In this document: positions 1 through 64,000 of the stretch, in pieces
How the letters are laid out: every line of letters begins with the position of its first letter
How positions within the stretch are numbered: the stretch's first letter is position 1
Assembly (NCBI RefSeq): GCF_000147355.1
Contig: NC_014506.1
Span: 1,364,001 to 1,428,000 of the forward strand
From: Sulfurimonas autotrophica DSM 16294
Lineage (GTDB): Bacteria > Campylobacterota > Campylobacteria > Campylobacterales > Sulfurimonadaceae
Length of the DNA stretch: 64,000 nucleotides
Direction: 5' to 3'
Notes under the pieces: model-generated
Told to the model about the DNA's origin: nothing
What the model saw: the letters and a program-made list of their open reading frames with translations, nothing else
Database searches by the model: none
Translations under genes and position numbers: made by a program

Positions 1-1094
1 GAAAGCACCTTTTTAACCGAAGCATTTTTTATTTTTGCCATTACAGGATTTGACTGTAAGATTTCACGAGAAACATTTAACGGTAAATCTTTAGAATCAA
101 TCACACCACGCAAAAAACGTAAGTATGTAGGCATTAACTCTTTGTCATCATCTGTAATAAATACACGGTTGATGTAGAGTTTTACACCAGGCTGATAATC
201 TACTCTATAAATATCCATCGGCGCTTTACTTGGAATATAAAAGAGCGTAGTATATTCAATCGCCCCTTCAGCTTTGTGGTGCATCCACGTTAAAGGTTCT
301 TCATTTGAATGCGCAAGTGTTTCATAAAATGCTTTATAATCTTCATCTTTTAACTCATTTTTGGAAATTGTCCAAAGAGCATTCGCACTGTTAATTTGTA
401 CATTCTCTATTTCAGTACGTGCAGGCTCTGTCTCTTTACCATCATCGTCAGTAACTGCCGGAATATGCTTTTCTTTGTCCATAAAAATCGGGAATGGAAT
501 ATGGTTAGAATATTTTTTCACAATAGCTTCGATACGGTGCTCTTCTAAGAATTCCTCTTCACCTTCATTTAAATGCAGAATAATTTCTGTTCCATGACCC
601 TCTTTTGTAGTCTCTTGTATTTCAAATTCGCCGTTGCCGGTACTTATCCATTTATATGCCTGTTCTTCACCTGCTTTTTTCGTGATAACCTCAACTGTGT
701 CAGCCACCATAAATGCAGCATAAAAACCTACTCCAAATTGACCGATTAGATGAGAATCAACTTTTTGATCACCTGTCATATTTTCTAAAAATGCTTTTGT
801 TCCTGATTTGGCAATTGTACCAAGGTTATTTAATAGATCTACTTCGTTCATACCTATTCCGGTATCAGTAATAGTCAGTAATTTATTCTCTTTGTCTTTT
901 TTTATGTCGATTCTAGGGTCAAATTTCACGCCCTTATACTCTTCATTTGTTAAAACCAACATATTGAGTTTATCAAGTGCATCCGATGCATTTGAAATTA
1001 ATTCACGAAGAAAAATCTCCTTGTTTGAATAAAGTGAATGAATCATTAGTTGTAAAATTTGATTTGCTTCTGTTTGAAATTGATGTTTAGCCAT
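1..1094 (-). CDS. htpG: Chaperone HtpG (Hsp90 family), N-terminal ~364 residues, cut by window start
   Basis: ATP-dependent cytosolic Hsp90-type chaperone. The reverse-strand translation begins [16 protein letters not shown] and carries the GHKL ATPase motifs: the [12 protein letters not shown] helix, TDTGIGM and [11 protein letters not shown], all in the first ~130 residues, followed by the start of the middle domain. The frame is open to the window edge, so the C-terminal dimerisation part (family length about 620 residues) lies outside. The ATG at 1092-1094 (read on minus) has an AAGGAT ribosome-binding site just upstream. A TAAAAT -10-like hexamer lies at 1126-1131 (minus). No CIRCE-type heat-shock operator was seen. 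Confidence 0.96.
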
Positions 1095-1211
1095 AATATA
1101 AATCCTTTTTTTGAAATTTGACAGTATTTTACCAAAAAAAGTTAATAGTTGCAAGTTTTATCAATATTGTTTAGTCAATTTAACTCAAGTTTGTTCTTTT
1201 TATATTTTTGA

Positions 1212-1217
1212 TATAAT
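1212..1217 (+). promoter_or_regulatory. -10 hexamer placing the next ATG at +1 (leaderless candidate)
   Basis: A TATAAT preceded by TTTTTGA lies only six nucleotides before the ATG at 1224, and there is no Shine-Dalgarno sequence. Transcription would start at or next to the A of the ATG. Inference from spacing only. Confidence 0.5.
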
Positions 1218-1223
1218 GTTTGA

Positions 1224-1535
1224 ATGAAAAATGATTATATTAATTTAATAGAACCTACTCCTGTTTTACATACAAAAAAGTGTCAACTCATTGCATTGTT
1301 AATGAAGTTTTTATTACAGTTTACTCCTATTGTAACTGCTTTAACAGCTTGGTATTTATATGATTATTTTATAGCAGGAGCAACTTTACTTATAATGTTT
1401 GTAGTTGTTGGCATTATAAGAGCTAAAATGAGAAACAGCGTTATACCTCCGTCTCAAAGGGAATATCATTATAATGATGAAGGTATAGCAAAATGGTTTA
1501 CGGCAAAAGAGATATGTCCAAAAAATGACGAGTAA
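1224..1535 (+). CDS. Small membrane protein, unknown function
   Basis: A 103-residue protein that I do not recognise. A hydrophilic N-terminus (1-22) is followed by two probable membrane segments at about 23-45 and 50-66, then a basic stretch (RAKMR) and a hydrophilic tail containing REYHYNDEG. It stands alone between htpG (divergent) and a CopD-like gene (convergent, 2-nt gap). It has no ribosome-binding site and the -10 sits six bases upstream, so it may be translated from a leaderless mRNA. Confidence 0.65.
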   Translation: MKNDYINLIEPTPVLHTKKCQLIALLMKFLLQFTPIVTALTAWYLYDYFIAGATLLIMFVVVGIIRAKMRNSVIPPSQREYHYNDEGIAKWFTAKEICPKNDE

Positions 1536-1537
1536 GA

Positions 1538-1984
1538 TTAAAGCATTGCACGAATCATAATCGCATAATGCAGAACAAAAAGATTTAAAAAGAATATAAG
1601 TAAAGAAGACCCGCGTGATATAATGTTTTGTATTTTTGTTCGTTCTTTACCATTTGTACGAAATGCTATAAAAAAATGAATAATAGTTGCAATAACAATA
1701 ATAGCCACTATAAATAATTTCTTTCTTAGCGCTTGGACTATAATATTGTCATCATGAGTCAAGAGCATATGGTATAAACCATTATCAACAATCATCACAG
1801 TCCCTGTCAACAACAATACAACTATAGAAACCAATTCAAAATAGCCAAAAATAGGCCCGATATGAGGATAAACCTGTTTTTGTTTCTCTTTATCGAGCAG
1901 TGTAACGCCTAAAACAAACATAAATATAGAACCGCCTATCCAAGCAATAGCAGCTATTAAATGAATATGTATAAATAAACCCAA
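1538..1984 (-). CDS. CopD-like integral membrane protein
   Basis: A 148-residue protein with four predicted membrane helices. The N-terminal HIHLIAAIAWIGGSIF pattern (histidines in helix 1 followed by WxGG) resembles the CopD / DUF2269 group of small membrane proteins, some of which bind heme or copper. The substrate cannot be told from sequence. Its start ATG has an AGGATT ribosome-binding site. It lies 37 bp downstream of the degenerate GGDEF-like gene on the same strand, so the two may be co-transcribed. Confidence 0.55.
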   Translation of the reverse strand: MGLFIHIHLIAAIAWIGGSIFMFVLGVTLLDKEKQKQVYPHIGPIFGYFELVSIVVLLLTGTVMIVDNGLYHMLLTHDDNIIVQALRKKLFIVAIIVIATIIHFFIAFRTNGKERTKIQNIISRGSSLLIFFLNLFVLHYAIMIRAML

Positions 1985-2021
1985 ATAAAATCCTTTAAAT
2001 GAGTTCGTATAGTATTATAAT

Positions 2022-2471
2022 TTAAATAACATAATCTTGATATATGACAATATTTTCTAAATTATTTTCAATAGCATATTCCAATCTGTCTAATAAACTT
2101 TGAATCATATTTTTATATTTTGGATTATAGTTTTGTGAATCAGCTGCACTGAGATAATATTTATTATTGACATTTATCTGTAAAAGATGATAATTTACAT
2201 TTTCAGCTGCTTTTGCACATAACTCTGCAGATATGCCATCAAGTATAATGCAGCATAAATTATCATTTAAGTATATTAATCTATCAGTTTGTCTCAACTT
2301 CTTTTTTAATGTCTCTACATCCACAGCAAATGTATTTTTACAATAAATAGCTACTAAAGAAAATTCTACATCATAACGTGCATTTCTGTATTTATATTCA
2401 GATATATCATTCAATATAGTTTCAAATAATTCGCCTTTATTACTTTTTATATATTCTAATATATCTGGCAT
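2022..2471 (-). CDS. Degenerate GGDEF-like small protein
   Basis: A 149-residue cytosolic protein. Residues ~35-100 follow the layout of a GGDEF domain: a beta strand (FSLVAIYC), a helix, then DRLIYLNDNLCCIILDG where active enzymes have D-x-(V/I)-x-R-(Y/L)-GGDEF-x-x-(I/L)-L. The catalytic GGDEF is replaced by LNDNL (68-72), so no cyclase activity is expected. A c-di-GMP or protein-binding role is possible. The assignment is structural reasoning from a short pattern and could be wrong. It is divergent from the exporter operon. Confidence 0.45.
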   Translation of the reverse strand: MPDILEYIKSNKGELFETILNDISEYKYRNARYDVEFSLVAIYCKNTFAVDVETLKKKLRQTDRLIYLNDNLCCIILDGISAELCAKAAENVNYHLLQINVNNKYYLSAADSQNYNPKYKNMIQSLLDRLEYAIENNLENIVIYQDYVI

Positions 2472-2520
2472 AATACATTCCTTATTTTTTTTATAATATC
2501 ATATTAATATTAATTACACA

Positions 2521-2546
2521 TGAAAGGAAAATTCATTTTCATTTCA
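2521..2546. promoter_or_regulatory. 26-bp palindromic operator candidate upstream of exporter operon
   Basis: The sequence has symmetric arms: TGAAA (2521-2525), GAAAAT (2527-2532), centre TC, ATTTTC (2535-2540), TTTCA (2542-2546). Only one symmetric pair (2526/2541) is mismatched. It covers the -35 position of the promoter whose -10 is at 2558-2563. The 19 bases starting at 2522 match the classical Fur box at about 12 positions, so Fur is one candidate binder; a TetR- or MarR-type repressor is another. Confidence 0.55.
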
Positions 2547-2557
2547 TTTTAATCCAC

Positions 2558-2563
2558 TATAAT
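2558..2563 (+). promoter_or_regulatory. -10 element of the exporter operon
   Basis: A TATAAT lies 34 bp before the tolC-like ATG at 2598, within CACTATAATTATC, and an AGGA ribosome-binding site precedes the ATG. The -35 region falls inside the palindrome at 2521-2546, consistent with repression by a dimeric regulator. Confidence 0.55.
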
Positions 2564-2597
2564 TATCTCACCTTAACATATATTAGGAATACAATTC

Positions 2598-3788
2598 ATG
2601 ACAAAAAAAATAATTTTAATCTTAATTCTCAGTATGACACTTGATGCAAATATTATAGATTTTTATAAAAAAACAGTGACTACATTACAATACAATCAAA
2701 AATATGAACTTAATACAAAAGCAAATAAACTCAATAAAAGTGGAGTTGTATACAGTAAATACGCCAACTTTTCTTTAAATGCTGACTACAGTAAGACAAA
2801 AGCCAAAAGGTTAACCAACGCCTTTGATACGACTAATGTAACTTTCAATGATACACTCGACTTATTCGATAAAAGCAGTTACAAAATTGATGCACTCACA
2901 CTTGATTTAAAATCTAAAAAATCTGTGTTAAATATACAAAAAGAACAACTATTTATATCTCTTGTAAATATGATTGCTTTATATAACAAAACATTAGAAC
3001 AACTATCTCTATACAAAGCCCTTTTTAATGAACAAGAAGATATATATGGCAAACTACAAAAGCTGCAACAAAAAGGTGCAATTACCAGTATGGACCTGTT
3101 ACGATTCAAAAATCAGCTTACTTCTCTTGAAATGACAATAATTAATCAAGAAAATGAAATTTTAAAAATGAAAAAACAGCTTAATCTTTATGCTCCAAAT
3201 CAACAAATTCCACCATTAAAAAGTTCAAAACTACTATATTCTAAAGAAGACTTTTTAAGTAGAAACCCTCAACTTAGCCTCAACAATACAGATGCACAAA
3301 AATTATTGGTACAAGCTAAAGGCTTAGAGCGCTCCTATTTACCGGATGTAACTGCAGGGGCTGCTTACCAACAACTCGGTGATCCGACATCTTATGGAAA
3401 TAATTACTCTTTCATTGTTGGTCTGCAAATACCACTCAATGCAGGTAATTTTAAAGAAGCCCAAGCTTTAAAAGTAAAGGCATTAAGTCTAAAATCTCAA
3501 AATATACAATATAAAATTCGACGAAAAAATGAATATACAACAAGATATCAAGACTATATAAATGCAGTCCAACAGCTCAAGGTTTTATATAAAAATTTGG
3601 ATGACTATGAAAAAAGTGAAAAAACCATTAAAACCGCATACTTACGACAATATGTTGATTTTAATACTTACATGCAGACTCTTTTGCAAACTTTACATGT
3701 AAAAGAGCAAATTCTTGAAATAAAATCTAAAAAAGAATTAGAAGCTACTGTATTAAATAACATTGCCTCAGGTATTATTTATGAATAA
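2598..3788 (+). CDS. TolC-family outer membrane efflux protein
   Basis: A 396-residue protein with a signal peptide (about 1-17, ending LDA) and long amphipathic helices rich in Gln, Lys and Leu (about 80-190 and 280-385), typical of the OEP/TolC alpha-barrel. The conserved PxLxLxN-type stretch and a GxxYQxLGDP region are near 220-280. It is shorter than E. coli TolC (about 470 mature residues). It is the first gene of a tolC-ATPase-HlyD-FtsX operon and overlaps the ATPase gene by 8 nt, so it is probably the dedicated outer-membrane exit duct of that exporter. Confidence 0.88.
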   Translation: MTKKIILILILSMTLDANIIDFYKKTVTTLQYNQKYELNTKANKLNKSGVVYSKYANFSLNADYSKTKAKRLTNAFDTTNVTFNDTLDLFDKSSYKIDALTLDLKSKKSVLNIQKEQLFISLVNMIALYNKTLEQLSLYKALFNEQEDIYGKLQKLQQKGAITSMDLLRFKNQLTSLEMTIINQENEILKMKKQLNLYAPNQQIPPLKSSKLLYSKEDFLSRNPQLSLNNTDAQKLLVQAKGLERSYLPDVTAGAAYQQLGDPTSYGNNYSFIVGLQIPLNAGNFKEAQALKVKALSLKSQNIQYKIRRKNEYTTRYQDYINAVQQLKVLYKNLDDYEKSEKTIKTAYLRQYVDFNTYMQTLLQTLHVKEQILEIKSKKELEATVLNNIASGIIYE

Positions 3789-4470
3789 AACTATCTTACA
3801 CTGCAAAGATATTATAAAAACATTTGGAAGCGGAGAGTCTGAAGTATTTGCATTGCGCGGAGTAACACTTGATGTATATGAAGGTGAGTTATTAATGCTT
3901 GTAGGCCCTTCAGGATGCGGAAAAACAACCTTTGTTTCTGTGATTACGGCACTGCTTAGCTTTGACAGTGGTATCTGTAATGTTTTAGGACATGATTTGA
4001 CAACTATGGATGAAGATGAAAAAGTACTCTTTCGAGGCAAATCAGTCGGTTTTGTTTTTCAGGCTTTTAATCTGCTTCCATCTCTGACAGCAGTTGAAAA
4101 TGTAGCACTGCCTTTGACTATAGCAGGAGAAAAACGAGCGATAGCTCTCCAAAAAGCAAAAGCGATGCTCGATGAAGTAGAGCTCAGTTCAAAATATGAC
4201 GTCAGACCGTCTCATTTAAGTGGCGGACAGCAACAGCGTGTTGCCATTGCCAGAGCTTTGGTTCATAACCCTGAATTTATTATTTGCGATGAACCGACAA
4301 GCAGTCTTGACCATAAATCAGGTCAGATTGTTATGGAACTGCTCAGTAAAATGACAAAAGAAAAAGGAAAAACAATGATAGTCGTAACCCATGACAATAG
4401 AATATATGAATATGGTGACAGAATGGCACATATGGAAGATGGAAAAATTATCAAGATAGAGGAAAATTAA
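3781..4470 (+). CDS. ABC transporter ATPase, LolD/MacB/DevA type
   Basis: A 229-residue nucleotide-binding subunit. Walker A GPSGCGKTT is at 42-50, the signature LSGGQQQRVAIA starts at 146, and the Walker B FIICDEP ends near 172 with SSLD after it. An upstream in-frame start (3763) exists, but the ATG at 3781 gives the normal N-terminus (MNKTILHCKDI) and an 8-nt overlap with the tolC-like gene. It should energise the FtsX-type permease encoded two genes downstream. Confidence 0.93.
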   Translation: MNKTILHCKDIIKTFGSGESEVFALRGVTLDVYEGELLMLVGPSGCGKTTFVSVITALLSFDSGICNVLGHDLTTMDEDEKVLFRGKSVGFVFQAFNLLPSLTAVENVALPLTIAGEKRAIALQKAKAMLDEVELSSKYDVRPSHLSGGQQQRVAIARALVHNPEFIICDEPTSSLDHKSGQIVMELLSKMTKEKGKTMIVVTHDNRIYEYGDRMAHMEDGKIIKIEEN

Positions 4471-4471
4471 T

Positions 4472-5362
4472 ATGAAAAGTTTTTACACACTTCTAGTTTT
4501 ATCAATTATCGGCATTATAGTCGGACTTGGGGTCATTTTTTACGATCAAAGGCCAAAAGAGTCTCAAACAGAGCCTATACCGGAGTTAAAACCGCCTTAC
4601 AAAAATTTTATTGCAGGTACTGGAATAGTTGAATCAGGAAGTAAAAATATTCAAATAGGTTCTTCTATTTCCGGTGTCATCTCCAAAGTCAATGTCGAGA
4701 GCGGAGACAATGTTAAAAAGGGAGAATTACTTTTTACTCTTAATGAAAAAAATCTCACAGCAAAAATAACAGCTTTACAGGCTGAAATTGAACTCGCAAA
4801 AACAAAGCTTCAAAAAGCACAGCATCAATTTCAAATTATTAAAAGCTTTAAAAAAGTTTCTCCGCAGATGGTAAAGAAAACAAAATACACTGCTGCAAAA
4901 GATAGTGTAACAGAGGCAGAAGCGGCCCTATCTGTTGCCAAATCAAAACTTAAAGTTTTACAAAAAGAGTTGTCTTTGTATACTGTTTACAGCCCGATAG
5001 ACGGCAAAGTTTTAGAGTCCAAGCTTAATATCGGAAAATATTTTGCTCCAAGCAGTAAATTACTTATTCTTGGTAGCAGTACACTTAATCTGCGCGTTGA
5101 TATTAACGAATACGATGTATACAAGTTTATGCCAGATACAAATGCAGTTGCTTTTGTTCGCGGACACCCAAAACTCAAAATATCGCTCAAATATCTTTAC
5201 ACTATGCCTTATGTCGTTCCTAAGAAAAACCTCACAGGTATTGCGACAGAGAGAACGGATACAAGAGTTTTACAAGTGCTTTATGCCTTGCCGAAAAAAG
5301 TAGATTTTCCTCTCTTTGTAGGGCAACAACTTGATGTATTTGTGCAAAGTAAGGACAAGTAA
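4472..5362 (+). CDS. HlyD/DevB-type periplasmic adaptor (membrane fusion) protein
   Basis: A 296-residue protein with an N-terminal membrane anchor (about 6-24), a lipoyl-like half (IQIGSSISGVISKVNVESGDNVKKG, 61-85; shown as the family pattern), a helical hairpin (about 95-165, rich in K, A, L, E) and a second lipoyl half (VYSPIDGKV, about 171-179). This is the DevB/MacA layout that bridges an inner-membrane FtsX-type permease and TolC. One base separates it from the ATPase gene, and the permease follows immediately. Confidence 0.9.
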   Translation: MKSFYTLLVLSIIGIIVGLGVIFYDQRPKESQTEPIPELKPPYKNFIAGTGIVESGSKNIQIGSSISGVISKVNVESGDNVKKGELLFTLNEKNLTAKITALQAEIELAKTKLQKAQHQFQIIKSFKKVSPQMVKKTKYTAAKDSVTEAEAALSVAKSKLKVLQKELSLYTVYSPIDGKVLESKLNIGKYFAPSSKLLILGSSTLNLRVDINEYDVYKFMPDTNAVAFVRGHPKLKISLKYLYTMPYVVPKKNLTGIATERTDTRVLQVLYALPKKVDFPLFVGQQLDVFVQSKDK

Positions 5363-6556
5363 ATGTTTCGTGTAGCTGTCGAAATGCTTATGGGAGATAA
5401 GACCAAATACATCGGGCTTATACTAGGGATTACTTTTACTGCTTTTTTGGTTACTTTTGCACTTTCATATTTTGCAGGTTTTATGACACGAGGATTCTCT
5501 CTTGTCAATGAAAACCCCACAGCAGATGTCTGGGTTATGGACAGTGCGGTAAACTCTACAGAAGCCACAATAAATATGCCAAACTCTGCACTTGATTTGG
5601 TAAGAAGCGTCAGTGGCGTGAGTTATGCTACACCACTCTATATCGGTGATGCTACAGCAAGGTTTCCAAACGGACATTTTCAAAAATTTCAGCTAATAGG
5701 TGTAGATAATGCAACGCTTAGCGGTGCACCTGTTTTAAAAACGGGGCTCAAACAAAATGCACTACGCTTACCACAGAGTGTCATCGTTGACAGCGGCGGA
5801 ACAAAAGGCAAACTGCAGACACCGACAAATCAAAAAGATATGTGGAGTTATGACGGAGCACATCTGAATGTACCTACGCGTAGATTACGCTCTGGTGACG
5901 AACTTCTCATAGATGACAGACGAGTGATAGTCACAGGCGTTTCACATATGCTTGGAAGATTTCCGCCACGACCACTCATGTATACGACTGCTTCAAATTT
6001 TATACGTCTTACGCCTGCTCAAAACAAAAGAGTAACTTTTATAATGGTAAGAGCACCAAAGAACATTGTGCCTGAAATTTTGGCGCAAAAAATCCATAAT
6101 CAAACAGGATTAAAAGCTGTTACAAGTACAGAACTTAAAAAAGAAACTGTCATGTGGTACCTCATCAACTCTGAGGATGTCGGCGATATGGTAAATATGG
6201 TAATGTTGGCAATGCTTGTGGGATTTGGAGTCACAGGCGTTATGCTTTATATGTTTACCTATGAAAACCTCAAACAGTACGCCGTATTAAAAGCGATGGG
6301 TGCAACAAACAAACAACTCAGCACAATGGTATTTACACAAGCCTTTATCGGGGTTCTCATAGGAAGCGGTATAGGCATAGGAATTGCCGGATTATTTGGA
6401 GAAGCAGTCTCCAGTGCCAGTTTTCCCTTTCGTTTGATGTGGTTTGCACCTGTTCTCGGATTTTTAAGTGTTTTTATAGTAAGTGTAACTGCAGCGGTTA
6501 TCAGCGTCAGACCCGTATTAAAATTAGAACCCGGCGTAGTATTTGCGAGCAGATAA
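5363..6556 (+). CDS. FtsX/MacB-type ABC permease (DevC-like)
   Basis: A 397-residue inner-membrane permease with one N-terminal helix (about 18-38), a large periplasmic domain (40-265), and three C-terminal helices (about 272-295, 322-345, 358-382). The cytosolic loop before helix 3 has LKQYAVLKAMGATNKQL, the FtsX-family coupling pattern. It completes the exporter; such DevBCA/MacAB-like systems extrude lipids, peptides or small toxic molecules rather than pumping across one membrane. The substrate is unknown. Confidence 0.9.
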   Translation: MFRVAVEMLMGDKTKYIGLILGITFTAFLVTFALSYFAGFMTRGFSLVNENPTADVWVMDSAVNSTEATINMPNSALDLVRSVSGVSYATPLYIGDATARFPNGHFQKFQLIGVDNATLSGAPVLKTGLKQNALRLPQSVIVDSGGTKGKLQTPTNQKDMWSYDGAHLNVPTRRLRSGDELLIDDRRVIVTGVSHMLGRFPPRPLMYTTASNFIRLTPAQNKRVTFIMVRAPKNIVPEILAQKIHNQTGLKAVTSTELKKETVMWYLINSEDVGDMVNMVMLAMLVGFGVTGVMLYMFTYENLKQYAVLKAMGATNKQLSTMVFTQAFIGVLIGSGIGIGIAGLFGEAVSSASFPFRLMWFAPVLGFLSVFIVSVTAAVISVRPVLKLEPGVVFASR

Positions 6557-6572
6557 ATAAGGAAAAGTACAC

Positions 6573-7055
6573 CTATTTCACATGACACAAAGAGTATTTG
6601 ACGTCTGTTTCAAACCATATTTTCATTTTGTTTTCTTTGCTCACCTCTTTTAAGGTTGCTTTGTCTAACTCTGCATATACTTTCATCACTCCAGCGTCAA
6701 ATATATAATCCATGGCAATAATTTTTTTCTTGCCCTTATATGTGAATTGTGTAATAAATTTACCGGTTTTTGGCTTGCCTTTAATGCGTTTGTTCGGTTT
6801 GTAATCAAGTACCTGTACAAAAAGTTTTTCATGCGTATTTGGCAGTGTTACATGTAAGGTTGCGCCGACGAACAACTGTCTGAAATTTCCGCCACTGAGA
6901 GCTTTTGGTGTGTATGTAAACTCTTTTAGCTCCATGTTGTTATACCCAATCTTGACTGCATTGCTTTGTGTAAGTGTACACCCTCCACTCTTGCCCATTT
7001 CTACACTGTAAAGTGATGATGTCAGTAGTGCAAAGAACAATAATATTTTAATCAT
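6573..7055 (-). CDS. Secreted protein, possibly YceI-like
   Basis: A 160-residue protein with a clear signal peptide (MIKILLFFALLTSSLYS, cleaved near 17). The mature part has alternating beta-strand patterns, GCTLTQSNAVKIGYNNMELKEFTY near its start and paired cysteines (C26 and one four residues from the end, in SLCHVK). The pattern 'hydrophobic core - K..A.SGG.F' is reminiscent of YceI-type periplasmic lipocalin-like proteins of Campylobacterota, but this is weak. It has an AAGGAG ribosome-binding site and a TATAAT (plus-strand ATTATA at 7084-7089) upstream. It converges on the exporter operon. Confidence 0.5.
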   Translation of the reverse strand: MIKILLFFALLTSSLYSVEMGKSGGCTLTQSNAVKIGYNNMELKEFTYTPKALSGGNFRQLFVGATLHVTLPNTHEKLFVQVLDYKPNKRIKGKPKTGKFITQFTYKGKKKIIAMDYIFDAGVMKVYAELDKATLKEVSKENKMKIWFETDVKYSLCHVK

Positions 7056-7155
7056 AAGGCCGCTCCTTTAAATTTTATCAAACATTATAGCTACAAAAAG
7101 ATTATTTCTCATTTTATGCTACTATAAATAAAATATTACAATAGGATTTTATACA

Positions 7156-8034
7156 ATGACAGGTGGATTTTTCGCTCTTTTTGATGATATTGCAACACTT
7201 TTGGACGATGCTGCGGTAGTGAGCAAGGTAGCTGCAAAAAAAACTACCGGTATTTTGGGTGATGATTTGGCCGTTAATGTCCAAAAAGCTTCAGGCTTTG
7301 CAGCATCTCGTGAACTTCCTGTGCTTTGGGCCATCACAAAAGGCTCGTTTAGAAACAAACTCATCATTTTGCCCGTCGCTTTTTTACTCTCTGCCTATGC
7401 TTCATGGCTCATTATTCCCATACTTATGCTTGGCGGTATTTACCTCTCGTATGAAGGCGTAGAGAAAATCTATGAATACTTCTACCCTCATCATAAAAAG
7501 CATGCCGGCGCACTCGCAGAACTCTCAGAAGAAGATTTTTTCAACATAGAAAAAGAAAAAATAAAATCCGCCATAACCACAGACTTTATACTCTCTATAG
7601 AGATTGTCATAATTGCCCTTGGAACGGTTCTGTCACAGCCTCTTTTCATTCAAATCATCGCCGTAACGGTCGTTGCCATCTTAGCAACCATCGGTGTCTA
7701 TGGTCTTGTCGCTTTGCTTGTACGCATGGATGACTTTGGTTTTGCACTCATAGAGCGTGCCGAAGATGAAAAATCACTCCTGCACAAAACAGGCAGAATC
7801 CTCGTAATCTCACTGCCAAAAGCCATCCGTGCTCTCACAGTCATAGGCACCTTCGCCATGCTCTTAGTAGCAGGAGGCATTTTCATGCATAACATCCACC
7901 AACTACACAACTATCTGCACTTTCTGCCAAACCTATTAGCCGAAGTTTTACTCGGTCTTGTTATAGGAAGCATTGCTTTTGGTGTTCATATTTTATATGT
8001 GAAGGTGTTTGGTTTAAAAAAAGATTACATGTAA
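7156..8034 (+). CDS. DUF808 / YedI-family inner-membrane protein
   Basis: A 292-residue multi-pass protein beginning MTGGFFALFDDIATLLDD, which is the hallmark start of the DUF808 (YedI) family, followed by KTTGILGDDLAVN and about six membrane helices (70-105, 145-170, 175-195, 225-250, 262-285). The function of the family is unknown. It ends in TAC ATG TAA, which is itself a copy of the TTACATGTAA repeat. The gene looks somewhat richer in G and C than the AT-rich patch that follows. Confidence 0.9.
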   Translation: MTGGFFALFDDIATLLDDAAVVSKVAAKKTTGILGDDLAVNVQKASGFAASRELPVLWAITKGSFRNKLIILPVAFLLSAYASWLIIPILMLGGIYLSYEGVEKIYEYFYPHHKKHAGALAELSEEDFFNIEKEKIKSAITTDFILSIEIVIIALGTVLSQPLFIQIIAVTVVAILATIGVYGLVALLVRMDDFGFALIERAEDEKSLLHKTGRILVISLPKAIRALTVIGTFAMLLVAGGIFMHNIHQLHNYLHFLPNLLAEVLLGLVIGSIAFGVHILYVKVFGLKKDYM

Positions 8035-8177
8035 TATTTACACCCAAAAAAACTAACATTTTCCGTGTTCATTTATTTTTTTGTATAAAATGTCTTTATG
8101 TTATAATGCTTGCAAATAAAGAGTTATAATTACACAGTAGATTTTCTCACACAAAAACTCTAAAAAAAGGATATACA

Positions 8178-9074
8178 ATAAAAAGAGGTCAAACAATCAA
8201 ACTTTATATCTATGGTGATGATTTAAAAAATATTAAAACTGCTGAGTTAAGCAATTGGAGTGGCAAAGCCTACATTGGAGAAAGAAAGCATTCAAAGCTT
8301 ATCCAAGGAATTGAAGAACTAAAATCACCAGGAGTTTATCTACTTTTATCAAGAGACATGAATGAATTTCAAATTGCCCTATATGTCGGTGAAGCTGATG
8401 AAGTTAACAAAAGAATTAGTGATCACTTTAAAAGTAAAGATTGGTGGACTGATTTTGTAATTTTTATTTCTAAAGATACAAACCTCACAAAATCACATGT
8501 AAGATATTTAGAAAAAAAACTATATAACATTTCAAATGAAAAAACTACCCTTATTGATTTAAAAAACAATTCAAATCCGACAGGTTCAAAGCTTCCAATA
8601 TCAGAAATGGATGATATGGATGAGTTTTTAGAAAAAATTATTTTTATGCTTAAAAATTTAGGAATTATCAATCTTGAAAAAATTGAAGTACAAGAAATTA
8701 GTTTAGATAAAGATAATATATTTTATTTGGATCTAACAAAAAATCGTATTGATGAAAATAATAATAAATTACAAGCAAAGCTGCAAATAACAAATGATGG
8801 CTATAGATTGTTAAAAGGATCTTTTATTGAAAAAGAAGAAAGACCAAGTTTTAAAAAACATATCTATTACCCTTTAAGAAAACAATTTGAAACCAATAAA
8901 TATATGCAGGATTCAAAATATGATGGTTGTTCTATTTTAATACAAGATATAGATGTAAGATCTCCATCTGCAGCTGCATCAATAGTAAAAAATAGAGCAA
9001 CAAATGGACCAAAGGAATGGAAACTCCAAGACGGAACCACACTTGACGAATTCCAACTTAATAGCCAATCCTAA
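8178..9074 (+). CDS. GIY-YIG nuclease with C-terminal DUF4357, apparent ATA start
   Basis: The frame encodes 298 residues from an ATA at 8178. The first residues, (I)KRGQTIKLYIYGDD, match the family opening 'M-x-RG-x-TI-x-LF'. The GIY-YIG core follows: GVY 52-54, YVG 69-71, R79, H83 and the metal-binding E112 within HVRYLEKKLY. Residues ~215-298 match DUF4357 (DGYRLLKGS, SPSAAASIV..R..NGPKEWK). The nearest ATG is at 8358, inside the GIY-YIG core, so starting there would destroy the domain. No ATG, GTG or TTG lies between the upstream stop (8127) and 8358. A ribosome-binding site (AAAAAAAGGA) ends 7 nt before the ATA. Either ATA initiates translation or the start was lost by mutation. Confidence 0.8.
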   Translation: MKRGQTIKLYIYGDDLKNIKTAELSNWSGKAYIGERKHSKLIQGIEELKSPGVYLLLSRDMNEFQIALYVGEADEVNKRISDHFKSKDWWTDFVIFISKDTNLTKSHVRYLEKKLYNISNEKTTLIDLKNNSNPTGSKLPISEMDDMDEFLEKIIFMLKNLGIINLEKIEVQEISLDKDNIFYLDLTKNRIDENNNKLQAKLQITNDGYRLLKGSFIEKEERPSFKKHIYYPLRKQFETNKYMQDSKYDGCSILIQDIDVRSPSAAASIVKNRATNGPKEWKLQDGTTLDEFQLNSQS

Positions 9075-9189
9075 CAAGATAACAAAATAAGAAAAAGTTA
9101 GCCCAACTAAATTTCCTTTGTCTTTCAATTTGGCCGTTATACATCTACATCAATTTTTCAGTAATTTTACAATTTACATATAAATATGA

Positions 9190-9195
9190 TATACT
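9190..9195 (+). promoter_or_regulatory. -10 hexamer of the toxin-antitoxin pair
   Basis: TATACT, preceded by TGA (extended -10), ends six bases before the brnT-like ATG at 9202. There is no Shine-Dalgarno sequence, so the toxin may be translated from a leaderless message. BrnA-type antitoxins normally repress this promoter. Confidence 0.5.
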
Positions 9196-9201
9196 TTCTA
9201 T

Positions 9202-9462
9202 ATGAAATACGAATATGATGAAAATAAAAGCTTATTAAATAAGCAAAAACATGGCATAGATTTTGAAGACGCTAAGCTTCTTTGGAATGATGACAGAATG
9301 GTTGAAATCGAAACATCATATGAAGATGAAATTCGTTTTATTAATATTGGAAAAATTGGAACTAGATTTTATACTATAGTTACAACTTACCGTAAAGATA
9401 AAATTAGAATTATTTCTGCAAGAAGATCACGAGAAAAGGAGATTGAAATTTATGAAAGCTGA
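9202..9462 (+). CDS. brnT: BrnT-family (DUF497) toxin
   Basis: An 86-residue protein matching BrnT RNases: the N-terminal YEYDENKSLLNKQKHGIDFE pattern (family 'W-D-x-x-K-x-x-x-N-x-x-KHG-(I/V)-x-F'), central 'R..IG..G.....V..' strands and the C-terminal IRIISARRSREKE. BrnT folds like RelE and cleaves RNA, and is neutralised by BrnA. The stop overlaps the downstream antitoxin gene by 11 nt. It lies in an AT-rich patch with the GIY-YIG gene, suggestive of an acquired module. Confidence 0.88.
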   Translation: MKYEYDENKSLLNKQKHGIDFEDAKLLWNDDRMVEIETSYEDEIRFINIGKIGTRFYTIVTTYRKDKIRIISARRSREKEIEIYES

Positions 9463-9697
9463 AGAATTTGATAAAATTTTTGATGATAATGAAGAAGATA
9501 TAATTGAATATCTTGATTTATCAAAAATAAAAAGACCTAACCTTGAACCAAAAAGAATCAATATTGATTTTCCTACTTGGATGGTGAAAAAACTAGATGA
9601 AGAAGCACAGCATATCGGTGTAAGCCGTCAAGCAATTATAAAAACATGGCTAGCTGATAAAATTATGGAACTGGAACATCACAAACTAGCTGTATAA
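9452..9697 (+). CDS. BrnA/CopG-type antitoxin
   Basis: An 81-residue ribbon-helix-helix protein. The C-terminal half, INIDFPTWMVKKLDEEA then GVSRQAIIKTWLADKI, is a CopG/RHH DNA-binding fold; the N-terminal half is acidic (DDNEEDIIEYLD) and should bind the toxin. A TTG at 9443 is in frame, but AAGGAG at 9436-9441 is well placed only for the ATG at 9452. The two genes overlap and should be translationally coupled, with the complex repressing its own promoter. Confidence 0.85.
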   Translation: MKAEEFDKIFDDNEEDIIEYLDLSKIKRPNLEPKRINIDFPTWMVKKLDEEAQHIGVSRQAIIKTWLADKIMELEHHKLAV

Positions 9698-9733
9698 TAA
9701 AATATTTTTCAAACATCATAAAAAGGAAAACAG

Positions 9734-10639
9734 ATGCAGCATTATAGAAATTTAAAAGAAGACTATCAGTTTAGTGATGAAGAGACTCAAATACTTAAAG
9801 AACTTCAACCCCGTATGGAAAAGCTTGCAGATGAATTTATAGACGGGTTTTATGATTACATATGGGGATTTGGTAAAACTGCTCAATTTTTAAAGAACAA
9901 AGATATTATTGCTCACCATAGAAAAAAAATCAAAGAGTGGTTTATTAACCTTTTTTGCGGGCAGTATGATATGCCCTATTTTATGTATCTTTACAAAATA
10001 GGTGAAATACATGTCAAAATCGGATTGCCTACACACTATGTCAATTCGGCATTTACTTATGTTCGAACTTTTATACTCACAAGTATAGAAGATAACTTCA
10101 AAGACAAACAACAGCATGTAAAAGAAATCAGAGCTGTTGAAAAAATTATAGACATGAATCTAGATGTATTGACAAGTTCTTACAGAGAAGAAGAGTTAAG
10201 TAAATTTCTATCGCTTTCCAAAGTAGAAAAAAATATTTTATCAGGTCTGAAAAAATTTAATTCTTACATAAACTATTTTTTAGCTATTGCATTAGCACTT
10301 GTGGCATTTTTTGCCATAGGACTTTTTGTATATGATGTATATATGTTAGTTGCCACCGATATAAAAATAGACAAAGGCGTATTGACCGTTCTCGGCAGTT
10401 TGCTTGTACTGTGGGCCTCTATTGAACTCATACAGGAAGAAATCCATCATTTACAGGGTAAAGGCTTTGCCATAGGTGCATTTATCATGCTCGCCATGGC
10501 TGCACTGATTCGAAAAGTATTAATATATTCGCTCTCTGCCGAAAAAGGGGAAGAATTATTAATTATAGCTGCCGTGATTGTCGGTTTGGCTGTTTCATAT
10601 TGGCTTGTCGGAGCAAAGAAGAGAACAATTATAGACTAA
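9734..10639 (+). CDS. Globin-domain protein fused to a PsiE-like membrane domain
   Basis: Residues ~5-150 form a globin of the sensor/protoglobin class: helices with DEFIDGFYDYIWG and KIGEIHVKIGLPTHYV, the latter placing a proximal heme histidine at H93. Residues ~180-298 contain four membrane helices in a PsiE-type layout (YFLAIALALVAFFAIGLFVYD; ELIQEEIHHL; GFAIGAFIMLAMAALIRKVLI; LLIIAAVIVGLAVSYWLVGA). A cytosolic heme-based gas sensor joined to a small membrane module is the simplest reading. What PsiE does is not known. A ribosome-binding site AAAAGGAAAA precedes the ATG. It could serve O2, CO or NO sensing. Confidence 0.8.
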   Translation: MQHYRNLKEDYQFSDEETQILKELQPRMEKLADEFIDGFYDYIWGFGKTAQFLKNKDIIAHHRKKIKEWFINLFCGQYDMPYFMYLYKIGEIHVKIGLPTHYVNSAFTYVRTFILTSIEDNFKDKQQHVKEIRAVEKIIDMNLDVLTSSYREEELSKFLSLSKVEKNILSGLKKFNSYINYFLAIALALVAFFAIGLFVYDVYMLVATDIKIDKGVLTVLGSLLVLWASIELIQEEIHHLQGKGFAIGAFIMLAMAALIRKVLIYSLSAEKGEELLIIAAVIVGLAVSYWLVGAKKRTIID

Positions 10640-10655
10640 AACGTCTCTTAACTGC

Positions 10656-10661
10656 TATAAT
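10656..10661 (+). promoter_or_regulatory. -10 element of the ABC-F gene
   Basis: A TATAAT in ACTGCTATAATTAC, 28 bp before the ATG at 10690, just downstream of the stop of the globin-PsiE gene. It supports the later start for the ABC-F protein. Confidence 0.45.
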
Positions 10662-10689
10662 TACAAAAACTAAAAAAAGTAAATTATTT

Positions 10690-12645
10690 ATGGCATTAAT
10701 AGACCTACAAAAAATCAGCAAACATTATTCTGCTCAAAAAATTCTCACCGAAGTTGACTTTCATGTTGATGAGGGTGAGCGTATTGTTATCATTGGGAAA
10801 AACGGGAGCGGGAAATCTACCTTGATGAAAATCGTCAACGGAACTCTCACACCTGACGGCGGACGACGCATCATCAAAAATGACCTTGAAGTCAAAATGC
10901 TTGACCAACGTCCCCAATTTGAAGAGGGGCACACTGTGCGTCAGGCGGTTGAAGCAGGGCTTAAAGAGCTTAACGCGGCAAAAGAGCGTTATAACGAGCT
11001 CTCTTTGCTTTTGGCTGAAGATTTTGACAACAAAGTGCTTTTGGATGAACATGAAAAGCTCTCACGTTACATCGAACACCATAATGCCTGGAATTTAGAT
11101 GATAAAATAGAACGCATTATTCAACATTTTCAGCTCAAAGCGTATGAAAATAAGCCCGTTGCACTCTTAAGCGGTGGCGAGCAGCGTCGTGTTGCACTTG
11201 CTTCACTTCTGCTGCAAAAACCCGATGTACTTTTGCTTGATGAGCCTACCAACCACCTTGATGTTTATATGGTTGAGTTTTTGGAAGAGCTGATACTTAA
11301 AGAGAAGTTTACCCTTGTTTTCATTTCTCATGACCGTTATTTCATCGACCGTATTGCTACAAAAAGTGTAGAAGTTGAAGACTGCTCACTCCGCGAATAC
11401 AAAGGCGGTTACAATGACTACCTTACCCAAAAAGAAGAATATCTCAGAACGCTGCAAAAACAGCATGACAATCTGCTCGGCATTTTAAAAAGAGAAAACG
11501 AGTGGTTTGCCAGAGGTGTACGTGCAAGACTCAAACGGAATGAAGGACGCAAAGAGCGTTTAATGAATTTACGAGAAGAAGCAAAAACCAACCCTGCCAA
11601 AATCCGCAAGATGTCTGTTGAGTTGCAGCGTGAGGCGAAACACTTTAACCGTGACAAAAGCATCAACAAACAAAAAATGCTCTTTGAAGTCGAAGATTTG
11701 GAACTGAAACTCGGAGACAAAGAGCTGTTGCATGACTTTTCAACACGAATTCTTCAAAAAGATGTCATCGCCATCGTCGGACCAAATGGCAGCGGAAAAT
11801 CAACCCTGCTTAAAGCTCTGCTTGGGCGCATAGAGCCGACAAGCGGCAAAATAAAACGCGGAGAATTTAAAGTCGGCTATTTTGACCAGCACAGAGAGAT
11901 GCTTGATGATGACAAAAACCTTATAGAGACTTTTTGTCCGCATGGAGGCGATCGTGTCAATGTACGAGGCAGTGACTTGCATGTATATGGTTACTTGAAA
12001 AATTTTCTTTTTCCCCGTGAATTTTTAGATAAAAAAATAGGCGTACTCAGCGGCGGTGAAAAAAACCGTGTTGCCCTTGCCCTGCTCTTTACACAGGATG
12101 TCGATATACTCATTCTTGATGAACCGACCAATGATTTGGATATTCCTACTATCAATATCTTAGAAGAGCAGTTGACAAATTTTCCCGGTGCTGTCATAAT
12201 CGTCTCACATGACAGATACTTTGTAGATAAAATTGCAAAAAAACTCTTCATTTTCAAACCTGACAAAACCATAGAGGAGTCTCATCAGCAATACTCTGAG
12301 TATTTGGAGCTTGAAAAAGAGGTCAAAGAACTTCATGACATGGAAAAAGAGGCAACAAAAGAGGAAAAACCCAAGTTACATGTAAAAGAAAAGTCAAAAA
12401 CTTTGAAACTGACTTTTAAAGAAAAAATAGCACTGGAAAAACTTCCGCAGGAGATAGAAGAACTTGAAGCAAAAATAGATGAAAAAAATGCCTGTTTGTC
12501 GGATCCTAAATGTTATGAAGAGATAGGTTTGAGCAAACTTGCCAAAGAGCTTGCAGATATAGAAGCACTCTATGAAGAAAAGGTCGAAGAACTGTTAACG
12601 ATTCAAGAAAAAGAAGAAGAAATCAATGCCGCACAGGAAGTATAA
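10690..12645 (+). CDS. ABC-F ATPase (Uup/YheS-like), cytosolic
   Basis: A 651-residue protein with two nucleotide-binding domains and no membrane segments, as in ABC-F translation factors acting on the ribosome. NBD1 has GKNGSGKST (Walker A), LLSGGEQRRV and LLLDEPTNHLD; NBD2 has GPNGSGKST, VLSGGEKNRV and LILDEPTNDLD. A charged linker lies between them and a lysine/glutamate-rich coiled-coil extension (about 560-651) follows. The ATG at 10690 is chosen over an in-frame start at 10600, which lies inside the previous gene. It is followed after 2 nt by queF. Confidence 0.93.
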   Translation: MALIDLQKISKHYSAQKILTEVDFHVDEGERIVIIGKNGSGKSTLMKIVNGTLTPDGGRRIIKNDLEVKMLDQRPQFEEGHTVRQAVEAGLKELNAAKERYNELSLLLAEDFDNKVLLDEHEKLSRYIEHHNAWNLDDKIERIIQHFQLKAYENKPVALLSGGEQRRVALASLLLQKPDVLLLDEPTNHLDVYMVEFLEELILKEKFTLVFISHDRYFIDRIATKSVEVEDCSLREYKGGYNDYLTQKEEYLRTLQKQHDNLLGILKRENEWFARGVRARLKRNEGRKERLMNLREEAKTNPAKIRKMSVELQREAKHFNRDKSINKQKMLFEVEDLELKLGDKELLHDFSTRILQKDVIAIVGPNGSGKSTLLKALLGRIEPTSGKIKRGEFKVGYFDQHREMLDDDKNLIETFCPHGGDRVNVRGSDLHVYGYLKNFLFPREFLDKKIGVLSGGEKNRVALALLFTQDVDILILDEPTNDLDIPTINILEEQLTNFPGAVIIVSHDRYFVDKIAKKLFIFKPDKTIEESHQQYSEYLELEKEVKELHDMEKEATKEEKPKLHVKEKSKTLKLTFKEKIALEKLPQEIEELEAKIDEKNACLSDPKCYEEIGLSKLAKELADIEALYEEKVEELLTIQEKEEEINAAQEV

Positions 12646-12647
12646 CA

Positions 12648-13145
12648 ATGGATGAAAAAGAGTATAAAGCAAAACGTGCCAAAGAAGTAGCCCAGCTCGG
12701 AGCCGGAGAGACTGAGTACAAGTACGAATATGCACCCGAGCTTTTAGAGATATTTGAAAATGTTCATCCTGAGATGGATTACTGGGTTACGCTCAATGCA
12801 GACGAGTTCACATCCCTTTGTCCAAAAACAAATCAGCCTGATTTCGGCACGATTATCATTAACTATATACCTGATGTAAAAATGGTTGAGAGTAAATCAC
12901 TCAAACTTTATCTTTTCAGCTTCATTAACAGCGGTGAATTTCATGAAGACGTTGTCAATAAAATCGGTAAAGATTTAGTGGCACTCATGCAGCCAAAATA
13001 CCTCGAAGTTATCGGGCTTTTTTATCCAAGAGGCAACATCAGTATTCATCCGACTTTCAGTTATGCAAAAGATGAAGAAAAATACAAAGAGATTGAAAAA
13101 TACAGATTTTTAAACAGAAATCTTAACCCGCAAAGAGTAGAATAA
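12648..13145 (+). CDS. queF: NADPH-dependent 7-cyano-7-deazaguanine reductase QueF
   Basis: Reduces preQ0 to preQ1 in queuosine tRNA-modification synthesis. The 165-residue single-domain form is typical of the type I (B. subtilis-like) enzyme. The catalytic cysteine C58 and D65 lie in SLCPKTNQPDFG, and the QueF signature ESKSLKLYLFS.INSGEFHE is at ~84-105. Its stop codon overlaps the start of the QueF-like paralogue at 13145, so the two are probably co-translated. Confidence 0.96.
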   Translation: MDEKEYKAKRAKEVAQLGAGETEYKYEYAPELLEIFENVHPEMDYWVTLNADEFTSLCPKTNQPDFGTIIINYIPDVKMVESKSLKLYLFSFINSGEFHEDVVNKIGKDLVALMQPKYLEVIGLFYPRGNISIHPTFSYAKDEEKYKEIEKYRFLNRNLNPQRVE

Positions 13146-13504
13146 TGAAATTAACACCTTTACATGTAAAAGAAAATACGACTATACAATATATGTCCCA
13201 TGAACTTTTATTCCTTGCACAGAGTGGACAGCCTTACAGAGGTACAATTTATATAAATTTTACCAGTACAGGTGAAACATTTGACCTGCGTGATTTTAAA
13301 AAATATTTGACATCACTTAGAGATAAAAAATACAATGCAGAAGATATTGTCTATGAAATATATGAAACTATTACAAAAAGTATACAAACAGAGAACTTAG
13401 GTGTTATAGTTGATTTGACAGCGCGTGGAGGCATACAGCAAAGACTCTGCTATGGAGCAGAGTTTGATGCACTGCAAAAAGAAAATATATTTCAAGTAAG
13501 ATAA
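13145..13504 (+). CDS. QueF-like T-fold paralogue lacking the catalytic Cys and Asp
   Basis: A 119-residue protein. Its central part aligns with QueF: SGQPYRGTIYINF against TNQPDFGTIIINY, FDLRDFKKYLTSLRDKKYNAEDIV against VESKSLKLYLFS.INSGEFHEDVV, and LGVIVDLTARGGIQ against LEVIGLFYPRGNI. The cysteine of the active site is absent (SGQP instead of CPKTNQP) and the QPDF aspartate is Y. This points to a tandem duplicate that lost chemistry. It could form a hetero-oligomer with QueF or bind a pterin- or deazapurine-like ligand. The TTACATGTAA repeat lies at codons 6-9. Confidence 0.6.
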   Translation: MKLTPLHVKENTTIQYMSHELLFLAQSGQPYRGTIYINFTSTGETFDLRDFKKYLTSLRDKKYNAEDIVYEIYETITKSIQTENLGVIVDLTARGGIQQRLCYGAEFDALQKENIFQVR

Positions 13505-13507
13505 AAC

Positions 13508-14857
13508 TTACTTATTAGCTTCCTGCAAGGAATCTGCTATTAAAAATGCTAACTCTAATGACTGGTCTGCATTGAGACGAGGGTCACAATGTGTATGGTA
13601 ACGAGAACTTAAATCTTCTTCCGTTACCGTAAATGAACCACCGATACACTCAGTAACGTTTTTACCTGTCATTTCCAAGTGAACACCACCGGCAAATGTA
13701 CCCTCCGCTTTATGTACCTGGAAGAACTGTTTCATCTCAGTCAAAATATCATCGACCGGACGTGTTTTGTAGTTATTTGATGATTTTATGGTATTTCCAT
13801 GCATCGGATCACATGACCAAACTACATTTAAACCTTCTCTCTCAACTGCACGAATCAGTGATGGCATATGCTCACCAACTTTGTTAGCACCCATTCTTAC
13901 GATGATATTAAGGCGTCCGGCTTCATTCTCAGGGTTCACGGCTTTAGCAAGTCTTACCAAATCATCAGGATCCATAGACGGACCGGCTTTTATACCGATA
14001 GGATTTTTAATGCCTTTCATATATTCAACATGTGCACCGTCAAGCTGACGTGTTCTGTCACCTATCCAAACCATATGGGCCGCTGTATTATACCAGTCGC
14101 CCGTGATAGAATCTTTTCTTGTAAATGCTTCTTCATATGGTAAAAGCAGTGCTTCATGAGAAGTAAAAAAGTCAGTTTCACGAAGCGTTCTATATGTTTT
14201 TGATGTAACACCGCAGGCTTCCATGAATTTTAAAGATTTTTCTATATCTTCCGCTAAAGCTTCATATTTCTCACCTACTTCACTTTTATGTGCAAAGTCA
14301 AGATTCCATTTACTTACCTGATGCAGATCAGCAAGACCACCCGATGCAAAAGCACGGAGTAAGTTTTGTGTAGCTGTTGCCTGATTATAAGCTTTTATCA
14401 TACGTTCAGGATCCGGCACACGCGATTTTTTATCAAAACCAATGCCGTTAATAATATCTCCGCGGTATGAATCGAGTGTAACATCGCCGATTGTTTCCGT
14501 ATCAGAGGAACGCGGTTTTGCAAACTGGCCGCCAAGACGTCCTACTTTTACAACAGGAAGTCCGCCTGCATATGTCATAACAACTGCCATTTGCATTATA
14601 GCCTTAAAAGTATCGCGAATATTATCTGCATGAAATTCACTAAAACTTTCAGCACAATCACCGCCTTGCAGTAAAAAAGCTTTCCCCTGTGATACATTTG
14701 CAAGCTGTTCTTTAAGTGAACGTGCTTCTCCTGCAAATACAAGCGGCGGATAATTTTTCAACTCTTTTAAAACTGCTTCGAGCTTTGCTTTATCAGGGTA
14801 TGTCGGTTGTTGTAATATTGGTTTTTCTCTCCAGCTAGACGGGCTCCAAGTACTCAT
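13508..14857 (-). CDS. Class II 3-deoxy-7-phosphoheptulonate (DAHP) synthase
   Basis: The first enzyme of the shikimate pathway: condenses phosphoenolpyruvate and erythrose 4-phosphate. The 449-residue length and motifs ([10 protein letters not shown] at the start, [45 protein letters not shown]) identify the plant/Helicobacter-type class II enzyme, unrelated in sequence to AroFGH. It is a monocistronic minus-strand gene, and trpE and aroE of the same pathway lie about 10 kb away. Confidence 0.96.
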
Positions 14858-14946
14858 TATTAGACCTTATATAATATTATTTTTGCAATTTTATCCAAAT
14901 ATAGATAAAATAGCTATGAGAAAAGCTTTTTTTATGCTTAAACTAG

Positions 14947-14952
14947 TATAAT
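14947..14952 (+). promoter_or_regulatory. -10 element of the DGC-cvpA-fur-lysS operon
   Basis: A TATAAT in ACTAGTATAATTGCG, 25 bp before the ATG at 14978, with a TTTGGAG ribosome-binding site in between. Confidence 0.5.
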
Positions 14953-14977
14953 TGCGAATATTTTTATTTGGAGATTT

Positions 14978-15901
14978 ATGAAAAAAGATGACCTAAAATC
15001 ATTAGTAACTCAAATGTACGAAGATCTGCTGGAGAATATTGACTCTCAAAAAGACCCCAATAAAGAACAACTTGTTACTTATCTGCAAAATGCTGTAATG
15101 ACTGTTCAAAACATCAATGAAGATGATATAAGCTCTGTAGAACATGCAAAATTGGCTTTTAGTAATGCTTACAAAGAAATCGCAAACAAGACACTATCTT
15201 CTTATAAAAATACAAATAACAGATTTGAAAAATTGACTAAAATTCACGAACAGACCGTACAAAGTTATGAACATCAACTCATTGATATGCCTTCTATAAA
15301 AGAAAAATTTAATGAAATTCAAAATCATATGTCGCAAGAGGTGCAACGTGCAAACCAGGTTATAGCACAACTTTCGGCACAGGTAAAAGAGCTTGAGAGC
15401 AGTTCAAATTTAGACGCTCTTACTAAAATATTTAACAGACGAGCACTTGATACCTATCTTAAAAATCTATGCGATAAAAAAGAATTAAAACATGAGTTGC
15501 ATGTACTGCTTTTAGATATTGATGATTTTAAAAAAATAAATGACAAATACGGACATATTGCCGGAGATAAAATACTCATTTTTGTAGCTAATATGCTGAG
15601 AAAGGCATTACGTGACGGTGATAAAGTATTTCGCTATGGTGGAGAAGAATTTTTGATTGTTCTCAACAGAATAGATGTAAATACCTGCCAAGAAATTGCC
15701 GACAGAATTCTAAAACTCGTAAGCTCAAACCAGCTTTTTTATAAAGGCGAACCTATAAATGTTACAATAAGTATAGGTTCCACACTATTCTACCCTGAAG
15801 ACACCCCAGAAGCACTTATAAATCGGGCTGACAAAGCACTGTACAAGTCAAAAAAAAGCGGAAAAAATCAAATAAATATGGAACTAAAAAATGGATTTTA
15901 A
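14978..15901 (+). CDS. Diguanylate cyclase with helical N-terminal region
   Basis: A 307-residue cytosolic protein making c-di-GMP. Residues ~1-140 are helical and coiled-coil-like with no recognised sensor. The GGDEF domain (about 142-305) has LDALTKIFNRRAL, the metal aspartate in LLLDIDDFKKIND, the catalytic GGEEF at 221-225 and an RDGD product-inhibition site (I-site, RxxD) at 212-215, so it should be active and feedback-inhibited. It overlaps cvpA by 11 nt and heads an operon with fur and lysS. Confidence 0.9.
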   Translation: MKKDDLKSLVTQMYEDLLENIDSQKDPNKEQLVTYLQNAVMTVQNINEDDISSVEHAKLAFSNAYKEIANKTLSSYKNTNNRFEKLTKIHEQTVQSYEHQLIDMPSIKEKFNEIQNHMSQEVQRANQVIAQLSAQVKELESSSNLDALTKIFNRRALDTYLKNLCDKKELKHELHVLLLDIDDFKKINDKYGHIAGDKILIFVANMLRKALRDGDKVFRYGGEEFLIVLNRIDVNTCQEIADRILKLVSSNQLFYKGEPINVTISIGSTLFYPEDTPEALINRADKALYKSKKSGKNQINMELKNGF

Positions 15902-16508
15902 TTATTTTGACATTATTGCAGCAATTATAATTTTGCTGCTTGGTTTAAAAGGTATTCTTAACGGATTTTTTAAAGAGATTTTTGGTCTTATAGGTATAAT
16001 CGGCGGTATTTTCGTTGCATCAAGAGTTGGTGATGAAGTTGGCCATTATTTAAGTAATATGATATTTAAATTTTCCAATGAGTCTGCTATTGATTTTACA
16101 GGTTTTCTTGTTACCCTGGCACTTTTTTGGCTTATTATGGTACTTATAGGATTTGCCTTTAAAAAATTAAGTTCGCTAAGCGGTCTCGGTCCAATAGATA
16201 AAATTTTGGGTTTTGTAGTAGGTGCAAGTAAGTTTTTCTTAATAGCTGCCGTCATTGCCTATGCGGTATATAATGTAAAAGCAATCAAAACGACGCTTGA
16301 TTCATCTCTTAAAACGAGTATACTCTTTCCGATTTTAGTAGAAACCGGCAGATATATTATGAAAATAGATCCTACAGAAGTTTCAAATGATATCAATACA
16401 ACAATTTCACAAGGCAGCGCTGATTTACAAAAAAAAGTTGAAGACAATATAACTGCATCAACTTTACAGCAAATTGATGAAATCAAAAATAAAATACAAG
16501 AGAAATAA
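15891..16508 (+). CDS. CvpA-family membrane protein
   Basis: A 205-residue protein with four membrane helices (about 7-27, 30-48, 65-87, 102-122) and a hydrophilic C-terminal tail. It begins DFNYFDIIAAIIILLLGLKGILNGFFKEIF, which is the CvpA pattern 'D...l......G...G...e'. CvpA-type proteins are linked to colicin V export and envelope or bile stress; the exact role is unclear. It overlaps the cyclase gene and lies 2 nt from fur. Confidence 0.85.
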   Translation: MDFNYFDIIAAIIILLLGLKGILNGFFKEIFGLIGIIGGIFVASRVGDEVGHYLSNMIFKFSNESAIDFTGFLVTLALFWLIMVLIGFAFKKLSSLSGLGPIDKILGFVVGASKFFLIAAVIAYAVYNVKAIKTTLDSSLKTSILFPILVETGRYIMKIDPTEVSNDINTTISQGSADLQKKVEDNITASTLQQIDEIKNKIQEK

Positions 16509-16510
16509 TT

Positions 16511-16993
16511 ATGTCAAATGTTACTACAAACTTTAATGACAGAACAGTGGAATATGAACAGCTACTCAATGATTTTAAGCAACTGCTCAAAAAAAATAAT
16601 CTCAAGTTTACTATCCAACGCGAAGTAATTTTGGAAACACTTTATAATTCAGACGAACACTTAACACCTGAAGCCCTGCATCATCTTATACAGGAAAAAT
16701 ATCCTGAGTTAAACACAGGTATAGCAACTGTTTACAGAACACTTTCTCTGCTTGAAGATTCACATGTTGTTACTTCACTTTCATTTGGAGCACAGGGGAA
16801 AAAATATGAACTTGGGGCAAAAGAGCATCACGATCATCTTATTTGTACAGAGTGCGGAAAAATTACCGAATTTGTAGATGAAGAGATAGAAAAACGCCAA
16901 CAGGCAATTACCAAAGAACTCGGATTTAAGATGAGTGATCATTCTATGCAGATATATGGTATTTGTAAAGAGTGTCAAGAAAAAGCAAAATAA
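16511..16993 (+). CDS. fur: Ferric uptake regulator Fur
   Basis: A 160-residue metal-dependent repressor. The winged-helix domain covers ~22-95 (RYTIQREVIL-like, TVYRTLSLLE). The regulatory metal ligands include H106-H107-x-H109, and the structural zinc site consists of C112-x2-C115 and C152-x2-C155. Its place directly upstream of lysS is the conserved Campylobacter fur context, favouring Fur over PerR or Zur. It may bind the palindrome at 2521-2546 and regulate the desulforubrerythrin gene downstream; both are inferences. Confidence 0.9.
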   Translation: MSNVTTNFNDRTVEYEQLLNDFKQLLKKNNLKFTIQREVILETLYNSDEHLTPEALHHLIQEKYPELNTGIATVYRTLSLLEDSHVVTSLSFGAQGKKYELGAKEHHDHLICTECGKITEFVDEEIEKRQQAITKELGFKMSDHSMQIYGICKECQEKAK

Positions 16994-17014
16994 CAAATAA
17001 AGAAGGAAGAATTA

Positions 17015-18535
17015 TTGATTTTTGAAAATAAATATATACAACAAAGAATAGAAAAAGCAAATACATTAAAAGACGCAGGGTACAATCCTTATGCAAATGA
17101 CTCACAAAGAAATACAACTATTGAGAAATATCTTAATGTCAACTCTGATGTAGCAGAGAGCGAAAATAAACGTGATGAAAATCGCCACTATATCGTAAGC
17201 GGACGTATAAAATTTCTTCGTATTATGGGTAAAGCAAGTTTTGTGAAAATAGAAGACGAAAGCGGTATGCTGCAGATTTATGTATCACGTGACAATCTTC
17301 CTGAAGGTTTTTACAACACTATATTTAAGAAAAATATAGAAGTCGGAGACATCATTGAAGTCGGCGGTTTTCCATTTGTTACAGGACAAGGCGAACTTTC
17401 ATTACATGCAGACAGTTTTAAGTTACTGACAAAAGCAATTGCACCGCTGCCTGAGAAATTTCACGGTATTACAGATAAAGAGATACGTTATAGAAAACGC
17501 TATCTTGATTTGATTATGAACTCAGAAGTGAGAAAAACATTTCAAATTCGTTCTCGTGTTATTTCTTTAACACGCCGTTTCTTTGAGGACAAAGGCTTTT
17601 TAGAAGTTGAAACACCTATGATGCACCCAATTGCAGGAGGCGCGAATGCAAAACCATTTGTGACACACCATAATGCACTCGGCGTTGACAGATATCTTAG
17701 AATTGCCCCTGAACTTTACCTAAAAAGACTTATAGTCGGCGGCTTTGAAGCAGTTTTTGAAATCAACCGTAACTTCAGAAATGAAGGAATGGATGCTACA
17801 CATAATCCTGAGTTTACTTCTATTGAATTTTACTGGGCATACAAAACATATAAAGATTTGATCGAAATTACAAAAGAGTATTTTCAATATCTATTTGAAC
17901 ATTTGGACCTGCCGACACTTCTGCCTTACGGTGATTTAGAAGTAAATTTTGACAATTTTCAAGAAATTCCTCTTATAGAGTCTTTAACGTCTATAGGCGA
18001 CGTACCGGCTGATGTTACTAGAGATAAAGAAAAAATCATCGCTTATTTGAATGAAAAAGGCGTTACAGTAAAACCGGGCATGAATTTAGGTCAGCTTCAA
18101 GGAGAACTTTTTGATGAATTTGTTGAGGAAAAACTTATAGATCCTACTTTTATAACAGAGTATCCTGTAGAGATTTCTCCACTTGCCCGCAGAAGTGATG
18201 AACATCCTGAAATTACGGAAAGATTTGAGCTTTTCATCGCAGGCCGTGAAATTGCCAATGCATTCAGCGAGCTCAATGACCCTATTGACCAACTCTCACG
18301 TTTTGAAGGACAAATGGCGGCAAAAGAGAGCGGTGATGATGAAGCCCATGAAATGGACAGTGATTTTGTTGAAGCACTCAGCTATGGAATGGCGCCGACT
18401 GCAGGACAGGGAATAGGAATAGACAGACTAGTAATGCTGCTTACAAATGAGCACAGTATTCGAGATGTATTATTGTTCCCTGCTATGAAACCTGTCACAC
18501 AAGAAACAACTGAAGATTCACAAGAAGAAGTATAG
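17015..18535 (+). CDS. lysS: Lysyl-tRNA synthetase (class II)
   Basis: A 506-residue class IIb synthetase that charges tRNA-Lys. The OB-fold anticodon domain (about 60-150, with [19 protein letters not shown]) precedes the catalytic domain with motif 2 ([11 protein letters not shown]), and motif 3 ([11 protein letters not shown]) near 465. The start is TTG (17015-17017) with a good AGAAGGAAGA ribosome-binding site. It overlaps a palindromic terminator at its stop codon. Confidence 0.97.
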
Positions 18536-18553
18536 AGCAATTTTTGCTCTATA
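18531..18553. terminator. Hairpin between convergent lysS and carboxylase genes
   Basis: A perfect 9-bp stem, TATAGAGCA (18531-18539) and TGCTCTATA (18545-18553), with an ATTTT loop. It includes the lysS stop codon and lies 14 bp from the end of the convergent biotin carboxylase gene, so it may stop both transcripts. No strong U-tract follows. Confidence 0.6.
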
Positions 18554-18567
18554 CAAATTGTTATATT

Positions 18568-19995
18568 TTAATACAAAAGATCACCCGACCCTTTTAATAT
18601 AAAACTTTTATCAACAATACTTCGCTTTGATTTATGTTCTTCAAAATCAAATGTCGGCAATTTTTTCTCAAGATATGAAGTGTCAAATTTTCCTGCTTTA
18701 AAATCACTGTCTGCGACTATAGCTTTATGAAGTGGTATGTTAGTTACCACACCGTCAATAAAAAATTCATCTAAAGCTCTTGCAGCTTTTCTCACTACAC
18801 CATCCCATTCTAAAGCATACACAATAAGTTTTCCTACCATAGAATCATAGTTTGGAGGGATTGTATAACCTGCATAAATACTTGTATCAAGTCTTACCCC
18901 CGGACCACCCGGTGCCATATAATTAGTAATTGTCCCTACTGCCGGCATAAAATTATTTTGTGGATTTTCAGCATTAATTCTAAATTCTATTGCATATCCG
19001 CGTATCATTATTTCTTCTTGCTTATATTTTAGTTTATCACCACCGGCTATCTCAATCATTCTTTGTATAATGTCAACACCTGAGATAATTTCAGTGACGG
19101 GATGCTCCACTTGAACTCTTGTATTCATCTCAATAAAATAAAAATCATCATTGTCATCTACTAAAAACTCAACTGTTCCTACATTCTCATACCCTATTTC
19201 TTGAACGGCATTGACTGCTGTTTGACAAAGTTTTTTTCTTGTTGCGTCACTCAACCTTGGGCTTGGTGCTATCTCTATGACTTTTTGGTGTCTTCTTTGG
19301 ATTGAGCAGTCCCTTTCTCCTAAATGAACAACATTTCCGTATTTATCTGCAACAATCTGTACTTCTATATGTCGAGGATTTTGCACAAATTTTTCTATAA
19401 AGACTTCACCTTTACCAAAATATTTTATCGCTTCATTTGTTGCAGATTCAAAAAGTTCTTGGAATTCCTTTGCATTATGTACTATACGCATACCACGTCC
19501 GCCACCGCCAAAAGCCGCTTTTATAATGACAGGAAATCCTATCTCACTCGCGATTTGCTCACCCTCTTTTGCATCCATTACAGGTTCTACAGTACCCTCA
19601 AGTACCGGAACGCCGACTTTTTTTACAGCTGTTTTAGAAGCCATTTTGTCACCAAACAGTGCAATATGTTCAGCCTTTGGTCCTATGAAGATAATATCAT
19701 TTTCCTCACAGGCCTTAGCAAACTCAGCACTCTCAGATAAAAATCCATATCCTGGATGGATTGCATCACAACGTGTTCTCATGGCAATATTTATTAAATT
19801 TTTGTAATCAAGATACGCTTCTACAGGATCCCCGCTAATTGCAAAAGAATTATCAGCTTTTTGTACCCAAACTCCATCTTTATCAACTTCTGAAAATATT
19901 GCAACAGTCTTAATCTCCAGTTCTTTACATGCACGTATAATTCGCAGTGCTATTTCACCTCTGTTTGCAATTAATATTTTTTTAATTTTGTTCAT
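18568..19995 (-). CDS. Biotin carboxylase subunit (PycA/CfiB- or AccC-type)
   Basis: A 475-residue ATP-grasp enzyme that carboxylates biotin with bicarbonate. Motifs: KILIANRGEIALRIIRACKEL at the start, AIHPGYGFLSE, GGGGRGMRIV, EKFVQNPRHIEVQ, GERDCSIQRR and EMNTRVQVEHPVTE. The C-terminal ~30 residues (KFDTSYLEKKLPTFDFEEH) resemble the extended tail of the A subunit of pyruvate or 2-oxoglutarate carboxylase rather than the ~450-residue AccC of acetyl-CoA carboxylase, so an anaplerotic role is likely. No biotin-carrier subunit gene is adjacent. Its promoter region holds nested inverted repeats. Confidence 0.85.
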   Translation of the reverse strand: MNKIKKILIANRGEIALRIIRACKELEIKTVAIFSEVDKDGVWVQKADNSFAISGDPVEAYLDYKNLINIAMRTRCDAIHPGYGFLSESAEFAKACEENDIIFIGPKAEHIALFGDKMASKTAVKKVGVPVLEGTVEPVMDAKEGEQIASEIGFPVIIKAAFGGGGRGMRIVHNAKEFQELFESATNEAIKYFGKGEVFIEKFVQNPRHIEVQIVADKYGNVVHLGERDCSIQRRHQKVIEIAPSPRLSDATRKKLCQTAVNAVQEIGYENVGTVEFLVDDNDDFYFIEMNTRVQVEHPVTEIISGVDIIQRMIEIAGGDKLKYKQEEIMIRGYAIEFRINAENPQNNFMPAVGTITNYMAPGGPGVRLDTSIYAGYTIPPNYDSMVGKLIVYALEWDGVVRKAARALDEFFIDGVVTNIPLHKAIVADSDFKAGKFDTSYLEKKLPTFDFEEHKSKRSIVDKSFILKGSGDLLY

Positions 19996-20005
19996 AAATC
20001 ATTCT

Positions 20006-20061
20006 CACTTTCATAAATTTTACAATATTATACAACTATTGTATAAACATTTATGAAAGTG
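20006..20061. promoter_or_regulatory. Nested inverted repeats in the promoter of the biotin carboxylase gene
   Basis: The outer arms are CACTTTCATAAA (20006-20017) and TTTATGAAAGTG (20050-20061), a perfect 12-bp match. The inner arms are TTATACAA (20028-20035) and TTGTATAA (20039-20046), a perfect 8-bp match around CTA. A minus-strand TATAAT (plus 20027-20032) overlaps the inner repeat. The arrangement fits a two-site operator or a looped repressor complex. It also lies 8 bp after the rubrerythrin stop codon. Confidence 0.6.
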
Positions 20062-20068
20062 TTCCTAT

Positions 20069-20725
20069 TTATTTACTCTCTACAAGTCTTGAAAAATACT
20101 CTTGCGGATGTTTACACACAGGACATTTTTTGGGCGGTTTTTTTCCATAATGAACATGACCGCAGACTTCGCATATCCAGGCTTCTTCTTCATCACTTTC
20201 AAACTCATGCCCGGCTGTCAGTCTTTCTAAAAGCATTTTATACATTTTTTCATGCTCTATTTCAACTTTTCCGATGGCATTAAAAAGTGCAGCAGCTTCT
20301 TTGTCACCCTCTTCTTTAGCTATTTTTGCAAAATCCGGATACATATCAGAATTTTCATAATGTTCACCGTTAATAGCATCCTGTAAATTTTCAGCCGTTA
20401 TTCCAAAATTATTTTCTCTGTCAAACTTCATTCTGTTATGCAGTGCCAACTCTAATTTTGCATGCTCTTTTTCATTATTTGCCGCTCGTTGAAAATGAGC
20501 TGCGATATCTCTACAACCCTCTTTTTGTGCTACTTTTGCATAAAATTCATACTTATTTCGGGCTTGGGATTCTCCTGCAAAAGCTTTCATTAAATTCACC
20601 AAAGTAAGATTTTGTGTAATCATTTCCATTGCCTGACCACAACAATGCAACTCTCCACCGCCAACTTCCTGTACTTCTACTATGTTTCCACATTTATTAC
20701 ATCTGTATGTTTCGTACTTTCTCAT
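20069..20725 (-). CDS. rrc: Desulforubrerythrin (Rrc-type peroxidase)
   Basis: A 218-residue cytosolic non-heme iron protein that reduces hydrogen peroxide. It has three domains: an N-terminal desulforedoxin (C9-x2-C12 and C28-C29), a rubrerythrin diiron core with E85-x2-H88 and E155-x2-H158, and a C-terminal rubredoxin (C185-x2-C188 and C201-x2-C204). This is the Campylobacter jejuni Rrc architecture. The ATG at 20723-20725 is chosen over an upstream in-frame start (20767) because the domain starts MRKYETYRC. It is probably PerR/Fur-regulated in relatives. Confidence 0.92.
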   Translation of the reverse strand: MRKYETYRCNKCGNIVEVQEVGGGELHCCGQAMEMITQNLTLVNLMKAFAGESQARNKYEFYAKVAQKEGCRDIAAHFQRAANNEKEHAKLELALHNRMKFDRENNFGITAENLQDAINGEHYENSDMYPDFAKIAKEEGDKEAAALFNAIGKVEIEHEKMYKMLLERLTAGHEFESDEEEAWICEVCGHVHYGKKPPKKCPVCKHPQEYFSRLVESK

Positions 20726-20812
20726 GATAACGCCTTTATTTTGAAATCTACCATCATTATGGCACACCCAAACTTAAAGGATAATTATTTTCCTTTATTT
20801 ATATTTTTGGCT

Positions 20813-20822
20813 TTACATGTAA
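20813..20822. repeat. TTACATGTAA dispersed palindrome (intergenic copy)
   Basis: One of 13 exact copies in the window. Exact copies start at 3693, 6848, 8025, 12376, 13160, 20813, 25255, 25514, 27961, 36923, 50300, 59844 and 62361. Copies with the TACATGTA core and one altered outer base start at 21695, 22511, 30589, 38600, 43926, 58408, 60978 and 63018. Most lie inside coding regions, in all three codon phases. This copy lies between the divergent desulforubrerythrin and glyA genes. Confidence 0.85.
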
Positions 20823-20875
20823 ATAATAAATATAAAGCTGACTAATTATTCAGAACAAAATTATTATATTTTTAG

Positions 20876-20881
20876 TACAAT
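20876..20881 (+). promoter_or_regulatory. -10-like hexamer of glyA
   Basis: TACAAT in TTTAGTACAATAAG, about 36 bp before the glyA ATG, which has an AAGGAATTTT ribosome-binding site. A moderate match only. Confidence 0.35.
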
Positions 20882-20917
20882 AAGTATATTTTTATTTTTT
20901 ACAAGGAATTTTATACC

Positions 20918-22165
20918 ATGAGTTTTTTAAAAGAGTACGATGAAGAAGTGTATAACTTATGCGAAAAAGAGCTAGAGAGACAAACTGATCACTTAGAGAT
21001 GATAGCAAGTGAGAACTTTACGCTTCCTGCAGTTATGGAAGCTATGGGCTCAGTATTTACAAACAAGTATGCTGAGGGTTATCCTGCAAAACGCTACTAT
21101 GGCGGATGTGAATATGCAGATAGTGTTGAACAGCTGGCAATAGACAGAGCATGTGAACTTTTCGGATGTAAATATGCAAATGTGCAACCGCACTCAGGTT
21201 CTCAGGCAAACGGTGCCGTATATGCAGCACTTTTAAAAGCGGGTGATAAACTTTTAGGAATGGATTTAAGCCACGGCGGACACTTGACACATGGTTCAAA
21301 GCCGAGCTTTTCAGGAAAAAACTACTCTAGTTTTACTTATGGTGTAGAGCTTGACGGACGTATTAATTATGAAAGAGTTTTAGACATTGCTAAAATTGTT
21401 CAACCTAAAATTATCGTCTGTGGTGCTTCTGCATATGCACGTGAAATTGATTTTGCAAAATTCCGTGAAATCGCTGACGAAGTTGGTGCCATTTTATTTG
21501 CAGATATCGCACACATTGCCGGTCTTGTAGCAGCAGGTGAACACCCTAGCCCATTCCCACATGCACATGTTGTGACAACTACAACACACAAAACACTTGC
21601 AGGGCCTCGCGGTGGTATGATTATGACAGATGATGAAGATATAGCAAAAAAAATCAACTCTGCAATTTTTCCTGCGCTTCAAGGAGGACCATTAGTACAT
21701 GTAATCGCTGCAAAAGCGGTTGGTTTTAAACACAATCTTGCACCGGAGTGGAAAGATTACTCGAAACAGGTAAAAGTAAATGCTAATGTATTGGCTGAAG
21801 TGATGATGAAACGCGGTTATGACGTGGTAAGTGGCGGAACAGACAACCATCTAGTGCTTATCAGCTTTGTAGGTCGTGAAATTTCAGGAAAAGATGCTGA
21901 TGCAGCACTTGGAAATGCAGGTATCACTGTAAATAAAAATACAGTTCCGGGTGAGACAAGAAGTCCATTCGTTACTTCAGGTATTCGTGTCGGTTCCCCT
22001 GCTCTTACATCTCGCGGTATGAAAGAAAAAGAGTTTGAACTCATAGCAAACAAAATGGCAGATGTTTTAGATGATATCAACAATACAGAACTTCAAGCTA
22101 AAATAAAAGAAGAACTTAAAGCTTTGGCACAGAACTTTGTAATTTACAATCAACCAACATATTAA
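20918..22165 (+). CDS. glyA: Serine hydroxymethyltransferase
   Basis: A 415-residue PLP enzyme interconverting serine and glycine with tetrahydrofolate, the main source of one-carbon units. Motifs: [41 protein letters not shown], and the PLP lysine in [15 protein letters not shown]. It is the first gene of the glyA-DUF1882-SPOR-trpE-aroE run, in the conserved Campylobacter order. Confidence 0.98.
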
Positions 22166-22174
22166 GGTCACAAC

Positions 22175-22717
22175 ATGACTGCCATGGATTTAAAACTTAT
22201 AAAAATGGTGAGTGACCACTACTGGATTAAAAGAGATACGGTAGTGAATAAAATCACTTTTAAAGGGCGTACTTTTTACAATAAATTTGAAAAGGTCAAT
22301 GCCCCTTTGAATCAGTCTGTTATCAACAAACACATAAAAGGTGAGATAACTGTAGCTCACTCCGTGGTAGACAAAAAAGGTATCGTTGAAAATATTGTTA
22401 TTGATTATAACGGCAGAGACCCTGAGAGATTTTATCACAAAGCACAGCTTCTTTTACGCGAAGAGGGTTTTATCAACTTTACGGCTTATGAGACAAAGAC
22501 CAAAGGGCATTTACATGTATATATTCATAAAGGGCATACAACTCTGCAAGAGGCTATACAGCTGGGTAAGATGATCAGTATGAAACTTGCGGCAAAACAG
22601 CCAAAACAGTGGAGAATGTTTCCAAACAATGATATGCCCGATGAATATAACATTTTAACGCTGCCTTATGAAGTGTATGCAAAAGAACGCGGAGCTTCGT
22701 GGTCGAAACATATGTAA
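22175..22717 (+). CDS. DUF1882 protein, possibly primase-fold
   Basis: A 180-residue protein always found after glyA in related genomes. The central segment [20 protein letters not shown] followed by [19 protein letters not shown] resembles the motif I and motif II layout of the archaeo-eukaryotic primase/LigD polymerase fold (hD-x-D ... S-x-G-x-H-hyh). The second motif I aspartate is N, so it may be inactive. [16 protein letters not shown] motif follows. The primase-fold idea is my inference. A TTACATGTAT copy of the repeat lies at 22511. Confidence 0.65.
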
Positions 22718-22775
22718 GTTGCTTCTTTAGTATATTTTTGGTATCATAAAGCAAATAAAAAATTGAGGTAATCCT

Positions 22776-23405
22776 ATGAATGATAAGAATGAATTAAGTG
22801 ATATCGTCCTAAATAAAAACGGCTCATCCAGCTCAAATAAAAAAATAATTCTTGCTGTTGCAACATTGGGGATTATTTTAATTATAGTTGTAATGCTTAT
22901 GAATTCACTCAGTTCACAAGGCACAGACAATTTACCTCAAGCAGTTCTACCGCCTGAGCCTCAAGCTCAAGTAGCCACACAAAAAGCGACTGAAGAACCT
23001 CTTTTTGAAGATGTGGAAGTTATACAAGACAACGCATCAAGTGATGAGGATTTAGATAAAATCGCCCAAAAGCTCAAACAAGAGAGTGCACAAGAACAAA
23101 AAGTAGTTGCTGCACCAAAAAAAGTAGTTACGAAGAAAAAGAAGGTAGCACCGAAGCCTCAAGCAACATCGACAGTAAAATACTATATACAAGTCGGTTC
23201 ATTTTCAAAATATGAACCAAATAAAAAATTCTTAAAATCTATTACGGATTTAGGGTATAAATATACATATCATAAAGTAAAAATCAATGCAAAAACACTT
23301 AACAAAGTATTGATTGGACCATTTAAAACACAAAAAGAAGCAAATAATGCTAAACGTGTTATTCGTGCCAAAATTGAGCCGGGTGCATTTTTAGTAAAAT
23401 TATAA
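22776..23405 (+). CDS. SPOR-domain inner-membrane protein
   Basis: A 209-residue protein with a cytosolic N-terminus, one membrane helix (about 27-46), a charged and proline/lysine-rich periplasmic linker, and a C-terminal SPOR domain (about 133-209: YYIQVGSFSKYEPNKKF ... VLIGPFKTQKEAN). SPOR domains bind denuded septal peptidoglycan, so a division-site role is likely. It sits between DUF1882 and trpE, as in Campylobacter next to aroE. Confidence 0.88.
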   Translation: MNDKNELSDIVLNKNGSSSSNKKIILAVATLGIILIIVVMLMNSLSSQGTDNLPQAVLPPEPQAQVATQKATEEPLFEDVEVIQDNASSDEDLDKIAQKLKQESAQEQKVVAAPKKVVTKKKKVAPKPQATSTVKYYIQVGSFSKYEPNKKFLKSITDLGYKYTYHKVKINAKTLNKVLIGPFKTQKEANNAKRVIRAKIEPGAFLVKL

Positions 23406-23421
23406 TTTTACAAGGGTAGTA

Positions 23422-24831
23422 TTGATACATTCTAAACAATTTACACAAGATCAGTTAGCGCCTATTGCCGTTTATTCAAAACTAAAAAATCTTTTTAAAG
23501 ATGAAATCAGCTATCTTTTTGAGAGTGCCGGGCAAAGTGAAGGTAATTACAGCTTTATCTGCATAGGGGCAAGAGAACGCCTTCAATATATAGATGATAA
23601 AACAGTTTATACAGATGTCAGCGGTGAAAAACACATAAAAGAAGAAAATCCTTTTGCATTTTTAAAAGAGTACTATAAAAACATAGATACAAGTGAATAT
23701 AAAACTGCTACAAAAAAGCTGAATGTCGGTTATGTTGACGGTTTTATCGGTTATATCGGTTATGATATGGTGAAAGTCTTTGAACCAAAACTCAAAACTT
23801 TTATGGATGATTTAACAGATGAGTTAAATACCCCCGATCTGGATTTGGTACTCCCTAAACTTGTTCTTGTTTATTCACATAAAAATCATCAAATAACACT
23901 CATTTCAACCCTCAAAGAGTATAGTGACAAATTCCAATCTATTGAAGATGATTTAAAAGGCACCTATACTTATAAGCACAGAGTTTATAATATCGGTGAT
24001 GACAAGGGAAGCTTTGCTCACACCAAAGAAAAATTCTTTGAAATGATAGACAAATCAAAAGAAATGATACGCAGCGGAGATGTTTTTCAAATTTTGATGA
24101 CAAACCGTTTTACACGGCATATAAAAGTCGACCCTTTTAGTTTTTATAGAATTTTACGCACAAAAAACCCTTCTCCTTATATGTTTTTGATGGAGTATGA
24201 AAATTTCAGCATTGTCGGTTCTTCTCCTGAGGTTATGGTGCGCTTAACAGAAGGTGAACTGCTTCTGCGCCCAATAGCAGGAACAAGAAAACGCGGTGCT
24301 ACAAAACAAAGAGACAAAGAACTCGAAGAAGAACTTCTTGCAGACCCTAAAGAACTCGCCGAACATTTGATGCTCATTGATTTAGGCAGAAATGATGTCG
24401 GACGTGTTGCAAAAACAGGCACGGTCAAAGTGGAAGACATTATGCACATAGAACGTTTTTCTCATGTTATGCATATCGTTTCTGATGTGGTTGCCACGCT
24501 TAGTGATGACAAAGATATGTTTGATTTGTTCATGGCAACCTTTACGGCAGGAACAATGACAGGCGCACCTAAAATCCGTGCAATGGAACTCATAGCAGAG
24601 TATGAGGGCTTAAAACGCGGTTTTTACAGCGGGAGCATCGGTTATTTCGGGTTTGACGGCAATATGGACAGTGCTATTACGATACGTACTGCTTTGGTAA
24701 AAGAGGATAAAGTTGTTCTGCAGGCCGGTGCAGGCGTCGTTGCAGACAGTGTCAAAGAGCTTGAATATCTTGAAGTCAATAACAAGTTAGGTGCACTCAT
24801 TCACTCTCTTGAAGATTTAGATAAAAAATAA
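23422..24831 (+). CDS. trpE: Anthranilate synthase component I
   Basis: A 469-residue chorismate-utilising enzyme: chorismate to anthranilate with glutamine-derived ammonia. The C-terminal chorismate-binding domain has FQILMTNRFTR, RPIAGTRKRG, DLGRNDVGRV and FTAGTMTGAPKIRAME. The LFES motif (family LLES, ~32) near the N-terminus is the tryptophan feedback site, favouring TrpE over PabB. The start is TTG at 23422. No trpG glutaminase gene is nearby, so the partner must be elsewhere. Confidence 0.88.
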   Translation: MIHSKQFTQDQLAPIAVYSKLKNLFKDEISYLFESAGQSEGNYSFICIGARERLQYIDDKTVYTDVSGEKHIKEENPFAFLKEYYKNIDTSEYKTATKKLNVGYVDGFIGYIGYDMVKVFEPKLKTFMDDLTDELNTPDLDLVLPKLVLVYSHKNHQITLISTLKEYSDKFQSIEDDLKGTYTYKHRVYNIGDDKGSFAHTKEKFFEMIDKSKEMIRSGDVFQILMTNRFTRHIKVDPFSFYRILRTKNPSPYMFLMEYENFSIVGSSPEVMVRLTEGELLLRPIAGTRKRGATKQRDKELEEELLADPKELAEHLMLIDLGRNDVGRVAKTGTVKVEDIMHIERFSHVMHIVSDVVATLSDDKDMFDLFMATFTAGTMTGAPKIRAMELIAEYEGLKRGFYSGSIGYFGFDGNMDSAITIRTALVKEDKVVLQAGAGVVADSVKELEYLEVNNKLGALIHSLEDLDKK

Positions 24832-24843
24832 CAGAGGGTTTTC

Positions 24844-25638
24844 ATGAGTAAACTTTTTTCCATCTTTGGCAATCCCGTCTCTCATTCACGCAGTCCGCTT
24901 ATGCACAATGCCGTGTTTAAAAACCTCAACTATAAAGCCTGTTATACAAGAACACTTCTAGAAGACGATACAAAGCTTAAAGAGACTTTTTTTGCACTTG
25001 GTCTTGATGGAGCCAATGTTACCGTGCCTCACAAAGAGAGTGCTTATGAAGCCTGTGATGAAATTCGCGGTTTTGCAAAAAAAATAGGAGTTGTCAATAC
25101 GCTCATCAATGAAAACGGAAAGCTGATCGGCTATAACACAGATGCTGACGGTTTTATGTATGCGATAGACGAGTTTAAAGATATAAAAAATATTTTAGTC
25201 CTCGGTGCAGGCGGTACGGCAAAAGCACTTGTTCAAAAGTTTTTAGAAGAAGGGTTACATGTAAGCATACTCAATAGAAGCGAAGCACGTCTTTCATACT
25301 TTGAAAAACTTAATTGTGAATGTTATACATGGGAAAACTTTGTTTTGAAACAATATGACTTGGTTGTGAATACAACAAGCGCAGGACTCAAAGATGAAAA
25401 CTTTCCTGCGCCAAAAGAAATAATTGAAACTATTTTAAATAATACCCGTTACGCTGCTGATGCTATTTATGGAAAAATAACACCTTTTTTACAGCTTGCC
25501 AAAGAAAAACAGCTTACATGTAAAGACGGTTCAGACATGCTATTAGGACAAGGTGTTTTGGCAAATGAGCTTTTTTGTAATTTTGAACTTGACAAAGAAG
25601 CCATTAAAACACAAATGCAAAAAAGCTTTCTCTATTAA
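24844..25638 (+). CDS. aroE: Shikimate dehydrogenase
   Basis: A 264-residue NADPH enzyme reducing 3-dehydroshikimate. Motifs: FGNPVSHSRSPLMHN, NVTVPHKE (catalytic lysine), NTDADGF and the Rossmann GAGGTAKAL, ending with GSDMLLGQGVLANELF. It contains two perfect TTACATGTAA copies (25255 and 25514) in different codon phases. The stop overlaps the stop region of the convergent pldA by 4 nt. Confidence 0.97.
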   Translation: MSKLFSIFGNPVSHSRSPLMHNAVFKNLNYKACYTRTLLEDDTKLKETFFALGLDGANVTVPHKESAYEACDEIRGFAKKIGVVNTLINENGKLIGYNTDADGFMYAIDEFKDIKNILVLGAGGTAKALVQKFLEEGLHVSILNRSEARLSYFEKLNCECYTWENFVLKQYDLVVNTTSAGLKDENFPAPKEIIETILNNTRYAADAIYGKITPFLQLAKEKQLTCKDGSDMLLGQGVLANELFCNFELDKEAIKTQMQKSFLY

Positions 25639-25649
25639 CGAGAGAAGCT
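25619..25649 (-). terminator. Minus-strand hairpin terminator after pldA
   Basis: AGCTTTCTCT (25624-25633) pairs with AGAGAAGCT (25641-25649) with one bulged T and an ATTAACG loop. Read on the minus strand it is followed by six Us (plus 25619-25624). It overlaps the 3' ends of both aroE and pldA. Confidence 0.6.
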
Positions 25650-26531
25650 AAATCCTATTGAAAATTTTGTAATATAATGATTGTAATCAATCAATGATTC
25701 CATATACCCGCTAAACAGTTTTGCGTAGAGATAAGAGCTCTTGTATAAAGGATAAGAGTATGTTGCTTCTACCGCACCTTTTTGACTGTCAAGATTGCCG
25801 CGAAGCATCAATGTAAACATATGCTCATCATAAAAATATGTAAATTTTACCTTTGTATATCCCATATATTTCATAATATCGGGATTATCCGTCAAATCGG
25901 AATTTCCTAAATACGGTGTCATAAATGTCAAATCACTAATAAGTGTTTTATGCTGCAGGCGAAGTGTTGCATAGACATAGTTTATACTTTTAGAAAGATT
26001 AAATCCATTATAAGCAGGATTATCTTTAGTATTTGGCTGTCCATTAGATTTGTGCGCTATTGCAAATTTTAAAGAGCGCATTTGCATACATGATTTTTTA
26101 TCGCTGATCGGAAAAACTACAAATGCTTCGGGGTTATACAAGCTCTCGCGAAAAGGTGCAGATTGTGTATAAATCTGCCAAAAGGCATGATGGGTGTAAG
26201 AGAGATAATATTTTTCATTCAAACCAAAAAGATTATTTGCTACTCTTAACTTTAAACTTACTTGAATTTCAGCTTCTTTATCTTTAAAATTTTCTCCCGG
26301 ACTATGCGATAGATATGTTCTATTTGCAATGCCAAAAGGCAGTAAATAATTTGTCCTATACGGCTGCAGTCCAAATTCAGCATTTATCCACTGTTCCATA
26401 CTCTCTTTTGATTTATCATTGGTAATATTTTTTATTTCAATTTTACTCTTTGATTCATCAACTGTTGTTAACATATTATCTGCTGCAAAAATATATACAG
26501 CAAGTATTGTCAGTATTACAAAAAATTTCAT
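25635..26531 (-). CDS. pldA: Outer membrane phospholipase A
   Basis: A 298-residue protein with a signal peptide (about 1-16) and beta-barrel strands. The catalytic site matches OMPLA: H160 and S162 in AHKSNGQ, and N184 in NLSKSINYV. The family motifs QSAPFRESLYNPEAF and FWQIYTQSA are present. It is dormant in the monomer and activated by membrane damage in known homologues. It begins 1 nt after recR on the same strand, probably the last gene of mltA-recR-pldA. Confidence 0.93.
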   Translation of the reverse strand: MKFFVILTILAVYIFAADNMLTTVDESKSKIEIKNITNDKSKESMEQWINAEFGLQPYRTNYLLPFGIANRTYLSHSPGENFKDKEAEIQVSLKLRVANNLFGLNEKYYLSYTHHAFWQIYTQSAPFRESLYNPEAFVVFPISDKKSCMQMRSLKFAIAHKSNGQPNTKDNPAYNGFNLSKSINYVYATLRLQHKTLISDLTFMTPYLGNSDLTDNPDIMKYMGYTKVKFTYFYDEHMFTLMLRGNLDSQKGAVEATYSYPLYKSSYLYAKLFSGYMESLIDYNHYITKFSIGFSFSR

Positions 26532-27101
26532 CTACACCCTTACTCTATCTTCTAATGCTCTCGTTAGTGAAAGTAAATCTATATTTTCCAAACTTACACC
26601 TGTTGGAACACCTTGCGCTATTTTAGAAAAATTCAAATCATAAATACCAAGTTTATCTTCGATATAGAGTATTACCGCATCATTAGCTATGGAAGGAGTG
26701 AGTGCAAATAACACCTCACTTACTCCATTTTGAACAATTGTTTCAAGATGTGACATACTTAACTCTTCTAGAGACTCTAAGACAAAGTATTTACCGTCAA
26801 ACAAGCCATTTTCTTCTAATAGCAAAATATCTTTAGCATTTTCAACTATACATAATAAAGAAGCATCCCTCATTTCATCACAACAGATATAACAAAGCTC
26901 ATCTTCACTCATTCCACCACACTCTTTACATTTTTTCAAGCTTCCAAGGGCATCTTCAATTGCATGTGCAATTTTCATACCGGCAAAAGTATCATTCATA
27001 ATCATGTAATAAGCAAGTCTTGTTGCCGATTTTTTTCCGATACTCGGCAGTTCACCAAGCGCTTCTACGAGTCTGTTAAATTTTTCTAATGAATTATTCA
27101 T
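26532..27101 (-). CDS. recR: Recombination mediator RecR
   Basis: A 189-residue DNA repair protein that acts with RecO/RecF at stalled forks. A helix-hairpin-helix (LPSIGKKSATRLA, 18-30), a zinc finger (C58, C61, C70, C73) and a Toprim domain (LLCIVENAKDILLLEE onward) are all visible. Its start overlaps the mltA stop by 4 nt, and pldA starts right after it. Confidence 0.95.
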   Translation of the reverse strand: MNNSLEKFNRLVEALGELPSIGKKSATRLAYYMIMNDTFAGMKIAHAIEDALGSLKKCKECGGMSEDELCYICCDEMRDASLLCIVENAKDILLLEENGLFDGKYFVLESLEELSMSHLETIVQNGVSEVLFALTPSIANDAVILYIEDKLGIYDLNFSKIAQGVPTGVSLENIDLLSLTRALEDRVRV

Positions 27102-28210
27102 TCTTTGGCTTCTTTATAATTTGGAACCAGTAACCAAAGTTTTAACGGTGACTTTAATCTTCCGGCAATATTTAATGCTTTATCCCCACTGCCTAAGAAC
27201 AAATCTGCCCGTATAGGGCCTTTAATAGCTCCGCCTGTATCTTGTGCAAAAACAATTTTATTAAATTTTTCGTTTCCTAAATTTGACGATAAGTATACCA
27301 TATTTCCTAACGGAATATATTTTTTATCCACTGCAATAGAGCTTTTTTCACGAAGTTGTAACCCTAATGCACCTGTCGCACCTTTGTCTCTTTTTGAGAA
27401 AAAGACTAAAGATTTATTGTAGTTGAGTACTTCATCAATTCTTGATGGATGCTCACTCAGCCATTTACGAATACTCTGCAGGGAAATTTTTTCTAAAGGA
27501 ATTTCCCCCTTTTTTACCAAATATTTTCCAATAGATTTATATTTATGCCCATTTTGATTGTCGTAACCTATATACATAGTAGAGTTATCATCTAAAATTA
27601 CCTGTCCGGAACCCTGCACTTCTAAAAAAAACCTGTCTATTTTAGAATCACAGTAACAAATTACCGAGGCATTTAAATCATTAAACTTTGATTCTTTACG
27701 GCTGTAATAAGGAACCAGTCTATTGCTTTGTATTTTTCCTCGAAGTCTGTAGTTTTTGAGTTCAGGATATATCGAGCTTAAATCAACGACAACCAAATCC
27801 TTTGGTGTTGCATAAATCGGGTATTTATACTTATCACTCTCTTTTAAAGAAGCATGTAACTGTGCTTCATAATATCCGGTAAGCAGGCCTTCTTTTTTTC
27901 CGCTTTTATCGGCTATTGAGTAAGGAGTGAAATTATTTATTAAAAACAGTTTTGCATCTGTTACATGTAAAGCTTTTTGACATAAATTTTTATAGATTTT
28001 TTGCCCTTTTATACTTTTGCAGTTGTTAATAAAATTATTTAAAAATTCATCATAATTTTGCTCTTGAAACCCGGAAAGATTTGAAAAAGATGTTTTAGTA
28101 AAATTTACATTTTTAATTTTTGTTAACTGTGGCGGTTGTGTATTTTTACTACACCCTAAAAAAAGTGTAATAGTTAGTAAAAAAAGAGTAATTTGTTTCA
28201 TAAGCAGCAT
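27098..28210 (-). CDS. mltA: Membrane-bound lytic transglycosylase A (lipoprotein)
   Basis: A 370-residue lipoprotein cleaving peptidoglycan glycan strands. Lipobox LFLGC (about C20) follows a short signal. The MltA domain has LTGYYEAQL and FFLEVQGSGQVIL, and the C-terminal 3D domain has FAQDTGGAIKGPIRADLFLGSG with the catalytic aspartates. Two close starts exist (28210 and 28201; MKQITLF); the latter gives the more typical signal peptide. A TTACATGTAA copy is at 27961. Confidence 0.9.
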   Translation of the reverse strand: MLLMKQITLFLLTITLFLGCSKNTQPPQLTKIKNVNFTKTSFSNLSGFQEQNYDEFLNNFINNCKSIKGQKIYKNLCQKALHVTDAKLFLINNFTPYSIADKSGKKEGLLTGYYEAQLHASLKESDKYKYPIYATPKDLVVVDLSSIYPELKNYRLRGKIQSNRLVPYYSRKESKFNDLNASVICYCDSKIDRFFLEVQGSGQVILDDNSTMYIGYDNQNGHKYKSIGKYLVKKGEIPLEKISLQSIRKWLSEHPSRIDEVLNYNKSLVFFSKRDKGATGALGLQLREKSSIAVDKKYIPLGNMVYLSSNLGNEKFNKIVFAQDTGGAIKGPIRADLFLGSGDKALNIAGRLKSPLKLWLLVPNYKEAKE

Positions 28211-28249
28211 TATAACATCTAATTATTTTTTTTTAAACTACAAAATGGG

Positions 28250-28255
28250 TATAAT
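28250..28255 (+). promoter_or_regulatory. -10 element of dnaJ
   Basis: A TATAAT preceded by ATGGG in the dnaJ-mltA intergenic region, 33 bp before the dnaJ ATG. Confidence 0.5.
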
Positions 28256-28288
28256 TTCAAAAAATATTTTAGATAGGATTTTATTAGA

Positions 28289-29410
28289 ATGGAACAATTA
28301 AGCTATTATGAAATTTTAGAAGTATCACAAAATGCAGATAAGACAACAATTAAAAAAGCATACAGACAAATGGCAAAGAAATATCATCCTGATAAAAATG
28401 CCGGTGATAAAGAGGCAGAGCACAAATTTAAACTTGTCAATGAAGCATACCAATGCCTGAGTGATGAGCAACAACGAAGTATTTATGACAGATATGGAAA
28501 AGAAGGGTTACAGGGCATGGGCGGTGGTTCTCGTTCATCTTCAAACTTTGATGATTTAGGTTCTATGTTTGAGGAGATGTTCAGCGGATTTGGCGGCGGG
28601 CGTACAAGACGTCAAAATCCTGCCGATATGGACAAATATCCGCTTGATATGAATGTCGATATATACATTGATTTCAATGAAGCAGTATTTGGATGCGAAA
28701 AAGAGATAAAATACACATATAAAAAAGCGTGTAAAGCTTGTAAAGGCACGGGTGCAAAAGACGGAAAACTCTCTACTTGTCCACAATGTAAAGGGCAAGG
28801 TCAAATTTATATGAAACAAGGTTTTATGACCTTTTCACAAACTTGTCCTGTATGTAACGGAACAGGAAGCTCGGCAGCGGACAAATGTAAAAAATGTCAT
28901 GGCAAAGGCTATGAAGAGGTAAAAGAAACAATCACTATCTCTGTTCCAAAAGGAATTGACAGCGGTAACCGCTTAAGAGTCTCAGGAAAAGGAAATATCG
29001 GCAAAAAAGGCAATCGCGGTGATTTATATGTCACATTTGAAGTAAAACCTGACAAACACTTTATCAGGGATGACAATGATGTTTATATTGAAATTCCTGT
29101 ATTTTTCACTCAAGCCGTCAAAGGAGACACATTAACAATACCGTCTTTGACAGGGGAACTTGAGCTTAAACTTGATATTGGTACAAAAGACAAACAGCGT
29201 TATACATTCAGGGGTGAAGGTATAGAAGATGTGCATGGACACGGTAAAGGCGATTTGATTGCTGTTATTAACATACAGTACCCTAAAAAACTAAATGACG
29301 AACAAATTGAACTTTTAGACAAAATTCAAGACTCTTTCGGCATAGAATCAAAACCGCATGAAGGTATTTTGGATTCAGTGATAGATAAAATGAAAAACTG
29401 GTTTAAATAG
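28289..29410 (+). CDS. dnaJ: Chaperone DnaJ (Hsp40)
   Basis: A 373-residue co-chaperone of DnaK. It has the J domain (1-70, HPD in KKYHPDKN), a short Gly-rich region, the four CxxCxGxG zinc repeats ([32 protein letters not shown]) and the C-terminal substrate domain. An AGGATT ribosome-binding site is present. It is divergent from mltA and precedes a class II aldolase-like gene by 5 nt. Confidence 0.97.
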
Positions 29411-29415
29411 ATCTT

Positions 29416-30006
29416 ATGAATAAAGCGCGCTTAAAAAATCAACTCTCTTCACTGGCTCTTTCCATGTTTAGAAAGGATTTTTTCGGTATTTACCACGGCT
29501 CTTTATCTGCCAAAACAGATAAAAGCCGCTTTATCATAAATACAAAAGAAGCTGTTTTTGATGATATAGATGAAAATAGTCTTATAGAGTTGTATTTTAA
29601 AAAAGATTACAGATGGAAACAGGCCAGTATTGACGCAGACATTCATCAAAGTATCTATTCGCATATTTCAGAAGCAAAATTCGCATGTTTTAGTATGCCG
29701 CAGTTTACTACGGCATACTCTCTGGAACATAATATGATAATCCCAAAGGATTACTTCGGATATACAGAAATAGGTTCAATCGAAATAGTTGACCCCAAAC
29801 AGTTTGAAGACTGGTATGACAGAGCGCAAAGTGAAATAGTACTCTACTTTCAAACAAAAAAAACAAATATTATGGTGATTCGCGGTTATGGAGTTTATGC
29901 ATACAGCAGAGATATGCATGAAATGGCAAAAAAACTTGCCATTCTAGAAAAAAGCTGCCGCTTGCTTATGCTGAGTGATTCAGCAAACCTCTGTGATTTT
30001 GATTAG
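29416..30006 (+). CDS. Degenerate class II aldolase/adducin-fold protein
   Basis: A 196-residue protein. GIYHGSLSAKTDKSRFIINTKEAVFDDID follows the family start 'GN-x-S-x-R....I.p.g....dl', and later DADIHQSIYSHIS matches the 'HxxIY' helix. The usual zinc histidine pair (H-x-H in 'a..HtHp') is replaced here by FACFSMPQF, so aldolase chemistry is not expected. It ends 4 nt inside bioA's 3' end. Its function is unknown. Confidence 0.6.
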   Translation: MNKARLKNQLSSLALSMFRKDFFGIYHGSLSAKTDKSRFIINTKEAVFDDIDENSLIELYFKKDYRWKQASIDADIHQSIYSHISEAKFACFSMPQFTTAYSLEHNMIIPKDYFGYTEIGSIEIVDPKQFEDWYDRAQSEIVLYFQTKKTNIMVIRGYGVYAYSRDMHEMAKKLAILEKSCRLLMLSDSANLCDFD

Positions 30007-31304
30007 AGATTTTTAACAGCTTCATATGCTGTATCCATCATTGTATTAATCTCTTCTTTCGTAATAATATACGGCGGCATAAAATAAACTATGTGCCCAA
30101 GCGGACGAAGTAAAACACCATGTTTTAATCCATATTCATATACTTTAAGCCCTATTCTCTCTTTTGCTTCATAACCTTTGAGTTCTACAACGCAAACCAT
30201 ACCTGTTTGTCTAATTTCTCCTACATTTGGAAGCTCTGAAAACTTTTGCAATTTTTCGGACATATAAAGGGCGAGTTCTTTGTTTTTTTCAATGATGTTT
30301 TCATTTTCAAAAATATCAAGTGTTGCATTTGCAGCAGCACAAGCCAAGGCATTGCCTGTATAAGAGTGAGAATGTAAAAAAGCTTTGTGTTCATTGTAAT
30401 CACAATAAAATTTAGCATATACATCATTGGATGTTAAAACAGCAGACAGTGGAAGATAGCCTCCTGTCAAACCTTTTGAAAGAACCAAAAAGTCAGGTGA
30501 AATACCGGCTTTTTCACAAGCAAATAACTCTCCGGTTCTCCCAAATCCGACCATCACTTCATCTGCTATAAGATGGATATTATACTTTGTACATGTAACA
30601 CGAACCAACTGCAGATATTTTGGATGATACATATGCATATAACCGGCTCCTTGTATAAGCGGTTCTAATATTAATGCACTTATTTCATCTGCTCTTTTTG
30701 CACATAAATCTTCAAACTTCCCAGCTGCTTCTACGGCTGCTGCTTCGCTCATATCTGCCGGAACTTCTGTTTGAATTGTTTGAATTAATAAAGGCTCATA
30801 CGTCTCTTTATAAAGTTCTACATCACCTACACTTAAAGCTCCTATTGTCTCCCCGTGATAGGAGTTTGTGAGTGAAACAAAAAGTGATTTTTTCCTGCCG
30901 TCATTAAGATGCGCGTGATAACTCATCTTTAGCGAAACCTCCACGGCTGATGAACCATTGTCAGAATAAAAACACTTGTCTAAGTTAGGTGGTGTTAGTT
31001 TTACAAGACGTTCTGAAAGCCGTACAACCTGCTCATGTGTAAAACCTGCAAGAATAACATGCTCTAAAGTATCTAGCTGTTCTTTTATTTTTGAGTTAAT
31101 ATACTCGTTTGTGTGTCCAAACATATTTACCCACCAGGAACTGATGGCATCAATATATCTGTTGCCTTCAAAATCTTCCAAGTAAACGCCATGTGCCTTT
31201 TTAATCGGAACAAGCGGCAGTGTTTCGTGATCTTTCATCTGTGTACATGGATGCCAAAGGACATCCAGGTCTCTGTTTTTAAGTTCTTCATTTTTCATAA
31301 GCAA
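30003..31304 (-). CDS. bioA: Adenosylmethionine-8-amino-7-oxononanoate aminotransferase
   Basis: A 433-residue class III PLP aminotransferase of biotin synthesis, making 7,8-diaminopelargonate. Motifs: WHPCTQMKDHE, SSWWVNMFGH, YSDNGSSAVEVSLKM, LIADEVMVGFGRTGELFACE and the PLP lysine in LSKGLTGGYLPLSAV. Two starts are possible: a TTG at 31304 six bases after an AAAGG, or the ATG at 31298. The convergent 3' end overlaps the aldolase-like gene by 4 nt. Confidence 0.95.
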   Translation of the reverse strand: MLMKNEELKNRDLDVLWHPCTQMKDHETLPLVPIKKAHGVYLEDFEGNRYIDAISSWWVNMFGHTNEYINSKIKEQLDTLEHVILAGFTHEQVVRLSERLVKLTPPNLDKCFYSDNGSSAVEVSLKMSYHAHLNDGRKKSLFVSLTNSYHGETIGALSVGDVELYKETYEPLLIQTIQTEVPADMSEAAAVEAAGKFEDLCAKRADEISALILEPLIQGAGYMHMYHPKYLQLVRVTCTKYNIHLIADEVMVGFGRTGELFACEKAGISPDFLVLSKGLTGGYLPLSAVLTSNDVYAKFYCDYNEHKAFLHSHSYTGNALACAAANATLDIFENENIIEKNKELALYMSEKLQKFSELPNVGEIRQTGMVCVVELKGYEAKERIGLKVYEYGLKHGVLLRPLGHIVYFMPPYIITKEEINTMMDTAYEAVKNL

Positions 31305-31390
31305 ATTATACCTTTGTAAGCTCTCTTTATCAAGGTTAAAGGCGAATTTACATAAAATACTAAAAATATCACAAACAAGGTTTTTACTAT

Positions 31391-32857
31391 ATGATTACAT
31401 GGATGCAGAGACATAAAAAATGGCTTATTATAACTATTTGGATTTCAACTATCGCGTTTGTTGGAGCAGGCTTTGTCGGCTGGGGACAATACAGCTATGG
31501 AAATAAAGCAGGTGCTGTTGCAAAAGTCGGAGACGTTGAAATCAGTAAGGGTGAGCTTCAAAAAACATATTCTCGCCTATATGCACAATATAATCAAATG
31601 TTTCAAGGCAATTTTGATGAAGAAAAAGCAAAACAGTTTGGACTTGACAAGCAGGCATTGCAACAACTTGTGCAACAGGCTCTGCTTATAAATCTTGCAC
31701 ACTCATATGACTTGATTATCACTGATAAAGAGATGATTGCGGCACTCAAAGGGCAAAAAGCTTTTTATAAAAACGGAGAATTTGACAAAGAAACATATAA
31801 GCTTGTTCTTTCTCAAAACAGATTGACTATCAAAGAATATGAAACCGAGTTAAGAAAAGAACTTCTTATACAAAAAACCTTAAAACTTTTACCGGTAAAA
31901 ACATCCAAAAATGAAGAAAATATTTTAAATACAATTTTTAATATTGCCGATAAAATAAATTATAAAGTACTCAGTTTTGATGACATCAAGGTTTCTTTAA
32001 AAGATAAAGAATTAAAAAAGTTTTGGGAAAGCAAAAAAAATAACTTTATGACTGACGTTATATATGAGTCAAACTTTATTAAAGTAACTCCTGTCTCTAA
32101 AAAATTCAGCGATACTAAAATTGCAGAGTATTATAAAGAAAACAGAACACACTTCAAAGACAGTGATGGTAAAATTTTAACTCTTGAAGCAGCAAAAGAA
32201 AAAGTTCTCAACGAGCTCAATGCAAAAGAGGCGAAAGACAAAGCATTACGAACATATATAGCATTTAAGAAAAACAAACTTCCAGATGACATCGCACTCC
32301 AGAATGCAAAAATCTCAAAATCGAATAATCCTTTCAATACACAAACACTAGACACGGTTTCTAAACTTGCACTGACAAAGCCATATACAAAACCAATCAA
32401 TATTGACGGCATCTACTATATTTTCGAATTAACAAAAATAGTTCCTTCGAAACCAAAATCATTCGAAGAAGCAAAATCAGAAGTTTTACCGCTTTATATA
32501 GCACAAATAAAAAAAGAAAAGCTCATGAAACTTGCAAACAACTCTGTAAATACTTTCATAGGAAAAACCTCTGATTTTCTTACTATTACATCTGTAGACA
32601 AACTGGTACCTTTAAGCAAACAAGAAGCTGCTGATTTTTTACAAAAACTGTTTGTGAATGATAAAAAAAGATCATTTATCGGATTAAATAACGGAAAGAT
32701 TGTTTTATACAACATTTTGGAACAAAAACTGCTTATAAATAAAAACAATAACGTTAGCGATACTATCGCAAAATTAAAAAGTACAATGTTTAATGAAGGA
32801 CTTATAAAAACACTTCAAAACAAGTACCAAACTGAGATTTATATTCAAGGACTCTAA
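31391..32857 (+). CDS. ppiD: PpiD/SurA_N-type periplasmic chaperone-isomerase
   Basis: A 488-residue inner-membrane-anchored protein with a membrane helix at about 12-31 and the SurA N-terminal domain at about 38-170 (VAKVGDVEISKGELQKTYSRL). The later PPIC-type region (~240-380) is diverged, so isomerase activity is uncertain. It corresponds to the gene before ftsA in Campylobacter and likely helps envelope protein folding near the Sec exit. It lies 1 nt before ftsA. Confidence 0.85.
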   Translation: MITWMQRHKKWLIITIWISTIAFVGAGFVGWGQYSYGNKAGAVAKVGDVEISKGELQKTYSRLYAQYNQMFQGNFDEEKAKQFGLDKQALQQLVQQALLINLAHSYDLIITDKEMIAALKGQKAFYKNGEFDKETYKLVLSQNRLTIKEYETELRKELLIQKTLKLLPVKTSKNEENILNTIFNIADKINYKVLSFDDIKVSLKDKELKKFWESKKNNFMTDVIYESNFIKVTPVSKKFSDTKIAEYYKENRTHFKDSDGKILTLEAAKEKVLNELNAKEAKDKALRTYIAFKKNKLPDDIALQNAKISKSNNPFNTQTLDTVSKLALTKPYTKPINIDGIYYIFELTKIVPSKPKSFEEAKSEVLPLYIAQIKKEKLMKLANNSVNTFIGKTSDFLTITSVDKLVPLSKQEAADFLQKLFVNDKKRSFIGLNNGKIVLYNILEQKLLINKNNNVSDTIAKLKSTMFNEGLIKTLQNKYQTEIYIQGL

Positions 32858-32858
32858 A

Positions 32859-34223
32859 TTGAGTAGAACTGTTTTAGCCATAGATATCGGCTCAACAAAA
32901 ATTTGTGCAATTATCGCAGAAATAGATAACAATAACGCAATCTCAATTACCGGTGCAGGAACGACTAAAGCACAAGGTTTAAAAAAGGGAAGCATCACAA
33001 ACATAGAACTTGCTTCTAGAAGTATTAAGACAGCAGTTGAGGATGCAAAAAGAGTCTCAGGCAGTACTATACATACTGCAATCGTTTCTATCTCAGGGGC
33101 ATATACTAAAAGTTTGAACTCTAACGGCATAGTCAATATTCAATCTAAAGAGATATCTCTTGAAGAGATAAAACGTGTTATGCATACTTCTTTATACAAT
33201 GCTAACATACCAAATGAGTATGAAGTCCTGCATGCTCTACCTTTTAACTTTAAAGTGGATGATCAGGATTATATAGAAGACCCTCTGGGTATGAACGCTT
33301 CAAGACTTGAAGTTGAAACACATATTATCACCACACAAAAATCAAACCTGAACAATCTCAAAAAAGCGGTTAGAGGCGCAGGAGTAGAAGTCGAAAATGT
33401 AGTGCTTAACAGTTATGCTTCAGCAATTGCAACACTTAATGAAGATGAAAGAGAGCTAGGTGCTGCAGTCATTGATATGGGTGGAAATACAAGTAACATT
33501 GCAATCCATTCAGGTAATTCAATCCGCTACAATGAATTTTTGGGTGTGGGCTCAAACCATGTGACAAGTGACCTTTCTATGGCACTGCATACACCCCTTA
33601 ATGTTGCAGATAAAGTAAAGCTAACATATGGTTCACTGCTCACACCAAGCAATGATTTAATTGAACTGCCGATAATCGGTGATGAAAATTCAACACATGA
33701 AGTCTCTCTTGAAGTGGTGCATAATGTCATTTTTGCAAGAGTGGAAGAGACACTTATGATACTTGCACAGTTCATAGAAAACAGCGGACTTAAAGAGCAA
33801 ATCGGTGCAGGCATAGTGCTTACAGGTGGTTTTTCAAAAATGGACGGTATCCGTGATTTGGCGATTGCGACTTTTGGCTCCGTTCCTGTTCGTTTGGCAA
33901 AACCCATTGAGATGAACGGACTTTTTGATTCCCTGCGAGGTCCGGAATATTCAAGTGCTGTCGGGCTAGTTATGTATTCAGCATATCCGTATACGCCATA
34001 TGAAATTGATGTAAACAAACGCGTAAGACATACAAATGAAGAGCCGACTGCCAAAAACAGTATAGATTTTGTCAGTGAACCTGTTATACCTGTTGCCCCT
34101 TCAGAGGAACAAACAGTTAGTGATAAGGATAAAATGGTAAACTTAGAAGCAGTTAAAGACAAAAAGAGTGATGAAGCTGGAAGTTTAAGTAAATTTTGGA
34201 ACTGGGCTACCCAGTTATTTTAA
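32859..34223 (+). CDS. ftsA: Cell division protein FtsA
   Basis: A 454-residue actin-fold protein that tethers FtsZ to the membrane. Motifs: AIDIGSTKICAIIAE, AAVIDMGGNTSNIAI and a glycine-rich TGGFSKMDGI. The C-terminal amphipathic helix (LSKFWNWATQLF) is the membrane-targeting sequence. The start is TTG. It precedes ftsZ by 12 nt. Confidence 0.97.
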   Translation: MSRTVLAIDIGSTKICAIIAEIDNNNAISITGAGTTKAQGLKKGSITNIELASRSIKTAVEDAKRVSGSTIHTAIVSISGAYTKSLNSNGIVNIQSKEISLEEIKRVMHTSLYNANIPNEYEVLHALPFNFKVDDQDYIEDPLGMNASRLEVETHIITTQKSNLNNLKKAVRGAGVEVENVVLNSYASAIATLNEDERELGAAVIDMGGNTSNIAIHSGNSIRYNEFLGVGSNHVTSDLSMALHTPLNVADKVKLTYGSLLTPSNDLIELPIIGDENSTHEVSLEVVHNVIFARVEETLMILAQFIENSGLKEQIGAGIVLTGGFSKMDGIRDLAIATFGSVPVRLAKPIEMNGLFDSLRGPEYSSAVGLVMYSAYPYTPYEIDVNKRVRHTNEEPTAKNSIDFVSEPVIPVAPSEEQTVSDKDKMVNLEAVKDKKSDEAGSLSKFWNWATQLF

Positions 34224-34235
34224 AGGAGTGAGAGA

Positions 34236-35348
34236 ATGGAACCATTTGTAATAGAAGAAGCACAAAGTCCTAGTGGAGCAAGAATTATAGCTGTCGGCGT
34301 TGGAGGCGGTGGCGGAAATATGATAGGACATATGATTAATGAAGGTGTGTCTGGTATTGAAATGATGCTTATCAATACAGATGCTCAGGTCCTCAATGAA
34401 ACAAATGCCACTTCAAAGATTCAAATTGGTGCCAAACTCACAAAAGGACTTGGTGCAGGTATGAAGCCAAACATTGGCAAAGATTCTGCATTGGAAAATT
34501 ATGATGAAATCAGATCAGCACTTGAGGGTGCAGACATCGTTTTCATCTCTGCAGGTCTTGGAGGTGGTACAGGAACAGGCGCTGCACCTGTTGTTGCACA
34601 AATTGCCAAAGAGATCGGTGCACTTACAATTTCAATTGTTACAAAACCTTTTATGTTTGAAGGTCGTAAACGTCTTAAACTCGCTGAAACAGGTTTAGAA
34701 GAACTTAAAAAAGAGAGTGACTCAATAGTAGTTATTCCAAATGACAAGCTTTTATCCATTATTGACAGAAGACTGGGACTCAAAGAAAGTTTTAAAATAG
34801 TTGACAGTGTATTAGCACAAGCTGTTAGCGGAACATCCGGTGTGATTCTCTCAAGCGGAGACAATGATATCAACCTAGACTTTGCCGACTTACAAACAGT
34901 TATGAGTCATAAAGGTATGGCACTGATGGGTGTTGGTGAACACGAAGGTGAAAATGCCGCTTATGAGGCAATTAAAGCGGCAATTGAATCTCCACTCTTA
35001 GACAATATGTCTATTAATGGTGCGATGGGTGTTTTAGTACACTTTAGTATGCATCCTGACTTTCCTATGATGGAACTCGCAGAAGCTATGGAAGTTGTAC
35101 ATGAAAGTGCTCATGATGATGCAGAAGTTATCTGGGGAACATCAACAGATGAAACAATTGCTGAAAACTATATCAAAATAACGATCGTTGCAACAGGTTT
35201 TGAAAAAGAACTTACCAACAATGAAGATTTTGTTAGTGAAACACCCGCACCCGTCCGTGCAAAAGTAAGACCAAGACTTATTGTAGGCGGCGAACTTGAC
35301 GGTGATTATTTAGACATTCCTGCATATATGAGACAACAGCAAGACTAA
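34236..35348 (+). CDS. ftsZ: Cell division protein FtsZ
   Basis: A 370-residue tubulin-like GTPase forming the Z-ring. The tubulin signature GLGGGTGTGAAP and the T7 loop region (NDINLDFADLQTVM) are present, and the C-terminal conserved tail DIPAYMRQQQD binds FtsA and other partners. An AAAGGAG ribosome-binding site is present. A small J-domain gene follows 5 nt later. Confidence 0.98.
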   Translation: MEPFVIEEAQSPSGARIIAVGVGGGGGNMIGHMINEGVSGIEMMLINTDAQVLNETNATSKIQIGAKLTKGLGAGMKPNIGKDSALENYDEIRSALEGADIVFISAGLGGGTGTGAAPVVAQIAKEIGALTISIVTKPFMFEGRKRLKLAETGLEELKKESDSIVVIPNDKLLSIIDRRLGLKESFKIVDSVLAQAVSGTSGVILSSGDNDINLDFADLQTVMSHKGMALMGVGEHEGENAAYEAIKAAIESPLLDNMSINGAMGVLVHFSMHPDFPMMELAEAMEVVHESAHDDAEVIWGTSTDETIAENYIKITIVATGFEKELTNNEDFVSETPAPVRAKVRPRLIVGGELDGDYLDIPAYMRQQQD

Positions 35349-35353
35349 ATCAG

Positions 35354-35656
35354 TTGCACTCCTTTGAAAAAATAATGAAGGCCAAATCACTCCTTGGCCT
35401 TCGTGAAAAAGCTTCCCTTAAAGAAATCAAAAACAAATATAAAAATCTTATGAAAAAATGGCACCCTGACAAACATAAAGATAATTATGAACAAGCAACA
35501 CAAATGAGTATGCAAATCAACGAGGCCTATAAAATCATACTTGATTACTGTAACTCTTATGAATACCCGTTAGATGAAGAAAGTATAAAAAAATCAACTT
35601 ATACACCCGAGGAATGGTGGCATAATAAATTTGGACATAACCAACATAACATCTAA
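35354..35656 (+). CDS. J-domain-only protein
   Basis: A 100-residue protein with a complete J domain (about 12-65): KAKSLLGLREKASLKEI, then the HPD motif in WHPDKHKDN. It lacks zinc repeats and a C-terminal substrate domain, and ends in an EEWWHNKFGHN tail. The TTG at 35354 or the ATG at 35375 could be the start; neither has a strong ribosome-binding site. Located directly after ftsZ, it may direct DnaK to division proteins; this is an inference. Confidence 0.75.
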   Translation: MHSFEKIMKAKSLLGLREKASLKEIKNKYKNLMKKWHPDKHKDNYEQATQMSMQINEAYKIILDYCNSYEYPLDEESIKKSTYTPEEWWHNKFGHNQHNI

Positions 35657-35661
35657 AGCAC

Positions 35662-36621
35662 TTAAAGCCACACACCATTTTTTATATAATAGAAAAGCGG
35701 ATAATAACTCACTAACACTACATATAAAGTAGTAAAAAGAAGCGATACTTTATATTTTGCATTTTCTTCTTCTTTTGTAAAAGGAATAACCCCAAGAACA
35801 ATACCGTAAAAAGTACCGATAAATAAAAATATATACAAAAAATAGCCTGCATAGTTATAATCTTTTTGAAGCAGACAAAACGGGCAGTGATGTGTCGGCA
35901 GTTCGTAAATATATGTCCCAAAAAAGGCTATGAGAGAGATTAAGGCTATAATAGTAAATAATAAATTCATAAGTGAGAATAAATATCTATTTTTCATTAT
36001 ATATGCAATTATTATAAAGGTAAAAACAGCATAGAAGCTGCTCAAGAGAACAATCGGATTGATATTTAACAGACGAGCCATATAAGTGCCGTCAGTTGTA
36101 GAAAAAATAGCCCCGCAACAATCTACGACACTTTTGGTATCTATAGAAAAGAACATTATACTTTCCAAGCCTATCTCAAGCAAAAGCAGAAAATAGGCAA
36201 ATATATATACTTTAAATTTGAGTTTTAAATATATCTGCTTTTCTGATTTCATATCTTCATTGTTAAGCACTAGCCAGTAGGCAAAAATATATAAATTTAT
36301 AATTTTGAGTATAAGCAGATAATTTCCGTATTCAGTGGCATTGACAACACCCGCACCACACATCGCACCCGGTAAAATAGTTGAAATGTTATCAAGCGTA
36401 AAAATAAAAAATATAAATAATAGGACTTTAATATAAAAAATAAATTTAATAATAATAGCAACTAAATAACTCTGTTTCTCCAGATTATATTGCAGCGTTG
36501 TTGTGGCATTAAAATCATATTTCAAAACTATTTTTACACTATAGTAAAAGGCAATGGATGCAAAGATAAAAAAGAGCAGGTTGAGTATATTTATCGTCAA
36601 TACTTCGGGGGTCAGGAGCAT
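35662..36621 (-). CDS. Multi-pass membrane protein with a DsbB-like CPFC motif
   Basis: A 319-residue protein with about seven membrane helices. Cys residues at 88 (AMCGAG), 168-169 (VDCCGA) and 246/249 (HHCPFCLLQK, 244-253) stand out. The last resembles the quinone-binding DsbB motif C-x-L-C-x-x-Q-(R/K). A periplasmic thiol or metal redox role in the NosL/ABC operon is a reasonable inference. It is the last gene of the operon, overlapping the ATPase gene by 10 nt. Confidence 0.6.
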   Translation of the reverse strand: MLLTPEVLTINILNLLFFIFASIAFYYSVKIVLKYDFNATTTLQYNLEKQSYLVAIIIKFIFYIKVLLFIFFIFTLDNISTILPGAMCGAGVVNATEYGNYLLILKIINLYIFAYWLVLNNEDMKSEKQIYLKLKFKVYIFAYFLLLLEIGLESIMFFSIDTKSVVDCCGAIFSTTDGTYMARLLNINPIVLLSSFYAVFTFIIIAYIMKNRYLFSLMNLLFTIIALISLIAFFGTYIYELPTHHCPFCLLQKDYNYAGYFLYIFLFIGTFYGIVLGVIPFTKEEENAKYKVSLLFTTLYVVLVSYYPLFYYIKNGVWL

Positions 36622-37274
36622 ACTAGTTTCCCGTTATGTATCTCTACAATCCTGTCCACAAAATCCAAATCAAAAAAAAGAGGATCATGCGTAGCAACAA
36701 TGATAGTTTTATTTAAAGATTTCAATTCTTTGAGTATCTGTATAAATTCTTTGGAGAGTTTTTCATCCAAATTCGCCGTGGGTTCATCTGCCAAAATAAT
36801 TTTCGGATTATTTACATTTGCTCTGGCTATTGCAGTTCTCTGCTGTTCACCGCCGGACAAATTTTTCACAGCTATTTCTTTTTTATGCTCAATCGAAAAC
36901 ATCTGCATCACAGCTTCCAGCTTTACATGTAACTCTTTTTCATCTAAATTCAATGGAACCAAAGGCAATGTGATGTTATCTTCTACACTTAAAGTCGGAA
37001 TCAGATTATATTTTTGAAATATAAACCCGATATTATCTCTTCTGTATTGGCTACAAAAATGATCCGGTAGTTTTGATATATGTTTATTATCTACCAAAAC
37101 ATCACCACTTGTCGGTTTTAAAAGTCCGGCTATTAATGAAAGAATGGTACTTTTTCCACTGCCGCTCACACCTTTTAAAACAATCAGCTCACCCTCATTA
37201 AACTCTAAATCAATGTTGTCCAGAGCTTTAATGTCCTTGCCGTACACTTTACTTACATGTTGAAGTTTTATCAT
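36612..37274 (-). CDS. ABC transporter ATPase, LolD/MacB type
   Basis: A 220-residue nucleotide-binding subunit: Walker [10 protein letters not shown], signature [12 protein letters not shown], Walker [13 protein letters not shown]. Upstream and downstream genes overlap it by 4 nt and 10 nt, so it should pair with the FtsX-type permease encoded just upstream. A TTACATGTAA copy is at 36923. Confidence 0.92.
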
Positions 37275-38443
37275 CTTATTACCTCGTCAGCATCAAGAGT
37301 AGCAACTCTCCATGAAGGAATAACTGTTGCAAACATATATACCGGTACACTCAGTAAGAAGAGTAACAGTAATATTTCATAATCAAGAACAAAAGGAAGC
37401 GTAAAATTATTACTAATATCATTATAGGCTATAAATATATTTTTTATTATCGGGGCATTTAAAATATATACAAAAAACAGTGCCAAAGTAATACCAATAA
37501 TATAAGAGAAAAAAGAGATGATTAAACCCTCATATAATCTTGCTTGGAGAACATCTTCGATTCTCCACCCTATTGCTTTGAGTATGCCTATCTCTTTTTT
37601 TTCTTCACTGCTGAGTCCGCTTGATTTATCATAGATAATTATAAAAAATGTAAAGAGCGTTATGATAAATAAAATGAGAAATATAGAACTTTTATAATTA
37701 AATTGACTCTCTAGGGATATTTTCAAATCCTTCCTGGCGACAACTTTAAATGTCGGAAACAAGTTTTGAATTTTCAGCATCACAGAAGCGACTTCTGCCG
37801 GGTTATCTACTGTCACTGCCAAATCTGTAGCTTCTCTGTTTTTATAGCCAAAAATCTCTCTTAGGGCATCTTTACTCATGACTATCATATCATTTGACTC
37901 CAACTTGGTTGCAGCTTTAAATATTCCGGCTATATAGATTTTTTTGACTGCTAAATCGGGAGTAATAAAGTTAAAATATTCACGATAATAACTTTGATTC
38001 ATTATCTTTTTAACACCCTCACCAATAAGCATTGATGAAGTATTGAGTTCACTGTTTTGTACAATATTTGCCAATGTAGCATTATACTGATTTTCAAATT
38101 CATCAATGCCGACTAAAATAAATTTTGCATTCATATGTTTAAAATCATAATATCCCCATACTCTTGAGACAACATCGCCGACACCTTTAATATTTAGAAT
38201 AGTATCTATGACATTTTCATCGACAGTAGTATCTCTGCCAGCTTTTTGATTCGTTATAATTATCTGAGGTTGGGCATCAACAGTTGATTCAAATTCATAC
38301 TTTAATGAATTTTGCACAAAGAAAAATGATGCTAAAACAGCGATGAGCAGTGTTAATACTATGGCTATAAATATATTTTTTGATTTATATCGTAAAATGT
38401 AATTAATTGCATATTCAAGAAGATAAAAATTGATTTTTTTCAT
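37271..38443 (-). CDS. FtsX/MacB-type ABC permease
   Basis: A 390-residue permease with one N-terminal helix (about 25-45), a periplasmic domain (46-255), and three C-terminal helices (about 255-275, 308-332, 350-372). The loop [20 protein letters not shown] before helix 3 is the FtsX-family cytosolic motif. It sits between a 65-residue membrane protein and the ATPase, each overlapping by 4 nt. Confidence 0.9.
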
Positions 38444-38637
38444 GGTAATGTCTTTATATAATTGTTTTTTAATGCCAAGCTTAAATTAGAAACAGTCGTT
38501 ATTTTTATAAACTTCTTTTTCTCTGCGAGCTCTATCTGCGTAAAAGTATGTCTATATTGCAAATAAAATATCTCCACTCCTACTAAAAGAAGTAAAGCGC
38601 TACATGTAAAGATACAAACACGGCTTTTTTTATTCAT
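38440..38637 (-). CDS. Small single-helix membrane protein
   Basis: A 65-residue protein with one membrane helix (about 7-27) and a basic, beta-rich tail ([13 protein letters not shown]). It overlaps the NosL gene by 8 nt and the permease gene by 4 nt, so it is a real operon member. It may anchor or adapt the ABC complex. A CTACATGTAA copy is at 38600. Confidence 0.7.
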
Positions 38638-39298
38638 CTAATTTATACACTGCTTCAGGTTTTATCTCATCAAATTTGAGTATTTTCTTGCCTTTATGGT
38701 CAAGATAGAATCGTTTTGCAGACTCTTCATCCTTAAAAGCTATCAACTCATTTCCCATCGGTCCGTAGACATCGCTCCCCATGACATAATAGGCTTTTTT
38801 CGCATCTATAACTTTTTGCGTGTAATATTCCTGCACCAACATATTTTTTATATTGTCTGGATGTTCAAAATAATACTTCATCATATCTTTTATACCATCA
38901 AAAGATATATTATTATCATTATATTCTATACGCGAAATCCATCTTGGGTATTTGTATAAAAGCATACCACATACAGGACATTTATCCTTTTTCGTAACTG
39001 TCAATTTTTTATAATATTTGTGTTGTTTGGACGCTCTTTTCACATCCCATAAATAAAGACTTAAAGCTTGGGCATATTTTTTATTTAATGTTGGACAAAT
39101 TTTTTTTGCAAGAAGTGCTTCATAAAGTTCTTCATAGCTTTTGTAACTATTCACATCTACATGGAAACATTTTTTCTTATAAATCTTTTCACCCATAGGG
39201 TAAAGCTTTTTCTCTTTTACGGCTTGTGAATAATTTGGATAAGAAAAAAGTGAAGTAGAAAAAATAAAAAAAAGAATAAAAAGTTTAAAAATTGACAT
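38630..39298 (-). CDS. NosL-family protein with a heme-less cytochrome-like N-terminal domain
   Basis: A 222-residue protein with a signal peptide (about 1-19). Residues ~30-85 follow class I cytochrome c layout (GEKIYKKKC ... ICPTLNKKYAQALSLYLWD) but the CxxCH heme site is absent (KKCFHVD). Residues ~105-215 are NosL: CPVCGMLLYKYPRW then ISFDGIKDMMKYYF and YVMGSDVYGPMG. NosL delivers copper to nitrous oxide reductase in known systems; the partner here is unknown. It is the first gene of the five-gene operon. Confidence 0.8.
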   Translation of the reverse strand: MSIFKLFILFFIFSTSLFSYPNYSQAVKEKKLYPMGEKIYKKKCFHVDVNSYKSYEELYEALLAKKICPTLNKKYAQALSLYLWDVKRASKQHKYYKKLTVTKKDKCPVCGMLLYKYPRWISRIEYNDNNISFDGIKDMMKYYFEHPDNIKNMLVQEYYTQKVIDAKKAYYVMGSDVYGPMGNELIAFKDEESAKRFYLDHKGKKILKFDEIKPEAVYKLDE

Positions 39299-39313
39299 AA
39301 GACCACCTAATAA

Positions 39314-39343
39314 ATAAGATATATTTCAATAATTAAATCTTAT
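39314..39343. promoter_or_regulatory. Inverted repeat upstream of the NosL operon
   Basis: ATAAGAT (39314-39320) and ATCTTAT (39337-39343), a perfect 7-bp pair separated by 16 bp, lying 16-45 bp before the NosL start. The spacing fits a dimeric regulator site, but a chance match in AT-rich DNA is possible. Confidence 0.3.
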
Positions 39344-39370
39344 CGAAATAGTGTTAATTTAGCGTTAAAA

Positions 39371-39856
39371 TTACTTAGAAGGAACTCTTAAAATCATTAA
39401 TCTTCTTACAAACAGCACCAAAAGAGCCAGAGCCAAGAGTTTAAAATCTATTTCACTCGCTATATGGATATTTTCAAAAGTGTCACTTTGCGTTGCTTCT
39501 GCACCTAAAGCTTGCATTGAAAGTATCTTTGGAACATAAACTGCTGAAAACATAAGTGAAGAAAAGATGACCGTAACTGCTGCTGCAAAACTTATAGCAT
39601 CTCTTTGCCCCATTTTATAAGCCATTGACTCATATATGGCTACAAAAGCTGCTACAAAATAAGTCCAGTATGAAAATTTATGAAAAATTTCGCCCATAAT
39701 TATACCTGCATTATAATGGTCTATAAGTAAATTTACCGTGATTTTATCTGTATGAAAAACTACAGGAGCGACAATAGCACCTAAAACCAAAACAGCCCCA
39801 AACGTAGCTGCTAAAACAATAAAATATGCAAAATCCAAATAAATATTTCTTTTCAT
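39371..39856 (-). CDS. DUF4149-family membrane protein
   Basis: A 161-residue four-helix protein (about 10-30, 58-76, 82-104, 135-153). The family pattern includes APVVFHT and GEIFHKFSYW, with histidines facing the membrane. Function unknown. It is the most upstream gene in the run with prmC and the M48 protease, 21 bp after prmC's start on the minus strand... that is, the gene is transcribed away from the NosL operon side toward it, and could share a terminator region with it. Confidence 0.75.
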   Translation of the reverse strand: MKRNIYLDFAYFIVLAATFGAVLVLGAIVAPVVFHTDKITVNLLIDHYNAGIIMGEIFHKFSYWTYFVAAFVAIYESMAYKMGQRDAISFAAAVTVIFSSLMFSAVYVPKILSMQALGAEATQSDTFENIHIASEIDFKLLALALLVLFVRRLMILRVPSK

Positions 39857-39877
39857 GTTCTAAAACCTTTATAATTT

Positions 39878-40708
39878 CTATACTTCTAATGTAAATCCAC
39901 GGTCAAACGAGCTGTAATCTTTGTAAAATGTTATGGCCTTAAAATCTTTTTTTTGTATGTGTGTTCGTATTTTATCTTGTTGGTCATAACCTATCTCACA
40001 GCTAAAAAACTTAATCTTTTGCTTTAAGACTTCATCAAGGAGTTTTTTAATAATTTCATCGCCGACCATACCGCCAAACAAGGCATTTTGAGGCTCATAT
40101 GAAAGATTTGATTCTAACTCAACACCCTCTTCAATATAAGGCGGATTTGAAACTAGATAGTCAATTTTTTCATGAACAGGTTCGAGTAATGAGCCAAGAC
40201 GCAGTTCAATACACTCCTGCAGTCCAAATTTTTCTATATTTTTCTGAGCTACATCCAAAGCTTTTTGAGATATGTCAACAGCTATAATTTTAGAATTTTT
40301 AAAAGTTTTTGCAAGCATTATAGAGATGATGCCGCTGCCGACTCCTACCTCTGCAAAAGTCAAAGCACTGTTTTTATCAGGTACATTTTTTATAACTTCA
40401 TCTATAAGCAGTTCTGTTTCAGGACGGGGAATTAAAGCACCCTCATCTATATAAAACTCTTCACTGTAAAAACTGACTGAATTTGTGATATATTCAAGAG
40501 GTTCATTTTTCACTCTTCTCTCAACCCATTTTAAAAGCTGCTGTGTTTCTTTTACTTCACTGTTTTGATGGGTAATCAGCCATAATTCATCTACCTCAAG
40601 ATGCATCATCAAAAGAAGCTGTGCTTCTCTTGCGGCTCTTGGTATATGAGGACCCAGTATTTGTGTTATTTCACGGAGTACATCTTTTACTATATATCTG
40701 CTTCGCAT
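39878..40708 (-). CDS. prmC: Peptide chain release factor N5-glutamine methyltransferase
   Basis: A 276-residue SAM-dependent enzyme methylating the GGQ glutamine of RF1/RF2. The SAM motif EVGVGSGIIS and the catalytic NPPY (SNPPYIEEG) are present, with an N-terminal helical domain containing PRAAREAQLLLMMHL. It overlaps the upstream protease gene by 19 nt, so both are probably in one transcript. Confidence 0.94.
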   Translation of the reverse strand: MRSRYIVKDVLREITQILGPHIPRAAREAQLLLMMHLEVDELWLITHQNSEVKETQQLLKWVERRVKNEPLEYITNSVSFYSEEFYIDEGALIPRPETELLIDEVIKNVPDKNSALTFAEVGVGSGIISIMLAKTFKNSKIIAVDISQKALDVAQKNIEKFGLQECIELRLGSLLEPVHEKIDYLVSNPPYIEEGVELESNLSYEPQNALFGGMVGDEIIKKLLDEVLKQKIKFFSCEIGYDQQDKIRTHIQKKDFKAITFYKDYSSFDRGFTLEV

Positions 40709-41949
40709 TTACCCTCTGTACCGCTTTTTTCTATATAACCGACATCAACACCAAGCTCTTTTAATCGCTCTATCACCGGAGGATGCGTATAATGAAAAAA
40801 GATATATAACGGGTGTGAAAGCGGAAAACTTTTATTTTCATTCACCAATTTCTTTAAAGCATTTGCAAGTTCAATGGAGCCTGCACTGCCACCGAGTTCA
40901 CTACCCATTTTATCTGCCTCGTATTCGTTATGACGACTGACTATTCCCATTATCGGCATCATGATAAAGCCCAGTACCGGCATAAACAACATGAGTAAAA
41001 TCATGATGACATATGGCTCTTTTGCAAGTCCTAGTTCCAAATAAAGAGAATCCGGCAAATTACCGAAAATCGCAAACATTGCAAAGAGCATAGCACCGAC
41101 TAAAGCGATATTTTTATAAATATCACCGTGTGCAAAGTGTCCGAGTTCATGTCCAAGTACTGCTAAAAGCTCTTTAGTCGTGAGCTTTTTCAGTAATGTA
41201 TCAAACAAAACAACTCTTTTTGCTTTTCCAAAACCGCCGAAATAAGCATTAAGTCTGTTGTCACGTTTACTTGCATCACTCACAAAAACACCTGAACTTA
41301 CAAAACCTGTTTTATCCATAAGTTTTTGTATTTCGCTGTCAAGCGCTTCATCTTTAAGCGGGGTCAGTTTATCGAAAAACATTGCGCGAAATGTCGGATA
41401 AAGCATATTTATCAAAATAACAATAGCAAAAACAAATAAAAAGCTCCATAACCACCAAAACTGGAAGTTTGCAATGATTTCATAAATACCCCACACAACA
41501 AGCGAACCCAGAACAATAGTCATAATAAAAGAGATAAAAGTGTCTTTTATCCATTGTCCAAGACTTGAATTGTTAAACCCAAACTCCGCATCAATAACAA
41601 ACTTTTCATAATAAGAAAACGGCAAAGATATAATATAGTTAATAACCACAAAGCTCATAACAATAGCTATATTCATCATCGCTTCATTTGCCATGGTATA
41701 GTATTCATTTACAATATATTTTATACCAAATCCAATCCACATAATAAAAACCAAATAATCAACAAAAGTATTTACAATTGAGAGTTTTTCTTTTGTAACG
41801 GCATAATTTCCCGCTTTTAAAAAATCTGCAGCAGACAATAGAACCGGTGTTTTTCTTTTAATAAGGTTTATATACCCTATCTGCATTACACTTGTATATA
41901 TCATTACTAATACATACAAACTGTATATACCTACTATTGTCATTATCAT
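40690..41949 (-). CDS. M48 (Ste24-type) membrane zinc protease
   Basis: A 419-residue multi-pass metalloprotease. The zinc motif HELGH is at 267-271, with a third ligand in HNEYEADKMG. Membrane helices flank the catalytic region (about 5-25, 65-85, 95-112, 140-160, 168-186, 285-300, 320-345). This is the Ste24/CAAX-protease-like layout, which in bacteria handles membrane-protein quality control. Two ATGs occur two codons apart. Confidence 0.9.
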   Translation of the reverse strand: MIMTIVGIYSLYVLVMIYTSVMQIGYINLIKRKTPVLLSAADFLKAGNYAVTKEKLSIVNTFVDYLVFIMWIGFGIKYIVNEYYTMANEAMMNIAIVMSFVVINYIISLPFSYYEKFVIDAEFGFNNSSLGQWIKDTFISFIMTIVLGSLVVWGIYEIIANFQFWWLWSFLFVFAIVILINMLYPTFRAMFFDKLTPLKDEALDSEIQKLMDKTGFVSSGVFVSDASKRDNRLNAYFGGFGKAKRVVLFDTLLKKLTTKELLAVLGHELGHFAHGDIYKNIALVGAMLFAMFAIFGNLPDSLYLELGLAKEPYVIMILLMLFMPVLGFIMMPIMGIVSRHNEYEADKMGSELGGSAGSIELANALKKLVNENKSFPLSHPLYIFFHYTHPPVIERLKELGVDVGYIEKSGTEGKCEADI

Positions 41950-41991
41950 ACTATTACCGCCTTATTTTAATTGAGAAATTATAGCCAAAAC

Positions 41992-42201
41992 TTATCTAAC
42001 AGGAATACTTTTACTGAGTGGAACTACAGTGATTTCATCTTTTACGGGAATTGCATCACCTTTATCGTTGTAGACTTTATTCGCAATCATATAGATTACT
42101 CCTAAAAGGAGTCCTGCAATTATTACAGCCCACACAATTCTCTTTTTCTCACCCTTTAAAGTATTGTAATCACCTATATCTTCTAATTTTGGTTCTGACA
42201 T
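41992..42201 (-). CDS. Small single-helix membrane protein
   Basis: A 69-residue protein: a hydrophilic N-terminus, one membrane helix (about 23-43) and a short periplasmic tail. I do not recognise it. The AAGGATG ribosome-binding site just before the ATG supports expression. It is upstream of the M48 protease on the same strand. Confidence 0.6.
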   Translation of the reverse strand: MSEPKLEDIGDYNTLKGEKKRIVWAVIIAGLLLGVIYMIANKVYNDKGDAIPVKDEITVVPLSKSIPVR

Positions 42202-42276
42202 TTTTCATCCTTTATAATAATTTTGTGAAATTGTATCAAAAATAAATATAGAGGATGTGATAAAAAAAAGCTAATT

Positions 42277-42315
42277 TGACGATTTAAGTCTATTTTTTAT
42301 TTTATTTTATCGTCA
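42277..42315. repeat. Inverted repeat between small membrane protein and Dabb gene
   Basis: TGACGAT (42277-42283) and ATCGTCA (42309-42315), a perfect 7-bp pair with a 25-base T-rich loop, in the gap between the two minus-strand genes. It could end the Dabb transcript or act as an operator. Confidence 0.3.
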
Positions 42316-42319
42316 TACT

Positions 42320-42613
42320 TTATTCTAGGATGTAATCAACAACTTTTGATTCGACTGTTACTTCTTTTATGAAAGAAACAACCTTTAAATGTTCTTCGTG
42401 AACTGCATAAGTTTTTAAATCTTCTTCATTTTCAAATGTTGAGTAAAGTGACAAGTCCATAGCTCTGTCTGACTCATTAAAGTTGATGCCGATTTCAATA
42501 CTCTTAAGCACATCTATACTTTTTTCCAAACTCTCTAATTTATCTTTTACCTTTGCTATATTTAAAGCTTTATTTTCATCTTTAAATTTAAACATCACTA
42601 TATGAACTATCAT
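42320..42613 (-). CDS. Dabb-family (stress-responsive A/B barrel) protein
   Basis: A 97-residue ferredoxin-like protein starting MIVHIVMFKFK, the Dabb pattern, with a DLSLYSTFENEEDLKTYAVHEEHLK region including the conserved HxxH-like end. An upstream in-frame ATG (42628) gives MKVGKM first; the ATG at 42613 has a nearer GGAA ribosome-binding site. Cytosolic, function unknown. Confidence 0.8.
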   Translation of the reverse strand: MIVHIVMFKFKDENKALNIAKVKDKLESLEKSIDVLKSIEIGINFNESDRAMDLSLYSTFENEEDLKTYAVHEEHLKVVSFIKEVTVESKVVDYILE

Positions 42614-42690
42614 TTTTCCAACCTTCAAAAAATTTATTATCTTCTTGAAATCTTAGCAAACATTTTATAATATTTTGATAACATAACACT

Positions 42691-42885
42691 ATGAAAGAAT
42701 TATACGGCGTAGGAATTTTGTTTTTTTATTTTTTGAAGTGGCCGATTGCTGTTATATACCCGTATATGCTGACACATGGACTGCATCACAACTATATTTT
42801 AGATGTATTGTGGGTCTACTGCATCTTTTTAATATTGAAAGACCTTACCATCTACCTCAAAAAGAAAAAAAGTTTAAAAAAATAA
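42691..42885 (+). CDS. Small membrane protein
   Basis: A 64-residue protein with two hydrophobic stretches (about 7-24 and 36-54) and a lysine-rich end. I do not recognise it. A TATAAT at 42666-42671 would give a leader of about 13 nt with no clear Shine-Dalgarno site. It converges on the SLC13 gene. Confidence 0.5.
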   Translation: MKELYGVGILFFYFLKWPIAVIYPYMLTHGLHHNYILDVLWVYCIFLILKDLTIYLKKKKSLKK

Positions 42886-42891
42886 CACCTT

Positions 42892-44223
42892 TTATAAAAT
42901 ATTTTTCCAAAAATACTCTGCTGTAAGTACAATAAAGAAGATTCCAAGCAGGTTTAAAACTATGCCGTACTTCATCATATCTTTCACACTTACAGCTCCG
43001 CTGCTCATGGCAATAGCATTTGGAGGTGTAGCGATAGGGAGCATAAAAGCATAACTTGCACACAATGTTGCTACCATCATAAAGAGTGTTGTATTTATGC
43101 CTGATTGTTGGGCTACAGAATAAATTACAGGCAGCATTATAGAAATCAACGCCGTATTTGATGTTATTTCTGTCGTAAATGTAATAAGCACAGCAACACT
43201 TAAAAGCAGCATTAACGGTGAGAGATGTGTCATATTTAGCAGATATGAAGCAACTTCATCTGCCAATCCGGTTTGAGAAAAAGCTTTTGCTATAGAAAAA
43301 CCTGCACCAAATAAAAACATGATTGCATAAGGGATTTTTTTACTGTCTTTATTCCATTTGAGTATGTTAAAGGGTGGCATAAAAAGAGCCAGACCAAAAC
43401 CGAGTAATATACCGCTTTCACTCATCCCTAGACCATCCCAGTAGGGTCGAATCGGTGCATTGACCAGCAAAACCAGAATCAAGCCCAACATCAAGTACAT
43501 TACTTTTTTTTGCGATTTGTCTAAAACTTTTTTTTCTATTTGGGTTTGTATCGGTATGTCATTTGCACCGTAACTGAGTAAAAACCCGACACTTATCAAC
43601 ATAAAAACAGACAAAGGTACTGTCATCAGCATCCATTGAAAAAATGGAATCAACTCCATATTATGCTCTTGCATTATACCGAGAAGAATCAGATTCGGAG
43701 GTGTTCCTATTGGTGTTAAAATACCGCCTATGCTTGCACCATAAGCTATGGCAAGTGCAAAACGCATTTTTAATTTGGTATTCTCTGTTAAAAATATTGC
43801 AATGGTTATAAGTAACAGAGTTGTTGTCGTATTTGACAAAATCGAGCTTAAAAGTCCTGATGTAATAGCGAGTGAAAATATCATGCCTCTTGGTGTTGCA
43901 GGAAAAAGACTTAAGAGTTTATTGGCTACATGTAAGTGTAAATTTGTTTTTTCAACAGCTATAGCAAGTAAAAAACCACCGAAGAAAAGATATATAATAG
44001 GATTTGCATAATTTAGCGCCGTCATTTTTGTGTCTATAATACCAAACGCAGGAAACAGAACTATGGGTAAAAGAGAGACAACACCCAAAGGCAATGCTTC
44101 ATTTGTCCAGAGTGTAACTAACAGAGCTATACAGCCTATGAGAGCACTCTGTTGCAGGGTAAAGATTAACCCGCCTATACCAAAAAAGAAAAGCCCTATG
44201 CCAAGTGCTATTAATATTTTCAT
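42892..44223 (-). CDS. SLC13/DASS-family anion (dicarboxylate or sulfate) transporter
   Basis: A 443-residue inner-membrane transporter with about 11 helices and the two paired SNT motifs of the family: SNTTTTLLL (about 128-136) and TSNTALISIMLPV (about 362-374). These bind Na+ and the carboxylate or sulfate. The substrate is not set by sequence. It lies 7 nt after the gpsA 3' end on the same strand. Confidence 0.9.
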   Translation of the reverse strand: MKILIALGIGLFFFGIGGLIFTLQQSALIGCIALLVTLWTNEALPLGVVSLLPIVLFPAFGIIDTKMTALNYANPIIYLFFGGFLLAIAVEKTNLHLHVANKLLSLFPATPRGMIFSLAITSGLLSSILSNTTTTLLLITIAIFLTENTKLKMRFALAIAYGASIGGILTPIGTPPNLILLGIMQEHNMELIPFFQWMLMTVPLSVFMLISVGFLLSYGANDIPIQTQIEKKVLDKSQKKVMYLMLGLILVLLVNAPIRPYWDGLGMSESGILLGFGLALFMPPFNILKWNKDSKKIPYAIMFLFGAGFSIAKAFSQTGLADEVASYLLNMTHLSPLMLLLSVAVLITFTTEITSNTALISIMLPVIYSVAQQSGINTTLFMMVATLCASYAFMLPIATPPNAIAMSSGAVSVKDMMKYGIVLNLLGIFFIVLTAEYFWKNIL

Positions 44224-44230
44224 ATAAATC

Positions 44231-45118
44231 CTAATTTGTCAATAAGTCTTTCAAACTTTCATTTGGATTTTTACCCTCTAACATTAAATATACTTCCCTT
44301 GCAATGGGAAGATATAAATCATGTTTTACAGAAATATCATGTAAAGCGTAAGTTGTTCCTATGCCTTCTGCAACCTCACCCAATGCCACAAGAATCTCTT
44401 CTTGTGTTTGACCCTTAGCTAAACCAAGCCCAACTCTAAAGTTTCTACTCATTCTAGAAGAAGCTGTTAGAAATAAATCTCCTGCTCCGCTCAAACCTAT
44501 AAAACTCTCCTCTTTGGCGCCATAAGAGAGCCCAAAACGCTGCATTTCAACCAAACCGCGAGATATTAAAGCTGCGGCCGCATTATTTCCAAGTTTAAGG
44601 CCGTTGCATATACCTGCAGCAATTGCAATCACATTTTTATATGCACCTGAGACTTCTGCACCTATAACATCATCTGATGTATATGTTTTAATAAAAGAAG
44701 GGAACAGCGCACTTAATTCTTCTGCAAGTCCCTTATTGTGTGAGTTTACGACCAATGCCGTAGGCAAAGACTGCATTACTTCTGATGCAAAAGAGGGACC
44801 GGAAAGAAAAGCAATATTCTCATTCGGAACATATTTTTCATATATTTCATTTAAAAATCTACCTGTTTTTGCTTCTATCCCTTTGGAAGCAACAAGAATT
44901 TTCTGGTTTTTAAATACAAAATTTTCTTCAAGCCAAGCTGCAACTTGTTGCGCCGGTACTGTAATAATGAGATATTCACATTCGAGTATTTCATTCAGAG
45001 TTACAAAATTATCCAAATCCCTAGGGGTTCTGGATGTTATAAGCACATTGTTTTTTTCACTTAAAGCAAATGCTAAAGCACTGCCCCATTTACCAGCTCC
45101 AATGACTCCAATTGACAT
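44231..45118 (-). CDS. gpsA: Glycerol-3-phosphate dehydrogenase (NAD(P)+)
   Basis: A 295-residue enzyme making sn-glycerol 3-phosphate for phospholipids. GAGKWGSALA is the NAD loop, LVASKGIE, FLSGPSFASEV and AYKNVIAIAAGICNGLKLGNN (shown in part as AAGICNGLKLGNN) include the catalytic lysine. It overlaps the RCK gene upstream by 29 nt. Confidence 0.96.
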   Translation of the reverse strand: MSIGVIGAGKWGSALAFALSEKNNVLITSRTPRDLDNFVTLNEILECEYLIITVPAQQVAAWLEENFVFKNQKILVASKGIEAKTGRFLNEIYEKYVPNENIAFLSGPSFASEVMQSLPTALVVNSHNKGLAEELSALFPSFIKTYTSDDVIGAEVSGAYKNVIAIAAGICNGLKLGNNAAAALISRGLVEMQRFGLSYGAKEESFIGLSGAGDLFLTASSRMSRNFRVGLGLAKGQTQEEILVALGEVAEGIGTTYALHDISVKHDLYLPIAREVYLMLEGKNPNESLKDLLTN

Positions 45119-45809
45119 ATCGCTTACTCCTTATTTTATTTTCAAAATCTTGTATATCTTTTTCAAAACCGACAACTATTAAAACATCACCGGATTTTAT
45201 AATATGACGTTTGGCTTTTGAAGAATAGATAAATTCACTTTTCAGATCTTCATGCATAACAGAAAGAACTATAATGCCATTATATCGTGTCCAATCTATA
45301 CTTGTTAACTGCTCATCTTTAAATTCACTCTCTTCACCAATTTGTACCTGGGCAATTTTCAGACTGCTCTTTTCATATAAAATATCATGCAGTATTTTAT
45401 GCGATATCGGCTTTTCAAGCATATTTGTAATAATATCCGATGTCGTCTCGGTAAGAGGAATCACTTTATTTGCACCGGCCATTAACAGTTTATTTGCACT
45501 TTCTTTATTCGAAGAGATAGCTATAATAGTCAAATCTTTAAAGTTGGCACGCAAAGATATAGTCAAAAATATATTTTCTGCCGTATCTTCCAAAACACAA
45601 AATGCCATAGAGTTTTTCATATCCACGCTCTTTTGCATATCTGCCCATTCATCACTTAAATCAAAATATTCGAGCTCATACAAGCCCTCTGCCTTATCAT
45701 TTTCATCTAAAGAAAAAACTTTAATGCTGTTATATTTATCTTTTACATTTCTTATAATTTCGTGCGCATATTTATTATATCCGAATATTAATGCTGTTGT
45801 TTTAGCCAT
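45090..45809 (-). CDS. TrkA-type RCK K+ regulator
   Basis: A 239-residue cytosolic protein with a TrkA-N Rossmann domain (ALIFGYNKYAHEII near the start) and a TrkA-C domain (about 150-230: LTSIDWTRYNGIIVLSV, IKSGDVLIVVG). It overlaps the channel gene by 8 nt and gpsA by 29 nt. It likely forms a hetero-oligomer with the channel's RCK domains. Confidence 0.85.
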   Translation of the reverse strand: MAKTTALIFGYNKYAHEIIRNVKDKYNSIKVFSLDENDKAEGLYELEYFDLSDEWADMQKSVDMKNSMAFCVLEDTAENIFLTISLRANFKDLTIIAISSNKESANKLLMAGANKVIPLTETTSDIITNMLEKPISHKILHDILYEKSSLKIAQVQIGEESEFKDEQLTSIDWTRYNGIIVLSVMHEDLKSEFIYSSKAKRHIIKSGDVLIVVGFEKDIQDFENKIRSKRYVNWSHWSW

Positions 45810-47364
45810 TGCTTACTCTTGTATGTAAATATTTTTCAAATTCTTTAATAAAAACCTGATAACCGACAACTAGAAGATAATCTCCTACTTCTAAAAGAGT
45901 ATCGTCCAAAGGATTAAAATAAAATCTGTCATTTGCCGTCTTATACACGCCAAGAAGCACAACTCTAAAACGGGCATTTTCAAGATCTCCTACAGTTGGA
46001 AAATTTTGCACTATACGCTCTGTAATACCAAGTTCATCAATTTGAACATCTGAATGTTCACTTCTGAGTTCATGAATCACTTCAAAAGCTACAGGCTTCC
46101 CTATCAGCTCTTTTGTAATAAGTCCTACCAACTCTTGAGGATACACAATAGTATTAATTCCTGCAAATTCCAACTTTTTACGATTAGAATCACTCACCAG
46201 AAGAGACATAATAAAAATATTTTGGTTAAATGAACGAATTGTTAAAGCCGCATAAACATTTTCGATATCATTCTCGCGTAAACACAAAACAGCTTTCACC
46301 TGCTTGTCAAAATCAATATTTAATTTATCATAACTTTCTACTCTCCCCGGATTATAATTAAGTGCTCTATAGCCATCTTTTTTTGCTTTTTCTACTCTTT
46401 GTGCATCTTCATCTATAATAATAATTTCATTTGCATGCGATGATAATTTTCTGCTTACTTCACGTGATACATTTTCATAACCGCATATCAGATAAAATTT
46501 TTTAAGTTTGGAAATATCTTCTACTGTTTTTATTTCTCTGATTTCATCCAGTTTTTCAGTAAATGCAGATACAAAAAGAGATGTTGTAAATGCCAAAACT
46601 GCAATGCCTGCCGTAATAACAATTATAGCTACAAATCTGCCTTCTTGTGTTACAGGAACTATATCGCCATATCCAACCGTAGCAATAGTTACTATAGACC
46701 AATATATTGCTTCAAAAAGAGTTTTAATAGGAGATTCCGGATTGTTGCCTTCCATTACATATATTAGTACAGAAGACACAAAAATAACAACTGAGGCAAA
46801 TATACCCAATGTTAAAAATTCAAATTTTTTCGTAGCAAGAACAGAAGAGAGTGTCTGCACACTTTTTGCATATCGCAAAAGTTTAAACACACGAAAAAGA
46901 ATAAAAATACGAAGAAGTCGTAGTTCATGAAAAAACGGCATAATTGCCAATAAATCAATAATAGCTTTAACAGAAAGCATGTATTGTAATTTTACTTTTA
47001 TTACTTCTTTAAAAGCCTTTGCCAGATTAACTTCTCGCAGTAAAAAAGTATCATGTTCAGCACGTGCAACAATGATTTTACTTACACTGCTGCTGACCCA
47101 TAATCTCAGCATGTATTCTATAAAAAATATAAATGAAATCACATAATTACTAAAAAACATCAATTCATCATTCACATGATGTTTTACTTCTCGAATAAGC
47201 ACACCCACACTGATAAATATGAGTAAAATCATAAATAAATCTACATATTTTTTATATTTATTATTATCATTCTCTAAAATATTATAAAAAAATCGTTTAC
47301 GCTTTTGATATGATTTTGATGTATCAAGATAATAAGCAAAATCTAATATCCAGCGTTTTAGCAT
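45802..47364 (-). CDS. Kv-type K+ channel with C-terminal RCK domains
   Basis: A 520-residue six-helix channel: helices S1-S4 (about 43-165), with S4 carrying Arg/Lys at 149, 152, 158, 161 and 164, then S5, the selectivity filter TVGYGD (229-234), S6 and two TrkA-N/RCK modules (about 295-410; TrkA-C to the end). This is a voltage-sensor-bearing relative of Kch/KvLm. It lies 5 bp from gatB. Confidence 0.88.
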   Translation of the reverse strand: MLKRWILDFAYYLDTSKSYQKRKRFFYNILENDNNKYKKYVDLFMILLIFISVGVLIREVKHHVNDELMFFSNYVISFIFFIEYMLRLWVSSSVSKIIVARAEHDTFLLREVNLAKAFKEVIKVKLQYMLSVKAIIDLLAIMPFFHELRLLRIFILFRVFKLLRYAKSVQTLSSVLATKKFEFLTLGIFASVVIFVSSVLIYVMEGNNPESPIKTLFEAIYWSIVTIATVGYGDIVPVTQEGRFVAIIVITAGIAVLAFTTSLFVSAFTEKLDEIREIKTVEDISKLKKFYLICGYENVSREVSRKLSSHANEIIIIDEDAQRVEKAKKDGYRALNYNPGRVESYDKLNIDFDKQVKAVLCLRENDIENVYAALTIRSFNQNIFIMSLLVSDSNRKKLEFAGINTIVYPQELVGLITKELIGKPVAFEVIHELRSEHSDVQIDELGITERIVQNFPTVGDLENARFRVVLLGVYKTANDRFYFNPLDDTLLEVGDYLLVVGYQVFIKEFEKYLHTRVSNG

Positions 47365-47369
47365 TATAA

Positions 47370-48800
47370 TTAACCTATTTTTGCTTTGAGTATTTCATTT
47401 ACAACCTGAGGATTTGCACTTCCCTTGCTTGCTTTCATCACTTGACCGACAAAGAAACCAAAAAGTTTCTCTTTCCCGCCTTGATACTGTTCGACTTTTT
47501 CAGGGTTTGCATTGATTATATCATCACACATCGCTTCAATTGCTCCTGTATCAGTTACTTGTTTGAGTCCAAGTTTATCAATTGCACTGTCAACATCTGC
47601 TGCTTCATTTTCCATCAAAAAGTCAAGAACCTCTTTAGCAGCTTTTCCAGAAATTGTTTTATCATCTATTCGCTTTACTAAAAAGCCTAGTTTTTTCGCA
47701 TCTACAGGAGAATTTGTAATGTTCATATCCCCTTTAAGACGAGCAGGTAGTTCCACTGTCAGCCACGTTGTAGCTGTTTTGGCTGTGACACCTTCTTCTT
47801 CCATCATTGTTTCAAAGAAGTTTGCTGTCTCAACCAAAGAGGTAATAACCATTGCATTATATTCATTCATGCCGTATTCATTTACAAAACGCTCTTTTTT
47901 TGCATCAGGCAGTTCAGGGATTTTTGTATATTTATCCATCATTTCATCTGTTACGACACATTTAAGCAAATCAGGCTCAGGAAAGTATCTATAATCTGCA
48001 GCTTCTTCTTTACCACGCATAGAACGTGTTTCTTGTTTTACCTGGTCAAAAAGACGGGTCTCTTGTACTATCTCTTCATCATATGTTCCGTCTTCCCATG
48101 CTTCTGTCTGACGAGCAACTTCAACTTCAATCGCACGCTGAATAAATTTAAATGAATTGATATTTTTAATCTCAACACGCGTATAGAGTTTTTCATCACC
48201 TTTAGGGCGAATAGAAACATTCACATCTACACGAAATGAACCTTCCTGCATATTTGCATCACCGATGTCTAAGTAACGTATAATTGAATGCAGTTTTTTC
48301 AAATAAAGCGTCACTTCTTCGGCATTTCGCATATCAGGTTCACTAACGATTTCCAGCAACGGCGTTCCCGCACGGTTCAAATCAACCTTTGAAATATCAC
48401 CGTCATGGATATTCTTACCCGCATCTGCTTCAATATGCGCACGATTTACACGAATAGTTTTATTGCTGCCATCTTCAAAATCAATCTGCAGTTTTCCATG
48501 CTCGACTATAGGCGTATAGAGCTGTGTAATTTGATAAGAAGAGGGAGAATCGGGATAAAAGTATGATTTTCTGTCAAAATAGGAAATTCTGTTTATCGTA
48601 GCATCAATAGCCGTCCCAAGCATTATAGATTTATGCACTACTTCTTTGTTTAGAACAGGAAGTGCGCCAGGAAGAGCCAAACATGTCGGACAGGTGTTTG
48701 TGTTTTGTTTATGATTAAAACTCGTAGGACACGAGCAAAAAAGTTTTGTTTTTGTATTTAATTGTACGTGGACTTCAAGACCGATAACTACTTCAAACAT
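47370..48800 (-). CDS. gatB: Aspartyl/glutamyl-tRNA amidotransferase subunit B
   Basis: A 476-residue subunit of the GatCAB complex, which amidates misacylated Glu-tRNA-Gln or Asp-tRNA-Asn. Motifs: [32 protein letters not shown] and the C-terminal YqeY-like domain. The ATG at 48800 (with AAGGAAATCT) is preferred to an in-frame start at 48845 because the family starts (M)[13 protein letters not shown]. Confidence 0.97.
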
Positions 48801-48878
48801 AGATTTCCTTGTGAAAAATAAATTAATTACTCTTATTTTACCCAATTTTTGCTTTAAAAGACGTTATGAGAAGTAGAT

Positions 48879-49142
48879 TTATTTTGTATGTTTAGCGTAG
48901 AGTTTTTCTAAGATTTTTGTCTGTTTTTTAGCTTCTTGCAATCTTTGCTTATTTACCAAAAAAGCATCTATTGCAAGAATAAGGAAGAGAGAAATAAAAA
49001 TAAATACCACAGTGGCAAATATTGCTAATACAAATCCAAAGTTTATAAATATTTTAAAAATAAGAAGAGCACCAAAAAGCACGACCGCCCATGATGCTCC
49101 GAGCAAAAAGCTTATAATCTTTTCATATATATCTTTTTGCAT
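48879..49142 (-). CDS. Small membrane protein between gatB and atpB
   Basis: An 87-residue protein with two membrane helices (about 10-30 and 37-60) and a lysine-rich C-terminal end. It lies 8 nt after atpB on the same strand, so it may be in the atpB transcript. I do not recognise it; it is not the AtpI or subunit c pattern. Confidence 0.6.
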   Translation of the reverse strand: MQKDIYEKIISFLLGASWAVVLFGALLIFKIFINFGFVLAIFATVVFIFISLFLILAIDAFLVNKQRLQEAKKQTKILEKLYAKHTK

Positions 49143-49150
49143 TGCAGGGA

Positions 49151-49828
49151 TTAGATAGTCTCATCAACTATTAATGAACCACCCAGATATACATATGTAA
49201 GCATCATAAATATAAATGCCTGCAAAAATGCCATAAATGTCAATAATGCGAATGGAATAATCGGTAATACCCACGGAGCAAGCATTAAAATTACCATCAA
49301 GAACATATCATCCCCTTTTACATTTCCGAAAAGACGGAACGATAAAGAAATAATACGAGAAATATGAGAAACTATTTCAATCGGGAACATTAACCAGTAT
49401 AACCACCAAACAGGTCCAAGGAAATGTTTTAAATAGTGCAGTAAACCATGTTCTCTAATACCAACAAAGTTGTAATATACAAATATAGTTAAAGCAAGTG
49501 CCAAAGGCATTTCCAACATTGCAGTAGGAGCTTCAAATCCTGGAAAAATACCAATAATATTGGCAATTCCGATGAATAAACCCAGAGTTGATACTAAAGC
49601 AACATATTTACGAGCATGTAATTTACCCATTACATCTGTACCCATAGACCATACACCTTGCACGTATGCTTCCATTAAGTTTTGTGTTCCCTTAGGTACA
49701 AGCTGCAAGTTTGACATAGCCATTCTCGCTAAAATTAAAGCTATACCAGCTGATAGCAACATGTGACTCATAAAAATAAACGTTTTATCTTCTGAGATAA
49801 GTCCGAAAAAAGTAAACAATTCACCCAT
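49151..49828 (-). CDS. atpB: ATP synthase F0 subunit a
   Basis: A 225-residue membrane subunit of the proton channel. The essential arginine lies in SLSFRLFGN, and helices with ALALTIFVYYNF and LTYVYLGGSLIVDE match the family. It stands alone, apart from the main atp operon, as in other Campylobacterota. A minus-strand TATAAT is at 49862-49867. Confidence 0.95.
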   Translation of the reverse strand: MGELFTFFGLISEDKTFIFMSHMLLSAGIALILARMAMSNLQLVPKGTQNLMEAYVQGVWSMGTDVMGKLHARKYVALVSTLGLFIGIANIIGIFPGFEAPTAMLEMPLALALTIFVYYNFVGIREHGLLHYLKHFLGPVWWLYWLMFPIEIVSHISRIISLSFRLFGNVKGDDMFLMVILMLAPWVLPIIPFALLTFMAFLQAFIFMMLTYVYLGGSLIVDETI

Positions 49829-49900
49829 AGGTGTGCTCCCTTGTCTTTAAATATTACCGCAATTATACTCAATGTTGCATTAAATTATTCTAAGTCTTGC

Positions 49901-49906
49901 TATAAT
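49901..49906 (+). promoter_or_regulatory. -10 element of the heme protein gene
   Basis: A TATAAT in CTTGCTATAATTG, 34 bp before the ATG at 49940, which has a TTTAGGAGGATTT ribosome-binding site. Confidence 0.5.
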
Positions 49907-49939
49907 TGTTTAAAGAAAATTCTAATTTAGGAGGATTTA

Positions 49940-50533
49940 ATGAATATTTTAAAATCAATAGCATTCATAACACTAGGCAGTTCACTGCTTCTTGGAGCAC
50001 CGCAGCAAGCAAAACAACAGGACAAACAATTCCAAAATGTCGTTAATATTGGCAAAAAAAGTTCTCTGCTGCTCTTGAAAACGCTGGGCTCAAACATGAA
50101 AAGACATATGAAAGCAGGCGGGCCGATGCAAGCACTTGATTTTTGTTCGCAAGAGGCATATAATCTGACACAACAAGTCAACAAAAAGCTTCCAAGCGGT
50201 ATAACGGTCAAAAGAATCAGTGCCAAATACAGAAACCCGGTAAATCAGCCTCAAGGCAGTGAAAAAGAGGTTTTATCATCTCTTAAAAAGTTACAAAGCT
50301 TACATGTAATCCTGCCTAAACAAATTGTTCAAAAGGTAAATGCACAAACATACAAATATTACAAGCCTTTAGTTATAAACAAGCAGGTCTGTTTAAAATG
50401 TCATGGTAATATTAAAAATAAAGATTTAAAACGTGCGATTGATGAAAGATATCCCCAAGATAAAGCAAAACACTATAAAATGGGTGATTTAAGAGGTGCT
50501 ATTGTTGTTACTATTGACAAGTCTGTAAAGTAG
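49940..50533 (+). CDS. DUF3365/Tll0287-like heme-binding periplasmic protein
   Basis: A 197-residue protein with a signal peptide (about 1-19) and one c-type heme motif C151-x2-C154-H155 (VCLKCHGNI) preceded by YKPLVIN, the DUF3365 pattern (FxPL... CLxCHG). It may sense redox or gas in the periplasm. A TTACATGTAA copy is at 50300. It ends in a bidirectional terminator. Confidence 0.85.
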   Translation: MNILKSIAFITLGSSLLLGAPQQAKQQDKQFQNVVNIGKKSSLLLLKTLGSNMKRHMKAGGPMQALDFCSQEAYNLTQQVNKKLPSGITVKRISAKYRNPVNQPQGSEKEVLSSLKKLQSLHVILPKQIVQKVNAQTYKYYKPLVINKQVCLKCHGNIKNKDLKRAIDERYPQDKAKHYKMGDLRGAIVVTIDKSVK

Positions 50534-50548
50534 GTTTTCCTACTTTAC
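50525..50548. terminator. Bidirectional terminator hairpin
   Basis: A perfect 10-bp stem, GTAAAGTAGG (50525-50534) and CCTACTTTAC (50539-50548), with a TTTT loop. It contains the stop codons of both convergent genes (50531-50533 and 50545-50547). Confidence 0.75.
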
Positions 50549-52113
50549 TTAGCAAATTCTACCGCTCTGCTCTCTCGAATAACATTCACCTTGATTTCCC
50601 CTGGGTACTGCACTCTAGCTTCTATTTCTTTAGCAATTTCTCTCGCCATTAAAATTGATTCATCATCATTAACCAAAGTTGCATTTACAATTACTCTTAC
50701 TTCACGACCTGCATTGATTGCATATGCCTGTTTTACACCGCTATGACGTGATGCAATTTCTTCTATTTCTGTTACACGCTTTAAAAAGCTTTCTAAAACT
50801 TCTCGTCTCGCACCCGGACGTGCTGCTGAGAGTGCATCTGCTGCACAAACTGCACCACATTCGATAGAGTTTATCTCTTGCTGTCCGTGATGTGCATAAA
50901 TAGCATTTATAACAACTTCGTCTTCATTATATCTGCGACAAATTTCAGCACCTAAATCCACATGGTTTCCATCCATATCATGTGTTAATGCTTTTCCGAT
51001 GTCATGTAAAAGCCCTGCACGTTTTGCTAAAATAGGATCCCCACCCATTTCTGAAGCCATTATGCCTGCCAAATGAGCAACTTCAAGTGTATGAGCAAGT
51101 GCATTTTGTCCATAACTCGCACGGTATCGCAGTCTTCCTATAAGCTTCATAAGTTCCGGATGCATTACGCCGATGTTCATCTGGGCTATCAACTCCTCAC
51201 CCTCTGCAAGTATTTTGGACTCAAATTCCTCTGAAACTTTTTTAAATATCTCTTCTATTCTGGCCGGTTGAATTCTTCCGTCTTCTATTAACAACTGTAG
51301 TGTTTTCGTTGCAATAGCACGGCGATACAGATTAAAACTGCTCACAAGAATTGCATTTGGCGTATCATCTATAATAATATCAACACCGAGCAGTGTTTCC
51401 AAAGCCTTAATGTTACGCCCTTCTTTACCGATAATACGACCCTTAAGTTCATCACTGTCCAAATGAACAAGATTGGTAAGTCTCTCAGAGGCAAATTCTC
51501 CTGCAAAACGGCTCGTCGCCTGCGCTAAAATAAAATTAGCTTTGCGTTCACCCTTCTCTCTTGCTTCATTTTCATATCTTCTTACAATATGAGCTATCTC
51601 GCCGCGTGCTTTTTCTTCCATTTTTTCAAGAAGAACATTTTTAGCCTCTTCCTGTGTCATTCCTGCACTGTGCTCTATTGTATGCACAGCTTCATCTATT
51701 TTTTCTTCATATCTTTTTTTCAGGGAAGCAAGTGATTTTTCATTTCTCTCTAAATTAACTTTTTGTGCTTTAATATTGTTCAATTCAGTCTGAATTTTCT
51801 TCTCTTCATCCTGTTTAAAACGTTCAAAACTTTGTTCTTTCCGTATAAGCGCATCTTCCCTTTGAGAAAAATCCGCACGTGCACGCTCCTTGGCACTGTC
51901 AAAGACTTTTTGTGCTTCAAGCTCTATTTCACGTGCTTTAAGTTTTGCACGTTCTAAGAGTGTTTGTGCTTCATTTTCAATTGCTTTTGCTTTTGCAGCC
52001 GCTTGTTCTACGTATATATCAAAGTTTGCACCGGTTATTTTTTTAGAGATGAAAAAACCTACCACTCCACTTACAGTGGCAATTGCACCACCAAGTAGTA
52101 TTTCATTTAACAT
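50545..52113 (-). CDS. rny: Ribonuclease Y
   Basis: A 522-residue membrane-anchored endoribonuclease of mRNA decay. N-terminal helix (about 4-24), long coiled coil (about 35-190), KH domain (about 215-275, RIIGKEGRNIKALE) and HD domain with the metal HD (LLHDIGKALTHD). The family length matches. It lies in the same minus-strand run as the folate gene. Confidence 0.96.
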   Translation of the reverse strand: MLNEILLGGAIATVSGVVGFFISKKITGANFDIYVEQAAAKAKAIENEAQTLLERAKLKAREIELEAQKVFDSAKERARADFSQREDALIRKEQSFERFKQDEEKKIQTELNNIKAQKVNLERNEKSLASLKKRYEEKIDEAVHTIEHSAGMTQEEAKNVLLEKMEEKARGEIAHIVRRYENEAREKGERKANFILAQATSRFAGEFASERLTNLVHLDSDELKGRIIGKEGRNIKALETLLGVDIIIDDTPNAILVSSFNLYRRAIATKTLQLLIEDGRIQPARIEEIFKKVSEEFESKILAEGEELIAQMNIGVMHPELMKLIGRLRYRASYGQNALAHTLEVAHLAGIMASEMGGDPILAKRAGLLHDIGKALTHDMDGNHVDLGAEICRRYNEDEVVINAIYAHHGQQEINSIECGAVCAADALSAARPGARREVLESFLKRVTEIEEIASRHSGVKQAYAINAGREVRVIVNATLVNDDESILMAREIAKEIEARVQYPGEIKVNVIRESRAVEFAK

Positions 52114-52137
52114 CTATTAAACCCTTTTGTTTAGACT

Positions 52138-52701
52138 TTAGCCATCTTTTCGTATAGTTTTGTTTGGAGTTATAAGTACATCACACGCCACGTCATATGA
52201 ATCGCATATTAATTTATTTGTGTGACAAAGTTCTGGCTGTACAAAAATAGTATATGGTTTTTCTTTTAATTTTGCAAAGAAACGATCATACATCCCTTTG
52301 CCAAAACCAACTCTTTGTAAATTACCGTCAACTCCCACTGCTGGAACTATGGCTATATCAATTTTATTATTATTTTGTATTGTATTTCCCGCTTCAAAAA
52401 TACCAAATTTTTTTTTCTTAAGCGGTAATCTAAATGGTACCATCTTAAAGCTTTCGCCTTGCATAAACGGCACAAAAACATCATGTTTTTCTCTCATTTT
52501 TTTGAGCACTTTAAGTATATCTGCTTCGTATGGTAACGGGTAAAAAAACAGGATTTTTAACCTTTTTTTACTCTTAAAATGTTCTAATTCTTTAAGTAAT
52601 GCATTATTAATTAAAAAGTTTTTATAGAACTTGTTATGTTTTGATGATTTTTTTATCTTTTTAAGACATATTTGCCTAAAACTGTTTTTTGTAAGAGTCA
52701 T
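52138..52701 (-). CDS. 5-formyltetrahydrofolate cyclo-ligase
   Basis: A 187-residue enzyme converting 5-formyl-THF to 5,10-methenyl-THF with ATP. The motif VPAVGVDGNLQRVGFGKGMYDRF matches the family 'P..afd..G.RlG.G.GyYDR'; the spelling here is shown in part. It has a basic N-terminus (KSFRQICLKKIKK-like). It lies 24 nt before rny on the same strand. Confidence 0.88.
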   Translation of the reverse strand: MTLTKNSFRQICLKKIKKSSKHNKFYKNFLINNALLKELEHFKSKKRLKILFFYPLPYEADILKVLKKMREKHDVFVPFMQGESFKMVPFRLPLKKKKFGIFEAGNTIQNNNKIDIAIVPAVGVDGNLQRVGFGKGMYDRFFAKLKEKPYTIFVQPELCHTNKLICDSYDVACDVLITPNKTIRKDG

Positions 52702-52717
52702 ATTAAATCTTTATCGC

Positions 52718-52723
52718 TATAAT
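52718..52723 (+). promoter_or_regulatory. -10 element of the TlpA-ftsY run
   Basis: A TATAAT in TATCGCTATAATTTC, 54 bp before the thioredoxin-like gene's ATG. Confidence 0.45.
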
Positions 52724-52776
52724 TTCATAAATTTTATGTATTTTACACAAATAAACAAACAAAGGCAAAAAATTCT

Positions 52777-53340
52777 ATGAGAAAAATTCCACTTTTAACA
52801 ACTTTACTGACAATCGGCTTACTTTTTGGGGCATGTTCCAAAGAAAAAGAAAGCACTACACAAGAAGCAAATTCTCTACTTGCAACAAATAAAATCGTAC
52901 TGACATCACTCAACAATAAACAATTTGTTGTAGAAAAAACAGATACTGGTCTTAAACTAAAAGATGCGAAAGACAAAGTAGTCATTTATGATATATTTGC
53001 CACTTGGTGTCCACCATGTCAGGCAGAAGCATCTCATTTGGCATCCCTGCAAAAAAAATACAAAGACAAACTCATTGTTCTGGGTGTAACTGTTGAAAAC
53101 AACATCCCGAATGAAAAACTAGAAGAGTTCGCAAAACAACACCATGCTGACTATACACTTGTCAATTCAAGTGCAAATATGCGTCTAATTGATAAAATAG
53201 CGAAACAGTTACATCTAGGAAAAGATTTTGGGATTCCTCTTATGGTTTTATATAAAGACGGTAAAATTATCAATTATTATCAAGGTGCAACAGAAGAAGA
53301 ATTCATAGAAAGCGACATAAAAAAAGCTTTGGATCTCTAA
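52777..53340 (+). CDS. TlpA-type thioredoxin-like lipoprotein
   Basis: A 187-residue periplasmic or outer-surface thiol reductase. The lipobox LFGAC puts the lipid on C20. The thioredoxin active site WCPPC is at 77-81 (C78, C81). GIPLMVLYKDGK is the cis-proline region. TlpA/ResA-type proteins reduce disulfides, often for cytochrome c maturation. ftsY starts right after the stop. Confidence 0.9.
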   Translation: MRKIPLLTTLLTIGLLFGACSKEKESTTQEANSLLATNKIVLTSLNNKQFVVEKTDTGLKLKDAKDKVVIYDIFATWCPPCQAEASHLASLQKKYKDKLIVLGVTVENNIPNEKLEEFAKQHHADYTLVNSSANMRLIDKIAKQLHLGKDFGIPLMVLYKDGKIINYYQGATEEEFIESDIKKALDL

Positions 53341-54219
53341 ATGTTCGGTTTTATAAAAAAATCTCTCAACAAAACTGTTGAAGCAATTAAAACAGTCGCT
53401 CCAAAGAAAAAAATTACCTTTACTAAAGATGAGCTTGAAGATATTCTGCTTGAAGCCGATGTAGAATATGCCTTAGTTGAAATTATACTCAATGAAATAT
53501 ATCAAGATAAAATCACACGTGAAATCTTACGCTCAAAACTTTTGGCAACACTGGCTTATACTTCTTATACAGAGCCTCAGTTCACACCTCCTTTTGTAGA
53601 GCTCATCGTCGGCGTCAATGGAGCCGGGAAAACAACAACTATTTCAAAACTTGCATACAAATACAAGCAAGAGGGCAAAAAAGTGCTTCTTGGTGCGGGT
53701 GATACTTTTCGTGCAGCGGCAATTGAGCAGCTTACACTTTGGGCAAATAAACTCGACATCCCAATAGTTGCATCAAAACAGGGGCATGACAGTTCAGCCG
53801 TTGCCTATGATGCAATAGACTCAGCAAAAGCAAAAGGCTTTGATAACGTCATTATTGATACCGCAGGGCGTTTACATACACAAACCAATCTTGCAAATGA
53901 GCTCAAAAAAATCAAACGCATCTGCGATAAAGCACATAAAGGTGCTCCGCAAAGAACAGTTCTCATCATAGACGGTACACAGGGCAACTCTGCTATAAGC
54001 CAAGCCAAAGCTTTTAATGAAATGATAGGTATAGACGGTATTATCATTACAAAACTAGACGGTACGGCAAAAGGAGGAAGCATATTCTCTATTGCTTATG
54101 CCTTGGAACTTCCTATTCTTTATGTTGGAACAGGGGAACAACCAGAAAACCTTACATCATTTGATAAATACGAATTTGTCGACGGTCTGCTCGATGCAAT
54201 TTTTATAGAAGAAGAGTAA
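53341..54219 (+). CDS. ftsY: Signal recognition particle receptor FtsY
   Basis: A 292-residue SRP-type GTPase that docks ribosomes to the Sec translocon. The N domain (about 1-80) and G domain have [25 protein letters not shown] and [10 protein letters not shown]. It lacks the long acidic extension of E. coli FtsY, like other Campylobacterota. It starts directly after the thioredoxin gene's stop. Confidence 0.97.
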
Positions 54220-54229
54220 ATCTCTTTTT
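54212..54229 (+). terminator. Weak hairpin after ftsY
   Basis: AAGAG (54212-54216) and CTCTT (54222-54226) around a TAAAT loop that contains the ftsY stop codon, followed by TTT. A short stem, so low confidence. Confidence 0.35.
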
Positions 54230-54240
54230 CTCTCCTCTTT

Positions 54241-54262
54241 TATGACAATATGTCATATTTTT
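54241..54262. promoter_or_regulatory. 17-bp palindrome between ftsY and radA
   Basis: TATGACA (54241-54247) and TGTCATA (54251-54257) around ATA, followed by TTTTT. It could be a second terminator for ftsY or an operator just upstream of a radA promoter (TACAAT at 54285-54290). Confidence 0.45.
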
Positions 54263-54320
54263 ATTACCAAAACCAAAAAAAGACTACAATACCTTCAAAT
54301 ACAAATAAGAGATAATAACT

Positions 54321-55667
54321 ATGGCAAAGAAAAAAATACTCTTTGAGTGTCAGCACTGCGGACTTACTACACCTAAATGGATGGGCAAATGCACCAACTG
54401 CGGTGCTTGGGATAGTTTTGTAGAACTAAATGAGCATCAGCAAGAAGTTGTCAAGCAGACAAAAACAGCGTCAGCATCATCAGCCAAAGCGATAAGCATC
54501 AATGAAGTTATAGAAGAAGAGATTTATAGATTTTCTTCACTTGATACCGAACTTGACAATGTATTGGGCGGCGGAATAGTTCCGGGAAGCCTTACTCTCA
54601 TCGGAGGAAGTCCAGGTGTTGGAAAATCAACCCTGCTCTTAAAAGTCGGTGCAAACATAGCATCAACTGCTAAAGATGTATTATATGTTACAGGTGAAGA
54701 ATCAACTTCACAAATAAAAATGCGTGCAAACCGCCTTGAATCAAATCATGATTCACTTTATCTGCTGAGTGAAATACGACTTGAACAGATATTAGTAGAA
54801 CTAGAACATAGAGATTATGATTTTCTGATTATTGATTCTATACAAACAATATATTCAGAAAATATTACATCCGCTCCGGGAAGCGTCACACAGGTACGCC
54901 AAATTACTTTTGAATTGATGCGTATTGCCAAAGAAAAAGGTTTGGCAATTTTCATCATAGGGCATATAACAAAAGAAGGCTCTATTGCAGGACCTCGGGT
55001 TCTGGAGCATATGGTTGATACCGTACTCTACTTTGAAGGAGATTCATCCCAAGAACTTAGAATTCTCAGAGGTTTTAAAAACCGTTTCGGCGCAACAAGT
55101 GAGATAGGTGTTTTTGAGATGAAAGCCGAGGGGCTTGTGAGCGCAACAGATATCGCTTCACGATTTTTTAACCGCAACTCAAGCCAAAGCGGTTCGGCAC
55201 TCACCGTTATTATGGAAGGCTCACGTCCTATTATTTTGGAGGTACAGGCACTTGTTTCAGAATCCCATACGCCAAATGCCAAAAGGCAGGCCACCGGTTT
55301 TGATAACAATCGTTTAAATATGCTTTTAGCACTGCTTGAGCGAAAATTAGAAATTCCTCTCTCGGGTTATGATGTTTTTATCAATATAACAGGTGGCATT
55401 AAAATTACAGAAACGGCGGCAGATTTGGCAATACTCGCTGCAATTATCAGCAGTTTTAGAGACCGTGCCATCTCAAAAGAGACTATCTTTATCGGTGAAG
55501 TCTCATTAGTGGGAGATGTGAGAGAAGTGTATGCCCTTGATGCAAGACTTAAAGAAGCAAAAATGCAAAATATTACAAAAGCACTTGTATCAAAAAAACC
55601 TTTAGAAAAAACATCTATAAAAACGTTTATTGTCGATGAAGTAACAAAACTCTTAGAGTGGTATTAA
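54321..55667 (+). CDS. radA: DNA repair protein RadA (Sms)
   Basis: A 448-residue RecA-like branch-migration helicase. N-terminal zinc finger CQHCGLTTPKWMGKCTNCG (about 9-28), Walker A GGSPGVGKST, the RadA-specific KNRFG motif (FKNRFGATSEIG) and a Lon-like C-terminal domain. The family length matches. Confidence 0.97.
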   Translation: MAKKKILFECQHCGLTTPKWMGKCTNCGAWDSFVELNEHQQEVVKQTKTASASSAKAISINEVIEEEIYRFSSLDTELDNVLGGGIVPGSLTLIGGSPGVGKSTLLLKVGANIASTAKDVLYVTGEESTSQIKMRANRLESNHDSLYLLSEIRLEQILVELEHRDYDFLIIDSIQTIYSENITSAPGSVTQVRQITFELMRIAKEKGLAIFIIGHITKEGSIAGPRVLEHMVDTVLYFEGDSSQELRILRGFKNRFGATSEIGVFEMKAEGLVSATDIASRFFNRNSSQSGSALTVIMEGSRPIILEVQALVSESHTPNAKRQATGFDNNRLNMLLALLERKLEIPLSGYDVFINITGGIKITETAADLAILAAIISSFRDRAISKETIFIGEVSLVGDVREVYALDARLKEAKMQNITKALVSKKPLEKTSIKTFIVDEVTKLLEWY

Positions 55668-55683
55668 TTTATACAGTTTAAAG

Positions 55684-55711
55684 TTACATTTGCAGAATTT
55701 CGTTGTATAAT
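55684..55711 (+). promoter_or_regulatory. -35/-10 promoter of the downstream hypothetical and carbonic anhydrase
   Basis: TTACAT (55684-55689) and TATAAT (55706-55711) with a 16-bp spacer, 31 bp before the ATG at 55743, which has an AAAAAGGTAAAA ribosome-binding site. Confidence 0.6.
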
Positions 55712-55742
55712 AGTTTAATAGAAGATTTCAAAAAGGTAAAAA

Positions 55743-56003
55743 ATGATTGATACTGAGTTTAGAAGTGAAGAGAGATTTGCTAGATTGTCTATTGCTTATG
55801 ATACAGCTGAAGAAAAAGAGTGTGTGAGTTCCCATGTCGACTCTATCATTGCAAAATATGCACGTAAACCAGAAGAGATATACACAACAAAAGTTGCCAA
55901 CGGCAAAGAGGTCTTAGTTATTGAATATCATGACTGTGACCGTCAAACCGGAGATATTTTTGAAGAGATTATGAAATCTTTAAATATCACCTGCTGTTCA
56001 TAA
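55743..56003 (+). CDS. Small cytosolic protein, unknown function
   Basis: An 86-residue acidic protein that I do not recognise. It has a helical N-terminus, beta strands around KEVLVIEYHDCDRQ, and a C-terminal CC pair (NITCCS). It lies 10 nt before the carbonic anhydrase gene and shares its promoter, so a role linked to that gene is possible. Confidence 0.65.
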   Translation: MIDTEFRSEERFARLSIAYDTAEEKECVSSHVDSIIAKYARKPEEIYTTKVANGKEVLVIEYHDCDRQTGDIFEEIMKSLNITCCS

Positions 56004-56013
56004 GGATTTTAGC

Positions 56014-56664
56014 ATGAACCTCGAAGAGTATGCCAAAGGGAATGAGCTTTTTAGAAACTATTTTAAGAAGAATAAAGATTCTCTTCTTCAGCTTGTAAAA
56101 AGCGGTCAATCACCCAAAGCACTTTTTATAGGATGTTCAGATTCCAGAGTAATTCCTGACCTTATGGTACAAACAAATCCAGGTGATTTGTTTGTTGTAC
56201 GAAATGTCGGCAACTTTGTTCCGCCGTTTAAACCTGATGAAGATTTCCATTCCACTGCATCGGCCATTGAGTATGCTGTGAGCGTTTTAAATGTTGGTGA
56301 AATAATCATCTGCGGACATACCCATTGCGGGGCATGTGAACATCTATATGAAGAGATGGATGACAACCCATACCTTATTCATACCAAAAAATGGCTCGAA
56401 CTGGGTGAAAGTGCTAAAAAGTCGGCAATTTTAAGTCTTGGTGCAAATGCTCCAAAAGAAGATCTGCTGCGCCTCACAGAAAAACTCTCTGTCATTAAGC
56501 AGATAGAAAATATTCTCACCTATCCGAATGTACAACAAAAATTTGAACATGACGAGCTGCATATACATGGCTGGTGCTATGATGTAGAAACCGGTAAAAT
56601 AGAATATTATAATGCAGATACATATGAGTTTTTACCATTAAAAGATTTAACATTAGAAAATTAA
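56014..56664 (+). CDS. Beta-class carbonic anhydrase
   Basis: A 216-residue enzyme interconverting CO2 and bicarbonate. Zinc ligands are C41 (with D43 and R45 in GCSDSRV), H102 and C105 (GHTHCGAC). The product supplies bicarbonate to carboxylases such as the biotin carboxylase in this window. It lies 10 nt after the small gene. Confidence 0.95.
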   Translation: MNLEEYAKGNELFRNYFKKNKDSLLQLVKSGQSPKALFIGCSDSRVIPDLMVQTNPGDLFVVRNVGNFVPPFKPDEDFHSTASAIEYAVSVLNVGEIIICGHTHCGACEHLYEEMDDNPYLIHTKKWLELGESAKKSAILSLGANAPKEDLLRLTEKLSVIKQIENILTYPNVQQKFEHDELHIHGWCYDVETGKIEYYNADTYEFLPLKDLTLEN

Positions 56665-56689
56665 ATTTATAATTTTTTATAATTTCTGA

Positions 56690-56695
56690 TATACT
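56690..56695 (+). promoter_or_regulatory. Extended -10 element of fliL
   Basis: TATACT preceded by TGA, in TTTCTGATATACTAAC, 34 bp before the fliL ATG with an AAGGAAG ribosome-binding site. Confidence 0.5.
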
Positions 56696-56729
56696 AACAA
56701 AAATAAAACCGTAATTTCAAGGAAGAAAC

Positions 56730-57284
56730 ATGGCCGAAGAAGAACAAACAGAAGAGTCTGCACCCAAAAAGAAAAAATCAAGTAATATGCTGATGATTAT
56801 CATAATCGTTGTTTTGGTTTTAATCATTATAATCGGTACAGTTGTTGCAGTACTATTAATGGGTTCAGATGAAGAAGCAGTAACAAACAATGCTCCTCAA
56901 GCACAAGAAAAAAGAGTTGACAATCAAAAAACACGAAGAAGCGCATCCAGCAGTTCACTCAGTGATAGAAAACTCAGCGATATCGGTGTGTTATACCCAC
57001 TTGACACTTTTACAGTCAATTTAAAAAGTGATGCAGGAAGAAGATATCTAAAAGCAACAATGTCATTAGAACTTGACTCTCCTGAACTGAGCCATGAACT
57101 GGATTCAAAAGCACCGGTACTTCGAGACAGAATTATCAGAATATTGAGTTCTAAAACTTTAGAAGAAATCTCTTCTAAAAAAGGAAAGCAAAAAGTTTCA
57201 GAACAAATTATGGACATACTTAATTCTATGATTACTGACGGGCAGATAAAGGGCATTTACTTTACTGAGTTTGTTATTCAATAG
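56730..57284 (+). CDS. fliL: Flagellar basal body protein FliL
   Basis: A 184-residue inner-membrane protein around the flagellar stator. A membrane helix lies at about 19-44 and a periplasmic domain follows (about 85-184) with the family's YPLDTFTVNLK and GRRYLKATMSLEL. It is apart from other flagellar genes and 3 nt before acpS. Confidence 0.93.
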   Translation: MAEEEQTEESAPKKKKSSNMLMIIIIVVLVLIIIIGTVVAVLLMGSDEEAVTNNAPQAQEKRVDNQKTRRSASSSSLSDRKLSDIGVLYPLDTFTVNLKSDAGRRYLKATMSLELDSPELSHELDSKAPVLRDRIIRILSSKTLEEISSKKGKQKVSEQIMDILNSMITDGQIKGIYFTEFVIQ

Positions 57285-57287
57285 TCA

Positions 57288-57671
57288 ATGATTGGAATAG
57301 ATGTCATAAAAATATCTCGGATGAATCGTTTAATAGAGCGATTTGGAGAGAAAGGACTTCGTAGATTTTTATCAGAAGATGAAATTACACTTGTAAAATC
57401 CTATAAAACAGCAGCAGGGTTTTGGGCTGCCAAAGAGGCTTTTTCAAAAGCCTTAGGCACCGGCATAGGTGCTGAATGTTCCTTTTTTGATATGAAGATT
57501 TACAAATCTGAAAAAGGGGCTCCACTTTTTGCACTTTCCAAAAATATAATTGAAAAATTTAAAATTATTGATACTTCTTTATCAATTACACATGACGGAG
57601 ACTATGCAATAAGTGTAGTCAATATAGAGTCTGAAAATTTATCCACCGCCGACAAAATCAAGCAATTCTAA
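57288..57671 (+). CDS. acpS: Holo-[acyl-carrier-protein] synthase
   Basis: A 127-residue phosphopantetheinyl transferase that activates ACP with CoA. GIDVIKISRM and FWAAKEAFSKALGTGIG are the family motifs with the metal Asp and Glu. It lies 3 nt after fliL. Its last 33 bases overlap the convergent thiS gene. Confidence 0.95.
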   Translation: MIGIDVIKISRMNRLIERFGEKGLRRFLSEDEITLVKSYKTAAGFWAAKEAFSKALGTGIGAECSFFDMKIYKSEKGAPLFALSKNIIEKFKIIDTSLSITHDGDYAISVVNIESENLSTADKIKQF

Positions 57672-57839
57672 TTTATCATTATCTTTTAAAACCCGTTTGT
57701 CCCAATTATCTTGTTTTACTATCTCCATATTTACTGCAGCTGCCATAACTTTATCTACCAAATCAAGTTCTTTTAATATTTCTAAAAGTGTTACACCTTT
57801 TTTAAATACTTTGCTGTTTCCATTTACTATTACTTTCAT
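57639..57839 (-). CDS. thiS: Sulfur carrier protein ThiS
   Basis: A 66-residue ubiquitin-fold protein that carries sulfur as a C-terminal thiocarboxylate in thiamine synthesis. It begins MKVIVNGN, and the C-terminus DFVGGG has the diglycine end. It overlaps acpS by 33 nt tail-to-tail and has no thi neighbours in this window, so it depends on genes elsewhere. Confidence 0.85.
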   Translation of the reverse strand: MKVIVNGNSKVFKKGVTLLEILKELDLVDKVMAAAVNMEIVKQDNWDKRVLKDNDKLELLDFVGGG

Positions 57840-57910
57840 TAAAAATTTCCCAATTTATTTTCATATTTAAAATTGTATCGACTTTACTTGAATATATATG
57901 TAATATTTGA

Positions 57911-57916
57911 TATACT
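57911..57916 (+). promoter_or_regulatory. Extended -10 element of the response regulator
   Basis: TATACT preceded by TTTGA, in TTTGATATACTAG, 31 bp before the ATG at 57948. Confidence 0.45.
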
Positions 57917-57947
57917 AGTTTAAATATTAAAAAAAAGTTAAATAATT

Positions 57948-58682
57948 ATGATGAACTCACAAGAATTACTAGAAAATGCGAAAGGCTTAAAGTTATTGTT
58001 TGCTGAAGACCATGACGAACTTAGAGAAGCTACTGCAGAAATCTTGAAAACTTTTTTTCAACAAGTTGACAGTGTTTCAAACGGTGAAGAGGCTATAGAA
58101 CTCTACACGAAAAATGGCTCTGACTATTATGACATTGTTTTGACTGACATAAAAATGCCAAAACTAAGCGGTGTTTTATTAACTGAAGCTATTTATGCCA
58201 TTAACCCTGAACAGACTATTATTGTTTTATCTGCACATGACGAATCTAGCTATCTTCTTCCATTAATCAATCTTGGAATTGAACGATTTGTTAAAAAACC
58301 GATTGATTATCAAGAACTAATGGAAGTTTTAACGAATGCAGCTAAAAAAATCAATCTTATAAATAATACATCAGAGTGCAAGAACAGCTCTTTTGTTCAT
58401 CTAAGTAATACATGTAAATATGACAAAGTGAAAAAACTTTTTTATGAAAATGAAAAAACAATATATCTCACAAAATATGAGATAATTTTCTTTACATTGT
58501 TAACTGAAAATATCGGAAAAATTTATTCAAATGAAGATATTGTTGCTTATTATCAATCTCTTAATGAAAATATTGATCCGCAAAATATTAGAAAATTAGT
58601 ATCAAAACTGAGAAAAAAAATACCGGCTAACCTTATAGAAAGTATTTACGGGGTTGGGTACAGACTTGTACCCAGCCACTAA
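57948..58682 (+). CDS. Orphan OmpR-type response regulator
   Basis: A 244-residue two-domain regulator. Receiver (about 12-130) with the acidic pair E20-D21, the phosphorylation site D67 (LTDIKMP) and conserved K117. The C-terminal winged helix (about 150-243) has the YLTKYEIIFFTLL pattern and ends SIYGVGYRLVPS. No histidine kinase is adjacent. An ATACATGTAA copy is at 58408. Confidence 0.9.
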   Translation: MMNSQELLENAKGLKLLFAEDHDELREATAEILKTFFQQVDSVSNGEEAIELYTKNGSDYYDIVLTDIKMPKLSGVLLTEAIYAINPEQTIIVLSAHDESSYLLPLINLGIERFVKKPIDYQELMEVLTNAAKKINLINNTSECKNSSFVHLSNTCKYDKVKKLFYENEKTIYLTKYEIIFFTLLTENIGKIYSNEDIVAYYQSLNENIDPQNIRKLVSKLRKKIPANLIESIYGVGYRLVPSH

Positions 58683-58684
58683 AC

Positions 58685-59122
58685 TTATAAATTAGAAATA
58701 TATTTTGCCAAAGCTTTTATATCATCCTCTGAGAGCTTTGTCACCTGCCCTTTCATAACAGCTTTCATAGCTCCGCCGTATGTCCCGTCTTTATAACCTT
58801 TGAGTGCCATTATAATTTTTGCTTCATCCCAGCCTTTAATTATTTGAGATTTTCCTAAAGCTTTTTTCTCTGCATGAGCACCGTGACAGCTTGAACAAAC
58901 CGTAAAAAGTTTTGCACCATCTATACTTACAGTATTTTTTGTAACTTCAGCAACTTTTGTAACTTCTTTAACTTTTGCAACAGAAGTTTGCACCTTTTTC
59001 TCTACATCATCCACAACTGTTTTAGCTTTTTCAACAGGTTTTTGAACACTTTTTTGGGAACCTTTTTCATCACTACAACCGACAATCAACATTGCCAATA
59101 TAACTGATAATACTATTTTCAT
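58685..59122 (-). CDS. Lipoprotein cytochrome c
   Basis: A 145-residue class I cytochrome c. The lipobox LIVGC sets the lipid on C16; a repetitive lysine/valine linker (about 20-65) holds it off the membrane; the heme motif CSSCH is at 76-80 and methionine ligand candidates lie in MKAVMKGQVTK. A likely small periplasmic electron carrier. It converges on the response regulator. Confidence 0.9.
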   Translation of the reverse strand: MKIVLSVILAMLIVGCSDEKGSQKSVQKPVEKAKTVVDDVEKKVQTSVAKVKEVTKVAEVTKNTVSIDGAKLFTVCSSCHGAHAEKKALGKSQIIKGWDEAKIIMALKGYKDGTYGGAMKAVMKGQVTKLSEDDIKALAKYISNL

Positions 59123-59169
59123 CTTTGCCTTCCTTATATCTTATTATTTATTGTACAGTAATTTTTAGA

Positions 59170-59175
59170 TATAAT
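59170..59175 (+). promoter_or_regulatory. -10 element of the dapC-murC run
   Basis: A TATAAT in TAGATATAATTAC, 29 bp before the ATG at 59205. It is flanked by AGTAATT (59157-59163) and AATTACT (59173-59179), a 7-bp inverted repeat. Confidence 0.5.
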
Positions 59176-59204
59176 TACTTTAATTTAATAAGGCAATAAT
59201 AACG

Positions 59205-60350
59205 ATGAATTTTGAACCCTATCCATTTGAAAAACTAACAAATTTACTTGAAAACATACAACCCAACAAAGGCTATTTTCCATCTGTTCTCACTATCGGT
59301 GAACCGCAGTTTGAAACACCTGATTTTATACAAAAAGCTTTAGCAAAAAATGCAGCTCTGTTAAAAAAATATCCAAAAACGACCGGTGAATCTGTTTTAC
59401 GAGAAGCACAAAGAAATTTTATCAGCAAAAGATTCGAAGTTGCTTTAGACGATACACAGATAATTCCCACATTTGGCACACGTGAAGTACTTTTTAACTT
59501 TCCGCAGTTTTTGCTTTTTGATAAAAAAGAGCCTGTTATTGCCTACACAAACCCTTTTTACCAAATATATGAAGGTGCTGCACTTGCAACGCGATCAAAA
59601 GTTATTCATCTTAATTTGAGCGAAAGAAACAACTTCAAACCAGAGATAGATGAAGATGAATTAGCCAAATGTGATTTGGTTATACTCAACTTTCCAAATA
59701 ATCCTACAACAGCGACACTCAGCCTTGAGGAGTTAGGAGATTGGGTAAAACTAGCTCTCAAACATGACTTTGTATTGTTAAATGATGAATGCTACAGCGA
59801 AATATATACTAATAAACCGACTCCTTCACTGCTTGAAGCCGCTTTACATGTAAACAATATCGCATTTAAAAATATTTTAGTCATAAATTCCATTTCCAAG
59901 CGTTCCTCTGCACCGGGGCTTCGTTCAGGCTTTATAGCCGGCGATGCAACAATATTGGAAGAGTATATGAAATACAGAACCTACATAGGCTGCGCTTCGC
60001 CTCTGCCTTTGCAATATGCAGCAGCCGAGGCGTGGAATGATGAAGAACATGTTGCAAAATCAAGAGCCGTTTACAAAGAGAATTTTCAAATTGCAAAAAC
60101 TATACTGGGAACAAAAATTCCTGATGCTACATTTTATTTGTGGATAAACGTCGGTGATGCGCTCGAGTTCACCAAAAGACTTTACAAAAACTATAATGTC
60201 AAAGTACTGCCGGGTGAATATCTCGCCCGGGAAGATGCAAAAGGTGAAAATCCGGGTAAAGACTTCATTCGTATTGCTTTGGTTGAGAGCCCGCAAAAAA
60301 CAAAAGATGCACTTATTAGAATCAAGGAATGTTTAAATGAGCAAAGATAA
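59205..60350 (+). CDS. dapC: PLP aminotransferase, probably succinyldiaminopimelate aminotransferase
   Basis: A 381-residue fold-type I aminotransferase. The PLP lysine is K232 (NSISKRSSAPGLRSG); N167-P and D194 are in LNFPNNPTT and LLNDECYSE. The starting region, EPYPFEKL and GEPQFETPDFI, matches the DapC-type enzymes of Campylobacterota used for diaminopimelate and lysine. It is next to murC, fitting a role in wall precursor supply. The exact substrate is inferred. A TTACATGTAA copy is at 59844. Confidence 0.8.
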   Translation: MNFEPYPFEKLTNLLENIQPNKGYFPSVLTIGEPQFETPDFIQKALAKNAALLKKYPKTTGESVLREAQRNFISKRFEVALDDTQIIPTFGTREVLFNFPQFLLFDKKEPVIAYTNPFYQIYEGAALATRSKVIHLNLSERNNFKPEIDEDELAKCDLVILNFPNNPTTATLSLEELGDWVKLALKHDFVLLNDECYSEIYTNKPTPSLLEAALHVNNIAFKNILVINSISKRSSAPGLRSGFIAGDATILEEYMKYRTYIGCASPLPLQYAAAEAWNDEEHVAKSRAVYKENFQIAKTILGTKIPDATFYLWINVGDALEFTKRLYKNYNVKVLPGEYLAREDAKGENPGKDFIRIALVESPQKTKDALIRIKECLNEQR

Positions 60351-60846
60351 AAAGTTAAAAGAAAAAATCTTAAAAGCACAACAAGATGGTGACATAGCCT
60401 CACTGTATGTATTGGAACAGCAGGCACATGATACTTTTGATGAAGAAACACTCCAAAGCTTTTATGCAAATATACTTGATTTGGCATTGGAAAGGCTAAC
60501 GCAGACACTTGAAGAGCACAGGGCAATGGATATGAATGAGGTGCAGGACTTTGCAACCCTACGCGCTTTATACGAGTATGCTATAGAACACTACTCTGCC
60601 GGTGAGTCCAATGACGCCGCTGCACTCTTTGAAGTCCTTAGCGGGCTTAGCAATGATGAAAAATTTTCAAATGCTATAAAACTGCACTGGATGGCAGCAC
60701 AAGAAAAAATTTCTTTCGACGATTTTTTAGATAGGATTGCAGATATTGAGGCGACACAAAGAGCCGGAACATTTTACATAAGCGAGTTCAAGCAAGAGGC
60801 ACAAAAATTGCTAGACAACATGAAAGACAAAGGCGGTAAGGCATGA
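60337..60846 (+). CDS. Helical protein of unknown function, between dapC and murC
   Basis: A 169-residue acidic protein made of helices, with alternating AxxxxxY-type patterns reminiscent of TPR-like repeats (YEYAIEHYSAGESNDAAALFEVL shown in part: AIEHYSAGESNDAA). It overlaps dapC by 14 nt and murC by 4 nt, so it is a coupled operon member. Function unknown. Confidence 0.65.
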   Translation: MSKDKKLKEKILKAQQDGDIASLYVLEQQAHDTFDEETLQSFYANILDLALERLTQTLEEHRAMDMNEVQDFATLRALYEYAIEHYSAGESNDAAALFEVLSGLSNDEKFSNAIKLHWMAAQEKISFDDFLDRIADIEATQRAGTFYISEFKQEAQKLLDNMKDKGGKA

Positions 60847-62156
60847 AAATACATTTCATCGGAATCGGCGGTATAGGTATATCCGGACTTGCACAATATA
60901 TGCACTATAAAGGGCATGAGGTAAGCGGTTCAGATATCAAAGACAGTGTCATAACCCAAAACCTGCGCGATCTTGGTATACATGTAACCGTGCCTCACTC
61001 AGCGAATGCCATAAATGAACAAGACTTAGTTATTCATTCGGCTATCATCCGTCCTGATAATCCTGAAATTATTGCAGCAAAAGAAAAAGGCATAGAAGTT
61101 CTTGCACGTCGTGAAGCATTGCTAAAAATTCTTAATGAACAAAAAGTCTACTCTGTTGCGGGTGCACACGGTAAAAGCACTACTACCGCAATTCTTGCTG
61201 CTATCATGAATGGTTCTGCCATCATAGGAGCAGAATCAAAAGAGTTTGGTTCAAACGTCAGATATGATGCAAGCAGTGATGTAATGATTTTTGAAGCCGA
61301 TGAAAGTGACGGGAGCTTTATAAACTCAAATCCGTATTGTGCAATTGTTATCAATGCAGAACCTGAACATATGGAGTATTATGATTATAATTATGAAAGA
61401 TTTTACGACTCTTACAAAACTTTTATAAACCTGGCTGTGCATAAAGTTCTCAATGCAGAAGACCCATTTTTAGCAACACTGACAGATGAAGTCGATGCTC
61501 AGTGGCTCTACCCGAGTAAAGATATTAAAGACATAGAATTTGTGCTCATCAACAATGAGCCGCATACTCGTTTTACATTTCGTGAGTTCGGCAGTTTTGA
61601 TGTTTGGGGATTTGGCAAGCATATTGCCATTGATGCGGCACTTGCCATACTTGCAGCATATGAATCCATGAGTATTGCAGAAATACGAAAAAATCTTTTA
61701 AATTTCAAAGGCATCAAAAAACGTTTTGATATTGTCGGTTTTGAGCATGACAGTGTCATTATAGATGACTACGGTCATCATCCTACCGAAATAAAAGCCA
61801 CTTTTGAATCTGTCAAAGAATATGCATCACTCAAAGGATTTGACAAGATTACGGCTATTTGGCAGCCGCACAAATACTCAAGAACCATTGATAATTTAGA
61901 GGAGTTTATAAAGTGTTTTGACGGGGCTGCCGAGCTTATAATTCTACCTGTTTGGTCTGCGGGAGAAAAACCGCGTGATATTGATTTCAAAGAAAGCTTT
62001 AAAGACTATAACCTAACAATGGCAGATAAAATATCACGAGCAAACAATACTATCACAGTAATAAGAGACAACAAAGATGTCGAAACACTCAATAAAGGTC
62101 TTATAATCGGTTTTGGTGCCGGTGACATTACCTACCAAATCAGAGGAACTGCATAG
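60843..62156 (+). CDS. murC: UDP-N-acetylmuramate-L-alanine ligase
   Basis: A 437-residue enzyme that adds the first amino acid of the peptidoglycan stem. The ATP loop GAHGKSTTT is at 107-115, and HFIGIGGIGISGLA and DYGHHPTEIKAT are family motifs. It starts inside the preceding gene (4-nt overlap), and its stop overlaps the GTG of the next gene. An ATACATGTAA copy is at 60978. Confidence 0.97.
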   Translation: MKIHFIGIGGIGISGLAQYMHYKGHEVSGSDIKDSVITQNLRDLGIHVTVPHSANAINEQDLVIHSAIIRPDNPEIIAAKEKGIEVLARREALLKILNEQKVYSVAGAHGKSTTTAILAAIMNGSAIIGAESKEFGSNVRYDASSDVMIFEADESDGSFINSNPYCAIVINAEPEHMEYYDYNYERFYDSYKTFINLAVHKVLNAEDPFLATLTDEVDAQWLYPSKDIKDIEFVLINNEPHTRFTFREFGSFDVWGFGKHIAIDAALAILAAYESMSIAEIRKNLLNFKGIKKRFDIVGFEHDSVIIDDYGHHPTEIKATFESVKEYASLKGFDKITAIWQPHKYSRTIDNLEEFIKCFDGAAELIILPVWSAGEKPRDIDFKESFKDYNLTMADKISRANNTITVIRDNKDVETLNKGLIIGFGAGDITYQIRGTA

Positions 62157-62485
62157 TGGCATATATTTACGGCATCATTATTGTAGCGCTGTTGTTTGCA
62201 GCCCTGCATTATTTTACAGAACTGGGCAAATCTCAAAAGCTTCTTATCGGAGCTGTACTTTTAGTCGTTGTACTCAGTGCTGTCGCTTACAACAAATACA
62301 ATGAAGCCCAAAGAGAAAAAATGCTTAAGACAATAGTAAAATATGAGCAGGGAAAAACAGTTACATGTAACGGAATCGATGTAAATTCAAGCATTTACTC
62401 TCTAAGTGTAGGAACCTACACCTTTATAGGCAAAAAAAATACTCCGCATTACGCGGAGATGATAAGTGCAGCCACTTGTGAATAA
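62156..62485 (+). CDS. Small membrane protein after murC
   Basis: A 109-residue protein starting at GTG that overlaps the murC stop by one base (TAGTG). Two helices (about 3-20 and 30-46) and a hydrophilic C-terminal half with two cysteines (71 and 108) are visible. It occupies the place of the integral membrane protein between murC and mutS2 in Campylobacter. A TTACATGTAA copy is at 62361. Confidence 0.75.
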   Translation: MAYIYGIIIVALLFAALHYFTELGKSQKLLIGAVLLVVVLSAVAYNKYNEAQREKMLKTIVKYEQGKTVTCNGIDVNSSIYSLSVGTYTFIGKKNTPHYAEMISAATCE

Positions 62486-62494
62486 AGGTATATT

Positions 62495-63772
62495 ATGTCC
62501 ATAACAAATATTGCTACTCATGATATAAAAAAGCTCGAAGAACTTATTCTTTTTGAACTTTATGAAAATCATAAACAGCTTATTGTTCTAAACAACAAAG
62601 AAGACACTTCTTTAATTGTGCAAGAAAGTTTACAAATTATCAAAAACTTCATCATCCATAAAAAAATAAATACAAATTTTTATACCAAAACAGGCATAAT
62701 ATTTCATACAAAACGTATTGCTTTTCCTACAGTTATAGAGATTTTAGATATTGTGCAAAATGAAATCATTACACATTACGATATCGTTACAGATTTAACA
62801 CTTATTGTAAAACTGTACCAAATCGCCATAAACAATATCGCAAAAGGTTATTTTGAAAATTCTTTTAAATCCTTTATATTTATGTTAAAAAAAAGAAATG
62901 AAAAAAGGGTTCCTCAAATCTTAAAAGAGATATTTTGTGAACATATCACCTGGTTAGATCTCGTGCAAACAGACTTACAAGAGAACTATCACGATGTAAA
63001 TCACATTCTAAATAAACATACATGTAATTTTATTGAGAAATTGAAACTTTTTGTAGAAGAACATAAAAATTTTCATAATGAGTATAAGCAAATTGAGTCA
63101 TTGCATAAACAATTTCATAAAGACATACTTGTACTTATCTATGCATTAGACATAAAAAACTATATAAGAGCCTATGAAATAGCCAATGAAATAGCATTAA
63201 TTTCCGTAGAAATAGAGTCTATAATAGGAATTATAAATATCCTCGAAATTGATGAATCTTCAAAATATGATGACCTCACTGGTGCGTTAAGCCGTAAACT
63301 CATTGCACCGATTTTAGAAAAAGAGCTCGACATAGCACGAATTGCAAATAAAAAAATGACTATTTCCATGATAGACATAGATGATTTTAAATATGTCAAT
63401 GACACTTATGGCCATCAATGCGGTGATGCAGTTTTAAAGCATCTTGTAGCAAAATGTAAATCAGTTTTACGTTCGACTGATTACATATTTCGCTACGGCG
63501 GTGAAGAATTTATTATACTGCTCAATGCCGCCAACTTTACCAATGCTGTAGAAATTTATGAAAAACTCAGACAAAAAGTTGAAAACAGCTATATTGAGTG
63601 TAATGGAAATAAAATCTCTATCACTATTAGTATTGGCATAGAATCAGTTGACAGCAGTAAAAAAATTAACATTGCTAAAATTATAAAACAAGCTGATCAA
63701 CACTTATATACAGCAAAAAACAATGGTAAAAATATGATCATATATAATGAAGCAAAAGAGGTAGAAAAATAA
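62495..63772 (+). CDS. Diguanylate cyclase with a CZB-like zinc domain
   Basis: A 425-residue protein. Residues ~1-140 are of unknown fold. Residues ~145-250 match the chemoreceptor zinc-binding (CZB) arrangement: H150 (EHITW), C177 (HTCNF), H204 and H208 (SLHKQFHKD). The GGDEF domain (about 258-420) has the active GGEEF at 335-339 and an RSTD inhibition site at 326-329. This is the layout of E. coli DgcZ, which is inhibited by zinc. An ATACATGTAA copy is at 63018. Confidence 0.82.
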   Translation: MSITNIATHDIKKLEELILFELYENHKQLIVLNNKEDTSLIVQESLQIIKNFIIHKKINTNFYTKTGIIFHTKRIAFPTVIEILDIVQNEIITHYDIVTDLTLIVKLYQIAINNIAKGYFENSFKSFIFMLKKRNEKRVPQILKEIFCEHITWLDLVQTDLQENYHDVNHILNKHTCNFIEKLKLFVEEHKNFHNEYKQIESLHKQFHKDILVLIYALDIKNYIRAYEIANEIALISVEIESIIGIINILEIDESSKYDDLTGALSRKLIAPILEKELDIARIANKKMTISMIDIDDFKYVNDTYGHQCGDAVLKHLVAKCKSVLRSTDYIFRYGGEEFIILLNAANFTNAVEIYEKLRQKVENSYIECNGNKISITISIGIESVDSSKKINIAKIIKQADQHLYTAKNNGKNMIIYNEAKEVEK

Positions 63773-64000
63773 AGACGTTAATCAATCAACTCGATTTATC
63801 AGAGCACATAGAACAATTTCAAAGCTTCTTCTCACGCAAACATGCACTTTATATTGAAGGTGACCAGGAGCTGCATTTTCGCTATATAAAAGAGCTTGAC
63901 AAGCTTGAGTTTAAAGCACCGCCTAAAGTCGCTGACTTTTTTGACATCAAGGGGCATTTAAAAAAACACGGTGTTTTAAATTTTGAACAGGTTTTTGAGA
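63769..64000 (+). CDS. mutS2: MutS2-family protein, N-terminal part, apparent ATA start, cut by window end
   Basis: The reading frame after the cyclase gene encodes 77 residues to the window edge. (I)KTLINQLDLSEHIEQFQ, then SFFSRKHALYIEGD and KAPPKV match the N-terminus of epsilon-type MutS2. No ATG, GTG or TTG occurs in this frame between the upstream stop (63748) and 64000. The ATA at 63769 lies 7 nt after AGAGG (63757-63761) and overlaps the TAA of the cyclase gene by 2 nt. The ATPase and Smr domains lie outside the window. Confidence 0.75.
   Translation, partial: MKTLINQLDLSEHIEQFQSFFSRKHALYIEGDQELHFRYIKELDKLEFKAPPKVADFFDIKGHLKKHGVLNFEQVFE

Follow-up and report, generated by a model that had tools for sequence, protein, structure and literature searches.

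The window, the whole stretch of 64,000 nucleotides of the Sulfurimonas autotrophica DSM 16294 genome that was analysed, contains a gene encoding a GIY-YIG/DUF4357 nuclease-like protein. The gene sits between a DUF808 gene and a gene that we take, from its sequence, to encode an ABC-F protein, and it is accompanied by a BrnT/BrnA pair and a protoglobin-PsiE fusion. The nuclease gene, the BrnT/BrnA toxin-antitoxin genes and the fusion occupy an island at positions 8035-10674. The features of the nuclease gene are collected in Table 1.

Table 1. Positions of features of the nuclease-like gene, numbered from the first letter of the window.
Feature	Position	Strand	Remarks
Upstream in-frame TAA stop	8127..8129	+	Frame open from 8130
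Shine-Dalgarno-like AAAGGA	8166..8171	+	Inside AAAAAAAGGA (8162-8171); 6 nt before ATA
ATA at the family's start-codon position	8178..8180	+	Putative AUA start; counterpart in L001 is ATT 543-545
GIY-YIG/DUF4357 nuclease-like gene	8178..9074	+	298 codons plus stop
GVY of GIY-YIG core	8331..8339	+	Lost if ATG 8358 were the start
First canonical start codon in frame, ATG	8358..8360	+	Codon 61, inside catalytic core
DUF4357 domain	8877..9044	+	Residues 234-289
CCTAACAAG across stop codon	9070..9078	+	Possible attC remnant; attC fold not found

The gene has no conventional start codon at its expected beginning. The frame 8130-9074(+) ends at TAA 9072-9074, and ATA 8178-8180 is in frame with it. 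The original prediction held that ATG, GTG and TTG are missing upstream of the ATA as far as the preceding stop and that the first ATG lies within the catalytic core, and codon reading confirmed both points: none of the three occurs among the in-frame codons between that stop and the ATA, and ATG 8358, the earliest of them anywhere in the frame, falls beyond the GVY motif (codons 52-54). This ATG is not a plausible start; a protein begun there would be missing some of the catalytic core. Read from 8178, the product has 298 residues and the N-terminus I-K-R-G-Q-T-I-K-L-Y-I, and in an alignment with L004, another member of the family, the ATA falls exactly on the ATG (I-K-R-G-Q-T-I-K versus M-E-L-G-R-T-I-K). 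The placement of the ATA at the family's start position thus stood, and the spacing given for it, 7 nt, was corrected to 6 nt between GGA and ATA. The AAAGGA is presumably complementary to the 3' end of 16S rRNA.

The family assignment is clearest for the C-terminal domain. DUF4357 (Pfam PF14267) is matched over the full domain (1-54/54) with 57.7 bits against a gathering cut-off of 38.4. GIY-YIG (Pfam PF01541) scores 21.7 bits (E 2.5e-4), just below its gathering cut-off of 22.6, and the gene is therefore filed as nuclease-like on motif evidence. Residues G52, Y54, Y69, G71, R79, H83, E112 and N130 are invariant across 13 aligned sequences including that of the window; G52 and Y54 lie within GVY, and we take GxY, YxG, R, E and N to be the core motif residues of GIY-YIG nucleases. 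The isoleucine of YIG is replaced by valine in the window copy, a conservative change at a column that is invariant in 11 other members; the window copy is the sole deviant and L001 shows no change there. A profile search against solved structures yielded no informative match (best E 0.054). The PADLOC profile PDC-S14 is matched at full length (E 3.6e-80, residues 3-294 on 23-311/320), and PDC-S14 models are matched by 13/13 aligned members. PDC-S14 is a "guilt-by-embedding" candidate that reportedly overlaps GAO_29 (PMC10855318). It is plausible from these profile matches that the window gene encodes a candidate anti-phage nuclease of PDC-S14, which may have a role in defence.

None of the island genes was found between DUF808 and ABC-F in L061-L064, the four relatives in which the flanking sequence was checked, which marks the nuclease gene as dispensable. 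A family member with 35% identity also adjoins DUF808 in another genome of the same genus (L070/L003, G014 contig 65), in the opposite orientation and with a toxin-antitoxin-like pair between them. The DUF808 neighbourhood is possibly an insertion hotspot.

Links to integrons were also examined. The CCTAACAAG across the stop codon resembles what we take to be the 5' end of an integron attC site, and the similar YTAACAA around the stop codon in 8/16 members read (L003, L004, L008, L011, L018, L019, L001 and the window) is likened to it on the same assumption. GTTAGAT occurs upstream in L004 and L001, and in G012 some 7 kb separate the homologue from an intI-type integrase. Several distant members resemble integron cassettes, and the GIY-YIG/DUF4357 family seems to be carried often in that form. 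For the window gene, DNA folding and motif search did not support an attC-bounded cassette: GTTRRRY was not found within 100 nt upstream, the region 9066-9150 folds no better than shuffled sequences (z -0.66/-0.96), and CCTAACAAG is the one element that recalls attC. An integron integrase that scores above the NCBIfam cut-off is present in the host genome (G000:C1:1146764-1147669; L056 about 3672-4688), with a short array of apparent cassettes next to it, about 225 kb from the nuclease gene. Downstream of that integron, two identical 93-aa ORFs, presumably RelE-like, lie close together (L056 11352-11633 and 12575-12856).

Exact 8-residue patterns, run against 84,980 species genomes, turned up a single close relative, L001, from a metagenome-assembled genome (MAG) labelled Sulfurospirillum, which belongs to another family of the same order. 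Whole-genome searches (149, 397, 2, 228, 398, 22 and 397 genomes, in overlapping sets) hit the genome of L001 again and gave no further close match, and none came from protein and DNA-pattern searches of viral contigs, from plasmids (55 records, all <60% identity) or from phages (2 records). L001 and the window gene share 88% protein identity and 760/897 DNA positions without indels. Where the window has ATA, L001 has ATT (543-545), preceded by an identical AAAGGA (531-536) at equal spacing. A comparison of close relatives had been proposed with the original prediction, and the only close copy thus carries a second non-ATG codon at the same place; the contrary outcome named there, an ATG in relatives combined with decay of the present copy, was sought and did not appear, as L001 has ATT and the window copy is intact. 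A single close relative is too few to polarise the ancestry of the non-ATG start.

Upstream of the start position, ungapped identity between the two copies is 10/12 at -1 to -12, a value not beyond the 45/74 at four-fold sites (binomial p 0.09), versus 12/48 at -13 to -60. Judged from this difference, the ribosome-binding stretch is kept and the leaders are otherwise unrelated or fully diverged.

Start codons were read at 17 Campylobacterota loci. Besides L001 these were 14 distant members that could be used and the broken L013 and L021, which were left uncounted. L013 is a decayed family member with several in-frame stops. Partially matching loci and plasmid and phage matches did not enter the count. 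The distant Campylobacterota members begin with ATG (11) or TTG (3), and viral-contig members begin with ATG in 15/15 cases. Pooled, 29/29 distant members have a canonical start (ATG 26, TTG 3), whereas both copies of the close pair (2/2) are non-canonical. A parallel with IF3 autoregulation through infC was rejected since the usual AUA/AUU start of infC appears to be absent in this clade; at the 11 Campylobacterota infC loci read (L033-L043) of 13 returned, the other two being partial and unread, the start is apparently TTG in 11/11, located where the preceding gene ends.

Both coding sequences are intact and constrained. The 299 codons of the window gene and L001 align without an indel or stop, differences at codon positions 1/2/3 number 30/15/92, and dN is 0.063 against a dS of 0.93 (NG86), indicating strong purifying selection. 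At the 35 amino-acid differences, compared with 11 other members, the window residue is the commoner at 14 and the L001 residue at 10, with 11 ties, so that neither copy is drifting from the family. When neutral evolution was simulated to a dS of 0.93, about 5-7% of the path left unconstrained sufficed for the observed 35 amino-acid changes, and with 10% unconstrained only 3/300 runs remained stop-free. The four-fold identity of 45/74 suggests a lower dS of ~0.55 (Jukes-Cantor, by hand); if the true dS is smaller in this way, the unconstrained bound rises to ~10%. The substitution pattern and the simulation indicate that both copies have been selected for nearly all of their separation.

It is thought likely, with a probability of roughly 0.7, that the window gene is translated at a low level from AUA 8178 and that near-cognate starts characterise the small subfamily to which it belongs. 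The gene would then probably still be translated, weakly, from a rare type of start codon. The original prediction offered three options, and the sequences favour its rare, weak ATA start over a lost start or a sequence error, given the ATT in L001 and the intact, selected ORF; the same facts make a fresh pseudogene or a sequencing error unlikely.

The strongest competitor, although an improbable one, is independent recent loss, with ATG changed to ATA here and to ATT in the host of L001, leaving two young pseudogenes that have not decayed. The canonical start of all 29 distant members examined and the location in an island missing from near relatives speak for it, and the selection measured on the pair is compatible with a very recent event. 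However, it requires two independent and very recent hits on one codon in the only two close copies, the ORF, AAAGGA and spacing are all intact in both, and at most ~5-10% of the path could have been unconstrained. A start lost in both lineages would have to be a very recent event, given an intact coding sequence under strong purifying selection.

Less probable still is a start elsewhere, at an in-frame ATG of L001, at another non-canonical codon or through a frameshift in the window, with ATA and ATT as internal codons. Both codons do encode isoleucine, and L001 has an ATG at 519, 8 codons upstream of its ATT; if this were used, the ATT of L001 would simply encode an internal Ile, and the argument from conservation would weaken. 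This ATG has no Shine-Dalgarno sequence, however, and the window lacks any in-frame upstream ATG, GTG or TTG. Every upstream ORF (uORF) opening with one of these codons in 8031-8180 stops by 8163. Moreover, the four codons that end with the start position, GGA-TAT-ACA-ATA in the window versus GGA-TGT-AAA-ATT in L001, contain two replacement changes, unlike the conserved body of the protein. A sequencing or assembly error is very improbable: the ATA is one base (A for G) away from ATG, but an independent MAG would need to carry an error at this very codon as well, and the genome is one complete contig in which the gene is otherwise free of defects.

Under initiation at AUA, the AAAGGA would position the ribosome on the AUA, which the ordinary initiator tRNA would read despite a third-base mismatch. 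Rejection of AUA-type starts through IF3 would then result in low expression, and a low output would probably be advantageous for a nuclease that may harm its own host. The L001 counterpart would likewise initiate at AUU, making the near-cognate start a subfamily trait and not a fresh lesion. A wider proposal, which we regard as tentative and rather doubtful, is that selection holds the AUA/AUU start of a mobile anti-phage nuclease subfamily non-AUG, so that in every host it enters the nuclease would stay scarce until the stringency of initiation or the level of IF3 shifts, for example during infection or stress.

Other forms of control were considered. A hairpin sequestering the Shine-Dalgarno sequence was rejected, as the RNA of the start region folds no stronger than shuffled sequences (z 0.15 and -0.32 in the window; 0.33 and -0.89 in L001). 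Translational coupling to an upstream ORF was likewise rejected because no ATG, GTG or TTG uORF in the interval examined reaches the ATA. L001 has a 10-codon uORF (509-541) that stops 1 nt before the ATT; it has no Shine-Dalgarno sequence and is not conserved. A scan for consensus promoters over 7950-9800 gave 11 sites versus 10.6 in shuffled sequences.

AUA and AUU near-cognate starts are already known for a handful of genes. Two horizontally moved, defence-type nucleases with two different near-cognate starts at the same position suggest that weakness of the start can be a selected dampener of a costly nuclease. Gene callers restricted to ATG, GTG and TTG truncate or drop such genes, and here half of the catalytic motif is lost. 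Among the open-access papers searched, judged from search listings, none was found that describes a non-ATG start in the GIY-YIG/DUF4357 family.

Several known systems can be compared with the window gene. A GIY-YIG cassette is carried by an Aeromonas chromosomal integron (PMC10609294). By its description it is an integron-carried gene with a GIY-YIG nuclease domain, whereas no attC site could be demonstrated at the window copy. The window protein resembles PDC-S14 proteins in its full-length profile match and differs from the other members examined in that ATG or TTG serves as their start; PDC-S14 too is a candidate system.

The infC and pcnB genes of E. coli have AUU starts that are sensitive to IF3. 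The window gene would resemble them in having a start of the AUU/AUA class that lowers the amount of a product that must remain scarce. It differs from infC in that the infC product autoregulates its own gene and such a loop is not evident for the window gene.

The nearest tested parallels come from Staphylococcus aureus, where Ribo-Ret mapped AUA starts for infC, ccpN and citZ and an AUU start for cvfC1 (PMC13009471). In poor medium, reporters of ccpN, citZ and cvfC1 reached ~10% of the output of their AUG counterparts, and the ccpN reporter reached up to 30% in rich medium (PMC13009471). The S. aureus starts were mapped by ribosome profiling and have extended Shine-Dalgarno motifs, whereas the window start is known from its sequence, has an ordinary 6-mer and belongs to a mobile nuclease. 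The S. aureus genes share with the window gene a near-cognate codon where the family starts and a purine-rich, normally spaced Shine-Dalgarno sequence; their starts are conserved in relatives, as that of the window gene may be. The window gene combines such a codon and Shine-Dalgarno sequence with the lack of a canonical in-frame alternative, and a non-ATG codon other than TTG stands at the start position in its 1/1 close relative (ATT) and in 0/29 distant ones.

Follow-up and report, generated by a model that had tools for sequence, protein, structure and literature searches.

What is the function of an operon that joins a NosL-family protein to an ABC pair of the LolD/FtsX class and to a membrane protein with five invariant cysteines? 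The question is raised by a locus in a 64,000-nt stretch of the Sulfurimonas autotrophica DSM 16294 genome (NC_014506.1, positions 1,364,001 to 1,428,000; from here on, the window), the genome itself being a single contig of 2,153,198 bp. In our analysis, this operon proves to be a pared-down version of a cassette found phylum-wide in Campylobacterota. Our best reading of the cassette is a type VII ABC, NosL-based machine for Cu(I) delivery or site assembly, which would work like NosDFYL without being a member of it. That the cassette is tied to copper has good support from association, and each step of the mechanism is what we infer.

The five genes and their products

The operon consists of five ORFs, all on the minus strand, spanning window positions 35662-39298. 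From first to last, they encode a NosL-family protein of 222 aa (38630..39298), a small protein of 65 aa with a single transmembrane (TM) helix (38440..38637), an FtsX/LolC-type (type VII) ABC permease of 390 aa (37271..38443), a LolD/FtsE-type ATPase of 220 aa (36612..37274), and a membrane protein of 319 aa with 8 TM helices that belongs to an unclassified family (35662..36621). Consecutive genes overlap by 8, 4, 4, and 10 nt, exactly as a preliminary description of the locus had reported. Such overlaps are not the product of chance, because 4-nt junctions recur in the relatives (the overlap is exactly 4 nt in 40 of 56 at the FtsX-ATPase junction, and in 29 of 57 at the junction of the ATPase with the 8-TM gene) and the genes stand in the same order across 58 loci. 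The overlaps and the order kept over those loci also support the view, put forward in the same description, that the five genes form one unit. Scans for promoters and terminators gave a signal barely above that of shuffled sequences. Upstream of the operon and on the same strand we find htpX, prmC, and a DUF4149 gene, a neighborhood common to other Sulfurimonas copies. Elsewhere in the window (2598-6556, plus strand), inspection of the ORF sequences by eye reveals a MacAB-TolC-like exporter, with a TolC-like protein, a LolD-type ATPase, an HlyD-like adaptor, and an FtsX-type permease in a row.

Calling the first protein NosL turns out to be right by profile, by motif, and by fold. It has a signal peptide, a cytochrome-c-like domain without a heme motif, and a NosL domain, and it matches the Pfam NosL family PF05573 at 1.7e-36 (125.9 bits vs. 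a gathering threshold of 24). The NosL domain covers residues 99-217 (38648..39004, minus strand), as delimited by profile and structural matches, and includes the CXM Cu(I) motif C110-G-M112. In alignment A2 of 37 sequences, residues C107, C110, G111, M112, and M181 are invariant; a Cu(I)-binding CXM motif and a second Met have been described for NosL (PMC6530538). Using a structural model of the protein (pLDDT 90.7), the best structural matches of the domain are the NosL of the NosDFYL complex and the S. denitrificans NosL, with Z 16.4-17.4 over 122-126 residues, and a Foldseek search also matches the NosL fold (E 2.3e-8).

The N-terminal part of the same protein, residues 19-93 (39020..39244, minus strand), is modeled as a cytochrome-c-like three-helix domain that has no CXXCH motif and carries two near-invariant cysteines, C44 and C68. 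Its structural matches are mostly cytochromes c6/c552, the best of them at a modest Z of 6.8 (64 residues, rmsd 2.4), which suggests a cytochrome-c fold that may have lost its heme.

The small TM protein is present in most loci and usually ends in F-[VI]-Y. The window copy is shortened and lacks this ending. Its nearest relatives also have the 65-aa form (80% identity in locus L120), and the gene is absent from five other Sulfurimonas loci.

Regarding the ABC pair, the preliminary description had placed it in the LolD/FtsX class and not with NosFY. We agree: the permease matches PF02687 (4.4e-14), the ATPase (PF00005, 2.3e-36) is of the FtsE/LolD type, and the operon has no NosD, NosF, or NosY. 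The nearest PDB relatives of the permease are LolC (1.7e-8) and then MacB, and the best models for the ATPase are FtsE/LolD, all of them under their equivalog cut-offs. This affinity raises the alternative of a LolCDE-like lipoprotein sorter or a MacB-like exporter, which would move NosL-type lipoproteins or copper away from the inner membrane region in trafficking or detoxification. NosL is a lipoprotein in NosDFYL systems (PMC7558416), and the NosL-like protein of the nos locus in the same S. autotrophica genome has a lipoprotein-like signal, both of which would suit such a sorter. But the models that define LolC/E and LolD score far below their cut-offs (56.7 vs. 362 bits and 181 vs. 308 bits, respectively), and the signal of the window NosL has no lipobox Cys; the lipobox pattern appears in only one member of the NosL cluster. 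Nor would detoxification explain the tie of the cassette to mccA that we describe below. We regard a sorter or exporter of this kind as very unlikely.

The 8-TM cysteine protein

The last gene of the operon had been described as DsbB-like. In a confident model (pLDDT 91.6) the protein has 8 TM helices, and alignment A1 of the family has 21 invariant columns. Five of the invariant residues (100% of 59 sequences) are cysteines: C88, which belongs to a GAMC motif and sits in the loop that follows TM2 (36358..36360, minus strand); the pair C168-C169, in the loop after TM4 (36115..36120, minus strand); and C246-P-x-C249, preceded by the invariant H244 and located in the loop that follows TM6 (35875..35886, minus strand). 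M87 is also invariant. Because the five cysteines fall in the loops after TM2, TM4, and TM6, they lie on the same side of the membrane, and this Cys-bearing face would be the periplasmic one.

The protein has no Pfam, NCBIfam, or PDB-sequence relative, and no significant Foldseek match. Profiles for DsbB and VKOR searched against 50 members of the family report no DsbB match, and one single weak VKOR match (E 0.015). Fold comparison to DsbB and VKOR likewise gives nothing significant by Foldseek, and the VIA rows are within helical-bundle noise. Thus, we set aside the DsbB label, for which profiles, PDB sequences, and fold matches give no support beyond the CxxC motif.

A thiol-redox role is another alternative. 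One could propose that the 8-TM protein reduces or oxidizes the cysteines of an apo-enzyme (either heme-binding or CuA/copper cysteines), while the ABC pair supplies reductant and NosL holds the substrate. The CxxC and CC motifs, the VKOR match of that one member, a DsbD_2 gene found downstream in nine loci, and the linkage to a CcsBA heme lyase in mcc clusters are all consistent with this proposal. On the other hand, it draws no support from the DsbB, VKOR, or thioredoxin families, we noticed no thioredoxin-fold partner in the operon, and most copies come with NosL proteins that bear the Cu(I) motif. A system dedicated mainly to thiol redox is therefore an unlikely description of the cassette.

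The cassette across Campylobacterota and its links to mcc and nos clusters

In order to follow the cassette in other genomes, we use the 8-TM gene as its marker. Of the 298 Campylobacterota genomes examined, 106 carry the marker, for a total of 125 copies, and 26 of 58 genera are represented. Among the best 80 of 401 relatives in one genome scan, all are consistent with Campylobacterota, and a search of plasmids reported no match. The full cassette has a NosL, a small membrane protein, an FtsX permease, a LolD-type ATPase, the 8-TM protein with its five cysteines that never vary, and in many cases one more NosL-like protein. Of 58 loci that we examined, 56 have an adjacent permease and 57 an adjacent ATPase; a NosL is found upstream in 42 (so the adjacent upstream NosL is missing from about a quarter of the loci), and a NosL-like protein is found downstream in 38. 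The window copy is reduced in three respects: it does not have the additional N-terminal NosL domain found in relatives of its NosL, it does not have the longer F-[VI]-Y small protein, and it does not have the adjacent sixth (NosL-like) gene.

Some copies have distinct surroundings. In Arcobacter-like genomes (loci L065, L067, L068), copies are near-identical, with one of them inside a nos cluster and the others outside, a recent duplication. Another genome that holds an mcc-linked copy has a second, highly divergent one (L076, G166:C1:613501-633500), which is preceded by CcoG, of the cupric-reductase family, and by a multi-TM protein that resembles a TehA/SLAC1-type transporter. In six loci (L049, L060-L062, L087, L094), ExbB, ExbD, and TonB-like genes are upstream of the cassette, and in L049 it is near a TonB-dependent receptor that scores best with the copper-receptor model, though under its cut-off.

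The first neighborhood link is to MccA, a heme-copper sulfite reductase as PMC7558416 cites it from Hermann 2015. Our MccA query was confirmed by its match to PDB 4rkm (7.8e-223), and the CX15CH motif is present in its cluster. All 48 genomes that have MccA at 63% identity or more also have the cassette. In these, 47 cassette copies are within 16 kb of mccA, and in the 48th genome mccA and the cassette are on different contigs. The order in the mcc loci examined is MccA, PPIase, NrfC-like, NrfD-like, CcsBA, Sel1 repeat, NosL, small TM, FtsX, ATPase, 8-TM, and NosL-like; in one of the mcc-linked loci, a second FtsX-ATPase pair directly follows the cassette (L072:6780-8479). A tree of 59 sequences places the 16 mcc-linked ones in one clade (100/97). 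The window copy falls outside this clade, and a search of the S. autotrophica genome reported no MccA match. MccA homologs of about 50% identity mostly occur without the cassette. They lack CX15CH and keep both copper-ligand cysteines, and with both present a loss of copper ligands is rejected as the cause of the missing cassette. In loci L100-L104 and L108-L111, these homologs are paired with a second six-heme cytochrome.

The second link is to nosZ. The preliminary description had remarked on the lack of a nosZ at this locus. That is correct for the window; it does not hold for the genome, where nosZ is found 570 kb away (C1:1970159-1971958), so that its absence is an effect of the window, and the operon is not physically linked to it. 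Next to that nosZ are nosB, D, G, C1, C2, H, F, Y, and L, a full nos cluster that includes its own nosDFYL. Across the relatives, the five genes are strongly co-conserved and their neighborhood is not always that of nosZ: only 15 of the 125 copies are within 22 kb of one, several of them inside the nos operon. In the tree of 59 sequences, nos linkage has changed at least 8 times, as would be expected from repeated recruitment to a copper enzyme. At the level of genera, cassette and nosZ are strongly associated (20 with both, 6 with the cassette only, 4 with nosZ only, 28 with neither; p 7e-7); at the species level, p values are inflated by relatedness. We also observe, in one genome, a nosZ match split into two parts with about 1.3 kb between them (G166:C1:870653-873755), so this nosZ is interrupted.

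Could the cassette then be an accessory of NosZ only, a piece detached from a nos cluster? The copies in or beside nos clusters, the strong co-occurrence, and the presence of nosZ in S. autotrophica all speak for it. So does a "five-gene insertion" in the nos cluster of Sulfurospirillum cavolei, given without a function (PMC4794192). The described order of that insertion (hypothetical, permease, ATPase, hypothetical, hypothetical) corresponds to the small TM, FtsX, ATPase, 8-TM, and NosL-like genes of our nos-linked loci, and by this gene order it is probably the same cassette. Against such a dedicated role, the cassette is retained in four Sulfurimonas genomes, 99-100% complete, that have neither nosZ nor mccA, and many copies reside in mcc clusters. 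Moreover, nosZ occurs in 21 genomes that have no cassette, thus the cassette is not required for NosZ, and S. autotrophica already has a nosDFYL of its own. The nosZ-free cassette genomes and the 47 mcc-linked copies lead us to reject NosZ as the sole client, and we give very little credence to the detached-piece explanation.

A proposed role in copper delivery and its candidate clients

We return to copper delivery. On balance we judge it probable that the operon encodes an ATP-driven, periplasm-facing complex for Cu(I) handling, whose role is the metallation of respiratory copper enzymes. From its motif and fold, NosL would bind Cu(I) at the CXM site. From their family, the FtsX permease and the LolD-type ATPase would form a type VII ABC, a class that acts by mechanotransmission (PMC12646458), and would perform mechanical work on the periplasmic side, not copper transport across the membrane. 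The five thiols, the Met, and the His on one membrane face of the 8-TM protein may constitute a membrane copper/thiol site, which could feed or receive Cu(I), or keep it reduced. The cargo would then be handed to a client enzyme: MccA in mcc clusters, NosZ in nos clusters, and, where both are missing, some additional or general client. In favor of this reading we count the CXM motif and NosL fold, the invariant cysteines gathered on one side of the 8-TM protein, the presence of the cassette in every genome with a close MccA, the single mcc clade, the shifting nos linkage, the association with nosZ among genera, and the copper-related genes near the copies in L049 and L076. Weighing against it are the nosZ genomes that do without the cassette, the MccA homologs of about 50% identity that keep both cysteines and mostly go without it, the cassette genomes that have neither nosZ nor a close mccA, and the loci with no adjacent upstream NosL.

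Which one could be that further client? The 26 cassette genomes without nosZ or a close mccA have the cbb3 oxidase subunit CcoN in 25 cases, and a multicopper oxidase in 4. No convincing CuA oxidase subunit was found in those 26 genomes or in S. autotrophica, in which the sole COX2 match over threshold lies inside NosZ. Counted in these 26 genomes, cbb3 oxidase is suggestive as the only near-universal client candidate; for S. autotrophica, the candidates are NosZ and cbb3 oxidase. The comparison of neighborhoods for copper enzymes, which the preliminary description had proposed, thus returns mccA and nosZ as neighbors, and cbb3 oxidase as a matter of genome content. The same description had considered a periplasmic copper/thiol machine for an unknown enzyme. 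Its copper handling is supported; the "unknown enzyme" can be narrowed down, because the relatives that lie within mcc and nos clusters point to two candidate clients.

How does this compare with known systems? Like NosDFYL, the cassette combines a NosL chaperone with an ABC acting on the periplasmic side, often in the same cluster. Unlike it, the cassette has no NosD, NosF, or NosY, its ABC is of the LolD/FtsX type (type VII), it has the 8-TM Cys protein in addition, and it also occurs with mccA and without nosZ. With the type VII ABCs (LolCDE, MacAB, FtsEX, YbbAP-TesA; PMC12646458) it shares an FtsX-domain permease, a LolD/FtsE-type ATPase, and a partner that sets the function, but here the partners are NosL and the unclassified 8-TM protein, and the scores stay under the LolC/LolD equivalog cut-offs. 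The P19/FTR1 system of Campylobacter jejuni (PMC6083913), from the same phylum, also has ABC permeases and an ATPase beside membrane/redox proteins. It differs in being built on FTR1, P19, and thioredoxins, in having two permeases, and in being reported for iron. A Parageobacillus NosDFY-NosL locus without NosZ (PMC13068155) resembles ours in that a NosL relay is proposed for a non-NosZ enzyme; it uses NosDFY, however, and is Gram-positive.

Tentatively, and with the odds somewhat against it, we further propose that the 8-TM proteins make up a new family for the handling of Cu(I) (or copper and sulfide), and that together with the type VII ABC, which would drive them, and NosL they assemble copper sites by a second route, independent of NosDFY, on which MccA, clade II nitrous oxide reductase, and one or more other enzymes would all draw.

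The reduction of N2O keeps a greenhouse gas in check, and NosZ has a known bottleneck in its copper supply. A cassette that recurs in mcc and nos clusters bears on the copper route to MccA, and on what clade II N2O reducers need beyond NosDFYL. If our reading is true, copper delivery would join the jobs performed by type VII ABC systems, and a family of membrane proteins would be defined.
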